The notes beneath the pieces were generated by a model that was given only the letters and a program-made list of their open reading frames with translations, had not been told where the DNA came from and made no database searches. From positions 1-37,828 of IMG/VR virus record IMGVR_UViG_3300034102_000945: a stretch of 37,828 nucleotides of DNA; one strand, given 5' to 3'. The stretch comes from a virus. The translations under genes were made by a program, and so were the position numbers. This document shows, one piece after another, positions 1 through 37,828 of this stretch. How positions within the stretch are numbered: position 1 is the stretch's first letter; every line of letters begins with the position of its first letter.

Positions 1-127
1 CTGGGACGTTGCATTCAATGTTAAAAGAAAATGGAAATGCATCCATTGCGGTAAGCAGACGCTTTCAGCAAATCCAATTAGCTTCATCAATCAAAATAGA
101 AACAAAGCCAAGGAGGCCAAGCTGTGA
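1..127 (+). CDS. 3' part of a small zinc-ribbon-like array protein (continues from 37716)
   Basis: The frame is open from the left edge and stops at 125-127. The visible 41 residues include a CxxC pair (CIHC) in a basic stretch, which may be half of a zinc ribbon, and end in KAKEAKL. Base 1 completes the codon left open at 37827-37828, so joining the two window ends gives one 79-residue protein starting at 37716. The AAGGAGG inside its last codons is the ribosome binding site for the next gene, whose GTG overlaps this stop as GTGA. The function is unknown. The ending is the same as in the small-gene array at 34210-37828. Confidence 0.75.
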   Translation, partial: WDVAFNVKRKWKCIHCGKQTLSANPISFINQNRNKAKEAKL

Positions 128-129
128 GC
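107..129 (+). repeat. 23-bp direct repeat, copy A (gene-junction element)
   Basis: This stretch contains AAGGAGG, the last codons of one gene, and the GTGA overlap with the next. It is identical over 23 bases to 34669-34691. Shorter versions occur at most junctions in the small-gene array. Confidence 0.85.
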
Positions 130-282
130 AGTTCACAAGTCCGACGCATCATGGCTGAAGGAATCGACGCGCCACCATTGACCAAGGCCCAAGCCGGAAA
201 AGTTGCTCGCCACGTCCAGAAGATCCGAGTCAACGACGGGCCGACGGCATTCTCCCGACGCAAACGAAAAGGCACCAAGTGA
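124..282 (+). CDS. small basic protein of unknown function, 52 aa
   Basis: A GTG start overlaps the upstream stop (GTGA) with AAGGAGG 7 bases before it, a strong initiation site. The product has 52 residues and ends in a highly basic tail (SRRKRKGTK), which suggests nucleic-acid contact. It has no coiled-coil motif of the kind found in the array genes. Its stop overlaps the GTG of the next gene. No family recognised. Confidence 0.65.
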   Translation: MSSSQVRRIMAEGIDAPPLTKAQAGKVARHVQKIRVNDGPTAFSRRKRKGTK

Positions 283-527
283 AAGCGCCACTGACCGCGG
301 AACAGGTCGCCCGGCTTCTTGGGAAGCAACCCACCCAGGCCAAGCCGGCCAAAAAGATCACCCACGGGGTCTTGCTCAACCCACCGCTGCCCGACGATGC
401 GGTCCGGGACATCCGCCGCCGTTGGACTGCCGGGGAGCGCCTAAAGATAATCGCCGCGGACCACAACATCACCCAAGCCGCGGTCTCGCTCATCGGGTCG
501 GGCCAGCGCCGGAAGGACGTCCTTTGA
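279..527 (+). CDS. helix-turn-helix-like small protein, 82 aa
   Basis: A GTG start overlaps the previous stop. The C-terminal half (residues about 40-80) has the pattern of a sequence-specific helix-turn-helix: an RRRWTAGERLK helix, then IAADHNITQAAVSLI, then a basic GQRRKDV end. The N-terminal segment also resembles a short helical DNA-binding module (LTAEQVARLLGK). A regulatory or DNA-binding role is inferred from pattern only. It is the last gene of the coupled small-gene string; a 70-base gap with a GC-rich hairpin follows. Confidence 0.75.
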   Translation: MKAPLTAEQVARLLGKQPTQAKPAKKITHGVLLNPPLPDDAVRDIRRRWTAGERLKIIAADHNITQAAVSLIGSGQRRKDVL

Positions 528-537
528 GCCCATGCTC

Positions 538-557
538 GCCCGCTAGTCACCGCGGGC
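538..557. other. GC-rich inverted repeat in the gap after the small-gene string
   Basis: GCCCGC (538-543) pairs with GCGGGC (552-557) around an 8-base loop. No T-run follows, so a Rho-independent terminator is not supported. It could slow transcription or shape the mRNA before the phosphoesterase gene. Confidence 0.3.
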
Positions 558-596
558 TTGTACCGGAGCGCGGTTTCTGGTCCACGGGGGCGCATC

Positions 597-1346
597 GTGA
601 ACGTCATCACCGCCCGCCGCCGGGTCATGGCCGTCGGGTGTTCTCATGGCAACAGAGCCAACCCGAACGCACTGGCTGCCGCCCTTTTGTTCCGGGAACA
701 ATTCCGCCCGGACGAGGTCATCCACCTGGGCGATGCCTACGACCTTGCAAGCCTCCGGGCGGGGTCTCTGGCCAACCCTGACGACTCGGACCATGCAGAC
801 GACTACCTCGACGACATCGACAAGGGCCGGGCGTTCCTCGACGCGCTCAGGCCGACCGTGTTCATCGTGGGAAACCACGACCTCCGGGCTTTGCGGTACA
901 CCAACCACCACAACACCGTGGTCCGCGGGTTCGCCCAGGCTATCTGGGAAAAAATGGTCGAGCCGATCCAGAAACACGCCCGGGTGTTCATCAAACACCA
1001 CGACGTGCTGCCGCGCTCTTGGTACAACCTCGGCGGCTACAAGTGGGGGCACGGGCTGCTGTTTGGTGAGAACTTCCTCCGGGACACGGCCGAGTGCTGG
1101 GGCAACACCGTCGTGGCCCACGCCCACCGCGCTGGGGTCGCCACTGGCCGCCGGGATGGAAACCCGACTTGCCTTTCGCCGGGGACGTTGGCCGACGCCG
1201 CTGCCATGGATTACGCCCTCCGGCGCCGCGGGACGCTCGCGTGGTCGCACGGGATAGTCTTCGGGGAATACACCGATACGACCGCTCAACTTTACCTTCA
1301 TCAATGGCCCCAGGGTGAAACCTCATGGAATCTTCCGAACTTCTAA
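597..1346 (+). CDS. calcineurin-like metallophosphoesterase
   Basis: Product of 249 aa. Motifs appear in family order: GCSHGN near the start, HLGDAYD, GNHDLR and, late in the protein, VVAHAHRAG. These match the metal-binding blocks of calcineurin-type phosphoesterases. The first block has Cys-Ser-His where the family normally has Asp-x-His, so one metal ligand may be altered. I chose the GTG at 597 because a G-rich stretch lies just upstream; a TTG at 558 would add 13 residues and an ATG at 627 would shorten it. Its role could be nucleotide or RNA-end processing; the substrate cannot be read from the sequence. The 3' end overlaps the next gene by 22 bases. Confidence 0.85.
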   Translation: MNVITARRRVMAVGCSHGNRANPNALAAALLFREQFRPDEVIHLGDAYDLASLRAGSLANPDDSDHADDYLDDIDKGRAFLDALRPTVFIVGNHDLRALRYTNHHNTVVRGFAQAIWEKMVEPIQKHARVFIKHHDVLPRSWYNLGGYKWGHGLLFGENFLRDTAECWGNTVVAHAHRAGVATGRRDGNPTCLSPGTLADAAAMDYALRRRGTLAWSHGIVFGEYTDTTAQLYLHQWPQGETSWNLPNF

Positions 1347-1567
1347 AACGGATCCGCGACGAGATCCAACGCAAGATCGAGTTCCCGACAAGCGAGTGGA
1401 AGACCTCGAAGGAATGGATGGCAGAGTTTGACCTTAAACAGTCCCAGACCAACCGGGTACTCACCCAGGGCGTCGAGCTTGGGATCATGGAGGCCAAGAC
1501 TTTTCGCATCCCGTGCCCGATCCGCGGTTCCTATCCGGTGCCCCATTACCGACGCAAAACACCATGA
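1325..1567 (+). CDS. winged-helix-like small protein, 80 aa
   Basis: ATG start preceded by GGTGAAA and overlapping the phosphoesterase gene. The middle (residues about 20-60) reads as a helix-turn-helix: SKEWMAEFDLKQSQTNRVL followed by a helix around LGIMEAKTFR. This pattern is common in phage proteins with a short winged-helix domain. Target and function are unknown. It is coupled by an ATGA overlap to the next gene. Confidence 0.75.
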   Translation: MESSELLKRIRDEIQRKIEFPTSEWKTSKEWMAEFDLKQSQTNRVLTQGVELGIMEAKTFRIPCPIRGSYPVPHYRRKTP

Positions 1568-1746
1568 CCTATCGCTCCAAACACAACGCCGCCGTCACTG
1601 TCGAAATGATCGCCGAGGCCGAACTCCGCATCGGTGAGACCCGCCGTCAGGCCGTGGTCTACACTCGCAACGGGCGCAACTACGTTCGACCCAAGGCCGA
1701 GTTTCTCGACAAGTTTTCGCTGGTAGTTTCAACCGAGCCGAAGTAA
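1564..1746 (+). CDS. small protein of unknown function, 60 aa
   Basis: The ATG at 1564 overlaps the upstream stop as ATGA, which decides it over a GTG at 1513 that would overlap the previous gene by 55 bases. The protein is mixed alpha/beta in composition with basic patches. No family recognised. A gap of 54 bases with no clear signal follows before the next small frame. Confidence 0.65.
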   Translation: MTYRSKHNAAVTVEMIAEAELRIGETRRQAVVYTRNGRNYVRPKAEFLDKFSLVVSTEPK

Positions 1747-1800
1747 CTGTCAGCAGTCACCTGAACTGGTGGCAAATGGGTGTAGCAGCCCAAAGCAGAG

Positions 1801-1923
1801 ATGAACCACATCACCGAACCTCCAATCCAGCCAATGCCGGCGGGTTTCCTTGAAACGCAACGTTCAAGGCTGCACCCACTGCTACCCGGTGTTGGTTGGA
1901 TTGGGGATTCAAGGACCCCATGA
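1801..1923 (+). CDS. possible 40-aa leader peptide upstream of the replication initiator
   Basis: ATG at 1801, stop at 1921-1923 overlapping the ATG of the replication initiator as ATGA. The exact overlap, as at many other junctions in this genome, is the main evidence that it is translated. The ribosome site is weak (AGCAGAG just before the ATG). The peptide is rich in proline and has no recognised motif. It may simply couple initiator translation to upstream translation. Confidence 0.4.
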   Translation: MNHITEPPIQPMPAGFLETQRSRLHPLLPGVGWIGDSRTP

Positions 1924-2762
1924 GCAACCTTTACGTCCGACTTCATTCGTCGTTCTGGACGCACCGCAAGACGTTGCAACTCAGGCGAAAGCTTGGAGAT
2001 GCAGCGTTCTGGATACCGCCACGCCTTTGGTCATTTGCGGCCGAAAACGCGCCCGATGGAGACCTTAGCAACTACCAAGCAGAGGACCTCGCAATGCTTG
2101 TGCAATACTCGGGCAATGCTCAAGAGATGCTCCAAGCATTAAACGACGCCGGGTTCCTCGAAAACGGCATTATCCGAAATTGGGAGGAACGAAACTCCTT
2201 CCACGTTACAAATCACGACAGAGCCAAAAAAGCGGCAGAAGCTCGTTGGGCAAAGCGAAATGAAAAACTCTCTGAGAAGAAAGAAAGAGACATTGAAAAG
2301 GAAAAGGAAAAGGAAAGTAAGCAAGCATTGACCAAGCAATGCTTGGCTGATGCTCCAAGCATAGAGGTTGAAACCCTCAAGCTCCGCATCGGCTCATGGT
2401 TCGGCCGACGACCGACAACCAACTGGTCCGAAAAGGAAACCAAGGCCCTCAAGGCCGTCATCGCGCTCCGAACACCGCCCGAGGACATCGACGCCTTGGA
2501 GACCCGCTACAAGTCCGGCAACCCATACCTACGCCGCGACATCCTGACCCTGCTCAACAACTGGAACACCGAAATCGACCGCGCCAAACAACCCGCCACC
2601 CAAACCACTTTCGCAAATGCAAACGATCCAATCGCTCGCCGAAACGCTCTCCTCGGAGATGACGTCACCGAACAGCAAGCCGAAGCCTCAAGGAGATCCC
2701 GAGCCATCGACGAAGCCAACCTCCGGAGATTCGAGGCAACTGGCCTCACACCTTTCGACTAA
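1920..2762 (+). CDS. phage replication initiator (O/replisome-organiser type)
   Basis: Product of 280 aa. The N-terminal 85 residues match the winged-helix start seen in phage replication initiators and DnaD-like organisers: a YVRLHSSFWTHRKTLQL-type opening, then WSFAAENAPDGDLSNY, then a helix ending in LNDAGFLE. A lysine/glutamate-rich linker (residues about 110-140) leads to a C-terminal helical domain. The ATG at 1920 has AAGGA upstream and overlaps the stop of the 40-aa frame. It sits directly before a DnaC-like loader, the gene pair used by phages that recruit the host replicative helicase. The A-rich linker DNA holds an iteron-like repeat cluster, as the lambda O gene holds the lambda origin. 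The sequence supports the role well; the exact family is inferred. Confidence 0.8.
   Translation: MSNLYVRLHSSFWTHRKTLQLRRKLGDAAFWIPPRLWSFAAENAPDGDLSNYQAEDLAMLVQYSGNAQEMLQALNDAGFLENGIIRNWEERNSFHVTNHDRAKKAAEARWAKRNEKLSEKKERDIEKEKEKESKQALTKQCLADAPSIEVETLKLRIGSWFGRRPTTNWSEKETKALKAVIALRTPPEDIDALETRYKSGNPYLRRDILTLLNNWNTEIDRAKQPATQTTFANANDPIARRNALLGDDVTEQQAEASRRSRAIDEANLRRFEATGLTPFD
2127..2362. repeat. iteron-like repeat cluster, candidate replication origin
   Basis: ATGCTCCAAGCAT occurs twice (2127-2139 and 2350-2362) and is itself a small inverted repeat. Between the copies lie AAGCATTG (2323-2330) inverted against CAATGCTT (2337-2344), and an odd palindrome CCAAGCA-A-TGCTTGG (2332-2346). An A-rich run, unusual for this genome, covers about 2222-2316. 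All of this is inside the replication initiator gene, as in lambda-type origins. Confidence 0.5.
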
Positions 2763-3345
2763 GAACTGCCCAGCCTTCCGGGCCAAGGTGATCGGCCTAA
2801 ACGAAACCGCGCCGCTATCAAACCGGCTGGCGAAGTTCATCGAGGCATGGATCAAAGCCGCGGCCGCCAACAAGCGGGACAAGGGGACGTGGATGGTGAT
2901 TTCCGGGCCTCCGGGAGCCGGAAAGACCCATTCGTTGAAAGCTGCCAGGCGCTTCCTTGAAAACCACAACGTGGACCTGTGGCACGAATGCTACTGGCCA
3001 AGCCCGCCCGCCATCCTGTGGGCCACTTGGTCCCGGATCATCGCCCTTGAGCGTGACGAGTGGGACGATTGGCTTTACGATCTTCGCCGTGCATCCATCG
3101 TGATCCTCGACGACGTTGGTTCCGAGGTGGACAAGTACAAGACCGGGGAGCCGGCCGAGCGCCTCCGGGTTGCACTAGAGACCTGCGAACGCCGGTGGTT
3201 GCTTATGTCCACCAACCTCCGACCCGACAAGTGGGCCTCAGCCTTCGACCAGCGGGTCAACAGCCGGCTTCAACCCGCGGTGACCCTCGACATGACCGGC
3301 GCAATTGACTTCAGACCGACCAAGAAACCAGCAAACCAACAGTGA
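2617..3345 (+). CDS. DnaC-like AAA+ helicase loader
   Basis: Product of up to 242 aa with a full ATPase core: Walker A GPPGAGKT at about 97-104, Walker B IVILDD at 161-166, a sensor-1 type LMSTN at 196-200, and an arginine-rich DQRVNSRLQ segment at 211-219. This is the layout of DnaC/IstB-type loaders that place the host replicative helicase on DNA. The long frame overlaps the initiator gene by 146 bases and its first 55 residues are low-complexity. The true start is therefore uncertain: ATG at 2617 or 2659, or GTG at 2788. The position straight after the initiator supports the assignment. Confidence 0.85.
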   Translation: MQTIQSLAETLSSEMTSPNSKPKPQGDPEPSTKPTSGDSRQLASHLSTKNCPAFRAKVIGLNETAPLSNRLAKFIEAWIKAAAANKRDKGTWMVISGPPGAGKTHSLKAARRFLENHNVDLWHECYWPSPPAILWATWSRIIALERDEWDDWLYDLRRASIVILDDVGSEVDKYKTGEPAERLRVALETCERRWLLMSTNLRPDKWASAFDQRVNSRLQPAVTLDMTGAIDFRPTKKPANQQ

Positions 3346-3352
3346 AAACCAC

Positions 3353-3652
3353 ATGATCATCGCCAAGATTGACGTCACCAAGCTCGACAAAAGCCACTTT
3401 TTCAAAGGCCAAAAGGGCATCTACGCAGACCTCGTCCTGATCCCAAACAAGGACGGGGTGGACCAGTACGGCAACGACGGATTCGTCAGCCAAGGGGTCT
3501 CCAAAGAAGCCCGGGAGAAGGGCACCAAAGGGGCCATCGTGGGCAACTACAAGAAAGTCAACCGAGGGGGCGACACGGCCGCGCCCCAGAAGGTCAAGGC
3601 CCAAGCCAAGCCCGACCCGAGCCTCGACCCCGACGACGATGTTCCCTTTTGA
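3353..3652 (+). CDS. SSB-like protein with DDDVPF tip
   Basis: Product of 99 aa from the ATG at 3353; an upstream ATG at 3305 would overlap the loader gene and add an unlikely tail. The C-terminus ends DPSLDPDDDVPF. This matches the acidic tip of bacterial single-strand-binding proteins (consensus DDDIPF), which docks repair and replication partners. The body is short and beta-like, but I cannot confirm an OB fold from the sequence. The place next to initiator and loader fits an SSB role at the fork. A second OB-fold candidate lies at 31843. Confidence 0.7.
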   Translation: MIIAKIDVTKLDKSHFFKGQKGIYADLVLIPNKDGVDQYGNDGFVSQGVSKEAREKGTKGAIVGNYKKVNRGGDTAAPQKVKAQAKPDPSLDPDDDVPF

Positions 3653-3655
3653 CCT

Positions 3656-4183
3656 ATGAGCCGACCGCATTACCTCTGCAAGAAGGTCCAGCCGGGCGAG
3701 ATCAAGCCCATGACTGCGGACACGATCCGCATGATGGCTCAGGCCGAGGACCTCGTCGCCTACGGCATCCGCCGCGGGCTGATGGCCTACCCACCCAACA
3801 CCCAGTTCGACAAGGATGGCCGACCCATCCCGAAGATCACGGTGCCAAGCGCCCAAGCCAAGCCCATCGAGGCTTACCCATGCCTCCGGGCCTACCTGAT
3901 GCATGACGCCGGATCCACCCATGTCGAGGTGGCCAAGGCAATCACCGCATCAACTGCGAAGATCGGCGCTATCATCGCCCACGGGCGCGAGATCTACCGC
4001 CGCCAAGCCGTCGAGATAGCCAAGGAGGGTGAACAGGCCGCCTCGGAATCAAAACGCGCCAGCGGGGCAGGAAACGCGCAGGGCGGGCCATCCAAGGCAA
4101 GCCACCTCCCCCCGGGTGGGAACCCTCCCGGACAAAACCTTCCACGCAGGGGCCAAAGCAGAGCCAAGAGCCCGCGAGCGTAA
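3656..4183 (+). CDS. conserved-type hypothetical protein with possible helix-turn-helix
   Basis: Product of 175 aa, ATG 3 bases after the previous stop. Residues about 75-115 (CLRAYLMHDAGSTHVEVAKA and following) resemble a helix-turn-helix. The last 45 residues are Gly/Ser/Pro/Lys-rich and look disordered. I do not recognise the family. It lies between the replication genes and the packaging genes. Confidence 0.65.
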   Translation: MSRPHYLCKKVQPGEIKPMTADTIRMMAQAEDLVAYGIRRGLMAYPPNTQFDKDGRPIPKITVPSAQAKPIEAYPCLRAYLMHDAGSTHVEVAKAITASTAKIGAIIAHGREIYRRQAVEIAKEGEQAASESKRASGAGNAQGGPSKASHLPPGGNPPGQNLPRRGQSRAKSPRA

Positions 4184-4211
4184 ACTTTTGACCGTTTAAT
4201 AAACCCCACCC

Positions 4212-4436
4212 ATGCCCCTCAGCACCGCCGCCTATTACGTCTCCCTCAATTACGGCCACCACCTCATCAAGTGGGCCATTGGCCGGATCCGGGCCGGGAG
4301 CATGACCCCGGAACAGTTCGCCGAGAGCCAGACTGCAGACGCTCACCCGCGGGATCCGAAGCGGGCCACCATCGCCCGGGGACTCCGGGAAATCATGGGC
4401 GAGAAGCCCGAGAACCTTCCCGAAAGCCTCCGATGA
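4212..4436 (+). CDS. small protein of unknown function, 74 aa
   Basis: ATG at 4212 after a 28-base gap. Helical in character (LNYGHHLIKWAIGRIRAG) with an acidic-basic C-terminal half. Its stop overlaps the ATG of the small-terminase candidate as ATGA, so it probably belongs with the packaging genes. No family recognised. Confidence 0.6.
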   Translation: MPLSTAAYYVSLNYGHHLIKWAIGRIRAGSMTPEQFAESQTADAHPRDPKRATIARGLREIMGEKPENLPESLR

Positions 4437-5077
4437 CCCAAGCCGACTACGCCAGGGCCACCGGACTTACCAAGGGCCGGGTCTCCCAGCTTGTGAAGGC
4501 AGGAATGCCCCTAGCTTCCCGGGAGGCTGCCGACAAGTGGCGGGGCATGAGTACCCGCGCCCGCCAAACCGCGGGGGTCAAGGGCAAACCGTCCGCGCCG
4601 ATCATCCCGAAATCCGCTTCGGGATCATCCGGGGAGCCGGGACCGTATCGCCCGCCCGAGGCCCAGGCGCCCACCGACCCCGCGTTGATCTCGGCCGACA
4701 CTCCGGAGGGTTCCTACGAACGGCAAAAGGGCATCGAGAAAGCCGCTTACGCATTGTCCGTCCGGGCGCTGAAGGCTGGGCAACCCGACGCCGGCCGCCT
4801 TGTTCAGATCCACAACCTCGCCGCCCGAAACCTGACCGCAGCCCGGGAGGAAGTTCTCGCGCTGGCCGAACGGGAGCGGCACCTTGTTTCCGGTGACTGG
4901 GTCCGCAAAGCCATGACCGAACACGACGGAGCGGTCGCCACTTTGCTCCGAGCAATGCCCAAGCAACTCGCCGGCCGCATCGCCCCTCACGACCCCGAAC
5001 ACGCAGAAAAGGAACTGGACCGCTGGGTCCAAGAAGTCGCCCTTGCCACTCTCCAACAAACCGATCCCTGGAAATGA
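4433..5077 (+). CDS. terminase small subunit, Nu1-like
   Basis: Product of 214 aa. The first 37 residues form a helix-turn-helix of the Nu1 type: QADYARATGLTKGRVSQLVK, then AGMPL, then a second helix EAADKWR. Lambda Nu1 and related packaging proteins recognise the packaging site with such a domain. A disordered Pro/Ser-rich linker (about 45-85) leads to a helical C-terminal part (about 90-214) that could bind the large subunit. The start at 4433 overlaps the upstream stop. The large subunit lies 1.4 kb downstream; two genes separate them. Confidence 0.7.
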   Translation: MTQADYARATGLTKGRVSQLVKAGMPLASREAADKWRGMSTRARQTAGVKGKPSAPIIPKSASGSSGEPGPYRPPEAQAPTDPALISADTPEGSYERQKGIEKAAYALSVRALKAGQPDAGRLVQIHNLAARNLTAAREEVLALAERERHLVSGDWVRKAMTEHDGAVATLLRAMPKQLAGRIAPHDPEHAEKELDRWVQEVALATLQQTDPWK

Positions 5078-5703
5078 AGAAATCCCAACCAACGATTGAG
5101 CAAATCAAGGTCGATGACCTGATACCTTACGCCACCAACAGCCGGACGCATTCAGCCGAGCAAGTCGCCCAGATTGCCGCCTCAATGGTCGAGTTCGGCT
5201 GGACGAATCCAGTGCTGATCGACACCCGCGGAACCATTGTTGCCGGGCACGGCCGGGTCATGGCCGCCCGCAAGCTCGGCATGGAGACGATCCCGTGCAT
5301 CCGCCTCGGGCATCTGACACCCGCCCAAGTTCGCGCCTACGTCATTGCCGACAACAAGCTCGCCCTAAATGCGGGTTGGGACGATGCAATGCTCAAGGCC
5401 GAGTTGGACATTCTCAAGGAGGAAGGTTTCAACATGGATTTGACCGGATTTACCGATGCCGAGGTCGAGAAAATCCTCGGGCAATTCGAGGTTGGGGACG
5501 GATCTATGCCAGACCTTAATTCCGGTGACCGCCAACCGATCCAACAAAAAACTTTCACCCTTCACGACGAACAAGCCGAGGAGGTAGACCGAGCCATCTC
5601 AAAGGCAAAGGAACTCGGATTGGACAACCACCCAATCAATGAAAACGGGAACGGCAACGCCTTGGCAGCAATCTGCCAAGAGTACAACCGCACCAACCCA
5701 TGA
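5074..5703 (+). CDS. ParB-like domain protein
   Basis: Product of 209 aa, ATG overlapping the small-terminase stop. Residues about 8-80 are a ParB/sulfiredoxin-type domain: KVDDLIPYATNSRTHS, then IAASMVEFGWTNPVLID, then VAGHGRVMAARKLG. Phage proteins with this domain are often fused or adjacent to DNA-modification enzymes. Here no methylase is attached and the following gene is Mom-like. The C-terminal half (about 150-209) is helical and unassigned. The domain could bind DNA or a nucleotide; catalytic activity is not shown. Confidence 0.85.
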   Translation: MKKSQPTIEQIKVDDLIPYATNSRTHSAEQVAQIAASMVEFGWTNPVLIDTRGTIVAGHGRVMAARKLGMETIPCIRLGHLTPAQVRAYVIADNKLALNAGWDDAMLKAELDILKEEGFNMDLTGFTDAEVEKILGQFEVGDGSMPDLNSGDRQPIQQKTFTLHDEQAEEVDRAISKAKELGLDNHPINENGNGNALAAICQEYNRTNP

Positions 5704-6464
5704 GCGCCAAGGACATCATCGTTAAGCCAATCAGCAGGGCCGACGCCGACAAGGTCGTTACCTCCTGTCATTACTCTGGGAAAGTGGTTCCAAACTCACA
5801 GTTGCACTTCGGTGTTTTCCTAAACGGAAAATGCGGAGGGGCAATGCAGTTTGGCCCATCAATGGACAAAAGGAAGACCATGACCATCGTCCAAGACACC
5901 CATTGGAATGGGTTTCTTGAACTCAATCGGATGGCTTTTTCGGAATGGTTGCCAAGGAATAGCGAGAGCCGGGCAATCTCAGTCGCTATGCGATTGATCC
6001 GAAAACACTATCCTCACATTGACTGGGTTATCTCATTTGCCGACGCGACTCAGTGCGGTGATGGAACAATTTACAGGGCCAGCGGTTTTGTTTTAACCGG
6101 GATCAAGGAAAACAAAACAATCCTCAAGATGCCTGACGGTTCTGTTGTGGCGGACAAAACCCTGAACAATTCAAACTACATCATCAAAGGCGAAAGCGCT
6201 GGTTATTGGAAGAAAAACGGGGCTGTCCCACTTTTAGGTTTCCAACTGCGTTACATGTACTTTCTCAACCCAGAAGCCCGCAAAAGGTTGACCGTCCCAA
6301 TTATTCCGTTTACAGAAATCGAACGTCGAGGTGCTTCCATGTACCTCGGAAAGCCAAAATGCGCCGGAAGTGACACTAAGGACACGGCGGACTCCCAGTC
6401 CGCAAAGGACGGCTCGAAACCGATCCCGGCGCTCCACTCTCAACGGTCAGGACTCGAATGTTGA
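5700..6464 (+). CDS. mom-like: Mom-like DNA-modification protein (GNAT-fold family)
   Basis: Product of 254 aa. The core (residues about 8-200) has the pattern of the Mu Mom family: HYSGKVVPNSQLHFGVF at 24-40, FLELNRMAF at 72-80, NSESRAISVAMRLI at 87-100, and WVISFADATQCGDGTIYRASGF at 109-130, split here only for naming. Mu Mom converts adenines in phage DNA to N6-carbamoylmethyl-adenine, which blocks host restriction. The ATG overlaps the ParB-like stop. The gene body is visibly poorer in GC than its neighbours, which suggests separate acquisition. The last 34 residues are low-complexity, and residues about 221-246 are encoded by a tRNA-like element (6361-6436), so the tail may exist for the RNA and not for the protein. 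The stop lies inside the start region of the large terminase. I recognise the family by pattern; the chemistry here is inferred. Confidence 0.75.
   Translation: MSAKDIIVKPISRADADKVVTSCHYSGKVVPNSQLHFGVFLNGKCGGAMQFGPSMDKRKTMTIVQDTHWNGFLELNRMAFSEWLPRNSESRAISVAMRLIRKHYPHIDWVISFADATQCGDGTIYRASGFVLTGIKENKTILKMPDGSVVADKTLNNSNYIIKGESAGYWKKNGAVPLLGFQLRYMYFLNPEARKRLTVPIIPFTEIERRGASMYLGKPKCAGSDTKDTADSQSAKDGSKPIPALHSQRSGLEC
6361..6436 (+). ncRNA. tRNA-like element, glycine type (CCC), embedded in the mom-like gene
   Basis: The 76 bases fold as a cloverleaf. Acceptor: GCGCCGG (6361-6367) pairs perfectly with CCGGCGC (6426-6432), followed by T (6433, position 73) and an encoded CCA (6434-6436). D-arm: GTG (6370-6372) with CAC (6383-6385), loop containing GG. 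Anticodon arm: GCGGA (6387-6391) with TCCGC (6399-6403), loop CTCCCAG with U33, anticodon CCC and A37. T-arm: GACGG (6408-6412) with CCG-TC (6420-6425, A6423 bulged), loop CTCGAAA. G1:C72, C2:G71, U73, C35 and C36 match the main glycine identity elements of bacterial tRNA-Gly. Departures from a normal tRNA: A at position 8, C at 54, a 3-bp D-stem and the bulge. Whether it is processed or charged is unknown. Confidence 0.7.
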
Positions 6465-8278
6465 CCGACCTCCAGCGGGATCTTCTGGAGTTCCGCCGCG
6501 GCCTGTACCGGCCAACCCCGCGGCAAACGGTTGTTGATTGGGCCGAGGCAAATCTCAAACTGACCGCCCGGCAGACCGAAAACCCGGGGCCGTTCTCGAC
6601 CAGCGTCCGCCCCTACACAAGAGAGCCGTTGGAATGCTGGAAGGACTCCGGGGTCGTCGAGATGACTTTGTGCTGGGGATCCCAGACCAGCAAAACGACC
6701 ACGCTGATGGCTGGCCTTGCGTGGCTCATCGACAACGAGCCGAGCCCGGCGCTTTGGCTGATGCCCACCGAAAACCTTGCCCGGTCGTTCTCGAAATCCC
6801 GGTGGCTGCCGATGCTTGAGGATTGCCCGGCAATCGTGGCGCACTTCCCGCAGGATCGGGACAAACTCACAAACCTCGAACAGCACTTTGACCGTTCCAC
6901 GCTAACGTTTGTGGGATCCAACAGCCCGGCAAACCTCGCTTCTCGTCCCGTCCGGGTGTTGGTCGCCGACGAGGTGGACAAGTTCGCCCAGGCTACCGAG
7001 CGAGAGGCCGACGCCCTTGACTTGGCCGAGCAGCGCCTCAAGGCGTTCAGTTCGTCCAAACTGTTTCTGACATCGACACCCACCACCACCGACGGGCGCA
7101 TCTGGCAACGGTTCCTCCGCGGGGACCAGCGCCGGTTCTATCTACCCTGCCCCCATTGCAAGGCACCGATCCGATTGGAATGGAGACAGGTCAAATGGGA
7201 CGAGACCGCCAAACTTGAGGACGGCAAGTGGGACTTTGGTCGGGTCCGCGCTTCCGCCCGCTACGAATGCCAGCTTTGCAAGGGCAACATGACCGACGCG
7301 CAGAAGGTCGCCGGACTTCGCCATGGGCAATGGATCCCGGAGAACAAGGGAGCGCTACCCGGGGTGCGTTCCTACCATCTTTCGAGCCTCTACAGTCCGG
7401 ATCGGAAATGCACTTGGGGCCACCTTGCCGTGCAGTTCCTCGAAGCCAAGGAATCGCTGTTGGGCCTCCAGTCGTTCGTGAACGGTAACTTAGCCGAACC
7501 GTGGGAGAACCAAGCCGCGCCCCGGCAACGGGACGAACTCATCGTGTCGGGCACCGAGGGACTGACGGACAAGTGCGTGAAGTTCTTGACCGTTGATTGC
7601 CAAGCCTCCAGCCCTCACTTCTGGTTTGTGGTTCGAGCATGGAACGAAGACGGATCCTCCCGGGCGGTTGACGCCGGACCCCTCGACACTTGGCACGACG
7701 TGCGCGAGAAACAACGGGAACACGGGGTCGGGGACGTCCACGTCGTCATCGACTCAGGCTATGATGCCCCGACAGTTTACGCCGAATGCCTCCGGTGGGG
7801 GCGGTTCGTGGCTCGCACCGGGCGGGTGCCGCTTTGGGTCGGGTGGATGCCATCGAAAGGAATGCCCCGGAAGGGATGGCGCAACCCGAAGACCGGGGTG
7901 GACGAGCCTTTATTCCTACGAGGAATCGACCCGCGAGTGGGCGACAACGCCGGCAACCAAGGCCGTCTCGAACTCAAGCTTTTGGAGTTCGGCACCGACG
8001 TGACCAAGGACATTCTCGAACGCCTCCGCAAGGGCAAGGTCAGCACCCGGTGGGAGGTCGCCGAAAAGGTCGCCACCCCGGATTATTGGAGGCACCTCGA
8101 CTGCGAGCAAAAGGTCGCCCGCTTGTCGAGCGCCACCGGCCGAACGACGTGGACGTGGCTGCCGAGGTCATCAAAATGGCCGAATCACCTCGCCGACTGT
8201 GAAGTCATGCAGGTGGCCGCCGCGGTTTTCTTCAACCGACTCCGCATGACCGCCGCCTCATCAAACGATGCAAACTGA
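6458..8278 (+). CDS. terminase large subunit, GpA family
   Basis: Product of 606 aa, the usual length for lambda GpA-type large terminases. ATPase: variant Walker A WGSQTSKTT at 73-81, Walker B VRVLVADEVD at 166-175, and a SSSKLFLTSTPTTTDG motif III region near 200. Two CxxC pairs (C231/C234 and C271/C274) form the zinc-knuckle-like insert typical of the family. The nuclease half contains VDCQASS (D380), VIDSGYDAPTVY (D432) and a late ADCE (about 583), consistent with an RNase H-like metal site. It cuts and pumps DNA into the prohead. The ATG lies inside the end of the mom-like gene, 22 bases after the CCA of the tRNA-like element. Confidence 0.95.
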   Translation: MLTDLQRDLLEFRRGLYRPTPRQTVVDWAEANLKLTARQTENPGPFSTSVRPYTREPLECWKDSGVVEMTLCWGSQTSKTTTLMAGLAWLIDNEPSPALWLMPTENLARSFSKSRWLPMLEDCPAIVAHFPQDRDKLTNLEQHFDRSTLTFVGSNSPANLASRPVRVLVADEVDKFAQATEREADALDLAEQRLKAFSSSKLFLTSTPTTTDGRIWQRFLRGDQRRFYLPCPHCKAPIRLEWRQVKWDETAKLEDGKWDFGRVRASARYECQLCKGNMTDAQKVAGLRHGQWIPENKGALPGVRSYHLSSLYSPDRKCTWGHLAVQFLEAKESLLGLQSFVNGNLAEPWENQAAPRQRDELIVSGTEGLTDKCVKFLTVDCQASSPHFWFVVRAWNEDGSSRAVDAGPLDTWHDVREKQREHGVGDVHVVIDSGYDAPTVYAECLRWGRFVARTGRVPLWVGWMPSKGMPRKGWRNPKTGVDEPLFLRGIDPRVGDNAGNQGRLELKLLEFGTDVTKDILERLRKGKVSTRWEVAEKVATPDYWRHLDCEQKVARLSSATGRTTWTWLPRSSKWPNHLADCEVMQVAAAVFFNRLRMTAASSNDAN

Positions 8279-8453
8279 CCTGCTGACCACCAAGGAACTG
8301 GCCTCCATGCTCAAGCGGGCTCCGTCCTACGTCTACGCCATGAAGGCCCGAGGGTTCCCAATGCCAGGGGGCCGGGCGCGACTCACCGAGGCTCTGGCGT
8401 GGCTCACCCGGCACCCGCAACCAAGGGCAGAACGCCGGCACGGGCGCAAATGA
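8268..8453 (+). CDS. excisionase/MerR-like helix-turn-helix protein, 61 aa
   Basis: ATG at 8268, overlapping the end of the large-terminase gene. Residues 6-45 (LLTTKELASMLKRAPSYVY, then MKARGFPMPGGRARL and ALAWL) form a winged-helix of the excisionase/Nu1 type. Because it sits between the packaging motor and the portal, it may help recognise DNA during packaging, but a regulatory role is equally possible. The C-terminal tail is arginine-rich. Confidence 0.7.
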   Translation: MQTDLLTTKELASMLKRAPSYVYAMKARGFPMPGGRARLTEALAWLTRHPQPRAERRHGRK

Positions 8454-8569
8454 GCAAGGACGGGCCAACGCCCCGGTGGCGTCCGGTCCCGGATCGTGCG
8501 GACCTTAAATCGTGGCAGTTTCCTCAGCATTCGCCCGCGGCCTCCTGCGTCACGTCTACTCGACGGTGA
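8450..8569 (+). CDS. possible 39-aa protein between HTH and connector genes
   Basis: The ATG at 8450 overlaps the upstream stop (ATGA) and the stop at 8567-8569 overlaps a GTG at 8566 in the next gene's frame (GTGA). Both junctions match the coupling style of this genome. The peptide has no recognisable motif and overlaps the longer version of the next gene, so only one of the two arrangements may be right. Confidence 0.35.
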   Translation: MSKDGPTPRWRPVPDRADLKSWQFPQHSPAASCVTSTRR

Positions 8570-8871
8570 CCCATGGAGCCACGTTGCTGGACAAGCTCAA
8601 CAGCCTCAACAACGAGGCGGTCCACGCGCTTGAGTCGGGAAAGGTTCTCCAGCAGACCACCGGCAACGGTCGGTCGGTGACGTTTCAGGTCAACGCAAGC
8701 GAGGGCGTGACCCCTACCGAAATGTCGGAGATTTACAGCCGGCTCTTGGAGCTGTATGACGATGCCGTTGCCGCGGGGAACGTGACCGATGCCACCCGCT
8801 ACGCCTACATGATGGCCCGGTTGAAGCCGATCCGGTCCTTCCGAAACGATTTCTCGAACCTGATCCGATGA
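8512..8871 (+). CDS. small head-region protein, position of gpW-type connector
   Basis: The frame opens with GTG at 8512 just after an in-frame stop; a second GTG at 8566 (101 aa) is preferred if the 39-aa frame is real. The protein is mostly helical: THGATLLDKLNSLNNEAVHALES, then a beta-like GRSVTFQV, then a long helix MSEIYSRLLELYDDAVAAGN. In lambda-type genomes the slot between terminase and portal is taken by gpW. Similarity to gpW is by position only. Confidence 0.65.
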   Translation: MAVSSAFARGLLRHVYSTVTHGATLLDKLNSLNNEAVHALESGKVLQQTTGNGRSVTFQVNASEGVTPTEMSEIYSRLLELYDDAVAAGNVTDATRYAYMMARLKPIRSFRNDFSNLIR

Positions 8872-10304
8872 ACCTCCTCCGACGCCTCCAGGCAGCTACC
8901 CGGTTCGTCGTTGCTCCCAAGGCACGATATGAGGGGGCTCGGCATTCGACCCAGCGTTCAACGCTCCACGGTTCGGTCCAGTCGGCCGCCTACGACATCG
9001 ACCCCTACAGCCGCTACGAGTTGGTGCGTCGGTCCCGGTACTTCGAGCGCAACAACGCGTTCGTAAATCGGATCGCTGACCTTTTCGAGCAGTACACCGT
9101 AGGACAGGGGCTCGCGTTCTTCCCGTCATCGTCCAGCCCAACGTGGAACGAGGCCGCGCTCAATTACTGGCGGGACTGGCAACGGTTCGCTGACCTGTCG
9201 TCCCGGCTGTCGTTTGGATCCCTTCAGGGAATCATCGCCCGGGCGCTTTTTGTCGATGGCGAGATCTTTGTCATCCTCACCCGAGGCGAGTCCGGCAACC
9301 CTCGGATCCAGTTGGTGGAATCCCACCGAGTAAAGAACCCGCCCACCCAGGACGGCCGGACGATCATCGACGGCATCGAGGTGGACGACCGAGGCCGCCC
9401 GACCGCCTATTGGATCACCAACGAGGACGCGAAGCGAAAAGAGAGCTTCCAACGGGTCGAAGCCCAGTTCGTCGTCCACGTCTTCGAGCCTGGACGCCCT
9501 GGGCAGTACCGAGGACTCCCGGCGCTTTACCCGGTGATGAACGACCTCCACGACTTGGACGATCTCCAGATCTTCGAGATGCAAGCCGCCAAGGCAGCAT
9601 CGAAGGTGCAGAACGTCATCAAGACCAAGGAAGGCGAGGTCACCGATGACGACATCATCCGCGGGACTGTCACAGGTTCTGACGGGGTCGAGCGGGCCGA
9701 TTACTACAAAGACGTTTTCGGTGGCGAGGTCGCGGTTCTCAAACACGGGGACGAGTTCAACCAATTCAAGGTCGAGCGTCCGTCTGCGGCGACCAGCGGT
9801 TACTGGGATTACCTGACCAGCAAGGTTTGTGCTGGCATCGGAGTGCCGAAGGAAATCGTCCTCCCGACTTCGATGCAGGGGACTTCGATGCGGTCTGTCC
9901 TGGACATTGCCAACGCGTTCTTCCGCTCCAGGTCTGCCGTCATTGCTGACCACCTTCGCCGGGTGTACGAATACGTCATCGAATCTGGAATCCGCACCGA
10001 GCCGTTCATGCGCCCGGCTCCGGCTGACTGGTATCGGTCGACCTTCCGCGCTCCTAGGTCGATCAATGTGGACGTGGGTCGCAATTCCGCCGCCGCGGTG
10101 GCTGAGTTCAAGACGGGGATGCGCACCCTTCAAAGCATCTACGCCGAGACGGGCGAAGACTGGCGCGAGCAATTGCGGCAAAAGGCGGCCGAAATTGCCT
10201 ATGCACAACAGCTTGCCCAGGAGTTCAACGTCGATCGGGCCGAGATAATGACGCTCGACCCCAACGAGCTTTCGAGCAATAACGCAGCAGCAACAACCGC
10301 GTGA
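8868..10304 (+). CDS. portal protein, lambda gpB family
   Basis: Product of 478 aa, ATG overlapping the upstream stop. Family features: an early helical segment with RYELVRRSRYFERNNAFVNRI split around residues 45-66, then DLFEQYTVGQGL, a WNEAALNYWRDW helix, an ARALFVDGEIFVILTR strand region, HVFEPGRPGQYRGLP near 205, and the IGVPKEIVLP segment before the SMRSVLDIANAFFRSR helix. Length and order match lambda-type portals, which form the twelve-fold ring for DNA entry and motor docking. The stop overlaps the head-protease GTG. Confidence 0.95.
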   Translation: MNLLRRLQAATRFVVAPKARYEGARHSTQRSTLHGSVQSAAYDIDPYSRYELVRRSRYFERNNAFVNRIADLFEQYTVGQGLAFFPSSSSPTWNEAALNYWRDWQRFADLSSRLSFGSLQGIIARALFVDGEIFVILTRGESGNPRIQLVESHRVKNPPTQDGRTIIDGIEVDDRGRPTAYWITNEDAKRKESFQRVEAQFVVHVFEPGRPGQYRGLPALYPVMNDLHDLDDLQIFEMQAAKAASKVQNVIKTKEGEVTDDDIIRGTVTGSDGVERADYYKDVFGGEVAVLKHGDEFNQFKVERPSAATSGYWDYLTSKVCAGIGVPKEIVLPTSMQGTSMRSVLDIANAFFRSRSAVIADHLRRVYEYVIESGIRTEPFMRPAPADWYRSTFRAPRSINVDVGRNSAAAVAEFKTGMRTLQSIYAETGEDWREQLRQKAAEIAYAQQLAQEFNVDRAEIMTLDPNELSSNNAAATTA

Positions 10305-11653
10305 AAACCTGGTTCGACATCCAAGCCAAGGCCAACGAAGAGGCCGACATCTTCCTTTACGACGAAATCGGGGGATGGGGCGTGAACGCGAAATCGTTCA
10401 TCGACGCGGTCCGGGCTACCGGTGCAAAGCGCATCAATCTCCGCATCAATTCGCCGGGCGGCTCCGTGTTCGACGGCATCGCGATTTACAATTTCCTCCG
10501 CGGACAGGACGTCACCGTCCAGATTGACGGACTTGCCGCGTCAATTTCCTCCATCATTGCCTTGGCTGGAAAGACGGTCCGCATCGCTGGCAACGGGTTC
10601 TTCATGATCCACAACCCTTGGGGCGGTGCGATCGGTGAGGCCGACGAAATGCGCCAGACGGCTGATCTCCTGGACAAGATCCGGGACAGCCTAGTCGGCA
10701 CCTATGCCGCGAAGACCGGCAAGGATTACGACACCATCAAAAAGTGGATGGACTCCGAAACCTGGTTCTCCGCGGCCGAAGCCAAGGATGCCGGATTCGT
10801 TGACGAGGTGACCGACGAAATCGCTTTCGCCGCTTCCACCAGGTCGTTCCGAAATGCTCCCGAAGCCCTGAAGGCTGTTTCCATAACCGCGCCCCAGGCT
10901 GCCCGCCGCGCATTCGACAAAGGGGTCCGCCAGGTTGAGGACGGCAAGGGGGGCGACGGGCTTGAACCTGCCACCGTCAAGGAAGCCCGCAGCCTCAAGG
11001 CTGGCGAGGCCCCGACTGAGGCGAAGATCCGCAAAGCGTATCGTTGGTGGGCTCGCAATGAGCGGTTCCTCGACTCAGAGGCTGACAGCCCGGCTGACGT
11101 TGCCGCGAATCTGTGGGGCGGTGCTGCCGGACGTGACTGGTTCCGTGCCTTGTACGCTCAACTTGACGAGGACAACGCGTCGACCGAAACCACCGAGACT
11201 CACCAAAATAACACCAAAACCATGCAAAAACTGCTTCAGAGTCTGACCGCTGCCGGTCTGATTTCCTCCGCTGACCTGGCCGAAGACGCCATGGTTGCTG
11301 AGTTCGACACCAACTTCGCCGCCATCAAAAAGGCCAAGGACGACGCGCTGGCCGCCCTCGACGAGATCGCCAAGGCCAAGGTTGTGGCCACGGTGGATGC
11401 CGCCATCGCTGACGGCCGCATCGCTGCTGGTGTCAAAGACGCTTGGGTCGCCCAAATCCAGGCCGATGCCAAGGCCGCCGAGTTGCTGGCCGCCATTCAA
11501 GCCCCGAAGCCCGGAGCCGACCCGGTTGGTTCTCCGGCTGCCGGTGCTGGCAAATCTTCCGCCGATCTTCGCGCTGAGTTCGACCGGATCACCGATCCCA
11601 AGCAGCGCACAGCTTTCTGGTCCGTCAACAAGGCCCAGTTGCTCAAACGGTAA
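10301..11653 (+). CDS. ClpP-type head maturation protease fused to scaffold-like region
   Basis: Product of 450 aa, GTG start overlapping the portal stop. The ClpP-like domain covers residues 1-195: INSPGGSVFDG at 50-60, catalytic Ser81 in GLAASISS, His104 in MIHNPWG, and AKDAGFVDEV at 161-170. Residues about 195-300 form a second domain with GKGGDGLEPATVKEA, IRKAYRWWARNERFL and LWGGAAGRDWFR; I recall similar segments in other phage head proteases. A Thr/Asn-rich linker then leads to a helical, alanine-rich, acidic C-terminal part (308-450) that looks like a scaffold. An ATG at 11222 could start that part as a separate 143-aa product, as Nu3 is made from within lambda gene C. Confidence 0.9.
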   Translation: MKTWFDIQAKANEEADIFLYDEIGGWGVNAKSFIDAVRATGAKRINLRINSPGGSVFDGIAIYNFLRGQDVTVQIDGLAASISSIIALAGKTVRIAGNGFFMIHNPWGGAIGEADEMRQTADLLDKIRDSLVGTYAAKTGKDYDTIKKWMDSETWFSAAEAKDAGFVDEVTDEIAFAASTRSFRNAPEALKAVSITAPQAARRAFDKGVRQVEDGKGGDGLEPATVKEARSLKAGEAPTEAKIRKAYRWWARNERFLDSEADSPADVAANLWGGAAGRDWFRALYAQLDEDNASTETTETHQNNTKTMQKLLQSLTAAGLISSADLAEDAMVAEFDTNFAAIKKAKDDALAALDEIAKAKVVATVDAAIADGRIAAGVKDAWVAQIQADAKAAELLAAIQAPKPGADPVGSPAAGAGKSSADLRAEFDRITDPKQRTAFWSVNKAQLLKR

Positions 11654-11677
11654 CCTCACCAACAACCCAAACACACC

Positions 11678-12568
11678 ATGCCCAATACCCTCGACTCCGG
11701 CCTGAATGGGACGCTGATTTCCCAGGCGGGCCTCGATGCCTTCGTCGGAGCTTTCGCTCCCATGTCGGCGTTCACCACCGACTTCGACCCGGCTCCGGCC
11801 TCGAAGTCCGACACCATCCAGGTCCCCTACGTTCCGGCCGCCTCGGCTGCCGCGGACTTCTCCGGCACCTACACCCGCCAGGACTCCACGCTGAACAAGC
11901 GCACGATCACGCTGAACAAGCACAAGTTCGTGTCCTGGTATCTGTCGGACGTGGCCATCGCCAAGTCCCCGGCCGTGACGCTTGAGCGTTTCGGTATGCA
12001 GAAGGGTTTCCAGTTGGCCAAGGCCGTGTTCCAGGACGTGCTGTCCGCGGTCACCCTGGCGAACTACGGTGCCGCCGCCCACACCGGCCTGGCTGCCAAC
12101 TTCGACTACGCCGACGTCGTTGACATCAAGGACGCTTGCGACTCCGCCGAAATGCCCGAGATGCCCCGGAGCCTGGTGCTGTCGTCCAGCTACTACAACG
12201 CCCTGCTCAAGGACAGCGTGATCAAGGACGCTGGTGCGCTTGGCGCGACTGCCAACCAGACCGGCAGCCTCCCGAACCTGTCCGGCTTCATGACCTACCG
12301 GTCGAGCCTGGTTCCGGCCAATGCCCAGAACCTGGTCGGCTTCGCCGCCTACCCGTCCGCCCTGGTGACCGCGATGCGTTACCTCCAGCCCTCTGGCCGC
12401 AGCCAGGACGGCATCTACCGCCCCGTCGCTGACGAGAACACCGGTATCACCCTCGGTTACCGCGAGTTCTACGACAACGACAAGGGCGAGGTTGTCGCCG
12501 TGCTGGAGTGCTTCTACGGCTTTGCCCTGGGCGAGGCCTCTGCCCTCAAGCGCATCGTCTCCGCCTAA
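11678..12568 (+). CDS. major capsid protein
   Basis: Product of 296 aa, directly after the protease-scaffold gene. The opening SGLNGTLISQAGLDAFVGAF, the strand-rich middle (TIQVPYVPAAS, then TRQDSTLNKRTITLNKHKF) and the late GYREFYDNDKGEVVAVLECF fit phage major coat proteins with an HK97-type fold. There is no obvious N-terminal cleaved delta domain; the scaffold-like region of the upstream gene probably does that job. The coding sequence is strongly biased to C/G at third positions, as expected for a highly expressed structural gene. Confidence 0.85.
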   Translation: MPNTLDSGLNGTLISQAGLDAFVGAFAPMSAFTTDFDPAPASKSDTIQVPYVPAASAAADFSGTYTRQDSTLNKRTITLNKHKFVSWYLSDVAIAKSPAVTLERFGMQKGFQLAKAVFQDVLSAVTLANYGAAAHTGLAANFDYADVVDIKDACDSAEMPEMPRSLVLSSSYYNALLKDSVIKDAGALGATANQTGSLPNLSGFMTYRSSLVPANAQNLVGFAAYPSALVTAMRYLQPSGRSQDGIYRPVADENTGITLGYREFYDNDKGEVVAVLECFYGFALGEASALKRIVSA

Positions 12569-12573
12569 TCGCC

Positions 12574-12789
12574 ATGCGACTCGGAATCCTGATCGCAGAC
12601 GGCAAGGTCGTCCTCGGACCCGCTCCGGCCTCGAAGGTCGAAGCGGAGTTCAAGGCGACCGTGCAGGAAGGCGGCAACGGTGTGGGCGTCATCGAACTGT
12701 GGTCCGAGGACCGCGGCCGCGAGAAGCGTCACAAGTTCACCACCGAGTCGAAGCCTACTACCGTGGCTGAGAAGCCCCGGAAGAAGTAA
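12574..12789 (+). CDS. small protein after the coat gene, 71 aa
   Basis: ATG at 12574, five bases after the coat gene stop. Short, beta-like, with a lysine-rich tail (EKPRKK). It occupies the slot of lambda FI (a packaging helper), but that is positional; I see no FI motif. It could also be a capsid accessory protein. Confidence 0.65.
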   Translation: MRLGILIADGKVVLGPAPASKVEAEFKATVQEGGNGVGVIELWSEDRGREKRHKFTTESKPTTVAEKPRKK

Positions 12790-12798
12790 GCCAATCCA

Positions 12799-13107
12799 AT
12801 GAACGCGGCCGACACGGCACTCGCTAACGGATTTATCACCTTGCTGGCAACGGCAGGGGATACGGTGACCTTCCGTGGTGCGTCCGTGTCGGCCGTCGTC
12901 AATTGGATGCCGTTCGAGGAAAAAGCATTCCCGAACAGCCCAGACTTTGACCGGGAGGCCACCAGCCGCGTCGAGTTCGTCGATGGGGCGGTCTCCCCGG
13001 CTCCCCGCGTTGGTGAGATCATCACCCAGGGGACCAAATACCACCGAATCCAGTCCGTCAGGTTCAATGGCCTGGCCTGGTTGCTCGACTGCGAGGTGAC
13101 GACGTGA
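12799..13107 (+). CDS. head-tail connector/stopper candidate (FII-like position)
   Basis: Product of 102 aa, mostly predicted beta: GDTVTFRGASVSAVVNW, SRVEFVDGAVSPAPRVGEI, YHRIQSVRFNGLAWLLDCEV. The GDxVTFRG opening and length fit small phage head-tail joining proteins (lambda FII type). The next gene starts with a GTG overlapping its stop. Assignment combines pattern with position. Confidence 0.7.
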   Translation: MNAADTALANGFITLLATAGDTVTFRGASVSAVVNWMPFEEKAFPNSPDFDREATSRVEFVDGAVSPAPRVGEIITQGTKYHRIQSVRFNGLAWLLDCEVTT

Positions 13108-13808
13108 CGTTGACCTTCCAGACCAACCTGGACGAGTTCAATGCTGCGTTGACTCAATACGCCCGCCTTTCATCCAAGGGGGCGTCTGAAGCCGTTGCCA
13201 AAAAGGGCGCGGACTTCGGATGGCGGCTGTCCCGCAAACTGCTCGCCCTGGCGCCGAAAAAGGGCGTTGTCCGCAATGAACGCCTGGCTGCGATTGCTGC
13301 CGGTGGCGGTGTAAAGGTCCGCGATTCGATCAAGCAGCGCACCTTCGCCAAGTTCGGCGTTTCTCAGACCGTGGCGGGACGCAAGCTCCGCATGGGCAAA
13401 CGCCTGGCAGCGTCCAAGATCGTCGGTGGCAAACGTTTGAACCTCCAGGCCCTCCTGGTCCGTGCAGAACTCAATGCGCGTGAGAGCGGTCGCGGGTTCT
13501 CGGCATTGTCGGCCCGGTACAAATCGCTTTCTCAGGAATTGGCAGCGGATCGCTTCGGCGAGCAACGCAAGCGCATCCTGGACCGCTACAATCGATTGGT
13601 CTCCCAGGTTGGATTTAAGCGCGATGGAGACTCCGCCAGCCTCACATTCCGGTGGGGTGGCAACAAATCGTCCGGTGACTTGGCCGTGTCGCTGCAAAAG
13701 CCACGCCAGCAAAATGCGATCGCTTCGGCCCTGAACGAAGCCCGGGCTGATATGATGGAATACATCATCCGCAAACAGAACGAGGCCGCCAGGGCGTTGG
13801 CAATCTGA
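13104..13808 (+). CDS. tail completion protein (lambda Z / HK97 gp10 position)
   Basis: Product of 234 aa, GTG start coupled to the connector gene. A helical basic N-terminal region (LDEFNAALTQYARLSSKGAS, AVAKKGADFGWRLSRKL) is followed by a second basic helical region and a final strand/helix segment. It is longer than HK97 gp10 and near the size of lambda Z, which works at the top of the tail before joining. The order stopper, Z-like, terminator-like, tube protein supports it. Confidence 0.65.
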   Translation: MTLTFQTNLDEFNAALTQYARLSSKGASEAVAKKGADFGWRLSRKLLALAPKKGVVRNERLAAIAAGGGVKVRDSIKQRTFAKFGVSQTVAGRKLRMGKRLAASKIVGGKRLNLQALLVRAELNARESGRGFSALSARYKSLSQELAADRFGEQRKRILDRYNRLVSQVGFKRDGDSASLTFRWGGNKSSGDLAVSLQKPRQQNAIASALNEARADMMEYIIRKQNEAARALAI

Positions 13809-13812
13809 CCCG

Positions 13813-14265
13813 ATGCTTTCACTCTCATCCATGCAGTCGACGGTCGCTGCGGCAATCTCCGCGAATGCCTATTTCACGGCATCCCCGGCTGTGACCTGCA
13901 TCGCTGACGATGGTCTTCAGGACTCGGCAATCGAAACCCAGTTGCGGTCGATTGGCTGCGTGGTCGTTGTGCCACCGATCCTTCGGGCCATGCGACGAGA
14001 CCTGGGAGCCGGCAAGCTCCTGTTGGATGCCGAAATCGCTGTCCGGGTGCTGATCAACCCGCACGTCAACGCATCGGTTGGCGGAGCGAACAGGAACATT
14101 TATTCGGCTGTCGCAGCAGCCAGTCAGGCCGTTTTGTCGTGGGTTCCGGCGACCGCTGGAGATCGACGGTTCGAGACCGTTGACGACTTCATGCAGATCG
14201 CTGTAAACGACACCGGCCTCCTGGGTTACCATTTGCTTTTCACCAAACTCTCCACCCTCAACTGA
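13813..14265 (+). CDS. tail terminator-like protein (lambda U position)
   Basis: Product of 150 aa. Alternating strands and helices: AVTCIADDGLQDSAIETQL, a hydrophobic CVVVVPPIL strand, LLLDAEIAVRVLINP, and a C-terminal RFETVDDFMQIAV helix. The alpha/beta pattern and the place just before the tube protein match tail terminator proteins, which cap the tail and set its length together with the tape measure. Family identity is not certain. Confidence 0.65.
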   Translation: MLSLSSMQSTVAAAISANAYFTASPAVTCIADDGLQDSAIETQLRSIGCVVVVPPILRAMRRDLGAGKLLLDAEIAVRVLINPHVNASVGGANRNIYSAVAAASQAVLSWVPATAGDRRFETVDDFMQIAVNDTGLLGYHLLFTKLSTLN

Positions 14266-14277
14266 TCCCAACCAACC

Positions 14278-14811
14278 ATGAACACCGCCCCAGTCATCCT
14301 CGGCAATCACGGGTTTTTCTTCCGCGATGGCGCGAGCTTCACCGTCCCCTCTGCTGGCACTGCTGGCCGCACCTCCAAGCCCGGAGCCGCTGACACTGGC
14401 TGGATCGACCTCGGTATCCTGTCCGAGGCGACCATGCAGCATGAACGCGAGGAGCGCGACATCTTCGCCCCGACCCCGGGCGTGATGCGCTTGTACGACG
14501 TCATCGAAACCAAGCGTCAGCTTTCGATCAACCTGACCGCTCAGGAACTCAGCCCGCTGGCGTTCGAATTGATCTTCGGCACGCTCGCCCTGACCTCGGC
14601 CTCGACCCAGTACAACCCGCTCGAAGGCGCGACCAAAAAGGGATGGCTCAAGCTCCAGCAGTACAACCAGAGCGATGCCATCGTCAACACGGTGGACGTG
14701 TACGTTCAAATCAAGGTCTCCGGGGAAATCACCTTCGGCGACAATGTGGTGACCGCCCAGTTCGAGGCTCGCGTTCTCCACTCCACGCTGAACACCGGCA
14801 CCCTCGCCTAA
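14278..14811 (+). CDS. major tail tube protein
   Basis: Product of 177 aa. Beta-rich, with a GWIDLGILSEATMQHEREER segment, RLYDVIETKRQLSINLTAQE and a late strand pair SGEITFGDNVVTAQFEARV. Length and composition fit siphovirus tail tube subunits, and the gene lies between the terminator-like gene and the tail-fibre group. Codon use is strongly biased to C/G, as in the coat gene. Confidence 0.8.
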   Translation: MNTAPVILGNHGFFFRDGASFTVPSAGTAGRTSKPGAADTGWIDLGILSEATMQHEREERDIFAPTPGVMRLYDVIETKRQLSINLTAQELSPLAFELIFGTLALTSASTQYNPLEGATKKGWLKLQQYNQSDAIVNTVDVYVQIKVSGEITFGDNVVTAQFEARVLHSTLNTGTLA

Positions 14812-14823
14812 TCGAAACACGCC

Positions 14824-15993
14824 ATGCCAGCCGATCCTATTACGCCCGGCCTGGCCGCGGCGTGGTCCAACACAAGCCCGGCGGCTTACGGTGTGCCTTC
14901 CAGGTTCACCGCAGCCGTCCGGGCGCAGTCGAATCAAAGCATTGGCTCGACTCTCACATCGACTTTTGACGGTGTCAGTTTGCAGGGAACGCTTGCCACG
15001 GTCTCGAATCGGGCTGTTCTGCTGACCGCTCAATCGACTCCGGCTCAAAACGGCATCTACATCACCGGGGCTGGTGCGGTTTCGGTTGCCATCACTGACT
15101 CGTTTGGAGGTGGAACCAAGACGGTCTCCACCCTGGTCGCTGGCCGCCTGTATTACTGGATTCCGCAGAACGGCTACAATGTCACGAATGGCACCGAGAC
15201 CCTGACAGCCGCTGGCTTCATTGCTGCGTCTGGGGCCGGTTCCTTGACGTTCCAAGGCCCTGCCGGTCAAAGCCAGGCGGACTTCCTGTACGAAGCTGGC
15301 CTTGTGCGTCTTACCTTATTCGATGCCCCGAATGAGTTCCCCGTCGAGTTGGTGGTCAACGTCACTGGTGGAACGTCTGCGAATAGCTGGTGGCAACTGA
15401 CCTCGACTGTGGTCACCGTTGGATCGTCTGCGATCACGTTCTCCCAGATCACGGTGTCGAGCTTAGACGTGGGTTCCGAGGACAATGCCTTCGACAACAC
15501 GCCGCCGGATACAAAGACTCCGAGCAACGCGACCGCGTTCGACAACACCCAGCCGACGCCGGTGATGCCCTCGTTGTCTCAGTCGTTCGTCAATGCCACG
15601 CCGGACGGCAAGACCCCGAGCAATGCGGCAGCCTTCGACAATACTCCGGCAACCGCGCTGGTTCTTCAGGGCGAGACGAGTCCGGTCGCTGGCATTACCA
15701 CGCCCGCCAGCCCGACGGCTGTCACCCACCTGGCGACGCTTACCGCGGGGACCAATTACCTTGTCCAGGTTGGAGCCCGACTCGCTCCGGTCACGATTAC
15801 GCTGCCCGACCCTGGCAGTCTGGCCCAGCGAATCGAAATCGCGGACATTACCGGCCAGGCTGCGACCTACGCGGTCACGGTCAACGCCGGAACAAAAGAC
15901 ATCGAGACGGCAGGTCAAACGTCTTACATCATCGACCGCAACGACGCGGTCCTTGTGCTGAGTTACACCGGAACCAAGTGGAAAATCCTCTGA
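14824..15993 (+). CDS. structural/fibre protein with internal repeats
   Basis: Product of 389 aa. Residues 1-210 are beta-rich and Ser/Thr/Ala-rich. Residues about 222-280 hold imperfect repeats: AFDNTPPDTKTPSNA, AFDNTQPTPVMP and GKTPSNAAAFDNTPA. The end (about 300-389) looks like the C-terminal domain of phage fibres and spikes: APVTITLPDP, then ATYAVTVNAGTKDIE, then SYIIDRNDAVLVLSYTGTKW. The position after the tube gene suggests a tail- or head-attached decoration or fibre. The binding target is unknown. Confidence 0.7.
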   Translation: MPADPITPGLAAAWSNTSPAAYGVPSRFTAAVRAQSNQSIGSTLTSTFDGVSLQGTLATVSNRAVLLTAQSTPAQNGIYITGAGAVSVAITDSFGGGTKTVSTLVAGRLYYWIPQNGYNVTNGTETLTAAGFIAASGAGSLTFQGPAGQSQADFLYEAGLVRLTLFDAPNEFPVELVVNVTGGTSANSWWQLTSTVVTVGSSAITFSQITVSSLDVGSEDNAFDNTPPDTKTPSNATAFDNTQPTPVMPSLSQSFVNATPDGKTPSNAAAFDNTPATALVLQGETSPVAGITTPASPTAVTHLATLTAGTNYLVQVGARLAPVTITLPDPGSLAQRIEIADITGQAATYAVTVNAGTKDIETAGQTSYIIDRNDAVLVLSYTGTKWKIL

Positions 15994-15997
15994 TCCC

Positions 15998-16282
15998 ATG
16001 ATCTCAAAAATTGCCGTGGCGACGACCGCCACCCTGGTTTCCGATTCCAGGGAACGAAACTGGCTGATGATTCAGAACCAGTCCGACACGCCGATCTTCC
16101 TGTCGTTCGACGGGACCTCTGGCGTGACCATCGACTCAGGGGCGACCCCGGGCATCCGACTGGCACCCTACGAAACCGTGCTGTCCGCCGACATCGGTGG
16201 GCGGTTCACCGGAAACAACTTCCCGATCTACGCCATCCACGGCGGGACCGGCACCAAAAACCTCGTCATCCAGGAGAGCTAA
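15998..16282 (+). CDS. small structural protein, 94 aa
   Basis: ATG at 15998. Beta-sandwich-like pattern (RNWLMIQNQSDTPIFLSFDG, VTIDSGATPGIRLAPYET, FPIYAIHGGTG). Similar small proteins lie next to fibre genes in other phages, where they act as adaptors or decorations; here that is inferred. It is followed after 2 bases by the fibre gene, whose SD lies in its last codons (CAGGAGAGC). Confidence 0.65.
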   Translation: MISKIAVATTATLVSDSRERNWLMIQNQSDTPIFLSFDGTSGVTIDSGATPGIRLAPYETVLSADIGGRFTGNNFPIYAIHGGTGTKNLVIQES

Positions 16283-16284
16283 AC

Positions 16285-17427
16285 ATGAGTTGGAACATCA
16301 AAACCCCGGGCGACTACATCAACGGCCCGCTGACGGTGGCTGGAAAGACAGTGATCAACACACACCTTGGAATTGGAGTTACTCCAAGCGATTCATGGGG
16401 TGCTGGTTGGAACTCTATTTCAATAAAAAACTCTGCAAACAACATTGCTGCAAATGGAGCAAACTATTTTGAGTTTTGCCAAAACTCCTTATTCACAAGC
16501 AGTGGATCTTTGTATGTAGGAAACAATCCAGCATCTCGCTATGAGATGGGTAATGGCGGGCATTTTTGGTTTACTGCTCCTTTTGGATCCGCAGGAGATG
16601 CAGTTGCATGGAATCAGAGGATGACGCTTGACATAAACGGAAATCTTGCTGTTCAAAACTCAAATCCATCAATAGGAAATTCAGGTGGAATCACTATTGG
16701 AACACTTGGAACTTCAAGACAGCTTACGTTGTCGATGTATCAATGTTATGCGAGGTTGCGTGAATGGGATTCTGCAAACACGGTAGCACTTGTTACAAAT
16801 GTCAATGTAGACAACGGAATTGATAATCCGTCAATTTCATCATGGAAAGTTCAACTCGGTGCTGGACTTGATTGTTTCCGAGTAGGACGGGCTGTTCCTG
16901 GAAGTTACACGTTTGCAGAACTGATGCGGGTCAGTTCGGCTGGTGCTGTAATTCTAAACGGTGGGAATGTATCCGCCAACGGTATCGGCGTCGCGTTCCC
17001 GTCCGCCCAGTCGGCTTCCACCGACGCCAACACGCTCGACGATTACGAGGAGGGGACTTGGAGTGGAAACATTACTGGTTCAACAACCAACCCGACAACC
17101 GCTGTCACTGCTATCGGTCGATACACTAAGATCGGTCGGCAAGTTCATCTTCAGATCGCTTTTAGTGACGTAAATACAACCGGAGCATCTGGAACTTTGT
17201 TAATTACTGGCCTTCCGTTTGCTAACGCAACTGGATTTGCAGCGCAGGGTTCAATTGCTTCTTACTCTGCAATTACTTTTACAGGTTCGGCAGCCTGCGC
17301 GGTTGGTTCCAATGAATCGTACATGACCATTTTGTGCAGCGTATCCAATGCGATTTGGAACGTTGCGAACCACAATGCCGGAACGGGAAGGTATTTGAAC
17401 GCCACAATCACTTACACCGTAGCCTAA
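16285..17427 (+). CDS. tail fibre / receptor-binding protein candidate
   Basis: Product of 380 aa. The opening GDYINGPLTVAGKTVINTHLG and the middle NQRMTLDINGNLAVQNSNPS follow the shaft pattern of phage fibres in which short glycine turns alternate with strands. The segment SASTDANTLDDYEEGTWSGN (about 250-270) is a boundary motif I recall from many phage structural proteins. A beta-rich C-terminal domain follows (about 270-380). The DNA from about 16370 to 16960 and 17160 to 17410 is clearly richer in A/T than the flanks, which suggests the host-range part was swapped in. Confidence 0.75.
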   Translation: MSWNIKTPGDYINGPLTVAGKTVINTHLGIGVTPSDSWGAGWNSISIKNSANNIAANGANYFEFCQNSLFTSSGSLYVGNNPASRYEMGNGGHFWFTAPFGSAGDAVAWNQRMTLDINGNLAVQNSNPSIGNSGGITIGTLGTSRQLTLSMYQCYARLREWDSANTVALVTNVNVDNGIDNPSISSWKVQLGAGLDCFRVGRAVPGSYTFAELMRVSSAGAVILNGGNVSANGIGVAFPSAQSASTDANTLDDYEEGTWSGNITGSTTNPTTAVTAIGRYTKIGRQVHLQIAFSDVNTTGASGTLLITGLPFANATGFAAQGSIASYSAITFTGSAACAVGSNESYMTILCSVSNAIWNVANHNAGTGRYLNATITYTVA

Positions 17428-17429
17428 CC

Positions 17430-17687
17430 ATGCTCACCGAACGCACTGTTGTTTCACTCGTCGAGGTCACGCCGAACGGCACGATCCAGGTCCGACTTGC
17501 CAACCAGATTCTGGACGGCGAGACGGTCAAGGCGCAGACCTTCCACCGCTATTGCCTGGCACCTGGTTCCGACCTGACAGGTCAACCGGATCAGGTGGTC
17601 GCCATTGCCAACGCCGTCTGGACGCCCGAGGTGGTCACCGCCTACGAGGCCCAGATCGCAGCCAACCAAAACCCCATCGGAGCCTGA
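17430..17687 (+). CDS. small tail-region protein, paralogue A, 85 aa
   Basis: ATG at 17430, two bases after the fibre stop. It is a paralogue of the next gene: both have a CLAPGSDLTG / DLAPGDSLEG segment, then AIANAVWTPEV / RIANALWTPEV and a Tyr-Ala helix. The conserved block suggests a real domain of about 80 residues. Function is unknown; it probably belongs to the fibre or virion accessory set. Confidence 0.7.
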   Translation: MLTERTVVSLVEVTPNGTIQVRLANQILDGETVKAQTFHRYCLAPGSDLTGQPDQVVAIANAVWTPEVVTAYEAQIAANQNPIGA

Positions 17688-17690
17688 CCA

Positions 17691-18032
17691 ATGATCGAAA
17701 CCAAGACCCTCTGCGCCGTCACCGTGCGGCCCGATTGCAGCCTCCTGGTTCAGGAGACCCTCGCGTATCTGAAGGACGGAGTGCAGGTCTCCGTGGAGCC
17801 TGTTGGAACCTACGACCTTGCCCCGGGTGATTCGCTCGAAGGCAAGCCGGCTGATGCTGTCCGCATTGCAAACGCGTTGTGGACTCCCGAGGTCATTGCA
17901 GCCTACGCCGCGGCGCATCCGATCCCGGAGCCTGAAGTCATCGTCGTCGAGGAGCCTGTCGTCGATGCTTCTGTCTCGACAGAGTCAACCTCGGAGGTTG
18001 AAATCGTCACGGAGACTTCCTCCGAAAACTGA
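17691..18032 (+). CDS. small tail-region protein, paralogue B, 113 aa
   Basis: ATG three bases after paralogue A. Residues 1-80 match the upstream gene; residues about 80-113 are an acidic Val/Glu/Ser/Thr tail (PEPEVIVVEEPVVDASVS) that A lacks. The pair looks like a tandem duplication followed by tail gain or loss. The function is unknown. Confidence 0.7.
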   Translation: MIETKTLCAVTVRPDCSLLVQETLAYLKDGVQVSVEPVGTYDLAPGDSLEGKPADAVRIANALWTPEVIAAYAAAHPIPEPEVIVVEEPVVDASVSTESTSEVEIVTETSSEN

Positions 18033-18033
18033 C

Positions 18034-18288
18034 ATGGAAAACGCCCCTGCACTCACCCCGAAACCCGCCACCGTCAAAATGTTTGTTCTGAAGTTCACCG
18101 AGGCCGAGGCCCAAAAGGCTTTGGACATCTACGAGTGGGCTACCAGAAACGGCGGTTTGCCGCTCGCCAAGGAGGTTCTTCCTCTGGCCGAGAAGTTCAT
18201 GCAAGCCGCTGTCAAAGCGAAGGAAGCTGAGGAGGCTGCGAAGGCTGACAAGGCTGCTGCAAAGACTGAGGAACCCGTCAAAAACTGA
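18034..18288 (+). CDS. small helical Lys/Ala/Glu-rich protein, 84 aa
   Basis: ATG at 18034. Mostly helical: FTEAEAQKALDIYEWATRNG, then a long Ala/Lys/Glu helix (AVKAKEAEEAAKADKAAAK). No membrane segment. It lies between the paralogue pair and the holin candidates. No family recognised. Confidence 0.6.
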   Translation: MENAPALTPKPATVKMFVLKFTEAEAQKALDIYEWATRNGGLPLAKEVLPLAEKFMQAAVKAKEAEEAAKADKAAAKTEEPVKN

Positions 18289-18294
18289 GCCACG

Positions 18295-18471
18295 ATGACA
18301 ACGAACCACCACGAAATCCGAGACGGTTCCATCGGCATTGGGTCCGGGCTAATGTCTGCGATCATGGGGTGGCTCAAGCCATTGGGCGAGTTCGCCTCGT
18401 CTATTGGTTCCATCGTGACGTGCATCATCGCTTGTGTGATGCTCTACCGACTGCTGCGAAAGAAAGACTGA
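18295..18471 (+). CDS. one-TM small membrane protein, holin candidate, 58 aa
   Basis: ATG at 18295. A polar N-terminus, an amphipathic MSAIMGWLKPLGEF segment, one membrane helix (SIGSIVTCIIACVMLYRLL, about 36-54) and a basic end RKKD. Size, single helix and positive tail fit small class III-like or accessory holins. The neighbour is a second small hydrophobic protein. Confidence 0.55.
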   Translation: MTTNHHEIRDGSIGIGSGLMSAIMGWLKPLGEFASSIGSIVTCIIACVMLYRLLRKKD

Positions 18472-18475
18472 CCCC

Positions 18476-18688
18476 ATGAACATCAAAACCACCCTCGCCG
18501 GTCTCGGCGTCATCCTCGTTGCTGTTGGTACCGCTCTCAAAGCGATCTTCGATGGAGATCCCACCACCAACGTCGATCTGGCTCAGACCATTGCCCAGGT
18601 GACCATTGGCATCGGCCTCATCGCTGCCAAGGATGCCAAGCCTACCCAGGCCGCCAAACTGCCCGAGCCTACCGAACCCAAGGCGTGA
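18476..18688 (+). CDS. small hydrophobic protein, holin candidate, 70 aa
   Basis: ATG at 18476. Two hydrophobic stretches: LAGLGVILVAVGTALKAIF (about 7-25) and TIAQVTIGIGLIAA (about 38-51), then a Pro/Lys-rich tail. Proteins with this shape often sit in phage lysis regions. Its stop overlaps a GTG (GTGA) starting the next small gene. Confidence 0.55.
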   Translation: MNIKTTLAGLGVILVAVGTALKAIFDGDPTTNVDLAQTIAQVTIGIGLIAAKDAKPTQAAKLPEPTEPKA

Positions 18689-18858
18689 ATTGGGTCGAAC
18701 AGATCATCACCGCCCTGGTGAAGTTCCTCTACGGCCTAACCAAGGAAAACCCGACCGCCAGAAATGCTGAAACACCTCCAGAGATTCGCCGCGGTTGGGA
18801 TGCTTGGATTCGTGGCCGGTTGCGGGACAAGGGCGGTGATGATCGACCCCAGGGCTGA
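18685..18858 (+). CDS. small basic protein, 57 aa, overlapping a lipoprotein gene
   Basis: GTG at 18685 coupled to the holin candidate. An amphipathic N-terminus (WVEQIITALVKFLYGL) precedes a basic C-terminal half (IRRGWDAWIRGRLRDKGG). It overlaps the lipoprotein gene at 18764 by 95 bases in another frame, the nested layout known for Rz/Rz1 spanin pairs. The N-terminus could associate with the membrane, but it lacks a convincing Rz-type anchor plus coiled coil. Function is open. Confidence 0.55.
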   Translation: MNWVEQIITALVKFLYGLTKENPTARNAETPPEIRRGWDAWIRGRLRDKGGDDRPQG

Positions 18859-18994
18859 CGTTGTCCGCCTTGGGCCGGGAGTGCGTGGGCCGGTGTACGT
18901 CTTCGTCGACGGCCGGTGGACGCTGACCCGGAAAGTCACTTTGCCCGAAGGCTGGTATGCCGGCCCAGGGCCTCAACCCGAAAACAAACCCTGA
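18764..18994 (+). CDS. small lipoprotein, outer-membrane spanin candidate
   Basis: Product of 76 aa with a lipoprotein signal: basic start (KHLQR), hydrophobic AAVGMLGF and a lipobox ending at Cys20 (FVAGC). The mature part is beta-like (GPVYVFVDGRWTLTRKV, LPEGWYAGPG). Such lipoproteins next to holin candidates are typical o-spanin positions. It starts inside the 57-aa gene. If right, it points to a Gram-negative host. Confidence 0.6.
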   Translation: MLKHLQRFAAVGMLGFVAGCGTRAVMIDPRADVVRLGPGVRGPVYVFVDGRWTLTRKVTLPEGWYAGPGPQPENKP

Positions 18995-19002
18995 AAGAAC
19001 CC

Positions 19003-19383
19003 ATGACTGACAGCATGGCCACATTGATGGGCGGCAAACAGCTTGTCGCCTACCACCTCGACGGAACGCAGGAGATCGTGACCCTCCGGCAGTTGCCCGT
19101 TCGATCCCTGCCGCAATACCTCGCCACCATCGACGACGAGGCTGCCCGCCTGGAACTCATTGCCGACAAACCGGCTGGGTGGGCGGACAAAATCAGACCC
19201 GACTCGCACGTCGAGCTTCTGGAGGCCGGGGAGGGCCTCAACTCCGATTCTTTTTCCGCGTGGCTCCGTCGCAGAGTGCAGCGACAGGAGCAACTGGTTC
19301 CGGGATCAAGCGGAGAGCTGGGCAAGCAGTTGCTGTCAGCCTCGCCGACTGGGTCGCAGAGTGCGCGGTGCGCTGTGGTCTGA
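19003..19383 (+). CDS. tail assembly chaperone (lambda G-like)
   Basis: Product of 126 aa, ATG at 19003. The first 85 residues look like a folded chaperone domain (YHLDGTQEIVTLRQLPVRSL, ATIDDEAARLELIADKP). The end is low-complexity where a second frame overlaps. It sits just before the tape measure gene, the fixed position of the G/GT pair, where a -1 frameshift makes a longer chaperone. Confidence 0.65.
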   Translation: MTDSMATLMGGKQLVAYHLDGTQEIVTLRQLPVRSLPQYLATIDDEAARLELIADKPAGWADKIRPDSHVELLEAGEGLNSDSFSAWLRRRVQRQEQLVPGSSGELGKQLLSASPTGSQSARCAVV

Positions 19384-19580
19384 CGCTCGCCCAGGCCGTC
19401 GAACACAGTCCGGGCCAGTTGCGGCTTTTGGCGGCTGCGGCCTCGCGCATTGACGCGGGGGCGGGGCTGCTCAATCTGCACACAACTTACGCGGCAACGG
19501 CTGCGACGGTTGCAAAGGAAGGGCGGACCGTGTTGGAACGCCTCCAGAAGCAACTGACGAAACAAGCGAAAGGCGGCTGA
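19251..19580 (+). CDS. -1 frame extension of the tail chaperone (lambda T-like)
   Basis: This frame lies one base behind the chaperone frame, overlaps it, and runs to the stop two bases before the tape measure ATG. Its downstream part reads as a real protein (SLADWVAECAVRCGLTLAQ, RLLAAAASRIDAGAGLLNL, a basic helix at the end). No good start codon with a ribosome site is visible, which favours entry by frameshift. The T-run TTTTT at 19251-19255 (T TTT TCC in the zero frame) is a possible slip site, but it is not a canonical heptamer. Confidence 0.5.
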   Translation, partial: FFRVAPSQSAATGATGSGIKRRAGQAVAVSLADWVAECAVRCGLTLAQAVEHSPGQLRLLAAAASRIDAGAGLLNLHTTYAATAATVAKEGRTVLERLQKQLTKQAKGG

Positions 19581-19581
19581 C

Positions 19582-22044
19582 ATGGCAGACACGAATCTAC
19601 GGATCAAAATCGGGATGCAGGGGTCCGCGGACGTCAACGCGGGCCTCCGGGCCATCGGGACGGCCGCTTCGAGCCTGAAGGCAACGCTGGTCGGCATTGC
19701 TGCGTCCGTAGGCGGTCTGGTCAGCCTCGGGGCCGCGATCCAGCAGTCTGTCAAATTCAACGCCGAATTGGAGCAACAGGGCGTCGCCTTCAAGACCCTT
19801 CTGGGTAACGCCGAGGCCGCAAGCCGACGGATGGCCGAGTTGGCCCGGTTCGCCGCTCAAACCCCGTTCGAGCTTCCCGAGATCGTCCAGGCGTCCAAGG
19901 TTCTCCAGAGCCTGACCAACGGAGCGCTGGCCTCCGGTGAAGGTCTCCGCCTTGTCGGTGACGCCGCTGCCGCGACGGGGCGACCGCTTGAAGAAGCCGC
20001 CATGTGGATTGGCCGCTTGTACGCCGGACTCCAATCGGGGACGCCCGTAGGTGAGGCTACACTGCGGTTGCTGGAAATGGGCCTTATCTCAGGCACTACC
20101 GCCCGCAAGCTCAACGACCTAGCCGAGTCAGGTGAAGGAGCCGGTCAGGCCATGACGATTCTTCGGGACACGTTCGGCCGCCTCGGTGGGGCAATGGCTG
20201 ACCAGTCCCAGACGTTCAGCGGGTTGCTCTCGACCCTCAAAGACACGTTCAACATGGCGCTGGCCGACATTGGCAAGCCGTTGTTTGACGCGCTAAAGAT
20301 CGGCATTGCGGAACTCATTCCGGTCGTCGAGGAAGTCGGAACCCGCATCGGTGCGTTTACACGGTTGGCGGTTCAATCGTGGCGCGACGGCAGGTTTGCT
20401 GAACTTATCGGACTGACCATCGAGGCAGGGGTCGAGTACGGGGTCGAAGCTTTTGTCGATCTTCGCGACAAGGTTCTGTCGTTCTTTACCGACGAAAGGA
20501 TCGCCAACGCAATCGGCAACTCTGCGGCAACTTTGGTGGCTGGCACCGCTAGGGCATTCATCGAACTCAATACGTTCTTTCAAAGCTATTGGAACTCAGT
20601 CGGGGTCTACGCTGCCCAAGCAATCGGGTCCGCAATCCGCCTTTCAATCAACGCGGTTCTGGCATCGGTTTCCGTCGCCACGTTGGGGCGGGTCAATCTT
20701 CCACTTATCGAGCAGACGACCCCCAACTTTGACGAAGCTTTGGCTGGTGGGACCGCAATTGCCCAGGCCAACGCCGCAAAGCAGAGGGAAATCGTTGACG
20801 CATTGCTGGGCACTTACCGCGAGTTTATCGGGGTTGAGTCCGGCATCACCGATGAAAGCGGGAAGCAGGTCACCGCTCGCGAGAAACTCAAGGCACTCAT
20901 TGACCAAGTTTTGGCGGTCGAAAAAGCCCGCAAGGATCTCACCGGAGGGGCTCAGACCGTCATTGAGAACGAGGCGAAGCTCATCAACGTAAAGTTGGAA
21001 CTTCAAAAGCTCGAACTCGCCTACAACCGGCAGTTGCAGCAAATCAACCAAGCCCGCGGCGCTGTTGAATCGAGTTGGCTGATGACCAACTTGGAGAAAT
21101 ACCAAGAGAAGAAACGACTGTTGCAGGGAGAGCTTGACTTGATCGCCAAGCAGATCACCGAACTCGAAAAGCTCAAGACCACCGCGAACGAGACCGAGCG
21201 GATGCAGATCGAACAGCGCATCGTCGGTCTCCAGGGCACCGCGGGCGGTGTTCAAAACCAGATGACCGGAATGGGACCGGATCCCGAATCGTTCCGGCAA
21301 CAGTTCCAATCCACGCTGGTTGACTTACAGAATCAATGGGGAAGCTGGGCGCAACAGACGGCCGCAACGTTCTCCAACGTGTTCAACACCGCGATCTCAT
21401 CCATCTCGAACGGGATCACGGGGCTCATCATGGGAACGATGACTTGGGGCCAAGCCCTCGCCGCCATCGGAAACACGATTCTGACCACGATCATTCAGTC
21501 GATTGTCCAGATGGGTGTTCGATGGGTTGCGACTCAAATCCTGATGGCGACAGTCGGCAAAGCGTTGGCCGCTGCATCGGTCGCCGCGACGGTTCCGATG
21601 GCTGCTGCTCAGGCTGCCGTATGGGCAACTCCGGCAACTTTGGCAACGATTGCGTCTTACGGTACGGCAGCCGCGGCCGCTCCGGGAATGATTGCCGGAG
21701 CCCAGGGGCTTGTCCTGGCTCAGTCGCTGGCCGCATTCAAAACGGGCGGCTACACGGGCGACGGCAACCCCAACGACGTGGCCGGCATCGTCCACCGCGG
21801 TGAGTTCGTTGTCCCGGCTGACGCTGTGGATCGCATCGGATTGTCCACCCTCCAGGCAATGACCGCCGCGGGCGCATCGGATCCCGGTGCCTTCACGTCG
21901 CCGGCCGCCCCGGGTCCGATCACGCTCAACATGGGGGTCTTTGACAACCCGGGCCGATTGGCCGACTGGGCAAAGTCCAACGAGGGCCGGACGGTGCTGG
22001 TGGACATCATGCGCCAACACGCCCACGAGTTTACCCGCTCATGA
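19582..22044 (+). CDS. tail tape measure protein
   Basis: Product of 820 aa, the longest helical protein here apart from the tail tip. An N-terminal tape-measure domain covers about 40-230 (FNAELEQQGVAFKTLLGNAE, FAAQTPFELPEIVQASKVLQ, MGLISGTTARKLNDLAESGE). A long coiled-coil region spans about 430-560, hydrophobic helices about 610-720, and the C-terminus has the GGYTGDGNPNDVAGIVHRGE motif seen at the end of many siphovirus tape measures. It sets tail length and helps DNA entry. The hydrophobic part could insert in the cell membrane. Confidence 0.93.
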   Translation: MADTNLRIKIGMQGSADVNAGLRAIGTAASSLKATLVGIAASVGGLVSLGAAIQQSVKFNAELEQQGVAFKTLLGNAEAASRRMAELARFAAQTPFELPEIVQASKVLQSLTNGALASGEGLRLVGDAAAATGRPLEEAAMWIGRLYAGLQSGTPVGEATLRLLEMGLISGTTARKLNDLAESGEGAGQAMTILRDTFGRLGGAMADQSQTFSGLLSTLKDTFNMALADIGKPLFDALKIGIAELIPVVEEVGTRIGAFTRLAVQSWRDGRFAELIGLTIEAGVEYGVEAFVDLRDKVLSFFTDERIANAIGNSAATLVAGTARAFIELNTFFQSYWNSVGVYAAQAIGSAIRLSINAVLASVSVATLGRVNLPLIEQTTPNFDEALAGGTAIAQANAAKQREIVDALLGTYREFIGVESGITDESGKQVTAREKLKALIDQVLAVEKARKDLTGGAQTVIENEAKLINVKLELQKLELAYNRQLQQINQARGAVESSWLMTNLEKYQEKKRLLQGELDLIAKQITELEKLKTTANETERMQIEQRIVGLQGTAGGVQNQMTGMGPDPESFRQQFQSTLVDLQNQWGSWAQQTAATFSNVFNTAISSISNGITGLIMGTMTWGQALAAIGNTILTTIIQSIVQMGVRWVATQILMATVGKALAAASVAATVPMAAAQAAVWATPATLATIASYGTAAAAAPGMIAGAQGLVLAQSLAAFKTGGYTGDGNPNDVAGIVHRGEFVVPADAVDRIGLSTLQAMTAAGASDPGAFTSPAAPGPITLNMGVFDNPGRLADWAKSNEGRTVLVDIMRQHAHEFTRS

Positions 22045-24065
22045 TCTCAACCACGTTTGCCGGTCAATCGGTTCTCTTGCTTAACGACGCCCCGGATTGG
22101 GGATCGCCGGTCGGGGTGACCTTCGACTTGGTGAGCCAGTTCGAGGAGGGATTGACCGGCCGCGAGGCTCGACGCCCCCACGCCGCAACGCTACGGGCCA
22201 AGGTGCGGTTCCGGCTGACGATCCAAGGGACAGACGCTTTCACGCTCAAGAACGCGCTACGGGGCTACCAAGCGCAACCCGTCATCGTTCCGTTGTGGCC
22301 GCTGGCCGAGACATGGGCAAACCGGGCAAACATCGCCGCAACCGGACTCCGTGTGGCCTACAAGGCGGACTGGTCAACGTGGGAACTGTACACGACGGTT
22401 GAACCCGGTTGGGTGTTGGCCGACGACATGGTCGCCCCTGCGTTCTGGGGTCGCCTCGAAGACCGGGAAATGCTTTGGCTCAACGCCACGGTCGCCCAGT
22501 TCGACGTTGAGTTCACCGAGACCGGGCCGACCACCTACGCACTGATTCCCGGAAGTCAGACGTTCCAAGGCGGTCCCAACCTCGCCGGCTACCCCAGCAA
22601 CCCACGCTTGTGGCCGACCGCGTTGGACTGGCGGGACGTTCCTGAGTCGTTTTCCGTCCGCATCATCCGAGAGCAACTAGGCTTTGGCCGGGCACCGTTC
22701 GAGACGATCTATCCGCAAACCAACGTCCGCGAAGCCCAGTTCCGCACGATCACCCAGTCATCCGCCGAGTGCTGGAAGTTGCTTCGATTCTTCAGCGACC
22801 ACGGGGCCGGCAAGGCGTTCTGGACACCGACGTGGCATTCCTCCGCAGTAATGACCGCCGACCTCTCCGCGGGGTCGTCTGCGCTTTCGGTACAGTCCGC
22901 CGTGGGTATTCAAGCGGGTGACTACCTCGCGTTCATCCAGGGCACCGGGATCCAAGCGACCTCCCGGACTTCGACCATCGTCGGGACCACGGTCAACCTC
23001 AACAGCACCCCGGGAGCATTCACCGCGGCCGACACCGTGGTTGCCACGTTGGTCCTTGCCCGGTTCGACAAGCCGCGCCTCGGTCTTGAGTTCATCATGG
23101 GGTCGGTCGCCCAGGGGGCCGTTTCCGTCGTCGAGCTTCCGCCGGAATACTCACCGGCCGCGGACGAAACCCTCGGGACGACCATCGGGCTCCTGACCAC
23201 TCGGGGCTACATTTACGAGCTTACCCAGACCATCGGGGTCACGACGACCACAACCCGGCTAACCAGCTACGAGGCCGACTTGACCGTCGGGGCAAACACC
23301 TACAACGCCCGGAAGATGGACCACGGGACGGTGAAGCAGTCACTTTTCCTAGACCGGGACGAAATCGAGATTCGGTCCGAGGTCATCGCCGGGGACCCGC
23401 TGGTCAAACTCGCCACGGTACAAGCCGAGGCCCCTGTCCGGCTCACGATCAAATCTGTAGACGTGTCCGGGGCGACCGGATCCAACGACACCGTGCTTTT
23501 CACTGGGGACATCATCGGGTTGGCGGTCCGTGGATCCCGACTGACCGCAAAAGCCGTGTCCGCGGGGACGGTGTTCGACCGTATCTATCCAAGGTTCAGG
23601 ATGCAGGTCGGCTGCAACCACGCGCTGTTCTCGCCAGGGTGCGGACTTGCCAGCGCTGCGTGGCAATTCACCGCGACCCTAAGCAACCCTGGCACTGTCG
23701 GCTACCCGTTCACCTTTGACCTCACGGGACTCGCACGGACCATTGGCACCGTCCCGACGATCACTGCGGGCTGGTTTGCTGGCGGTTGGGCAGAGTTCCA
23801 ATCTGGTTCTTTGCTGAGTCGCCGGGCCATCATCGACAACACCGCCGCGGTCTCCGGTGCCCTGACGATCACGTTGGCCCGGGATCCGAACCCGTTCCCG
23901 CCGCCGTTCTCCGCCGTGAAGCTTTTCCCGGGCTGCAATGGGGCACGGACAACGTGCGTGGACAAGTTCGCCAACTACCTCAACTTTGGGGGGCATCCGT
24001 TCACGCCCGCAACCAACCCGTCGCTCGTCAAGGTCTCGCAAAACGTCGGAGGGGGTAAGAAATGA
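22041..24065 (+). CDS. distal tail protein with DUF2163/BR0599-type C-terminus
   Basis: Product of 674 aa, ATG overlapping the tape measure stop. Residues 1-330 look like a distal-tail region (FDLVSQFEEGLTGREARRP, then a WPLAETW segment). Residues about 370-674 match the DUF2163 plus phage BR0599 pattern: SYEADLTVGANTYNARKMDH, VGCNHALFSPGCGL with paired Cys, and FPGCNGARTTCVDKF followed by NYLNFGGHPF. In gene transfer agents and related phages these domains form the tail hub next to an NlpC peptidase and a large tip protein, the same order as here. The two parts are fused in one chain. Confidence 0.85.
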   Translation: MISTTFAGQSVLLLNDAPDWGSPVGVTFDLVSQFEEGLTGREARRPHAATLRAKVRFRLTIQGTDAFTLKNALRGYQAQPVIVPLWPLAETWANRANIAATGLRVAYKADWSTWELYTTVEPGWVLADDMVAPAFWGRLEDREMLWLNATVAQFDVEFTETGPTTYALIPGSQTFQGGPNLAGYPSNPRLWPTALDWRDVPESFSVRIIREQLGFGRAPFETIYPQTNVREAQFRTITQSSAECWKLLRFFSDHGAGKAFWTPTWHSSAVMTADLSAGSSALSVQSAVGIQAGDYLAFIQGTGIQATSRTSTIVGTTVNLNSTPGAFTAADTVVATLVLARFDKPRLGLEFIMGSVAQGAVSVVELPPEYSPAADETLGTTIGLLTTRGYIYELTQTIGVTTTTTRLTSYEADLTVGANTYNARKMDHGTVKQSLFLDRDEIEIRSEVIAGDPLVKLATVQAEAPVRLTIKSVDVSGATGSNDTVLFTGDIIGLAVRGSRLTAKAVSAGTVFDRIYPRFRMQVGCNHALFSPGCGLASAAWQFTATLSNPGTVGYPFTFDLTGLARTIGTVPTITAGWFAGGWAEFQSGSLLSRRAIIDNTAAVSGALTITLARDPNPFPPPFSAVKLFPGCNGARTTCVDKFANYLNFGGHPFTPATNPSLVKVSQNVGGGKK

Positions 24066-24514
24066 CACCTACATGGTTCACTGAGGAGCGCATCGACGCG
24101 CTCGAAGCCGAAGCCGCCACTTGGATCGGGACGCCGTTTGCGGCCAACTCATCCGCCAAAGGGTTGGGCGTTTCCTGCCATACCCTCGCGGGCGCACTCT
24201 ACGCCGCCGTCGGGTGGGGTGACATTGCTATCCCGGAAGTCCCGATCTCTCACGGGCGGTTTGGGGAGAATTCCCTCGCCAACCCGTTCTTCGAGGCGAT
24301 GGCTGAACGGTTCACCCAGCTTCCGCACAACGCCGAGATCCTTCCCGGGGACGTTCTAGGCTTCCGCATCGGACGCATCGTCCACCATCTGGGAACGGCG
24401 CTCCGCAACGGGCGGTTCATCCACTCGCTTGAGGGGATCGGAACCACCGTGTCCACCATCGAGGACGCAACCTATCGTTCGAGACTGACGACCATCTGGA
24501 GGCCGACACCGTGA
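24062..24514 (+). CDS. NlpC/P60-like tail peptidase
   Basis: Product of 150 aa, strong SD (GGAGGGGG) and ATG overlapping the previous stop. Catalytic Cys39 lies in GVSCHTLAGALYAAVGW and His108/109 in RIVHHLGTAL, followed by FIHSLEGIGT. The spacing fits NlpC/P60 cysteine peptidases that cut peptidoglycan stem peptides. Its place between the BR0599 protein and the tip protein indicates a tail enzyme for entry and not the main endolysin. Confidence 0.85.
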   Translation: MTPTWFTEERIDALEAEAATWIGTPFAANSSAKGLGVSCHTLAGALYAAVGWGDIAIPEVPISHGRFGENSLANPFFEAMAERFTQLPHNAEILPGDVLGFRIGRIVHHLGTALRNGRFIHSLEGIGTTVSTIEDATYRSRLTTIWRPTP

Positions 24515-24708
24515 AAGGAGAATCGCGCAACCAACCGGACCCCGAGATCAACGACGGCAACACCGAGCCCGAAGACTTCTCGACCAACCAAGAGGCGGCC
24601 TCGATCCCGTGGTTCTGCGGGGAGCGCAAACTCGCCCTCCGGTGGATCTCACCGATTTACAACCAGTTTACCAAGGAAGCTCCCCAGGAGCGACCCGGCA
24701 AGAAATAG
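24511..24708 (+). CDS. small tail-tip-associated protein, 65 aa
   Basis: GTG start, SD GGAGG, overlap GTGA. A polar N-terminus is followed by NQEAASIPWFCGERKLALRW and a basic tail. The IPWFxGxRKLALRW pattern resembles a short segment I recall at the beginning of tail-tip proteins in related phages. Here it may be a split-off N-terminal piece of the 974-aa protein 9 bases downstream. Confidence 0.7.
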   Translation: MKGESRNQPDPEINDGNTEPEDFSTNQEAASIPWFCGERKLALRWISPIYNQFTKEAPQERPGKK

Positions 24709-24717
24709 GACACGACC

Positions 24718-27642
24718 ATGGGAAAAGGTGGAGGAGCAGGAAGCAAACTTTACGACTACTACGGAACCCTCGCCGGCATCGTTTGCGCGGGGCCGGTGGA
24801 CGAACTTGTCGCCATTCTGGTGGACGGCCGGATCGTCTGGCCCACCGCGACGTTCTGGAACGCCGGGCAGACCATCGCTGTCGGTGACCTCCGGCAATAT
24901 CTGGGCGTCGTGTGGAAAGCCACCCAGGCGCACACAACGAGCAACGCCAACAAGCCGCCGGCCTCAACCCATTGGGTCCGCTATTCGTTGGTCCGAACCG
25001 TGGGACCGAGCGCCACAAATCCGTACCCGTTGACCGTGACCGGCTACGGGGCCGCGTATTTCTACTGGGGCACCGACGACCAAGTTCTCGACACCGTCGG
25101 GGAGGCCCGCCTCGCAGCAAACGGGCACCCACCTTACCGTCGGCAAGCCGTTCTCGTTCTGAAGGACTTCCTTTTTGGCCGGGAGCGCACTTCAGCGCCA
25201 AACGTCGAGGTCGTCGTCCGCAGGAAGCCCAACCAGACGATGCTGACCGGGGATCCGGCCGCGTTGATCGACGGACAGGCCAATCCGGTGGCCGCCATGG
25301 CTGACCTTTACACCGACCCGGTTTTCGGGGCCGCTCTGACGCCCGACACCCCGGGAGGCCCGGACACGACAACGTGGCAGTCCGCCGCAAACGCGATCCA
25401 AACCAGCATCGACGAGGCCGGCATCTCGCCTGTTCTCACTCAGGCAAAGAGCCTCCGCCAGATTACCGCCGACATTCTTGCCTATTGCGACGGGTGGGTC
25501 CGGTTCTCTGCAGCCGGTGAGATCGAGGCCGGGCGGTTCCCACACAACGCAGCACCACCCGCATTCACCGCTGCCACGACCATCGACTACAACGATCTCA
25601 TCGACGAGGTGAGCTACACGGCCGACGGATGGGCAACGACCTACAACCAAACCCAAGTTAAGTTCGCCGACCGGGAGCGCTCCTACCGAGACGGCTCGGT
25701 CGCCGTAGTATCGGGCTACAACCTCACCGTGACCGGAGAGCCGCGCACCGCAAAGCTTGACCGCCCGTGGATCACCCGCAGGACCCAGGCATCCGAACAC
25801 GCAGCAGAACACCAGAAAATCGTCGGGGAGCCCAAACTTTCCGGGTCGCTGGTCGTCCGCGCCGAGAAGGCCGCCAGCATTCGCCCTGGGGACCTATTCC
25901 TGCTGACCCACGACGCACTTTCGATCTCCATCGTCTGCCGGTGCATTGCCAAGGACATCGCGCAACCGCCCGCCGGCCGCGCTACGATCCGTTTCGAGAG
26001 TGACCGCGCATCCGCACCGGTGCCGTTCGCCCCTACGGGAGCCGCGGACGAGGGCAGCGCCTACCCGGACAACGAAACGCTGTCGATCCAACAGTTCTTC
26101 CAGCCTCCGCCTACAATGTTTCAGGGGGACACCGACGCAGCCGTGGTCCCGTTGATCGCTCGGACGTCGCCGGTCACGATTGGGGCCAATATTCATCTTC
26201 GAAAAGAAGACGCTTCGGGGTTCTACGAACTCGGATCTATCGACCAGTTTGCAATTCACGGAACCGTCCAAGCCTCTTGGTCGTACTACAGCCGGGCGAC
26301 ATCAACCCGGAGCCGATCCACCAACGTGGCGACGGTGACAACCTCGGCTGCGCACAATCTGGCAACCGGGGACGTGGTGACCATCTACGGGTTTGTGGAC
26401 GCGACCTTTGACGGTGTTTTTACGGTGACTGTGGTCAACTCGACAACGTTCACCTACCCGAACACGGGATCGTTCGTTTCGACGACCACCGACACGGCTG
26501 GAACCGTGACCACCGGCAACGAAGACAACACCGAAAACCTAAGGGTCACACTCGATGCGGGCACGGTCGGTGCAGACTTGTCCAAGATGCTGGACACTCA
26601 GACCGAGGACGCGATCAACGACAACGCGGTCTACGTCGTGATCTTCAAGGATTCCGACCGAAAAGTCTTCGAGGTTTGCACTTTGCGAGCCATGCGGATC
26701 ATCTCCGGGGATTCGTTTTATCGGCTCAAGGTCCGCCGCGCTCGGTACGGCACCGAAACAAGGACGGCCGCCATCGGTGACAAGGTTTGGATCGGCTACC
26801 GGACCGACATTGCACCGATGACCCACAATTCCTTCGTGGGCTATCTGGAAGGGCTTTCGACCGCTACGTTCCGGCTTCAGTCCGCGAACGCTGAGTCGGT
26901 GGCCGACCTGTCAAACACGACACTTTGCCCGAACATTTCCTACACGTTCGCCGATCCCTACGCGCCAACCACCACTTTCACCTCAGTCCAAAAACTGACC
27001 AATGTTTCGGCAAACACTTGGACCGAGATCACGGACTTTACGGGTCACTTCGAGGTGACGGACCGCTTCCGCGTTGACGCCAGTCTTGTCGATTCATCTG
27101 GGGACCTGACCGCGGCGCGACTGTACGCAAAAAACGGATCGTCCGAACTGACTCTGTGGTCTGCAAGTTACACGGAATCATCGACCCAAAAAATCACAGC
27201 CGAGTTCACCATTCCTACCAAAGGGGCATGGCAAGTCTTCATGGCTGGCATCGACAAGTCGGGACGAATCCGAATCAAACAACTCACTGCCGGGGGCGGG
27301 TCTGCATCGGTCACCATCAACATCAAACAGAACAACACCGAGACATCCGCGCCGAGTTTCACTCCTCCAGGCATTGGTTTTCGATCAAATCAGTTTCCGA
27401 TCACCGTCACGCTCACGACGACGACCGCAGGGGCGCAAATCAAGTATTCGATCGTGGACCTTGGTCAGCCAGCCGGCACCTTCACGAACGTGGCAGCAAC
27501 CACCGCAACGGTTGTCGTCGGTCGCAACAAGCGTCTCTGGGCCAAGGCCGACGTTGGTGGAGCCCACGAGTCAATCTTGATTTACCACGAGTACTACATC
27601 GAGATTGACGACTACTATCCGCCCCGTGGCTCGTTGCCATGA
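24718..27642 (+). CDS. tail tip / central hub protein (GTA gp15-type), with carbohydrate-binding-like inserts
   Basis: Product of 974 aa. A glycine-rich N-terminus (MGKGGGAGSKLYDYYGTLAG) leads into a hub region. An insert at about 46-90 (AGQTIAVGDLRQYLGVVWKA, then AHTTSNANKPP and THWVRY) resembles small chitin-binding (CBM5/12) modules. Middle regions around 200-430 (AVAAMADLYTDPVFGAAL, LAYCDGWVRFSAAGEIEAGR) match phage tip proteins with a hub fold. At about 535-595 is an AHNLATGDVVTIYGF-type module seen in various phage proteins. The C-terminus (about 880-960, FPITVTLTTTTAGAQIKYSI) resembles a chitobiase C-terminal-type domain. It is probably the main host-contact protein besides the fibre. 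Confidence 0.85.
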   Translation: MGKGGGAGSKLYDYYGTLAGIVCAGPVDELVAILVDGRIVWPTATFWNAGQTIAVGDLRQYLGVVWKATQAHTTSNANKPPASTHWVRYSLVRTVGPSATNPYPLTVTGYGAAYFYWGTDDQVLDTVGEARLAANGHPPYRRQAVLVLKDFLFGRERTSAPNVEVVVRRKPNQTMLTGDPAALIDGQANPVAAMADLYTDPVFGAALTPDTPGGPDTTTWQSAANAIQTSIDEAGISPVLTQAKSLRQITADILAYCDGWVRFSAAGEIEAGRFPHNAAPPAFTAATTIDYNDLIDEVSYTADGWATTYNQTQVKFADRERSYRDGSVAVVSGYNLTVTGEPRTAKLDRPWITRRTQASEHAAEHQKIVGEPKLSGSLVVRAEKAASIRPGDLFLLTHDALSISIVCRCIAKDIAQPPAGRATIRFESDRASAPVPFAPTGAADEGSAYPDNETLSIQQFFQPPPTMFQGDTDAAVVPLIARTSPVTIGANIHLRKEDASGFYELGSIDQFAIHGTVQASWSYYSRATSTRSRSTNVATVTTSAAHNLATGDVVTIYGFVDATFDGVFTVTVVNSTTFTYPNTGSFVSTTTDTAGTVTTGNEDNTENLRVTLDAGTVGADLSKMLDTQTEDAINDNAVYVVIFKDSDRKVFEVCTLRAMRIISGDSFYRLKVRRARYGTETRTAAIGDKVWIGYRTDIAPMTHNSFVGYLEGLSTATFRLQSANAESVADLSNTTLCPNISYTFADPYAPTTTFTSVQKLTNVSANTWTEITDFTGHFEVTDRFRVDASLVDSSGDLTAARLYAKNGSSELTLWSASYTESSTQKITAEFTIPTKGAWQVFMAGIDKSGRIRIKQLTAGGGSASVTINIKQNNTETSAPSFTPPGIGFRSNQFPITVTLTTTTAGAQIKYSIVDLGQPAGTFTNVAATTATVVVGRNKRLWAKADVGGAHESILIYHEYYIEIDDYYPPRGSLP

Positions 27643-27657
27643 AATAGGTCTGGACAG

Positions 27658-27675
27658 AAACCCAACGTTGGGTTT
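27658..27675. other. perfect 18-bp palindrome after the tail module
   Basis: AAACCCAAC at 27658-27666 is followed directly by its reverse complement GTTGGGTTT at 27667-27675. It lies 16 bases after the tail-tip stop and directly abuts a second inverted repeat. With no spacer between the halves it is better suited to a dimer-binding operator than to an RNA hairpin, but either is possible. Confidence 0.5.
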
Positions 27676-27717
27676 AGGTGGGGCCGCGTGAAGTGCCCCA
27701 CCTGCAATTCAATTTTT
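27676..27717 (+). terminator. hairpin with trailing T-run, possible terminator or start-codon hairpin
   Basis: AGGTGGGGC (27676-27684) pairs perfectly with GCCCCACCT (27695-27703). A TTTTT run follows at 27713-27717, farther than usual for a Rho-independent terminator. The loop holds the GTG start of the 51-aa gene at 27688, so the hairpin could instead hide that start. It marks the border between the late tail genes and the recombination genes. Confidence 0.45.
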
Positions 27718-27843
27718 GCTGCAAGCCTTGCCGATTTCGGCCGGGAGATGGGGCGCAGCACGTCGAAATCAAAGGCTGCTGCCGCCCGCCGCAATGGCAA
27801 AAAAGGTGGCCGGCCGAGAAAGAAAAATGACCGAGAACAATGA
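27688..27843 (+). CDS. small CxxC / GRPRKK protein, 51 aa
   Basis: GTG start in the loop of a hairpin. CPTC at residues 3-6 is a metal-binding-type knuckle; the C-terminal half is KAAAARRNGKKGGRPRKK, an AT-hook-like basic segment that recurs in small phage proteins. It overlaps the next gene by 17 bases. A DNA- or RNA-binding regulator at the head of the recombination module is plausible. Confidence 0.6.
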   Translation: MKCPTCNSIFAASLADFGREMGRSTSKSKAAAARRNGKKGGRPRKKNDREQ

Positions 27844-28885
27844 CCTAGAAATCGTGGCACCTGACGCCATTGGTTCAATCGAACGCGCCCAAGTGGACGT
27901 TCAAATCTCAACCGCTCGGAAGTACCCGCGCACCTTGTCGAAGGTAAAGGAAAGGATGCTATCGTTTGCCACGCTCGACGAGGAGACCGCATCGTCGTGC
28001 TTCTACACGCTACCCGCCCGCCGGGGTGGGGACGACAAGCCGATCCAAGGACCAAGCGTCCGCATGGCCGAGATCGCCCTGGCCAGCTACCAACACGTCA
28101 AAGCTGGGTCCCGGATCATCTCCGACGACGGCAAGTTCCTGACCGCTCAGGCCGTGGTCCACGACCTCGAAAACAACGTGGCGGTCTCCATCGAGGTCCG
28201 CCGCCGCGTCACTTCGAAGTCCGGGGCTCGGTATTCCGACGACATGATCGCAGTCACGGGCAACGCGGCTTGCTCTATCGCGCTCCGCAATGCGGTCTTC
28301 CGTGTGGTTCCTCGGGCGCTCATCACCCCGGTCTACGAGGCCGCCAAACGGGTCGCCGTCGGGGACGTTAAGAGCCTGACCTCGAAGCGTGCGCAGATCA
28401 TTGGCCGACTGAAGCAGATGGGAGCCAAGGACGCCGCCATTCTTGCGGCAGTCGGTGCCGACAAGATCGAGGACATTGACCTTGCTCGGTTGGAGGTCTT
28501 GATCGGTCTCGGGACCGCAATCAAAGACGGTGAAATCACCCTTGAAACCGCCTTCCCGGGCGCATCACCGAAGGAGGAGGGCAAGCCTATCTTCAAGGAC
28601 GAGCCGAAAGCCGCGCCCGCCGCGCAGGAACAGCCCGCCGCCGCGCCCGCAACGCCGGAACCCACCAACCCAGCAGGAGACCCCGCAGGAACCCCGCAGG
28701 AGCGTCTTGCTGCGATTGTGACCGACGCAGGGTTCACTATTCAGCGGTTTTCCGAATGGTGCATTGCCATCGGATTCCACACGGCTGCAATCGCCGAGTG
28801 GTCTGAGGTCTCCGATCAGGTCGCCAACCGGATCCTTCGAAGCCCGACGGGTCTCATCACTCAACTGAAAGGAATGTCCAAGTGA
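27827..28885 (+). CDS. candidate single-strand annealing protein of the recombination module
   Basis: Product of 352 aa; the ATG at 27827 has GAGAAAG upstream (alternatives at 27716 and 27794 run through the 51-aa gene). The conserved part (about 20-230) includes YPRTLSKVKERMLSFATLDE, SVRMAEIALASYQHVKAG, VEVRRRVTSKSGARYSDDM and VTGNAACSIALRNAVFRVVP. I recall this family as common in phages beside exonuclease genes. A Pro/Ala-rich linker (about 260-310) leads to a C-terminal helical domain. The neighbours (DUF2800-type exonuclease, OB-fold protein, RusA) support an annealing or recombination mediator role. That role is inferred; no biochemical motif proves it. Confidence 0.75.
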   Translation: MTENNDLEIVAPDAIGSIERAQVDVQISTARKYPRTLSKVKERMLSFATLDEETASSCFYTLPARRGGDDKPIQGPSVRMAEIALASYQHVKAGSRIISDDGKFLTAQAVVHDLENNVAVSIEVRRRVTSKSGARYSDDMIAVTGNAACSIALRNAVFRVVPRALITPVYEAAKRVAVGDVKSLTSKRAQIIGRLKQMGAKDAAILAAVGADKIEDIDLARLEVLIGLGTAIKDGEITLETAFPGASPKEEGKPIFKDEPKAAPAAQEQPAAAPATPEPTNPAGDPAGTPQERLAAIVTDAGFTIQRFSEWCIAIGFHTAAIAEWSEVSDQVANRILRSPTGLITQLKGMSK

Positions 28886-29118
28886 ACGAAACCATTCCGC
28901 AACCTGTCAGCCTAACCAGACGCGCTTTTGCTGTTCGGCACAGCGTATCAATCCGAACTACGGATTATTGGCGCTTAGAAGGTTTGCCATGCCTTGTCAT
29001 AAGTTCTCGAAAAATCTTGTTCCCGCTGCCGTTGGCTGACGAATGGGTAAAAAACAAGTTTTTGACTGTGTCTGGGAAAAGATTCGGTCAACCCAAAAGC
29101 AATGGGGTGGCCAAGTGA
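28882..29118 (+). CDS. excisionase-like HTH protein, 78 aa
   Basis: GTG overlapping the upstream stop, SD AAAGGAATG. Residues about 10-55 (RRAFAVRHSVSIRTTDYWRL, then a SSRKILFPLPLADEWV helix) fit a winged HTH of the excisionase/AlpA type. Its DNA is less GC-rich than the flanks. No integrase is present, so it is more likely a regulator than a true excisionase. Confidence 0.65.
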   Translation: MNETIPQPVSLTRRAFAVRHSVSIRTTDYWRLEGLPCLVISSRKILFPLPLADEWVKNKFLTVSGKRFGQPKSNGVAK

Positions 29119-29882
29119 ACGCCCTCGAACTCCGAAACGTCGGGTCGGTGGAAATCGCAATCGCGCCATCGGCCGCCATCGTCCGAGACGATGCAATCGC
29201 TGCGGCTGGGTGGATCGCCCAGATTGCAAGCCACGCGCAGTTTGGTGCCGCCGCTGAAGCCCTAAAAGGTCTCCGCTCCGTTGCAAAATCCGTCGAGGTT
29301 TCACGGACCGCGATCAAGGCTCCGGTGCTGGACCTTGGGAAGAAGATCGACGCGACCGCGAAGGCATTCGTGGCCGAGGTTGACCAAGAGATCACCCGTC
29401 TCACCGGGCTCATGACTCAATGGGAAATCGAACAACGCCGCCTTGCCGCCGAGGCAGAACGCCAGCGCCAGGAGGAAGAACGCCGCCGGCAAGCCGAGGA
29501 GGCTGCCCGAATGGCTGAGATCGCACGCCAAGTGCAGGCAGCGGAACGCGCTGAGCGCCAGGCACTGAATGAGCGCGACCGCGAAGCAGCAGAGACCCGC
29601 CGGATGGTGGCCGAGGAGGCCGCAGCAGCCGAACGAGCCGCTGCCGCTCAACGGCAAGCCAACCTGCCAGTGGTCGTCGAAGCACCCCGGGTTGCCGGCA
29701 CAGTCGTCCGAGACGAATGGAACTTCGAGGTCACCGACCTCCGAGCATTCGCCCAGGCCCACCCGGACCTTGTCGAGATCACCGTTCGCCGGGCTGACGT
29801 ATTGAAAATGATCCGAGGTGGCTGCCGGCAGTTGGCCCACGCTCGCATCTACACCGAAACGAAAGTGGGGGTCCGCGTATGA
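29115..29882 (+). CDS. coiled-coil protein linked to recombination genes (DUF1351-like)
   Basis: Product of 255 aa from a GTG overlapping the previous stop. The central part (about 90-195) is a long Glu/Arg/Ala coiled coil. The C-terminal domain (about 205-255) shows RDEWNFEVTDLRAFAQAHPD, then RADVLKMIRGG and a final strand (ARIYTETKVGVRV), a combination seen in phage proteins encoded beside annealing proteins and exonucleases. Function unknown; it may scaffold the recombination proteins. Confidence 0.75.
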   Translation: MNALELRNVGSVEIAIAPSAAIVRDDAIAAAGWIAQIASHAQFGAAAEALKGLRSVAKSVEVSRTAIKAPVLDLGKKIDATAKAFVAEVDQEITRLTGLMTQWEIEQRRLAAEAERQRQEEERRRQAEEAARMAEIARQVQAAERAERQALNERDREAAETRRMVAEEAAAAERAAAAQRQANLPVVVEAPRVAGTVVRDEWNFEVTDLRAFAQAHPDLVEITVRRADVLKMIRGGCRQLAHARIYTETKVGVRV

Positions 29883-30307
29883 GCGAAGAAATCAACCGCA
29901 TCGAGGAGCTTGCCGCGCTCATCCAAGCCGAGGTTCCGCGCCTCATCGGGGAGGCTACCGACGCAATCAACGAGTCAATCAACGTGGCGCTTGAGGAGGC
30001 GCAGGAGACCGAATCCGACGCACCGGCCAAACTTCGACTCGCGATCACCGCGACGTGGAATCTCGACACCAACACCGTCGAGGTCTCCATGCCCGTGACC
30101 GTAAAGCGAAAGTTCACCCGGACCGTGAACCTACCGGATCACAATCAGGAGGACTTGCCGTTTATCGTGGCAGAGGAAGATCGAGAAAGAGATCCGGTCT
30201 CACCTAAAATGGGCAAGGCCGTGCAAACCATGGTTGCTCGACTCAAAGCTCAGGGTTTGACCATCCATGAAAACGTCAAACTTACCACGGGAGGAATCAA
30301 TGAGTGA
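29879..30307 (+). CDS. hypothetical acidic protein, 142 aa
   Basis: ATG overlapping the previous stop. Helical acidic N-terminus (about 1-50), then a beta-like section (KLRLAITATWNLDTNTVEV, MPVTVKRKFTRTVNLP) and a polar end. Its stop region holds the GGGAGGA ribosome site of the exonuclease gene. I do not recognise the family; the context is recombination. Confidence 0.65.
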   Translation: MSEEINRIEELAALIQAEVPRLIGEATDAINESINVALEEAQETESDAPAKLRLAITATWNLDTNTVEVSMPVTVKRKFTRTVNLPDHNQEDLPFIVAEEDRERDPVSPKMGKAVQTMVARLKAQGLTIHENVKLTTGGINE

Positions 30308-31394
30308 CGAACGCCACGGACTGCCATCCGCATCATCCGCGCATCGCTACGCGCTTTGCCCTGGGTCGTTCCTGCTGGAGCAGTCCATCCAAGAGCCTGA
30401 GACATCCGGGGCCGATGCCCAAATCGGAAATCGCATCCACGCTCACCTAGCCGGTGAAACGGTGGAACTCAACGAGGACGAAAAACGGTTGGCAATGAGT
30501 TCTCGGATTCAGGAAACCGACCTAGCCAAGGCCGTGTTTCCGTTCCAACACGGACTGCATTTTGTCCGCGAAAGGCGACTGTGGGGCTACGACAACTGGT
30601 TTGCCAAAAGCTGGTCTGGCAAGCCTGACGTAGTCGTCCACGACGGCAAAAAGGCCCTTGTGATCGACTACAAGACAGGCCGCGGTGACGTGACCCATGC
30701 GACCGGGAACTTGCAACTGCGGGCTCTGGCGGTTCTTGCAAACGAGCACTTCGGGCCGTTTGAGGAAATCACCGTTGCAATCATCCAGCCTTTGGCCGGT
30801 GAGCCAACAACTTGCACCTACACGGTTGCAGAGATCGAAAAAGCCACCAGTGAAACGCATGGACTGATGGAGCGGGTCAGAGTGCCCAACCAACCGCGCA
30901 ACCCGTCAACCGAGGGCTGCAAATATTGCAAGGCCAAGGAAGTCTGCCCAGAGGCTCAAGGTATCGTTCAGAAACTGCCCGCGTTGGTTTCGAGGAACTC
31001 TTGCGAGATCGTCATGAGTCCCGAGCAAATCGCCGAGTTCTTGGCAGTCGCTCCGCTGGCCGAGGCCGTAATCGAGGCGGTCCGTGGCAAGGCCCGCCGC
31101 ATGATCGAGGCCGGTCAAACGGTCCCGGGCTGGAAGTTGAAGCCGGGCGCAACCCGGGAGGCAATCACCAACCCGGAACTGGCGTTTGCCCGCTTTATGG
31201 ACGCGGGTGGGACTCAGGCCCAGTTCGTCCAGGCCATCACCGTGGCCAAGACCAAGTTCAAGGACGCGGTCAAGGCGGCCACGGGAAAGAAAGGCAAAGA
31301 CCTCGACGGGTTCGTCGAAATCATGCTGGAGGGCTGCACCGAGGCCAAGGTCACAGCCCCATCGCTTGTCCAGGACAAGGAGGTGACCAAGTGA
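30300..31394 (+). CDS. DUF2800 / PD-(D/E)XK exonuclease
   Basis: Product of 364 aa, ATG with a strong SD. The opening LPSASSAHRYALCPGSFLLE, GADAQIGNRIHAHLAGE, then SGKPDVVVHDGKKALVIDYK (the D...DYK nuclease core near 115-135) and a Cys cluster CKYCKAKEVCPE (about 213-224) match DUF2800 and Cas4/YqaJ-like nucleases. These resect DNA 5' ends for annealing proteins. A helical C-terminal part (about 250-364) is typical of the family. The stop overlaps the next gene's GTG, which has AAGGAGGTGA just upstream. Confidence 0.88.
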   Translation: MSDERHGLPSASSAHRYALCPGSFLLEQSIQEPETSGADAQIGNRIHAHLAGETVELNEDEKRLAMSSRIQETDLAKAVFPFQHGLHFVRERRLWGYDNWFAKSWSGKPDVVVHDGKKALVIDYKTGRGDVTHATGNLQLRALAVLANEHFGPFEEITVAIIQPLAGEPTTCTYTVAEIEKATSETHGLMERVRVPNQPRNPSTEGCKYCKAKEVCPEAQGIVQKLPALVSRNSCEIVMSPEQIAEFLAVAPLAEAVIEAVRGKARRMIEAGQTVPGWKLKPGATREAITNPELAFARFMDAGGTQAQFVQAITVAKTKFKDAVKAATGKKGKDLDGFVEIMLEGCTEAKVTAPSLVQDKEVTK

Positions 31395-31846
31395 ATCCGA
31401 TCATCATGGAACCGGAAGACGCTCACCCGATGGAGTTTGTCCGAGAGTTTATGCGCCGGTTCGGGCAACTAACGCCGGCCACGACTGGTTTACCGCATCC
31501 GGTGACGCAGAACTTGCGCTATCGGCTCATCGACGAGGAGGCCCAGGAACTCAGGGACGCGACCAACTTGATCGAGTACCTCGATGCCGTCGGGGACCTC
31601 CTCTATGTGGTCTACGGTGCTGCCATCGCCGCTGGATTTACCGCCCAACAAATCGAGGCCACGGTCTACGAGATCCACCGCTCAAACATGAGCAAACTGT
31701 GGAGCGCTGATGAAATCGACGGCATCCCGGCAGACTGCCGAGCCAGCCACGTCGGGGACGGGCGCTACATCGTCCGACGCAACGACGGAAAGATCATCAA
31801 AAGTCCGACCTACAGTCCGGCCAACCTCCAACCCATCATCGAATGA
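31391..31846 (+). CDS. MazG/PRA-PH-like nucleotide pyrophosphohydrolase
   Basis: Product of 151 aa, GTG with near-perfect SD. EFMRRFGQLTP, then RYRLIDEEAQELRDATNLIE and EYLDAVGDLLYVVYGAAIAA supply the acidic helices (E..E, D..D) of the MazG/HisE-type fold, followed by IHRSNMSKL and GKIIKSPTYSPANL, typical of phage members. It probably hydrolyses nucleoside triphosphates to adjust the nucleotide pool. Coupled at both ends. Confidence 0.8.
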   Translation: MNPIIMEPEDAHPMEFVREFMRRFGQLTPATTGLPHPVTQNLRYRLIDEEAQELRDATNLIEYLDAVGDLLYVVYGAAIAAGFTAQQIEATVYEIHRSNMSKLWSADEIDGIPADCRASHVGDGRYIVRRNDGKIIKSPTYSPANLQPIIE

Positions 31847-32181
31847 GAAGCCTCAGAGGTGGCGGGTTCGCCAAAATACTCCACGCCGCAGAGATTCACA
31901 CTGCCGACTCCGGCAACCCGGTGATGCTCCTGACGGTAGAGTTCGAGACACGGACACTGGCCAAGGGGGCGCTCTACGCCCAGCGGGTCCAGTTCCGATC
32001 CTTCGCCCAGGAGGACCACGCGCTGGTGGACAAACTCAAGGTCGGAACATTCATCGCATTCGACGGGGACTGTGACGCCTTGAGCGAGAAGAGCCAAACG
32101 GGCTGGTGGTACGCCAACCCTCGGGTGACCGGCCGGATCCTGACCGTCATCAACCCCGGCTCCGAGGTGCAGCATGGCTGA
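31843..32181 (+). CDS. OB-fold single-strand-binding-like protein, 112 aa
   Basis: ATG overlapping the previous stop. The strand pattern GFAKILHAAEIHTADSGNPV, then LLTVEFETRTL, YAQRVQFRSFA, VGTFIAFDGDCDAL, and VTGRILTVI matches an SSB-type OB fold. It lacks the acidic DDDVPF-like tip present on the protein at 3353. Position between nuclease/MazG and RusA suggests a recombination role. Confidence 0.65.
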   Translation: MRSLRGGGFAKILHAAEIHTADSGNPVMLLTVEFETRTLAKGALYAQRVQFRSFAQEDHALVDKLKVGTFIAFDGDCDALSEKSQTGWWYANPRVTGRILTVINPGSEVQHG

Positions 32182-32644
32182 CGTTCTCCAGTTCTGGGTG
32201 CCTGGCGTTCCCAAGGCCCAGCCGCGAGTCAAGGCGTGCCGCAGGGGAAACCACGCGGGTGTCTACGATCCCGGGACAGCCGACGAATGGAAAAAACTGG
32301 TCTGTGCGGCCGCTTTGGCGCATTGGAACCGAGCCCGGTTCCTTGGGCCGTTGAGGCTGGTCTTGCTGTTTGGAATGCAACGCCCAAAAGCGCATTTTAA
32401 CCGCCATGGGGACGTCAAACCCGGGGTCTCTAAATGGCATCAAAAAAAGCCTGACGCGGACAACCTTGCCAAGGCTGTCATGGACGCAATGACCCAGCTC
32501 GGAATCTGGGAAGACGATTCTCAAGTGGTTCGATTAGACGTGGGAAAAGTCTACGCAACACGCCCGGGATGCGTCTGCATCTTGGGTTGGGCAGCTTCGG
32601 ATGACCCCTGTTTATCGCTCGAAATGCGTCATTTTACAGGCTGA
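32174..32644 (+). CDS. RusA-like Holliday junction resolvase
   Basis: Product of 156 aa, overlapping the OB-fold gene. The opening FWVPGVPKAQPRVKACRRG and the active-site segment KKPDADNLAKAVMDAM, then GIWEDDSQVV with its acidic residues, are diagnostic of RusA resolvases. They resolve four-way junctions made by recombination or stalled forks, useful before packaging. It ends the recombination operon; a 134-base gap follows. Confidence 0.9.
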   Translation: MADVLQFWVPGVPKAQPRVKACRRGNHAGVYDPGTADEWKKLVCAAALAHWNRARFLGPLRLVLLFGMQRPKAHFNRHGDVKPGVSKWHQKKPDADNLAKAVMDAMTQLGIWEDDSQVVRLDVGKVYATRPGCVCILGWAASDDPCLSLEMRHFTG

Positions 32645-32778
32645 CCAACACCGGGGGCCGCGCATCCAAAACACGCGGGCAAAATCTTTTTGAAAAAGTT
32701 CTTTCAATCCGCGTTTTCCTCGTTAAATTAAGGGCATCGAAGGCAACGAAGCCTTTGTGAAACGGTACGAATCAAAAA
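32645..32778 (+). promoter_or_regulatory. AT-rich intergenic region, possible promoter
   Basis: This 134-base gap is one of the largest non-coding stretches and is unusually A/T-rich. It holds a tight inverted repeat CTTTTTGAAAAAG, a possible -35-like CTTTCA with TAAATT 17 bases later, and a small AAGGC/GCCTT hairpin just before the gene at 32779. No clean ribosome site precedes that ATG. A promoter for the next gene set is the simplest reading, but the elements are weak. Confidence 0.35.
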
Positions 32779-33087
32779 ATGAACACCTCCAAGAAAATCA
32801 CCCTCGCCACGATCAAGTCCTTCATTGCCAAGTCTGGCGATAACCTCCACTTCGTCCGCAGAACCGCATTCGATGGAATGCAGGACATGGTCTGTGCGAC
32901 TGGTGACACCAAGCTGGTCAAAGCCACTCGCTGCGAAGTTACCAGAGGCACCCAGGGAGTGGCCGGTGCGTCATTCGTTGGAAGCAGCCGGGACTATTTC
33001 ACCCGGTACTACGAAAACGGCTTCGAGGGTTTCATCGTCTCAAATTGCGTTGGCAGCTTCATCGTGGCCGTTCCGGTTTCCATCTGA
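32779..33087 (+). CDS. hypothetical protein, 102 aa, with its own upstream region
   Basis: First gene after the AT-rich gap. Basic start (NTSKKITLATIKSFIAK), then mixed strands (NLHFVRRTAFDGMQDMV, DYFTRYYENGFEGFIV) and a hydrophobic end GSFIVAVPVSI. Not coupled to either neighbour, unlike most genes here, so it may be regulated alone. I do not recognise it. Confidence 0.65.
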   Translation: MNTSKKITLATIKSFIAKSGDNLHFVRRTAFDGMQDMVCATGDTKLVKATRCEVTRGTQGVAGASFVGSSRDYFTRYYENGFEGFIVSNCVGSFIVAVPVSI

Positions 33088-33142
33088 AGGAAACGCAACC
33101 AGGGGCGCGACTGGCCAACGCGCTGACCTCAACACCTACCGA

Positions 33143-33403
33143 ATGACTTCTATGATCACCGTCCAACTTCCGACCGATCCCGCTTACTGGAGCTGCTTTT
33201 GGGGCAGCGATTACGAGGAAGGGGTCGCCCGCGCCAACGACAACCTCGAAGCCATGATCCGCAGCGAGTTTGCCGACGCGCCTTTTGAGATCCGCTTCGA
33301 GCGCACTGCAACCCCAGCACCCCGCGGGGTCATCGGGCACGACGAGGAGGCCGTGGAGGCCGTCTTCGAGTTCATCGCCACCAACTGGACCAACGCGCTC
33401 TGA
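33143..33403 (+). CDS. hypothetical acidic protein, 86 aa
   Basis: ATG at 33143 with a second in-frame ATG at 33152. Acidic and Trp-rich start (PAYWSCFWGSDYEEGVAR) and an acidic helical end (HDEEAVEAVFEFIATNW). The 55 bases before it hold no clear promoter or hairpin. No family recognised. Confidence 0.55.
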   Translation: MTSMITVQLPTDPAYWSCFWGSDYEEGVARANDNLEAMIRSEFADAPFEIRFERTATPAPRGVIGHDEEAVEAVFEFIATNWTNAL

Positions 33404-33406
33404 GCC

Positions 33407-33739
33407 ATGAACCTGACGAACCTAATCACAGCACTGATCGCCGTTGAATCTGGCGGACGTGACAGCGCAATCGGTGACCAAGGCCGAGCCCTGGGGCCGC
33501 TCCAGATCCACCGGGCCGTCGTGGTGGACGTAAACCGATTTACCGGGTCGAACTACCGGCACCAGGACATGACCAACCGCACCATCGCCCGGAAGGTTTG
33601 CCAGGCTTACCTCGAACACTACGGCAAGGGCTGCACGACCGAGCAACTCGCCCGGAAATGGAATGGGGGACCGATTGGAGACCGCAAAACGGCCACTTTG
33701 CCGTACTGGCGCAAGGTCGAAAAGCAACTCACGAAATAA
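33407..33739 (+). CDS. SLT-type transglycosylase, endolysin candidate
   Basis: Product of 110 aa. AVESGGRDSAIGDQGRALGP with Glu14 is the catalytic motif of soluble lytic transglycosylase-like lysozymes; LQIHRAVVVDVNRFTG, a helix ARKVCQAYLEHYGKG and RKWNGGP near 83-89 follow the family order. It has no signal peptide, so release would need a holin. The holin and lipoprotein candidates lie 15 kb away at 18295-18994, so the lysis genes would be split. It could alternatively act in entry. Confidence 0.8.
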   Translation: MNLTNLITALIAVESGGRDSAIGDQGRALGPLQIHRAVVVDVNRFTGSNYRHQDMTNRTIARKVCQAYLEHYGKGCTTEQLARKWNGGPIGDRKTATLPYWRKVEKQLTK

Positions 33740-33746
33740 ACACAAA

Positions 33747-34019
33747 ATGACCACGAACAAAGAAAATGACGGTGGATCGGCATTCCCAACAACGGCAACG
33801 GCAACGACTCACGGTTTCTATGCAGATGGTCAGCCGTGCGCGACACACTACGGGTCTACGCCCGGAATGAGTCTCCGGGCCTACTACGCCGGCCAGGCGC
33901 TGATGGGCTGGGCGGCCGGCCGGAACCACTCCATGTGCGACTCAGACCCGGACAAGGTCGCCCATACCTGCGTTGCCTACGCAGACGCGCTGATTCGAAA
34001 GCTGGAGGCCAAACCGTGA
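33747..34019 (+). CDS. conserved-type phage protein, 90 aa
   Basis: ATG at 33747. The pattern GGSAFPTT, then PGMSLRAYYAGQALMGWAAG and VAYADALIRKLEAKP is one I recall from many small phage proteins of unknown function. The end KLEAKP is followed at once by the GTGA junction with GGAGG in the last codons, so this is where the junction style of the array begins. Confidence 0.65.
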   Translation: MTTNKENDGGSAFPTTATATTHGFYADGQPCATHYGSTPGMSLRAYYAGQALMGWAAGRNHSMCDSDPDKVAHTCVAYADALIRKLEAKP

Positions 34020-34213
34020 AACTTCACGAACTCCCACCGGATCACCGGCTCCGAAACATCGCGATTCAGTCCATCGAAGGGCTTCGCATTCACTGCCGAA
34101 AAACGACCTACAAGGCCAAGCCAGCGACGTGGAAGATCGGCCGCGAGACTTACAACCGCCTCGGGGAGACTTGGCGCACCAACTTTGACTTCATCGTGGA
34201 GGCCACTAAGTGA
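34016..34213 (+). CDS. small basic protein, 65 aa
   Basis: GTG start with GGAGG upstream, overlap GTGA. Basic (RIHCRKTTYKAKPATWK) with possible strand structure. No coiled coil. The function is unknown. The final codons carry GGAGG for the next gene. Confidence 0.6.
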   Translation: MKLHELPPDHRLRNIAIQSIEGLRIHCRKTTYKAKPATWKIGRETYNRLGETWRTNFDFIVEATK

Positions 34214-34689
34214 AAGCCACCACCGAGCAAATCGTCTCCGCGCTCCGGGTGTTGTCCGTCGAGATGCACTCCGAGGACGGGGTTGCCAACGCCGTGGTTG
34301 CCGAAGCCGCCGACCGCCTGACGCTGATGGCCAACCTTGTCGCCCGGCACGTCGAGGAAACCAAGGACGACATTCAGCAAATGGCCGGCGCTTCCGACAC
34401 GCTGATCAAGGCTACGGCAAAGATTCAGAACCTCCGCGACCGGATTAAGCGGTTGGAGGACTGGAAGGACTCCGCGATGGCCGTGGAGCGCGAGTGGGAT
34501 GCGAACGCTATTTCAACGATGCTTGGTGGACAGCTTGGCGAGTCTCAACGTGTCGTCATCATGCGCGAGGTGCCGAGGCTTCTGGAACGCATCAAGCGGC
34601 TGGAGGAGGGTGGGGATGAAGCAATCTACCCCTTTGAATATGCGGCCCGAGTGAGAATTTGGACAGAAGCCAAGGAGGCCAAGCTGTGA
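34210..34689 (+). CDS. array protein 1: two coiled-coil motifs, 159 aa
   Basis: The largest array member. It holds the shared motif twice: DRIKRLEDWKDSA and ERIKRLEEGGDEA. N-terminal helical part (QIVSALRVLSVEMHSEDG). Ends TEAKEAKL, where AAGGAGG in the last codons serves the next GTG. An internal duplication of the motif region is possible. Confidence 0.65.
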   Translation: MKATTEQIVSALRVLSVEMHSEDGVANAVVAEAADRLTLMANLVARHVEETKDDIQQMAGASDTLIKATAKIQNLRDRIKRLEDWKDSAMAVEREWDANAISTMLGGQLGESQRVVIMREVPRLLERIKRLEEGGDEAIYPFEYAARVRIWTEAKEAKL

Positions 34690-34691
34690 GC
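34669..34691 (+). repeat. 23-bp direct repeat, copy B (gene-junction element)
   Basis: Identical over 23 bases to 107-129, spanning the end of one array gene, the AAGGAGG and the GTGA overlap. Confidence 0.85.
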
Positions 34692-34976
34692 GACACAAAC
34701 AACATGAGCAACGCAACACTTATCAAATGGAACGACGCAAAACCAAACGCTGAGCTTCTGAGGATCCGCTCAGACGGATCGTTTGAAATCCAGGGAGGCG
34801 CACCAACTCTGTTTGTGCTGGGTGAATTGGTTCACGCATTCCTGAAGCAGCAGGACCGCATCCGTCGGCTGGAGGAGGCGGGAGATAAGATGGAGGCATG
34901 GCTGCGCGATGAGCGGTTGGATGCAGTGCAGCACACTGTTTCAAAATGGAACAAAGCCAAGGAGGACAAACCGTGA
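34686..34976 (+). CDS. array protein 2, coiled-coil motif, 96 aa
   Basis: GTG overlap start. A unique N-terminal half (LIKWNDAKPNAELLRIRSDG) is followed by DRIRRLEEAGDKMEAWL and a C-terminal NKAKEDKP. The modular build (unique head, shared coil, shared end) recurs along the array. Confidence 0.65.
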   Translation: MSDTNNMSNATLIKWNDAKPNAELLRIRSDGSFEIQGGAPTLFVLGELVHAFLKQQDRIRRLEEAGDKMEAWLRDERLDAVQHTVSKWNKAKEDKP

Positions 34977-35170
34977 GCATCACAATCAAATCGTGGATCG
35001 TGCCAGCACTCATCACCGTAATCCTGCTGTGCATCATGTTCAGGCCATACCGTTCCAGCGGGCAGTATGACTTTGGAATGGTCTTTCGGCTGTTTTGGCT
35101 GATACCTATTGGAGCCGTTTGGATAATTTATATGGGAATTCTTTTAATTATTAAGGAGGCAAAGCCGTGA
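34973..35170 (+). CDS. small two-helix membrane protein in the array, 65 aa
   Basis: GTG overlap start. Two hydrophobic helices: IVPALITVILLCIMF (about 9-23) and LFWLIPIGAVWIIYMGILLI (about 40-60). No coil motif, but the same end (IKEAKP) and junction. Its DNA is A/T-richer than the neighbours. Membrane role unknown; a holin function is possible but unsupported. Confidence 0.6.
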   Translation: MSITIKSWIVPALITVILLCIMFRPYRSSGQYDFGMVFRLFWLIPIGAVWIIYMGILLIIKEAKP

Positions 35171-35433
35171 CTGATATTGAACATGAACTGATCGCCACTC
35201 AATGGGATCTGAAAGCAGCCAAAGATCGCATCAAGCTTTTGGAAAAAGATTCGCAGCGATTGAACTGGCTATTGAATATTTTGGAAAAAGATTCGCAGCG
35301 ATTGAACTGGCTATTGAGTAGGGGTCTTGCTTGGCGTGACTGCTACAACGACTGGTGGAAAGAAGGTGAGTGGCTGTACGCATCGCAAAGTGCGCGCGAA
35401 ACAATCGACAAAGCCAAGGAGGCCATGCCGTGA
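35167..35433 (+). CDS. array protein 3 with 14-aa tandem duplication, 88 aa
   Basis: GTG overlap start. Contains DRIKLLEKDSQRLNWLL followed by a second copy ILEKDSQRLNWLL, from a 42-bp tandem duplication at 35237-35320. The copies are in frame and lengthen the coil by 14 residues (two heptads). Ends KAKEAMP. Confidence 0.65.
   Translation: MTDIEHELIATQWDLKAAKDRIKLLEKDSQRLNWLLNILEKDSQRLNWLLSRGLAWRDCYNDWWKEGEWLYASQSARETIDKAKEAMP
35237..35320 (+). repeat. 42-bp tandem duplication
   Basis: Copy 1 is 35237-35278 and copy 2 is 35279-35320, differing at about one base near the end. The unit is exactly 14 codons, so the frame is kept. Near-identity points to a recent event. Confidence 0.9.
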
Positions 35434-35744
35434 ACCATATTGGCGACACCAACAAAATGGTCAGCGATACACCAAGAACGGATGCGGCCATTGGGAACAG
35501 CCAAGACCGCTCATGGATGGATGGCACTCTGTGCCGCCAACTTGAACGCGAACTGAACGCGGCCAATGAGCGCACCAAGCGGCTGGAGGAGGCGGGGGAT
35601 GCGCTGATGGAAATCGTCGAAGGCGCTCGCAGCGAGCGATGGAACGTGAATGGATTCAGGCTGAAAGATACGCCTGAATGGGTTCAGTTCTACGTTTCTT
35701 TTCGCAAAGCCAAAAGGTCCAAATGGAAGGAGGCCAAGCCGTGA
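35430..35744 (+). CDS. array protein 4, coiled-coil motif, 104 aa
   Basis: GTG overlap start. SDTPRTDAAIGNS head, then CRQLERELNAANERTKRLEE and AGDALMEIVEGARS, a form of the motif I recall from other phages. Ends KWKEAKP with AAGGAGG for the next gene. Confidence 0.65.
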   Translation: MNHIGDTNKMVSDTPRTDAAIGNSQDRSWMDGTLCRQLERELNAANERTKRLEEAGDALMEIVEGARSERWNVNGFRLKDTPEWVQFYVSFRKAKRSKWKEAKP

Positions 35745-35923
35745 GTGTTGAGGAACGAATCCTTTTCCTAGCGGAGTCTCCCGATTGCAACCATCCACGC
35801 GAACTCCGCGCAATCGCCTTTCAGGTGCGAAAACTGGAGGATCGGATCAAGCAACTCGAATCCGAGAACGACGCTCTCCGCGCCGATCTGCTGCTGTGGG
35901 AAGAGAAGGAGGCCAAGCCGTGA
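35741..35923 (+). CDS. array protein 5, coiled-coil motif, 60 aa
   Basis: GTG overlap start. Short head (EERILFLAESPDCNHPREL), then a continuous coil RKLEDRIKQLESENDALRAD and the end EEKEAKP. This is close to the minimal unit of the array: head, coil, junction tail. Confidence 0.65.
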   Translation: MSVEERILFLAESPDCNHPRELRAIAFQVRKLEDRIKQLESENDALRADLLLWEEKEAKP

Positions 35924-36117
35924 ACGACAAACACTGGCAATACTCGCTAGTAATTCCATGCACGCTGTTGTTCGTGGTTTTGGTTACGATGTGTTTGATT
36001 AAAGGGTTCGATAACGGGACTGATCAAATGCAGCAACAGGCAGTTCTAGCAGGTCATGCCGAATGGGTGGCCGACAAGAACGGGAAACCTCAATTCAAAT
36101 GGAAGGAGTGCAAATGA
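35920..36117 (+). CDS. small one-TM membrane protein in the array, 65 aa
   Basis: GTG overlap start. One membrane helix (SLVIPCTLLFVVLVTMCLI, about 9-27), then a polar tail ending KWKECK. AAGGAG in the last codons precedes an ATGA junction. Function unknown. Confidence 0.6.
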   Translation: MNDKHWQYSLVIPCTLLFVVLVTMCLIKGFDNGTDQMQQQAVLAGHAEWVADKNGKPQFKWKECK

Positions 36118-36482
36118 GCGAACCAATCTACTTTTCAACCAACAGCCACCCGATATCCAACCCAACGACGCAGATCATGCGGGTCGATCTGGATGGTGGG
36201 TTCACGGTCAATGAATCCATACCCGCTACTGATGCAGCCAAAGAAGTGCTTCGGATTATGAAGGAGCAATGGTTTGCCGACGCACAGGCCACAAAGATCC
36301 GCGAGCTTCAATCCGATGTGAACGAGCTGAAGGAGCTGGTCGAGTACCTGCAAGATCGGATCAAGCTGATGAAGAGTACTGGTGACGAACTGCTTGAGTG
36401 GCTGAAGGACGGTGCTATTTCCGACTCAAACTATCGGTTGCTGGCCAACGCATGGCAGCGAGCAAAGGAGAACAAGAGATGA
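36114..36482 (+). CDS. array protein 6, coiled-coil motif, 122 aa
   Basis: ATG overlap start. Beta-like head (TTQIMRVDLDGGFTVNESI), then VNELKELVEYLQDRIKLMKS and TGDELLEWLKDG, end QRAKENKR. The head resembles that of array protein 2 (RxDxxGxF), so the two may share more than the coil. Confidence 0.65.
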   Translation: MSEPIYFSTNSHPISNPTTQIMRVDLDGGFTVNESIPATDAAKEVLRIMKEQWFADAQATKIRELQSDVNELKELVEYLQDRIKLMKSTGDELLEWLKDGAISDSNYRLLANAWQRAKENKR

Positions 36483-36775
36483 ACCCCGAATACGAAGCGC
36501 ACGAACGCTTGTGCAAATCCATCGGAGACATGGCGAAGGAGAACGAGGCTCTTAAGCAGCACGTCACCCAACTCGAAAACCGTCTCCGCGCTCTGTGGGA
36601 CAAGCTGGAGGGAGAACGGAAGTACTACAACGAACACATCCGCCAACTGGAACTAGCTGGCAACGCGATGTACGCATTCATCAACCCTCCATATCCGAGC
36701 ATGAGAACCACCCGAATGGACAACCTATTGCAGGGCTGGGACGACGCTAAGATTGGGAAGGAGGGGAAGCTGTGA
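36479..36775 (+). CDS. array protein 7, coiled coil, 98 aa
   Basis: ATG overlap start. A long coil (ENEALKQHVTQLENRLRALW) leads to HIRQLELAGNAMYAF, a diverged form of the shared motif. Ends KIGKEGKL with AAGGAGG for the next GTG. Confidence 0.65.
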   Translation: MNPEYEAHERLCKSIGDMAKENEALKQHVTQLENRLRALWDKLEGERKYYNEHIRQLELAGNAMYAFINPPYPSMRTTRMDNLLQGWDDAKIGKEGKL

Positions 36776-36900
36776 GATTCAAGGAATGGTTGGGGTACAT
36801 GAAAGAAGAACTGGAGTTCCACAAGCGACATCCAGAACTGTGGCTTGCACTTGTGATTGCTGGTTCGGCTTACTTCATACTGAAGGAGGTAAATCGGTGA
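36772..36900 (+). CDS. very small one-TM membrane protein, 42 aa
   Basis: GTG overlap start. A charged N-terminal half (FKEWLGYMKEELEFHKRH) is followed by one short hydrophobic helix (LWLALVIAGSAYFIL). The stop overlaps the next GTG and AAGGAGG lies just upstream of it. The third membrane protein in the array. Confidence 0.6.
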   Translation: MRFKEWLGYMKEELEFHKRHPELWLALVIAGSAYFILKEVNR

Positions 36901-37100
36901 AACGCTACACCCACATCGTGTTGCGACGAATGCCTCCTTTGAACGGATTCAGCATCAAGACTCCAGAAGGTAAGTTCCTAAGCGACATGCGTCCACGGGG
37001 CATTGTGATGGAACTCAATCGTCTCAACGACCGCATCAAAGAACTAGAAGCCAAAGTGGACGAGTTGAACGACCTCGAAAAATGGTTGGAGGGAAGATGA
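36897..37100 (+). CDS. array protein 8, coiled-coil motif, 67 aa
   Basis: GTG overlap start. Basic head (RYTHIVLRRMPPLNGFSIK), then LNRLNDRIKELEAKVDELND. The end LEGR overlaps the next ATG; GGAGGG lies in the last codons. Confidence 0.65.
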   Translation: MKRYTHIVLRRMPPLNGFSIKTPEGKFLSDMRPRGIVMELNRLNDRIKELEAKVDELNDLEKWLEGR

Positions 37101-37315
37101 TTGTACCCATTGGCCCAGCCGCATTCGTGTTCCGCCACAATCGAACCGGCCAGATTGTCGTCGCACCCAGCGAGCGATGGCATGAGTACTACGACAACAA
37201 AGAGGACTGGGAACATACCGCGAGCGTGAATGCTTGCGGAGCTTTACAGTACATCATCGACGCCAAACCAGCTGAGAGGAACCGATACATCAAATCGCTT
37301 ACGGAGAAACCATGA
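37097..37315 (+). CDS. array-region protein without coil, 72 aa
   Basis: ATG overlap start. Strand-rich head (VPIGPAAFVFRHNRTGQIVV), an acidic/aromatic middle (ERWHEYYDNKEDWEH) and a basic end. No shared motif. Coupled on both sides. Confidence 0.6.
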   Translation: MIVPIGPAAFVFRHNRTGQIVVAPSERWHEYYDNKEDWEHTASVNACGALQYIIDAKPAERNRYIKSLTEKP

Positions 37316-37527
37316 AACGCTGGAACAAGAAAGCATGGCCTTTACTGGCAGGAACCAAGAATGGAAACACCATCAGAGTCTGGTGCCCATATTGTCGGAT
37401 TCACCATGTGCATGGATGGGACAAGGACTGTTCAGATTCCGATGCAACCCATCGAGTGGCACACTGCCTGCCTGGTGGACCATTCCGCGAGACAGGGTAC
37501 TACATCACTGTGGAGCCAATACTATGA
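37312..37527 (+). CDS. zinc-ribbon-like small protein, 71 aa
   Basis: ATG overlap start. CPYC with a following HHVHGW, and later HRVAHC, supplies Cys/His ligands for a small zinc ribbon. Such proteins are frequent among unassigned phage genes. It may bind nucleic acid. The pattern is a distant parallel to the CIHC protein that crosses the window edge. Confidence 0.65.
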   Translation: MKRWNKKAWPLLAGTKNGNTIRVWCPYCRIHHVHGWDKDCSDSDATHRVAHCLPGGPFRETGYYITVEPIL

Positions 37528-37703
37528 CCATCGAAGAAATGAGAACCATTGACGCCGTCAAGACTTGGAAGGAATTGGAGGAGGCCAAGGAACGGATCAA
37601 GCGGCTGGAGACAGCCATCCGATCCACACTCGAAGCCAATCGACACCTGGCCGACGGCGACAACTGCACCCTGATCGAACTCAAGAAAGCCCTAACAGAC
37701 TAA
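37524..37703 (+). CDS. array protein 9, coiled-coil motif, 59 aa
   Basis: ATG overlap start. Almost all coil: TWKELEEAKERIKRLETAIR and a polar end. Followed by a 12-base gap with AGAAGGGG before the last gene. Confidence 0.65.
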   Translation: MTIEEMRTIDAVKTWKELEEAKERIKRLETAIRSTLEANRHLADGDNCTLIELKKALTD

Positions 37704-37715
37704 TAGAAGGGGAAA

Positions 37716-37828
37716 ATGACGATACTTCAACAATTGGGGTTGACCAAGGAGTCCATGTCTCGCATGGTGGGCCACGTCACTCCGTTCAAGGATCCGAACC
37801 CTCGGATCAACCGGCGGTGGCCGGCTGT
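37716..37828 (+). CDS. 5' part of a small zinc-ribbon-like array protein (continues at 1)
   Basis: ATG at 37716 with GAAGGGG upstream. The 37 full codons seen (HTH-like LTKESMSRMVGH, then VTPFKDPNPRINRRWPA) end with two bases that base 1 completes. The joined product is 79 aa. The HTH-like head plus CIHC resembles small phage DNA-binding proteins. Function unknown. Confidence 0.65.
   Translation, partial: MTILQQLGLTKESMSRMVGHVTPFKDPNPRINRRWPA

Follow-up and report, generated by a model that had tools for sequence, protein, structure and literature searches.

In-frame ends of a tailed phage contig as probable assembly breaks in a small-gene array shared among phages

The viral contig analysed here, whose whole stretch of 37,828 nucleotides is called the window, raises the question of whether base 37828 is followed directly by base 1. 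The initial annotation proposed a complete circular assembly, on the ground that one reading frame stays open over the two ends and that both ends lie in the same kind of small-gene array. The arithmetic of the frame is exact: from the ATG at 37716 it runs for 37 full codons, bases 37827-37828 and base 1 form a GTC codon, and 41 codons follow at the window start until the TGA at 125-127. The product would be a protein of 79 amino acids, with the residues up to 38 coming from the window end and residues 39-79 from the window start. The array is also confirmed at both ends by its open reading frames and linkers. The supposed rarity of a 41-codon continuation with an array-type ending did not stand. 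Since each contig end falls within a genuine gene, the only free event is the match of frame, which is expected one time in three; the length of the continuation and the type of its ending are guaranteed because they are the true 3' end of an array gene. Besides, two of the three frames are open for at least 41 codons from the window start (41 and 51 codons). A circular contig assembled at k=127 is expected to show a 127-bp overlap of its ends unless this was trimmed. Between the window ends we found neither a terminal direct repeat nor any overlap that reaches 6 bp, the longest word common to the outer 1.5 kb being 11 bp in direct and 10 bp in inverted orientation.

Genes cut at the two ends

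When the 79-residue product was searched against viral contigs, the 80 loci retrieved matched residues 1-38 or residues 39-79, whole or in part, and not one of the 80 matched across residue 38. The two halves match different sets of contigs. Past the base equivalent to 37828 the printed relatives read TTCCAACCGAGATCC, with one reading TTCCAGCC, and upstream of base 1 the relatives read a sequence ending in CATTCTCA. The claimed join was absent from every relative checked that extends past either point, on both sides, and the exact 46-mer over the join occurs in none of the 2.9 million viral contigs of IMG/VR that were searched. In the relatives both genes are intact. The gene cut at 37828 encodes a protein of 81 amino acids that begins with MTILQQLG, reads RRWPAV up to the contig end and continues with PTEIRDAILKEDKSRTYPELSKKYNISLSCVWNI; we call it HTH-like on the basis of sub-threshold Pfam matches and inspection. 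The gene cut at base 1 encodes 77 amino acids from a GTG start, reading VSAMNCIGKILKRFLGIACSHYWQPLNDSFHGSHSH before base 1 and WDVAFNVKRKWKC from it onwards, with KEAKL at its end. The parts of both genes that the window retains are the following.

37716 onwards, inside 37702-37828, + strand: first 37 codons of the 81-aa HTH-like gene, from the ATG at 37716; the gene is intact in relatives
1-127, + strand: 3' part (41 codons and stop) of the 77-aa GTG-start array gene, with VSAMNCIGKILKRFLGIACSHYWQPLNDSFHGSHSH before base 1 and WDVAFN...KEAKL and the stop after it; the gene is intact in relatives

One relative (L038) carries both segments, and there the window-start gene lies about 0.5 kb before the window-end gene, the reverse of the claimed order. 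The in-frame join is a one-in-three coincidence, the beginning of one truncated array gene happening to be in frame with the end of another, and the reported circular junction, judged from the sequences compared here, is no real feature. In the true genome, 37828 would run on into TTCCAACCGAG and base 1 would be entered from CATTCTCA. Because 133 bp are needed to complete the HTH-like gene and 107 bp to supply the start of the GTG gene, we infer that at least about 240 bp are missing between 37828 and 1, possibly with several further cassettes. As a candidate protein family the 79-residue fusion was rejected, its Pfam matches being all sub-threshold and a match in cultured phages being absent.

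Contig breaks and the circular map

The positions at which the contig stops coincide with two runs of identity to contigs that are otherwise flanked differently, covering exactly 1-127 and exactly 37702-37828.

1-127, + strand: shared 127-mer at the window start, presumably a node of the assembly graph; base 1 is also the first base of contigs L015, L022 and L025, and base 127 the last of L020 and L027
37702-37828, + strand: shared 127-mer at the window end; identity with L031, L033, L037, L043, L049, L053, L055 and L064 begins exactly at 37702

From each end, identity holds for exactly 127 bp and is lost at 128 and at 37701; bases 1, 127 and, for L064, 37828 are also the first or last bases of other contigs. 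L015, L020 and L031 come from a single metagenome. According to the COBRA paper, metaSPAdes contigs break at repeats and at regions that genomes have in common, and in simulations their ends are left with sequence of the maxK length (PMC10914622). The window ends look to be of this type, carrying sequence common to other contigs at a shared region; we know of no difference, the region in this case being a cassette array of phages. Other phages have this array at 100% identity, so that the assembler would have halted at the outermost 127-mers held in common. Both window ends are very probably de Bruijn assembly breakpoints in an array common to many phages, a confidence that we hold for this reading jointly with the circular map and the linear virion DNA discussed below; the value of k=127 is taken from the 127-bp runs themselves.

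Part of the initial proposal was retained. Eight syntenic relatives (G013, G023, G025, G026, G027, G028, G029 and G032), about 70-90% identical to the window over the backbone, pass from the equivalent of window 34.2-34.5 kb through an array into the equivalent of window 0.1-0.28 kb. Because these relatives run from right arm through array to left arm, it holds that the window ends are neighbours on the circular map and that the backbone is complete; what fell away, with the intact genes and the absent 46-mer, is the direct join and the closed contig. The array between the arms of the eight relatives measures about 60-660 bp and consists of variable small genes, and that of the window, at more than 3.4 kb, is unusually long by comparison. 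The window is best explained as a metagenomic contig that covers almost the whole genome of a tailed phage with a circular genome map. This reading prevents an incomplete phage contig from being recorded as closed and keeps a 79-residue chimera out of the databases.

Two other accounts of the ends have to be weighed against assembly breaks. That 37828 joins base 1 directly (GGCCGGCTGT running into CTGGGACGTT), as a circular contig with its terminal overlap trimmed and a real 79-residue gene, would agree with the open frame, and gene order is shuffled within the array, so that new neighbours are possible. However, such a join would lie in the middle of two different genes that are intact elsewhere, although identity within the array otherwise breaks mostly at gene-boundary linkers; the divergence 127 bp inside each end already explains the end coordinates, and the exact junction was found in no searched viral contig. 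We regard a direct join as extremely unlikely. It could also be supposed that the window is a chimera, the array of another phage having been wrongly joined to the backbone at one or both ends, and indeed both terminal 127-mers also occur in contigs without this terminase. This is highly improbable, since an array with this linker also sits at that place in relatives that share the backbone, G013 has the head gene at the matching place and then window sequence from 279, and the linkers of L023 and L016 are spaced as in window 34670-35904.

A putative cos site beside the terminase genes

Linear ends elsewhere, which the initial annotation had set against its own reading, are seen in the relatives, at the position that corresponds to window 4149-4161.

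4149-4161, + strand: putative cos site GGGGCCAAAGCAG, with a 13-nt 5' cohesive end, placed from contig termini in relatives
4271-5077, + strand: terminase small subunit (TerS; PHROG 57, E 7.5e-07)
6458-8278, + strand: terminase large subunit (TerL) of the lambda gpA family (Pfam GpA_ATPase, 2e-62, and GpA_nuclease, 3.8e-19; phrog_15)

Among the 80 contigs with a related TerL, 25 begin, within a base, at the core GGGGCC[A/G]AA that corresponds to window 4149, and four (G023, G026, G032 and L251) stop at GGGGCCAAAGCAG, corresponding to window 4161. The 33,568-bp contig G026 does both, starting at 4149 and ending at 4161 with a 13-bp terminal overlap, and G032 has the same two termini plus one extra leading T. 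Fixed termini that share a sequence of less than 20 nt near TerS are as expected of a lambda-type cos, and the large terminase is of the gpA family, with Pfam PF05876 and PF20454 above cut-off, which fits a cos phage; the terminase is only about 30% identical to that of the best-covered cultured phages. In comparison with the lambda system (gpNu1/gpA), the large terminase family, the position of cos directly upstream of TerS and a short end common to both termini are the same, whereas the cohesive end is here 13 nt, GGGGCCAAAGCAG, putative from contig termini, and that of lambda is 12 nt. Between TerS and TerL, a ParB-like protein (5074-5700) adjoins a Mom-like DNA modification protein (5700-6461; phrog_1384, 7.8e-48).

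PhageTerm describes that 5' cos ends are filled in by the end repair of library preparation, so that both termini carry the cohesive sequence, and that assemblers tend to put such ends at contig limits, with reads that cross cos representing circular or prophage forms (PMC5557969). We infer from the contig termini that the virion DNA of the relatives is linear, with a lambda-type 5' cos at 4149-4161 beside TerS and TerL; the 13-bp overlap would be the filled-in 5' overhang, and the window phage would behave like its relatives. The genome ends are now placed where the relatives show them. It might be objected that 4149-4161 is an assembly breakpoint at a conserved sequence instead of a physical end, given that in 17 of the 80 relatives the core is internal and that the window likewise reads through 4149. 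Reading through would be explained by cos-crossing reads, which come from circular or prophage forms. Moreover, one and the same base is the start of 25 contigs of many metagenomes, whose DNA is widely different from that of the window, four contigs end 13 bp later where a k-mer breakpoint would give an overlap of k and not of 13, and the site adjoins TerS and a gpA-type TerL. For the cos site, a mere breakpoint is thus very unlikely. In the relatives that read through 4149-4161, the site has a conserved flank, GGGTGGGAACCCTCCC...CACGCA followed immediately by GGGGCCAAAGCAG.

The linker and exchange of small genes

The array in which the contig breaks is built around a short linker. When up to 4 mismatches are allowed, the window has eight copies of it, every one on the + strand.

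34210-37828, + strand: right-hand part of the cassette array, with open reading frames, repeats and linkers; it resumes at 1-127 beyond the gap
103-127, + strand: array linker AAAGCCAAGGAGGCCAAGCTGTGA, with a Shine-Dalgarno sequence and an overlapping GTGA start/stop
34670-34689, + strand: array linker copy; more copies start at 34957, 35151, 35414, 35725, 35904 and 36756

The consensus is aaagccAAGGAGGcCAAGC[C/T]GTGAgc, of about 24 bp, and holds the Shine-Dalgarno sequence, the last codons (KEAK[P/L]) of one gene and the overlapping stop and start codons. In the fetched loci the linker occurs 295 times, and 142 of its contexts are distinct. The start/stop overlap is present in 141, with 98 upstream and 108 downstream sequences, in a set that is biased by many loci having been retrieved through a linker-bearing gene and by some overlapping each other; base-shuffled sequences contain 2 instances. 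The exact 21-mer of the linker gave at least 120 match stretches in viral contigs and 5 in genome contigs. Many array products (34670-37828 and 103-127) have a coiled-coil motif like ERIKRLEEAGD and the C-terminus KEAK[P/L]. Array genes occur at near 100% identity in contigs without a similar terminase. The array DNA gave no match in cultured phages, a scan for promoters and terminators in the array found no excess over shuffles, and the window has no tRNA genes.

When contigs are compared in pairs over the window-start gene, the commonest point at which identity sets in is the upstream linker (-125 in 105 of 190 pairs), and the downstream linker (127-129) is a frequent point of its loss; this pattern fits recombination at boundary sequences. 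In the boundary-sequence model of mosaicism, homologous recombination at short conserved intergenic sequences leads to exchange at gene boundaries (described in PMC3233612). Exchange at gene boundaries through a short conserved sequence would be common to both cases; here, in contrast, a single linker connects about 100 different small genes in a range of phages, some of which have no similar terminase. By layout, the nearest described analogue is the SAS/ESAS of Cluster K mycobacteriophages, a short element that recurs in the same orientation at the starts of many genes of the non-structural region (PMC3203893). Its sequence is unrelated, and the linker here differs in overlapping the stop and start codons, encoding the KEAK[P/L] C-terminus and coinciding with the putative exchange breakpoints. 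We tentatively suggest, as a possibility somewhat short of even, that the array is a phage-borne cassette system in which the linker of about 24 bp couples translation and doubles as the homologous sequence at which exchange takes place. Small genes, many of them coiled-coil, would then pass by linker-to-linker swaps among aquatic phages that differ in other respects, and would accumulate in rows. A linker-joined array common to phages of different backbone explains assembly breaks in such genomes, and it constitutes a testable case of boundary-sequence recombination.

Regarding the host, a search with TerL found no relative among genome contigs, and our literature search on cassettes of freshwater or Verrucomicrobia phages found nothing directly relevant among the titles listed. 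Of the five linker matches in the genome collection, only one contig (L378, 4052 bp) carries linker and array genes, and its binning in a MAG of Verrucomicrobiota gives a faint hint of a host in that phylum. Within one array gene of the window, a tandem 42-bp duplication (35237-35320, 98% identical) produces a second LEKDSQRLNWLL unit.

Follow-up and report, generated by a model that had tools for sequence, protein, structure and literature searches.

Where does replication of this virus begin, and can the start site be read from its DNA? A few model phages and plasmids are known to carry their origins inside initiator genes, and the initial annotation proposed one of this kind in the window (the whole stretch of 37,828 nucleotides analysed here). 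The record belongs to a tailed phage, since terminase, portal, protease, head and tape-measure genes are present on the 37.8-kb virus contig. All family-matched genes of the window lie on the + strand; no end repeats were found on the contig, which is not closed. The features of the locus are:

1920-2762, + strand: replication initiator gene (280 aa), matching PHROG 9474 'replication initiation protein' and PHROG 3926
1920-2204, + strand: N-terminal winged-helix-like domain (AlphaFold model, pLDDT block means 79-92 over residues 11-90)
2091-2139, + strand: iteron cluster 1, four half sites in 11-bp phase (ATGCT at 2094, ATACT at 2105, ATGCT at 2116 and at 2127) plus AGCAT at 2135
2127-2139, no strand assigned: dyad 1, ATGCT-CCA-AGCAT, in frame and coding MLQA
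2220-2249, + strand: codons of the RAKKAAEARW motif, a candidate determinant of the repeat sequence, from the motif-repeat association
2226-2325, + strand: A-rich linker-coding tract, 51 A per 100, with (GAAAAG)n at 2295-2316; putative unwinding or bending role
2322-2362, + strand: iteron cluster 2, with the CAAGCATT/AATGCTTG inverted repeat, the CCAAGCAATGCTTGG palindrome at 2332-2346 and ATGCT at 2339 and 2350
2350-2362, no strand assigned: dyad 2, ATGCT-CCA-AGCAT, in another frame and coding DAPSI; the exchange with relative L008 has its border at the last base of this dyad
2370-2759, + strand: C-terminal domain of the initiator, swapped apart from the N-terminal half; putative loader contact
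2617-3345, + strand: DnaC/DnaA-type AAA+ helicase loader gene (PHROG 50 'DnaC-like helicase loader', E 3e-11; Pfam Bac_DnaA, E 5e-5)

The repeats named in the initial annotation are real, and form a longer array than it reported. ATGCTCCAAGCAT has exactly two copies in the window (2127-2139 and 2350-2362), and the 13-bp dyad ATGCT-N3-AGCAT, ATGCTNNNAGCAT, has 2 matches where dinucleotide shuffles of the whole window give 0.01, with none in the whole window outside the initiator gene. Each cluster terminates in one such dyad, and the half sites are phased at 11 bp, one helical turn (2094, 2105 as ATACT, 2116 and 2127; likewise 2339 and 2350). Set against 5000 synonymous-codon shuffles, the initiator gene holds an excess both of ATGCT/AGCAT (8, with 2.8 expected, p = 0.0006) and of dyads (two, with 0.05 expected, p = 0.0006), and only 43 half sites are found in the remaining 36,988 bp. 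The 8-bp inverted repeat (CAAGCATT at 2322-2329, AATGCTTG at 2338-2345) and the CCAAGCA-A-TGCTTGG palindrome at 2332-2346 were also found as described, as was the A-rich tract, which has the highest A content (51) of all 100-bp stretches of the window and an A+T maximum of 63%, in the top 0.25%; it codes a Lys/Glu-rich linker, so this composition also has a protein-level explanation. The repeats had been assigned to the linker-coding part of the gene, which holds for cluster 2, at the linker-coding end, and fails for cluster 1, which lies within the winged-helix-coding part; the repeats therefore flank the A-rich tract on both sides.

Comparison of the window with seven relatives demonstrated that degenerate codons of conserved residues are variable in 2 of 20 cases within the iterons and in 47 of 97 others (p = 0.001; the count omits codons whose residue changes), and in relative L003 the residues of cluster 1 are altered with the dyad intact. 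Reduced synonymous change at the iterons points to constraint at the level of DNA.

The gene product matches the PHROG 9474 profile over residues 7-134 (E 4.4e-11) and PHROG 3926 (E 3e-6), and a Pfam search at E 0.1 returned no match, be it to the O family, RepA_N (PF06970) or DUF1376. Directly downstream, with overlapping ends, lies the loader gene, followed by a weak SSB-like match (PHROG 18154, E 0.011). In the models, both the window domain (mean pLDDT 73) and a DUF1376 relative (89.5) exhibit a winged-helix-like core, then a long helix carrying the motif peptide at residues 101-110. RepA_N initiators 5kbj, 4pql and 4pta stand at ranks 1, 2 and 4 for the window domain in VIA-align (Z 6.3, 6.1 and 5.5), and RepA_N folds at ranks 2, 3, 5 and 8 for the DUF1376 relative (Z 6.9, 6.6, 6.5 and 6.2; DnaD Z 5.5), modest scores in both cases with unrelated winged helices close behind. 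Foldseek against the PDB gave nothing at E 0.001 among the folds it lists, profile comparison of the window N-terminal domain with DUF1376 gave no similarity (probability 0.5%), and neither a PDB sequence search nor a DNA search in annotated phages returned anything useful; a DUF1376 search in three genomes had no result, its controls being silent too.

Relatives of the initiator are encoded at 75 viral loci, many of them related in one half only. The DNA of the window and of L010 is 90.5% identical to position 1911, has no match at 1912-2374 and is 84.6% identical from 2375, whilst L008 is 89.4% identical as far as the last base of dyad 2 (2362), unmatched up to 3340 and 88.7% identical from 3341; L007 resembles L008, with a break at 2368 and the match resuming at 3345. 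Read from these alignments, the N-terminal domain and repeats are swapped as one block in L010, which has no dyad, and the C-terminal domain and loader are swapped as one block in L008. The repeats travel with the predicted DNA-binding half of the initiator, as expected for an origin. At L012, L014, L032 and L047 approximately the first 73 residues of the C-terminal domain match and the locus holds no match to the window loader, so this domain may contain a further exchange point. Block exchange of this kind has a precedent in plasmid pPR9, in which ~500 bp spanning the N-terminal domain and origin were exchanged relative to pSK41, and which replicates (PMC5703833).

The DNA-level repeats, reduced synonymous change, cassette borders and adjoining DnaC-like loader strongly support, by comparison, the earlier proposal of an origin within the initiator gene. 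Taken whole, 2091-2362 is very probably the phage replication origin, contained in the very gene whose product, the initiator, would bind it, with clusters, A-rich tract and loader acting as follows. Dimers of the N-terminal winged-helix domain would occupy the 13-bp ATGCT-N3-AGCAT dyads as well as the half sites set at intervals of one helical turn; a filled cluster on either side of the A-rich tract would assist in its melting or bending. The initiator would then work through its C-terminal domain with the DnaC-like loader coded downstream, which would place the host DnaB helicase and let the origin fire. Cumulative GC skew, the check suggested in the initial annotation, went the other way: it falls through the site with no turn there, to a minimum at ~34.3 kb, a weak test here because the family-matched genes are all on the + strand and the contig is not closed.

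A site unmarked by GC skew also suits a reading in which initiator binding at the repeats mainly serves autoregulation or replication control (titration or handcuffing) and replication starts elsewhere, and iterons, as in iteron plasmids, often serve control besides initiation. We consider this improbable, as the sites lie inside the gene, far beyond its start, where they adjoin the A-richest tract, they co-move with the DNA-binding half in exchanges, and no ATGCTNNNAGCAT stands outside the gene in the window.

The predicted origin can be compared with known systems. In lambda, the helicase-loader gene P lies next to O. The lambda origin lies in gene O, where four 18-bp dyad-symmetric iterons adjoin a 39-bp A+T-rich region on one side only (PMC6022878). 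The window shares with it dyad-symmetric iterons within the initiator gene, an adjoining A+T-rich stretch and a helicase-loader gene directly downstream, but differs in its 5-bp half sites in 11-bp phase and in its two clusters flanking a purine A-rich tract, and no sequence relation of its initiator to the O family was found (Pfam, E 0.1). 'Lambda-style', as the locus was at first called, therefore holds for layout and proposed mechanism and not for descent, the best solved folds being RepA_N at modest Z. RepA_N plasmid initiators (pSK41, pTZ2162) have Rep boxes within the rep gene, in linker-coding DNA, bound by the winged-helix N-terminal domain (PMC5703833, PMC7145576). As in RepA_N and pPR9, the window has repeats inside the initiator gene, and an N-terminal domain and putative origin that form an exchange block. 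RepA_N entries are among the best-ranked structural matches of that domain, at a modest Z of 5.5-6.3; the window differs in the missing RepA_N Pfam match, the repeat sequence, the linker motif and the adjoining loader. Many DUF1376 (PF07120) phage proteins of the 'primosomal protein I'/YdaU type share the linker motif and the ATGCT arrays of the window, although the window N-terminal domain is not detectably DUF1376.

Scans by DNA repeat alone matched initiator genes with other N-terminal domains, which have the peptide [KR]AxxAAxARW in common. When two dyads 182-212 bp apart were sought, 37 loci were found, with a strict peptide, [KR][AS]xxA[AS]x[AVTI]RW, in the dyad-spanning frame of 30, a near form in one (L177) and neither in six; 22 of the 37 lay outside the previously collected contigs (15), with the strict peptide in 15, the near form in one and neither in six. 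Protein-only scans with the peptide left out of the query gave both peptide and dyad at L118, L132, L137-L139 and L144-L149, and neither at L119-L120. Among 13 named phages reached by a DUF1376 query, both occur in one (a Leptolyngbya phage, L152) and neither in 12, including YdaU of the E. coli Rac prophage, which has no motif and no arrays. Among 16 further named phages the strict peptide occurs in none; near forms are found in L193 (with a dyad), L201 (with half sites only) and L198 (with neither). In a first set of 118 CDSs, redundant and partly selected by DNA pattern, the strict expression had been present in all 36 dyad carriers and absent from all 82 non-carriers, but as an exact predictor of the dyad it was broken by 80 new loci chosen by protein only, where an exact dyad occurs in 10 of 23 loci with the strict peptide and in 32 of 57 without. 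The 32 mostly have Gly variants (e.g. RGKAGAEARW) or ARY endings, and the 13 strict-motif loci without an exact dyad count against the origin reading, though most of them have several half sites.

We reduced 214 CDSs to 103 representatives (80% clusters, genes <150 aa dropped) and applied a broader expression, which was fitted on these data after the strict one failed, so that its counts are not independent tests. Where it is present (55 representatives), a significant excess of ATGCT half sites over synonymous shuffles occurs in 47 and a dyad in 43; where it is absent (48), the figures are 5 and 2. Once the window and L007 are removed, along with 11 representatives for which DNA pattern had guided the choice or the seeding, a dyad is found in 30 of 42 motif-bearing representatives. 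Phasing is shared too: ATGCT pairs at 11 bp number 50 (6.3 in shuffles) and ATGCT-AGCAT pairs at dyad spacing 75 (4.5 in shuffles).

These data also bear on two other readings. The coincidence of one exchange border, that with L008, with the end of dyad 2 could mean that the repeats are not targets of the initiator and instead form a hot spot guiding recombination between phage modules; however, the repeat sequence changes along with the linker motif, an exchange site should be common to both partners, yet L010 has no dyad, and in 22 of the 55 motif-bearing representatives dyads lie on both sides of the motif codons and not at a border alone, so we regard this as very unlikely. A codon- or protein-level artefact, in which repeated peptides yield repeated DNA, as the recurrence of NAPSI and MLQA might suggest, is already contradicted by our results and scarcely credible, since a single DNA word encodes different peptides in the three frames, which hold 50, 20 and 8 of the 78 dyads in the 103 representatives (MLQA, NAPSI/DAPSI or GCxxH-like), exceeds synonymous shuffles in most motif-bearing representatives and persists in L003 despite residue changes.

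A second word can be set beside the first. AACCCA repeats occur in 8 of 11 representatives of GGRPKK type versus 2 of 55 of the ARW class, a count to be read knowing that Asn-Pro-rich linker peptides favour in-frame AACCC and that the shuffles control for this only partly. Among DUF1376 representatives, the ATGCT excess occurs in 39 of 46 with ARW and in 0 of 7 with GGRPKK, and AACCCA in 2 of 46 and 6 of 7, respectively. Where the N-terminal domain is of another type, ATGCT goes with ARW in 9 of 9 and with GGRPKK in 0 of 4, and AACCCA with GGRPKK in 2 of 4. It is therefore the linker motif, rather than the family of the N-terminal domain, that the repeat word follows, and the notion that every DUF1376 gene has ATGCT arrays was dropped, as DUF1376 genes with GGRPKK or other linkers are without them. 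Two more N-terminal types with other linkers have ACGCG-type words (4 of 5) and CTCCGA (2 of 2). Initiators that share one repeat word and one peptide motif thus have N-terminal domains without detectable sequence relation, and a second motif pairs with a second word. At L009, L028 and L062, initiators starting MRIRTIKPEF have many CACGCG words, partly phased at 11 bp, a third repeat class on the same C-terminal domain.

The survey suggests a motif-to-repeat code for initiators. We would give an even chance to a transferable form of it, in which a short patch in the helix just after the winged helix sets the 5-bp word of the origin regardless of N-terminal family, [KR]AxxAAxARW reading ATGCT and GGRPKK reading AACCC in the same one-turn phasing, so that phages would swap N-terminal domain and origin as one cassette and could switch origin specificity via the patch. 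The link between peptide and repeat may also reflect shared descent instead of contact. A literature search covering few subscription papers found neither the dyad pattern nor DUF1376 together with 'replication origin', and, by the openings of abstracts, no DUF1376 paper on origins; with that coverage, the code may be in print elsewhere. With the motif-word pairing, one could predict origin choice, incompatibility and module exchange for uncultured phages and test the predictions on purified proteins. It may be possible to foresee start sites from sequence and, if the code is true, the origins of thousands of uncultured phages would be readable in this way.

Some further observations concern the phage and its relatives. 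L152, L193, L198 and L205 have a replicative helicase gene, not a loader, directly after the DUF1376 initiator. L118 is a contig from a Verrucomicrobiota bin whose N-terminal domain is 60% identical to that of the window, a match too weak for naming Verrucomicrobiota as host. The window at 33.7-37.8 kb holds a series of small ORFs whose products, from their translations, have a RIKRLEEAGD-like peptide in common and are apparently tandem paralogues, and at 35237-35317 a perfect 42-bp tandem duplication (1.9 copies) inside a small ORF doubles a coiled-coil-like peptide.
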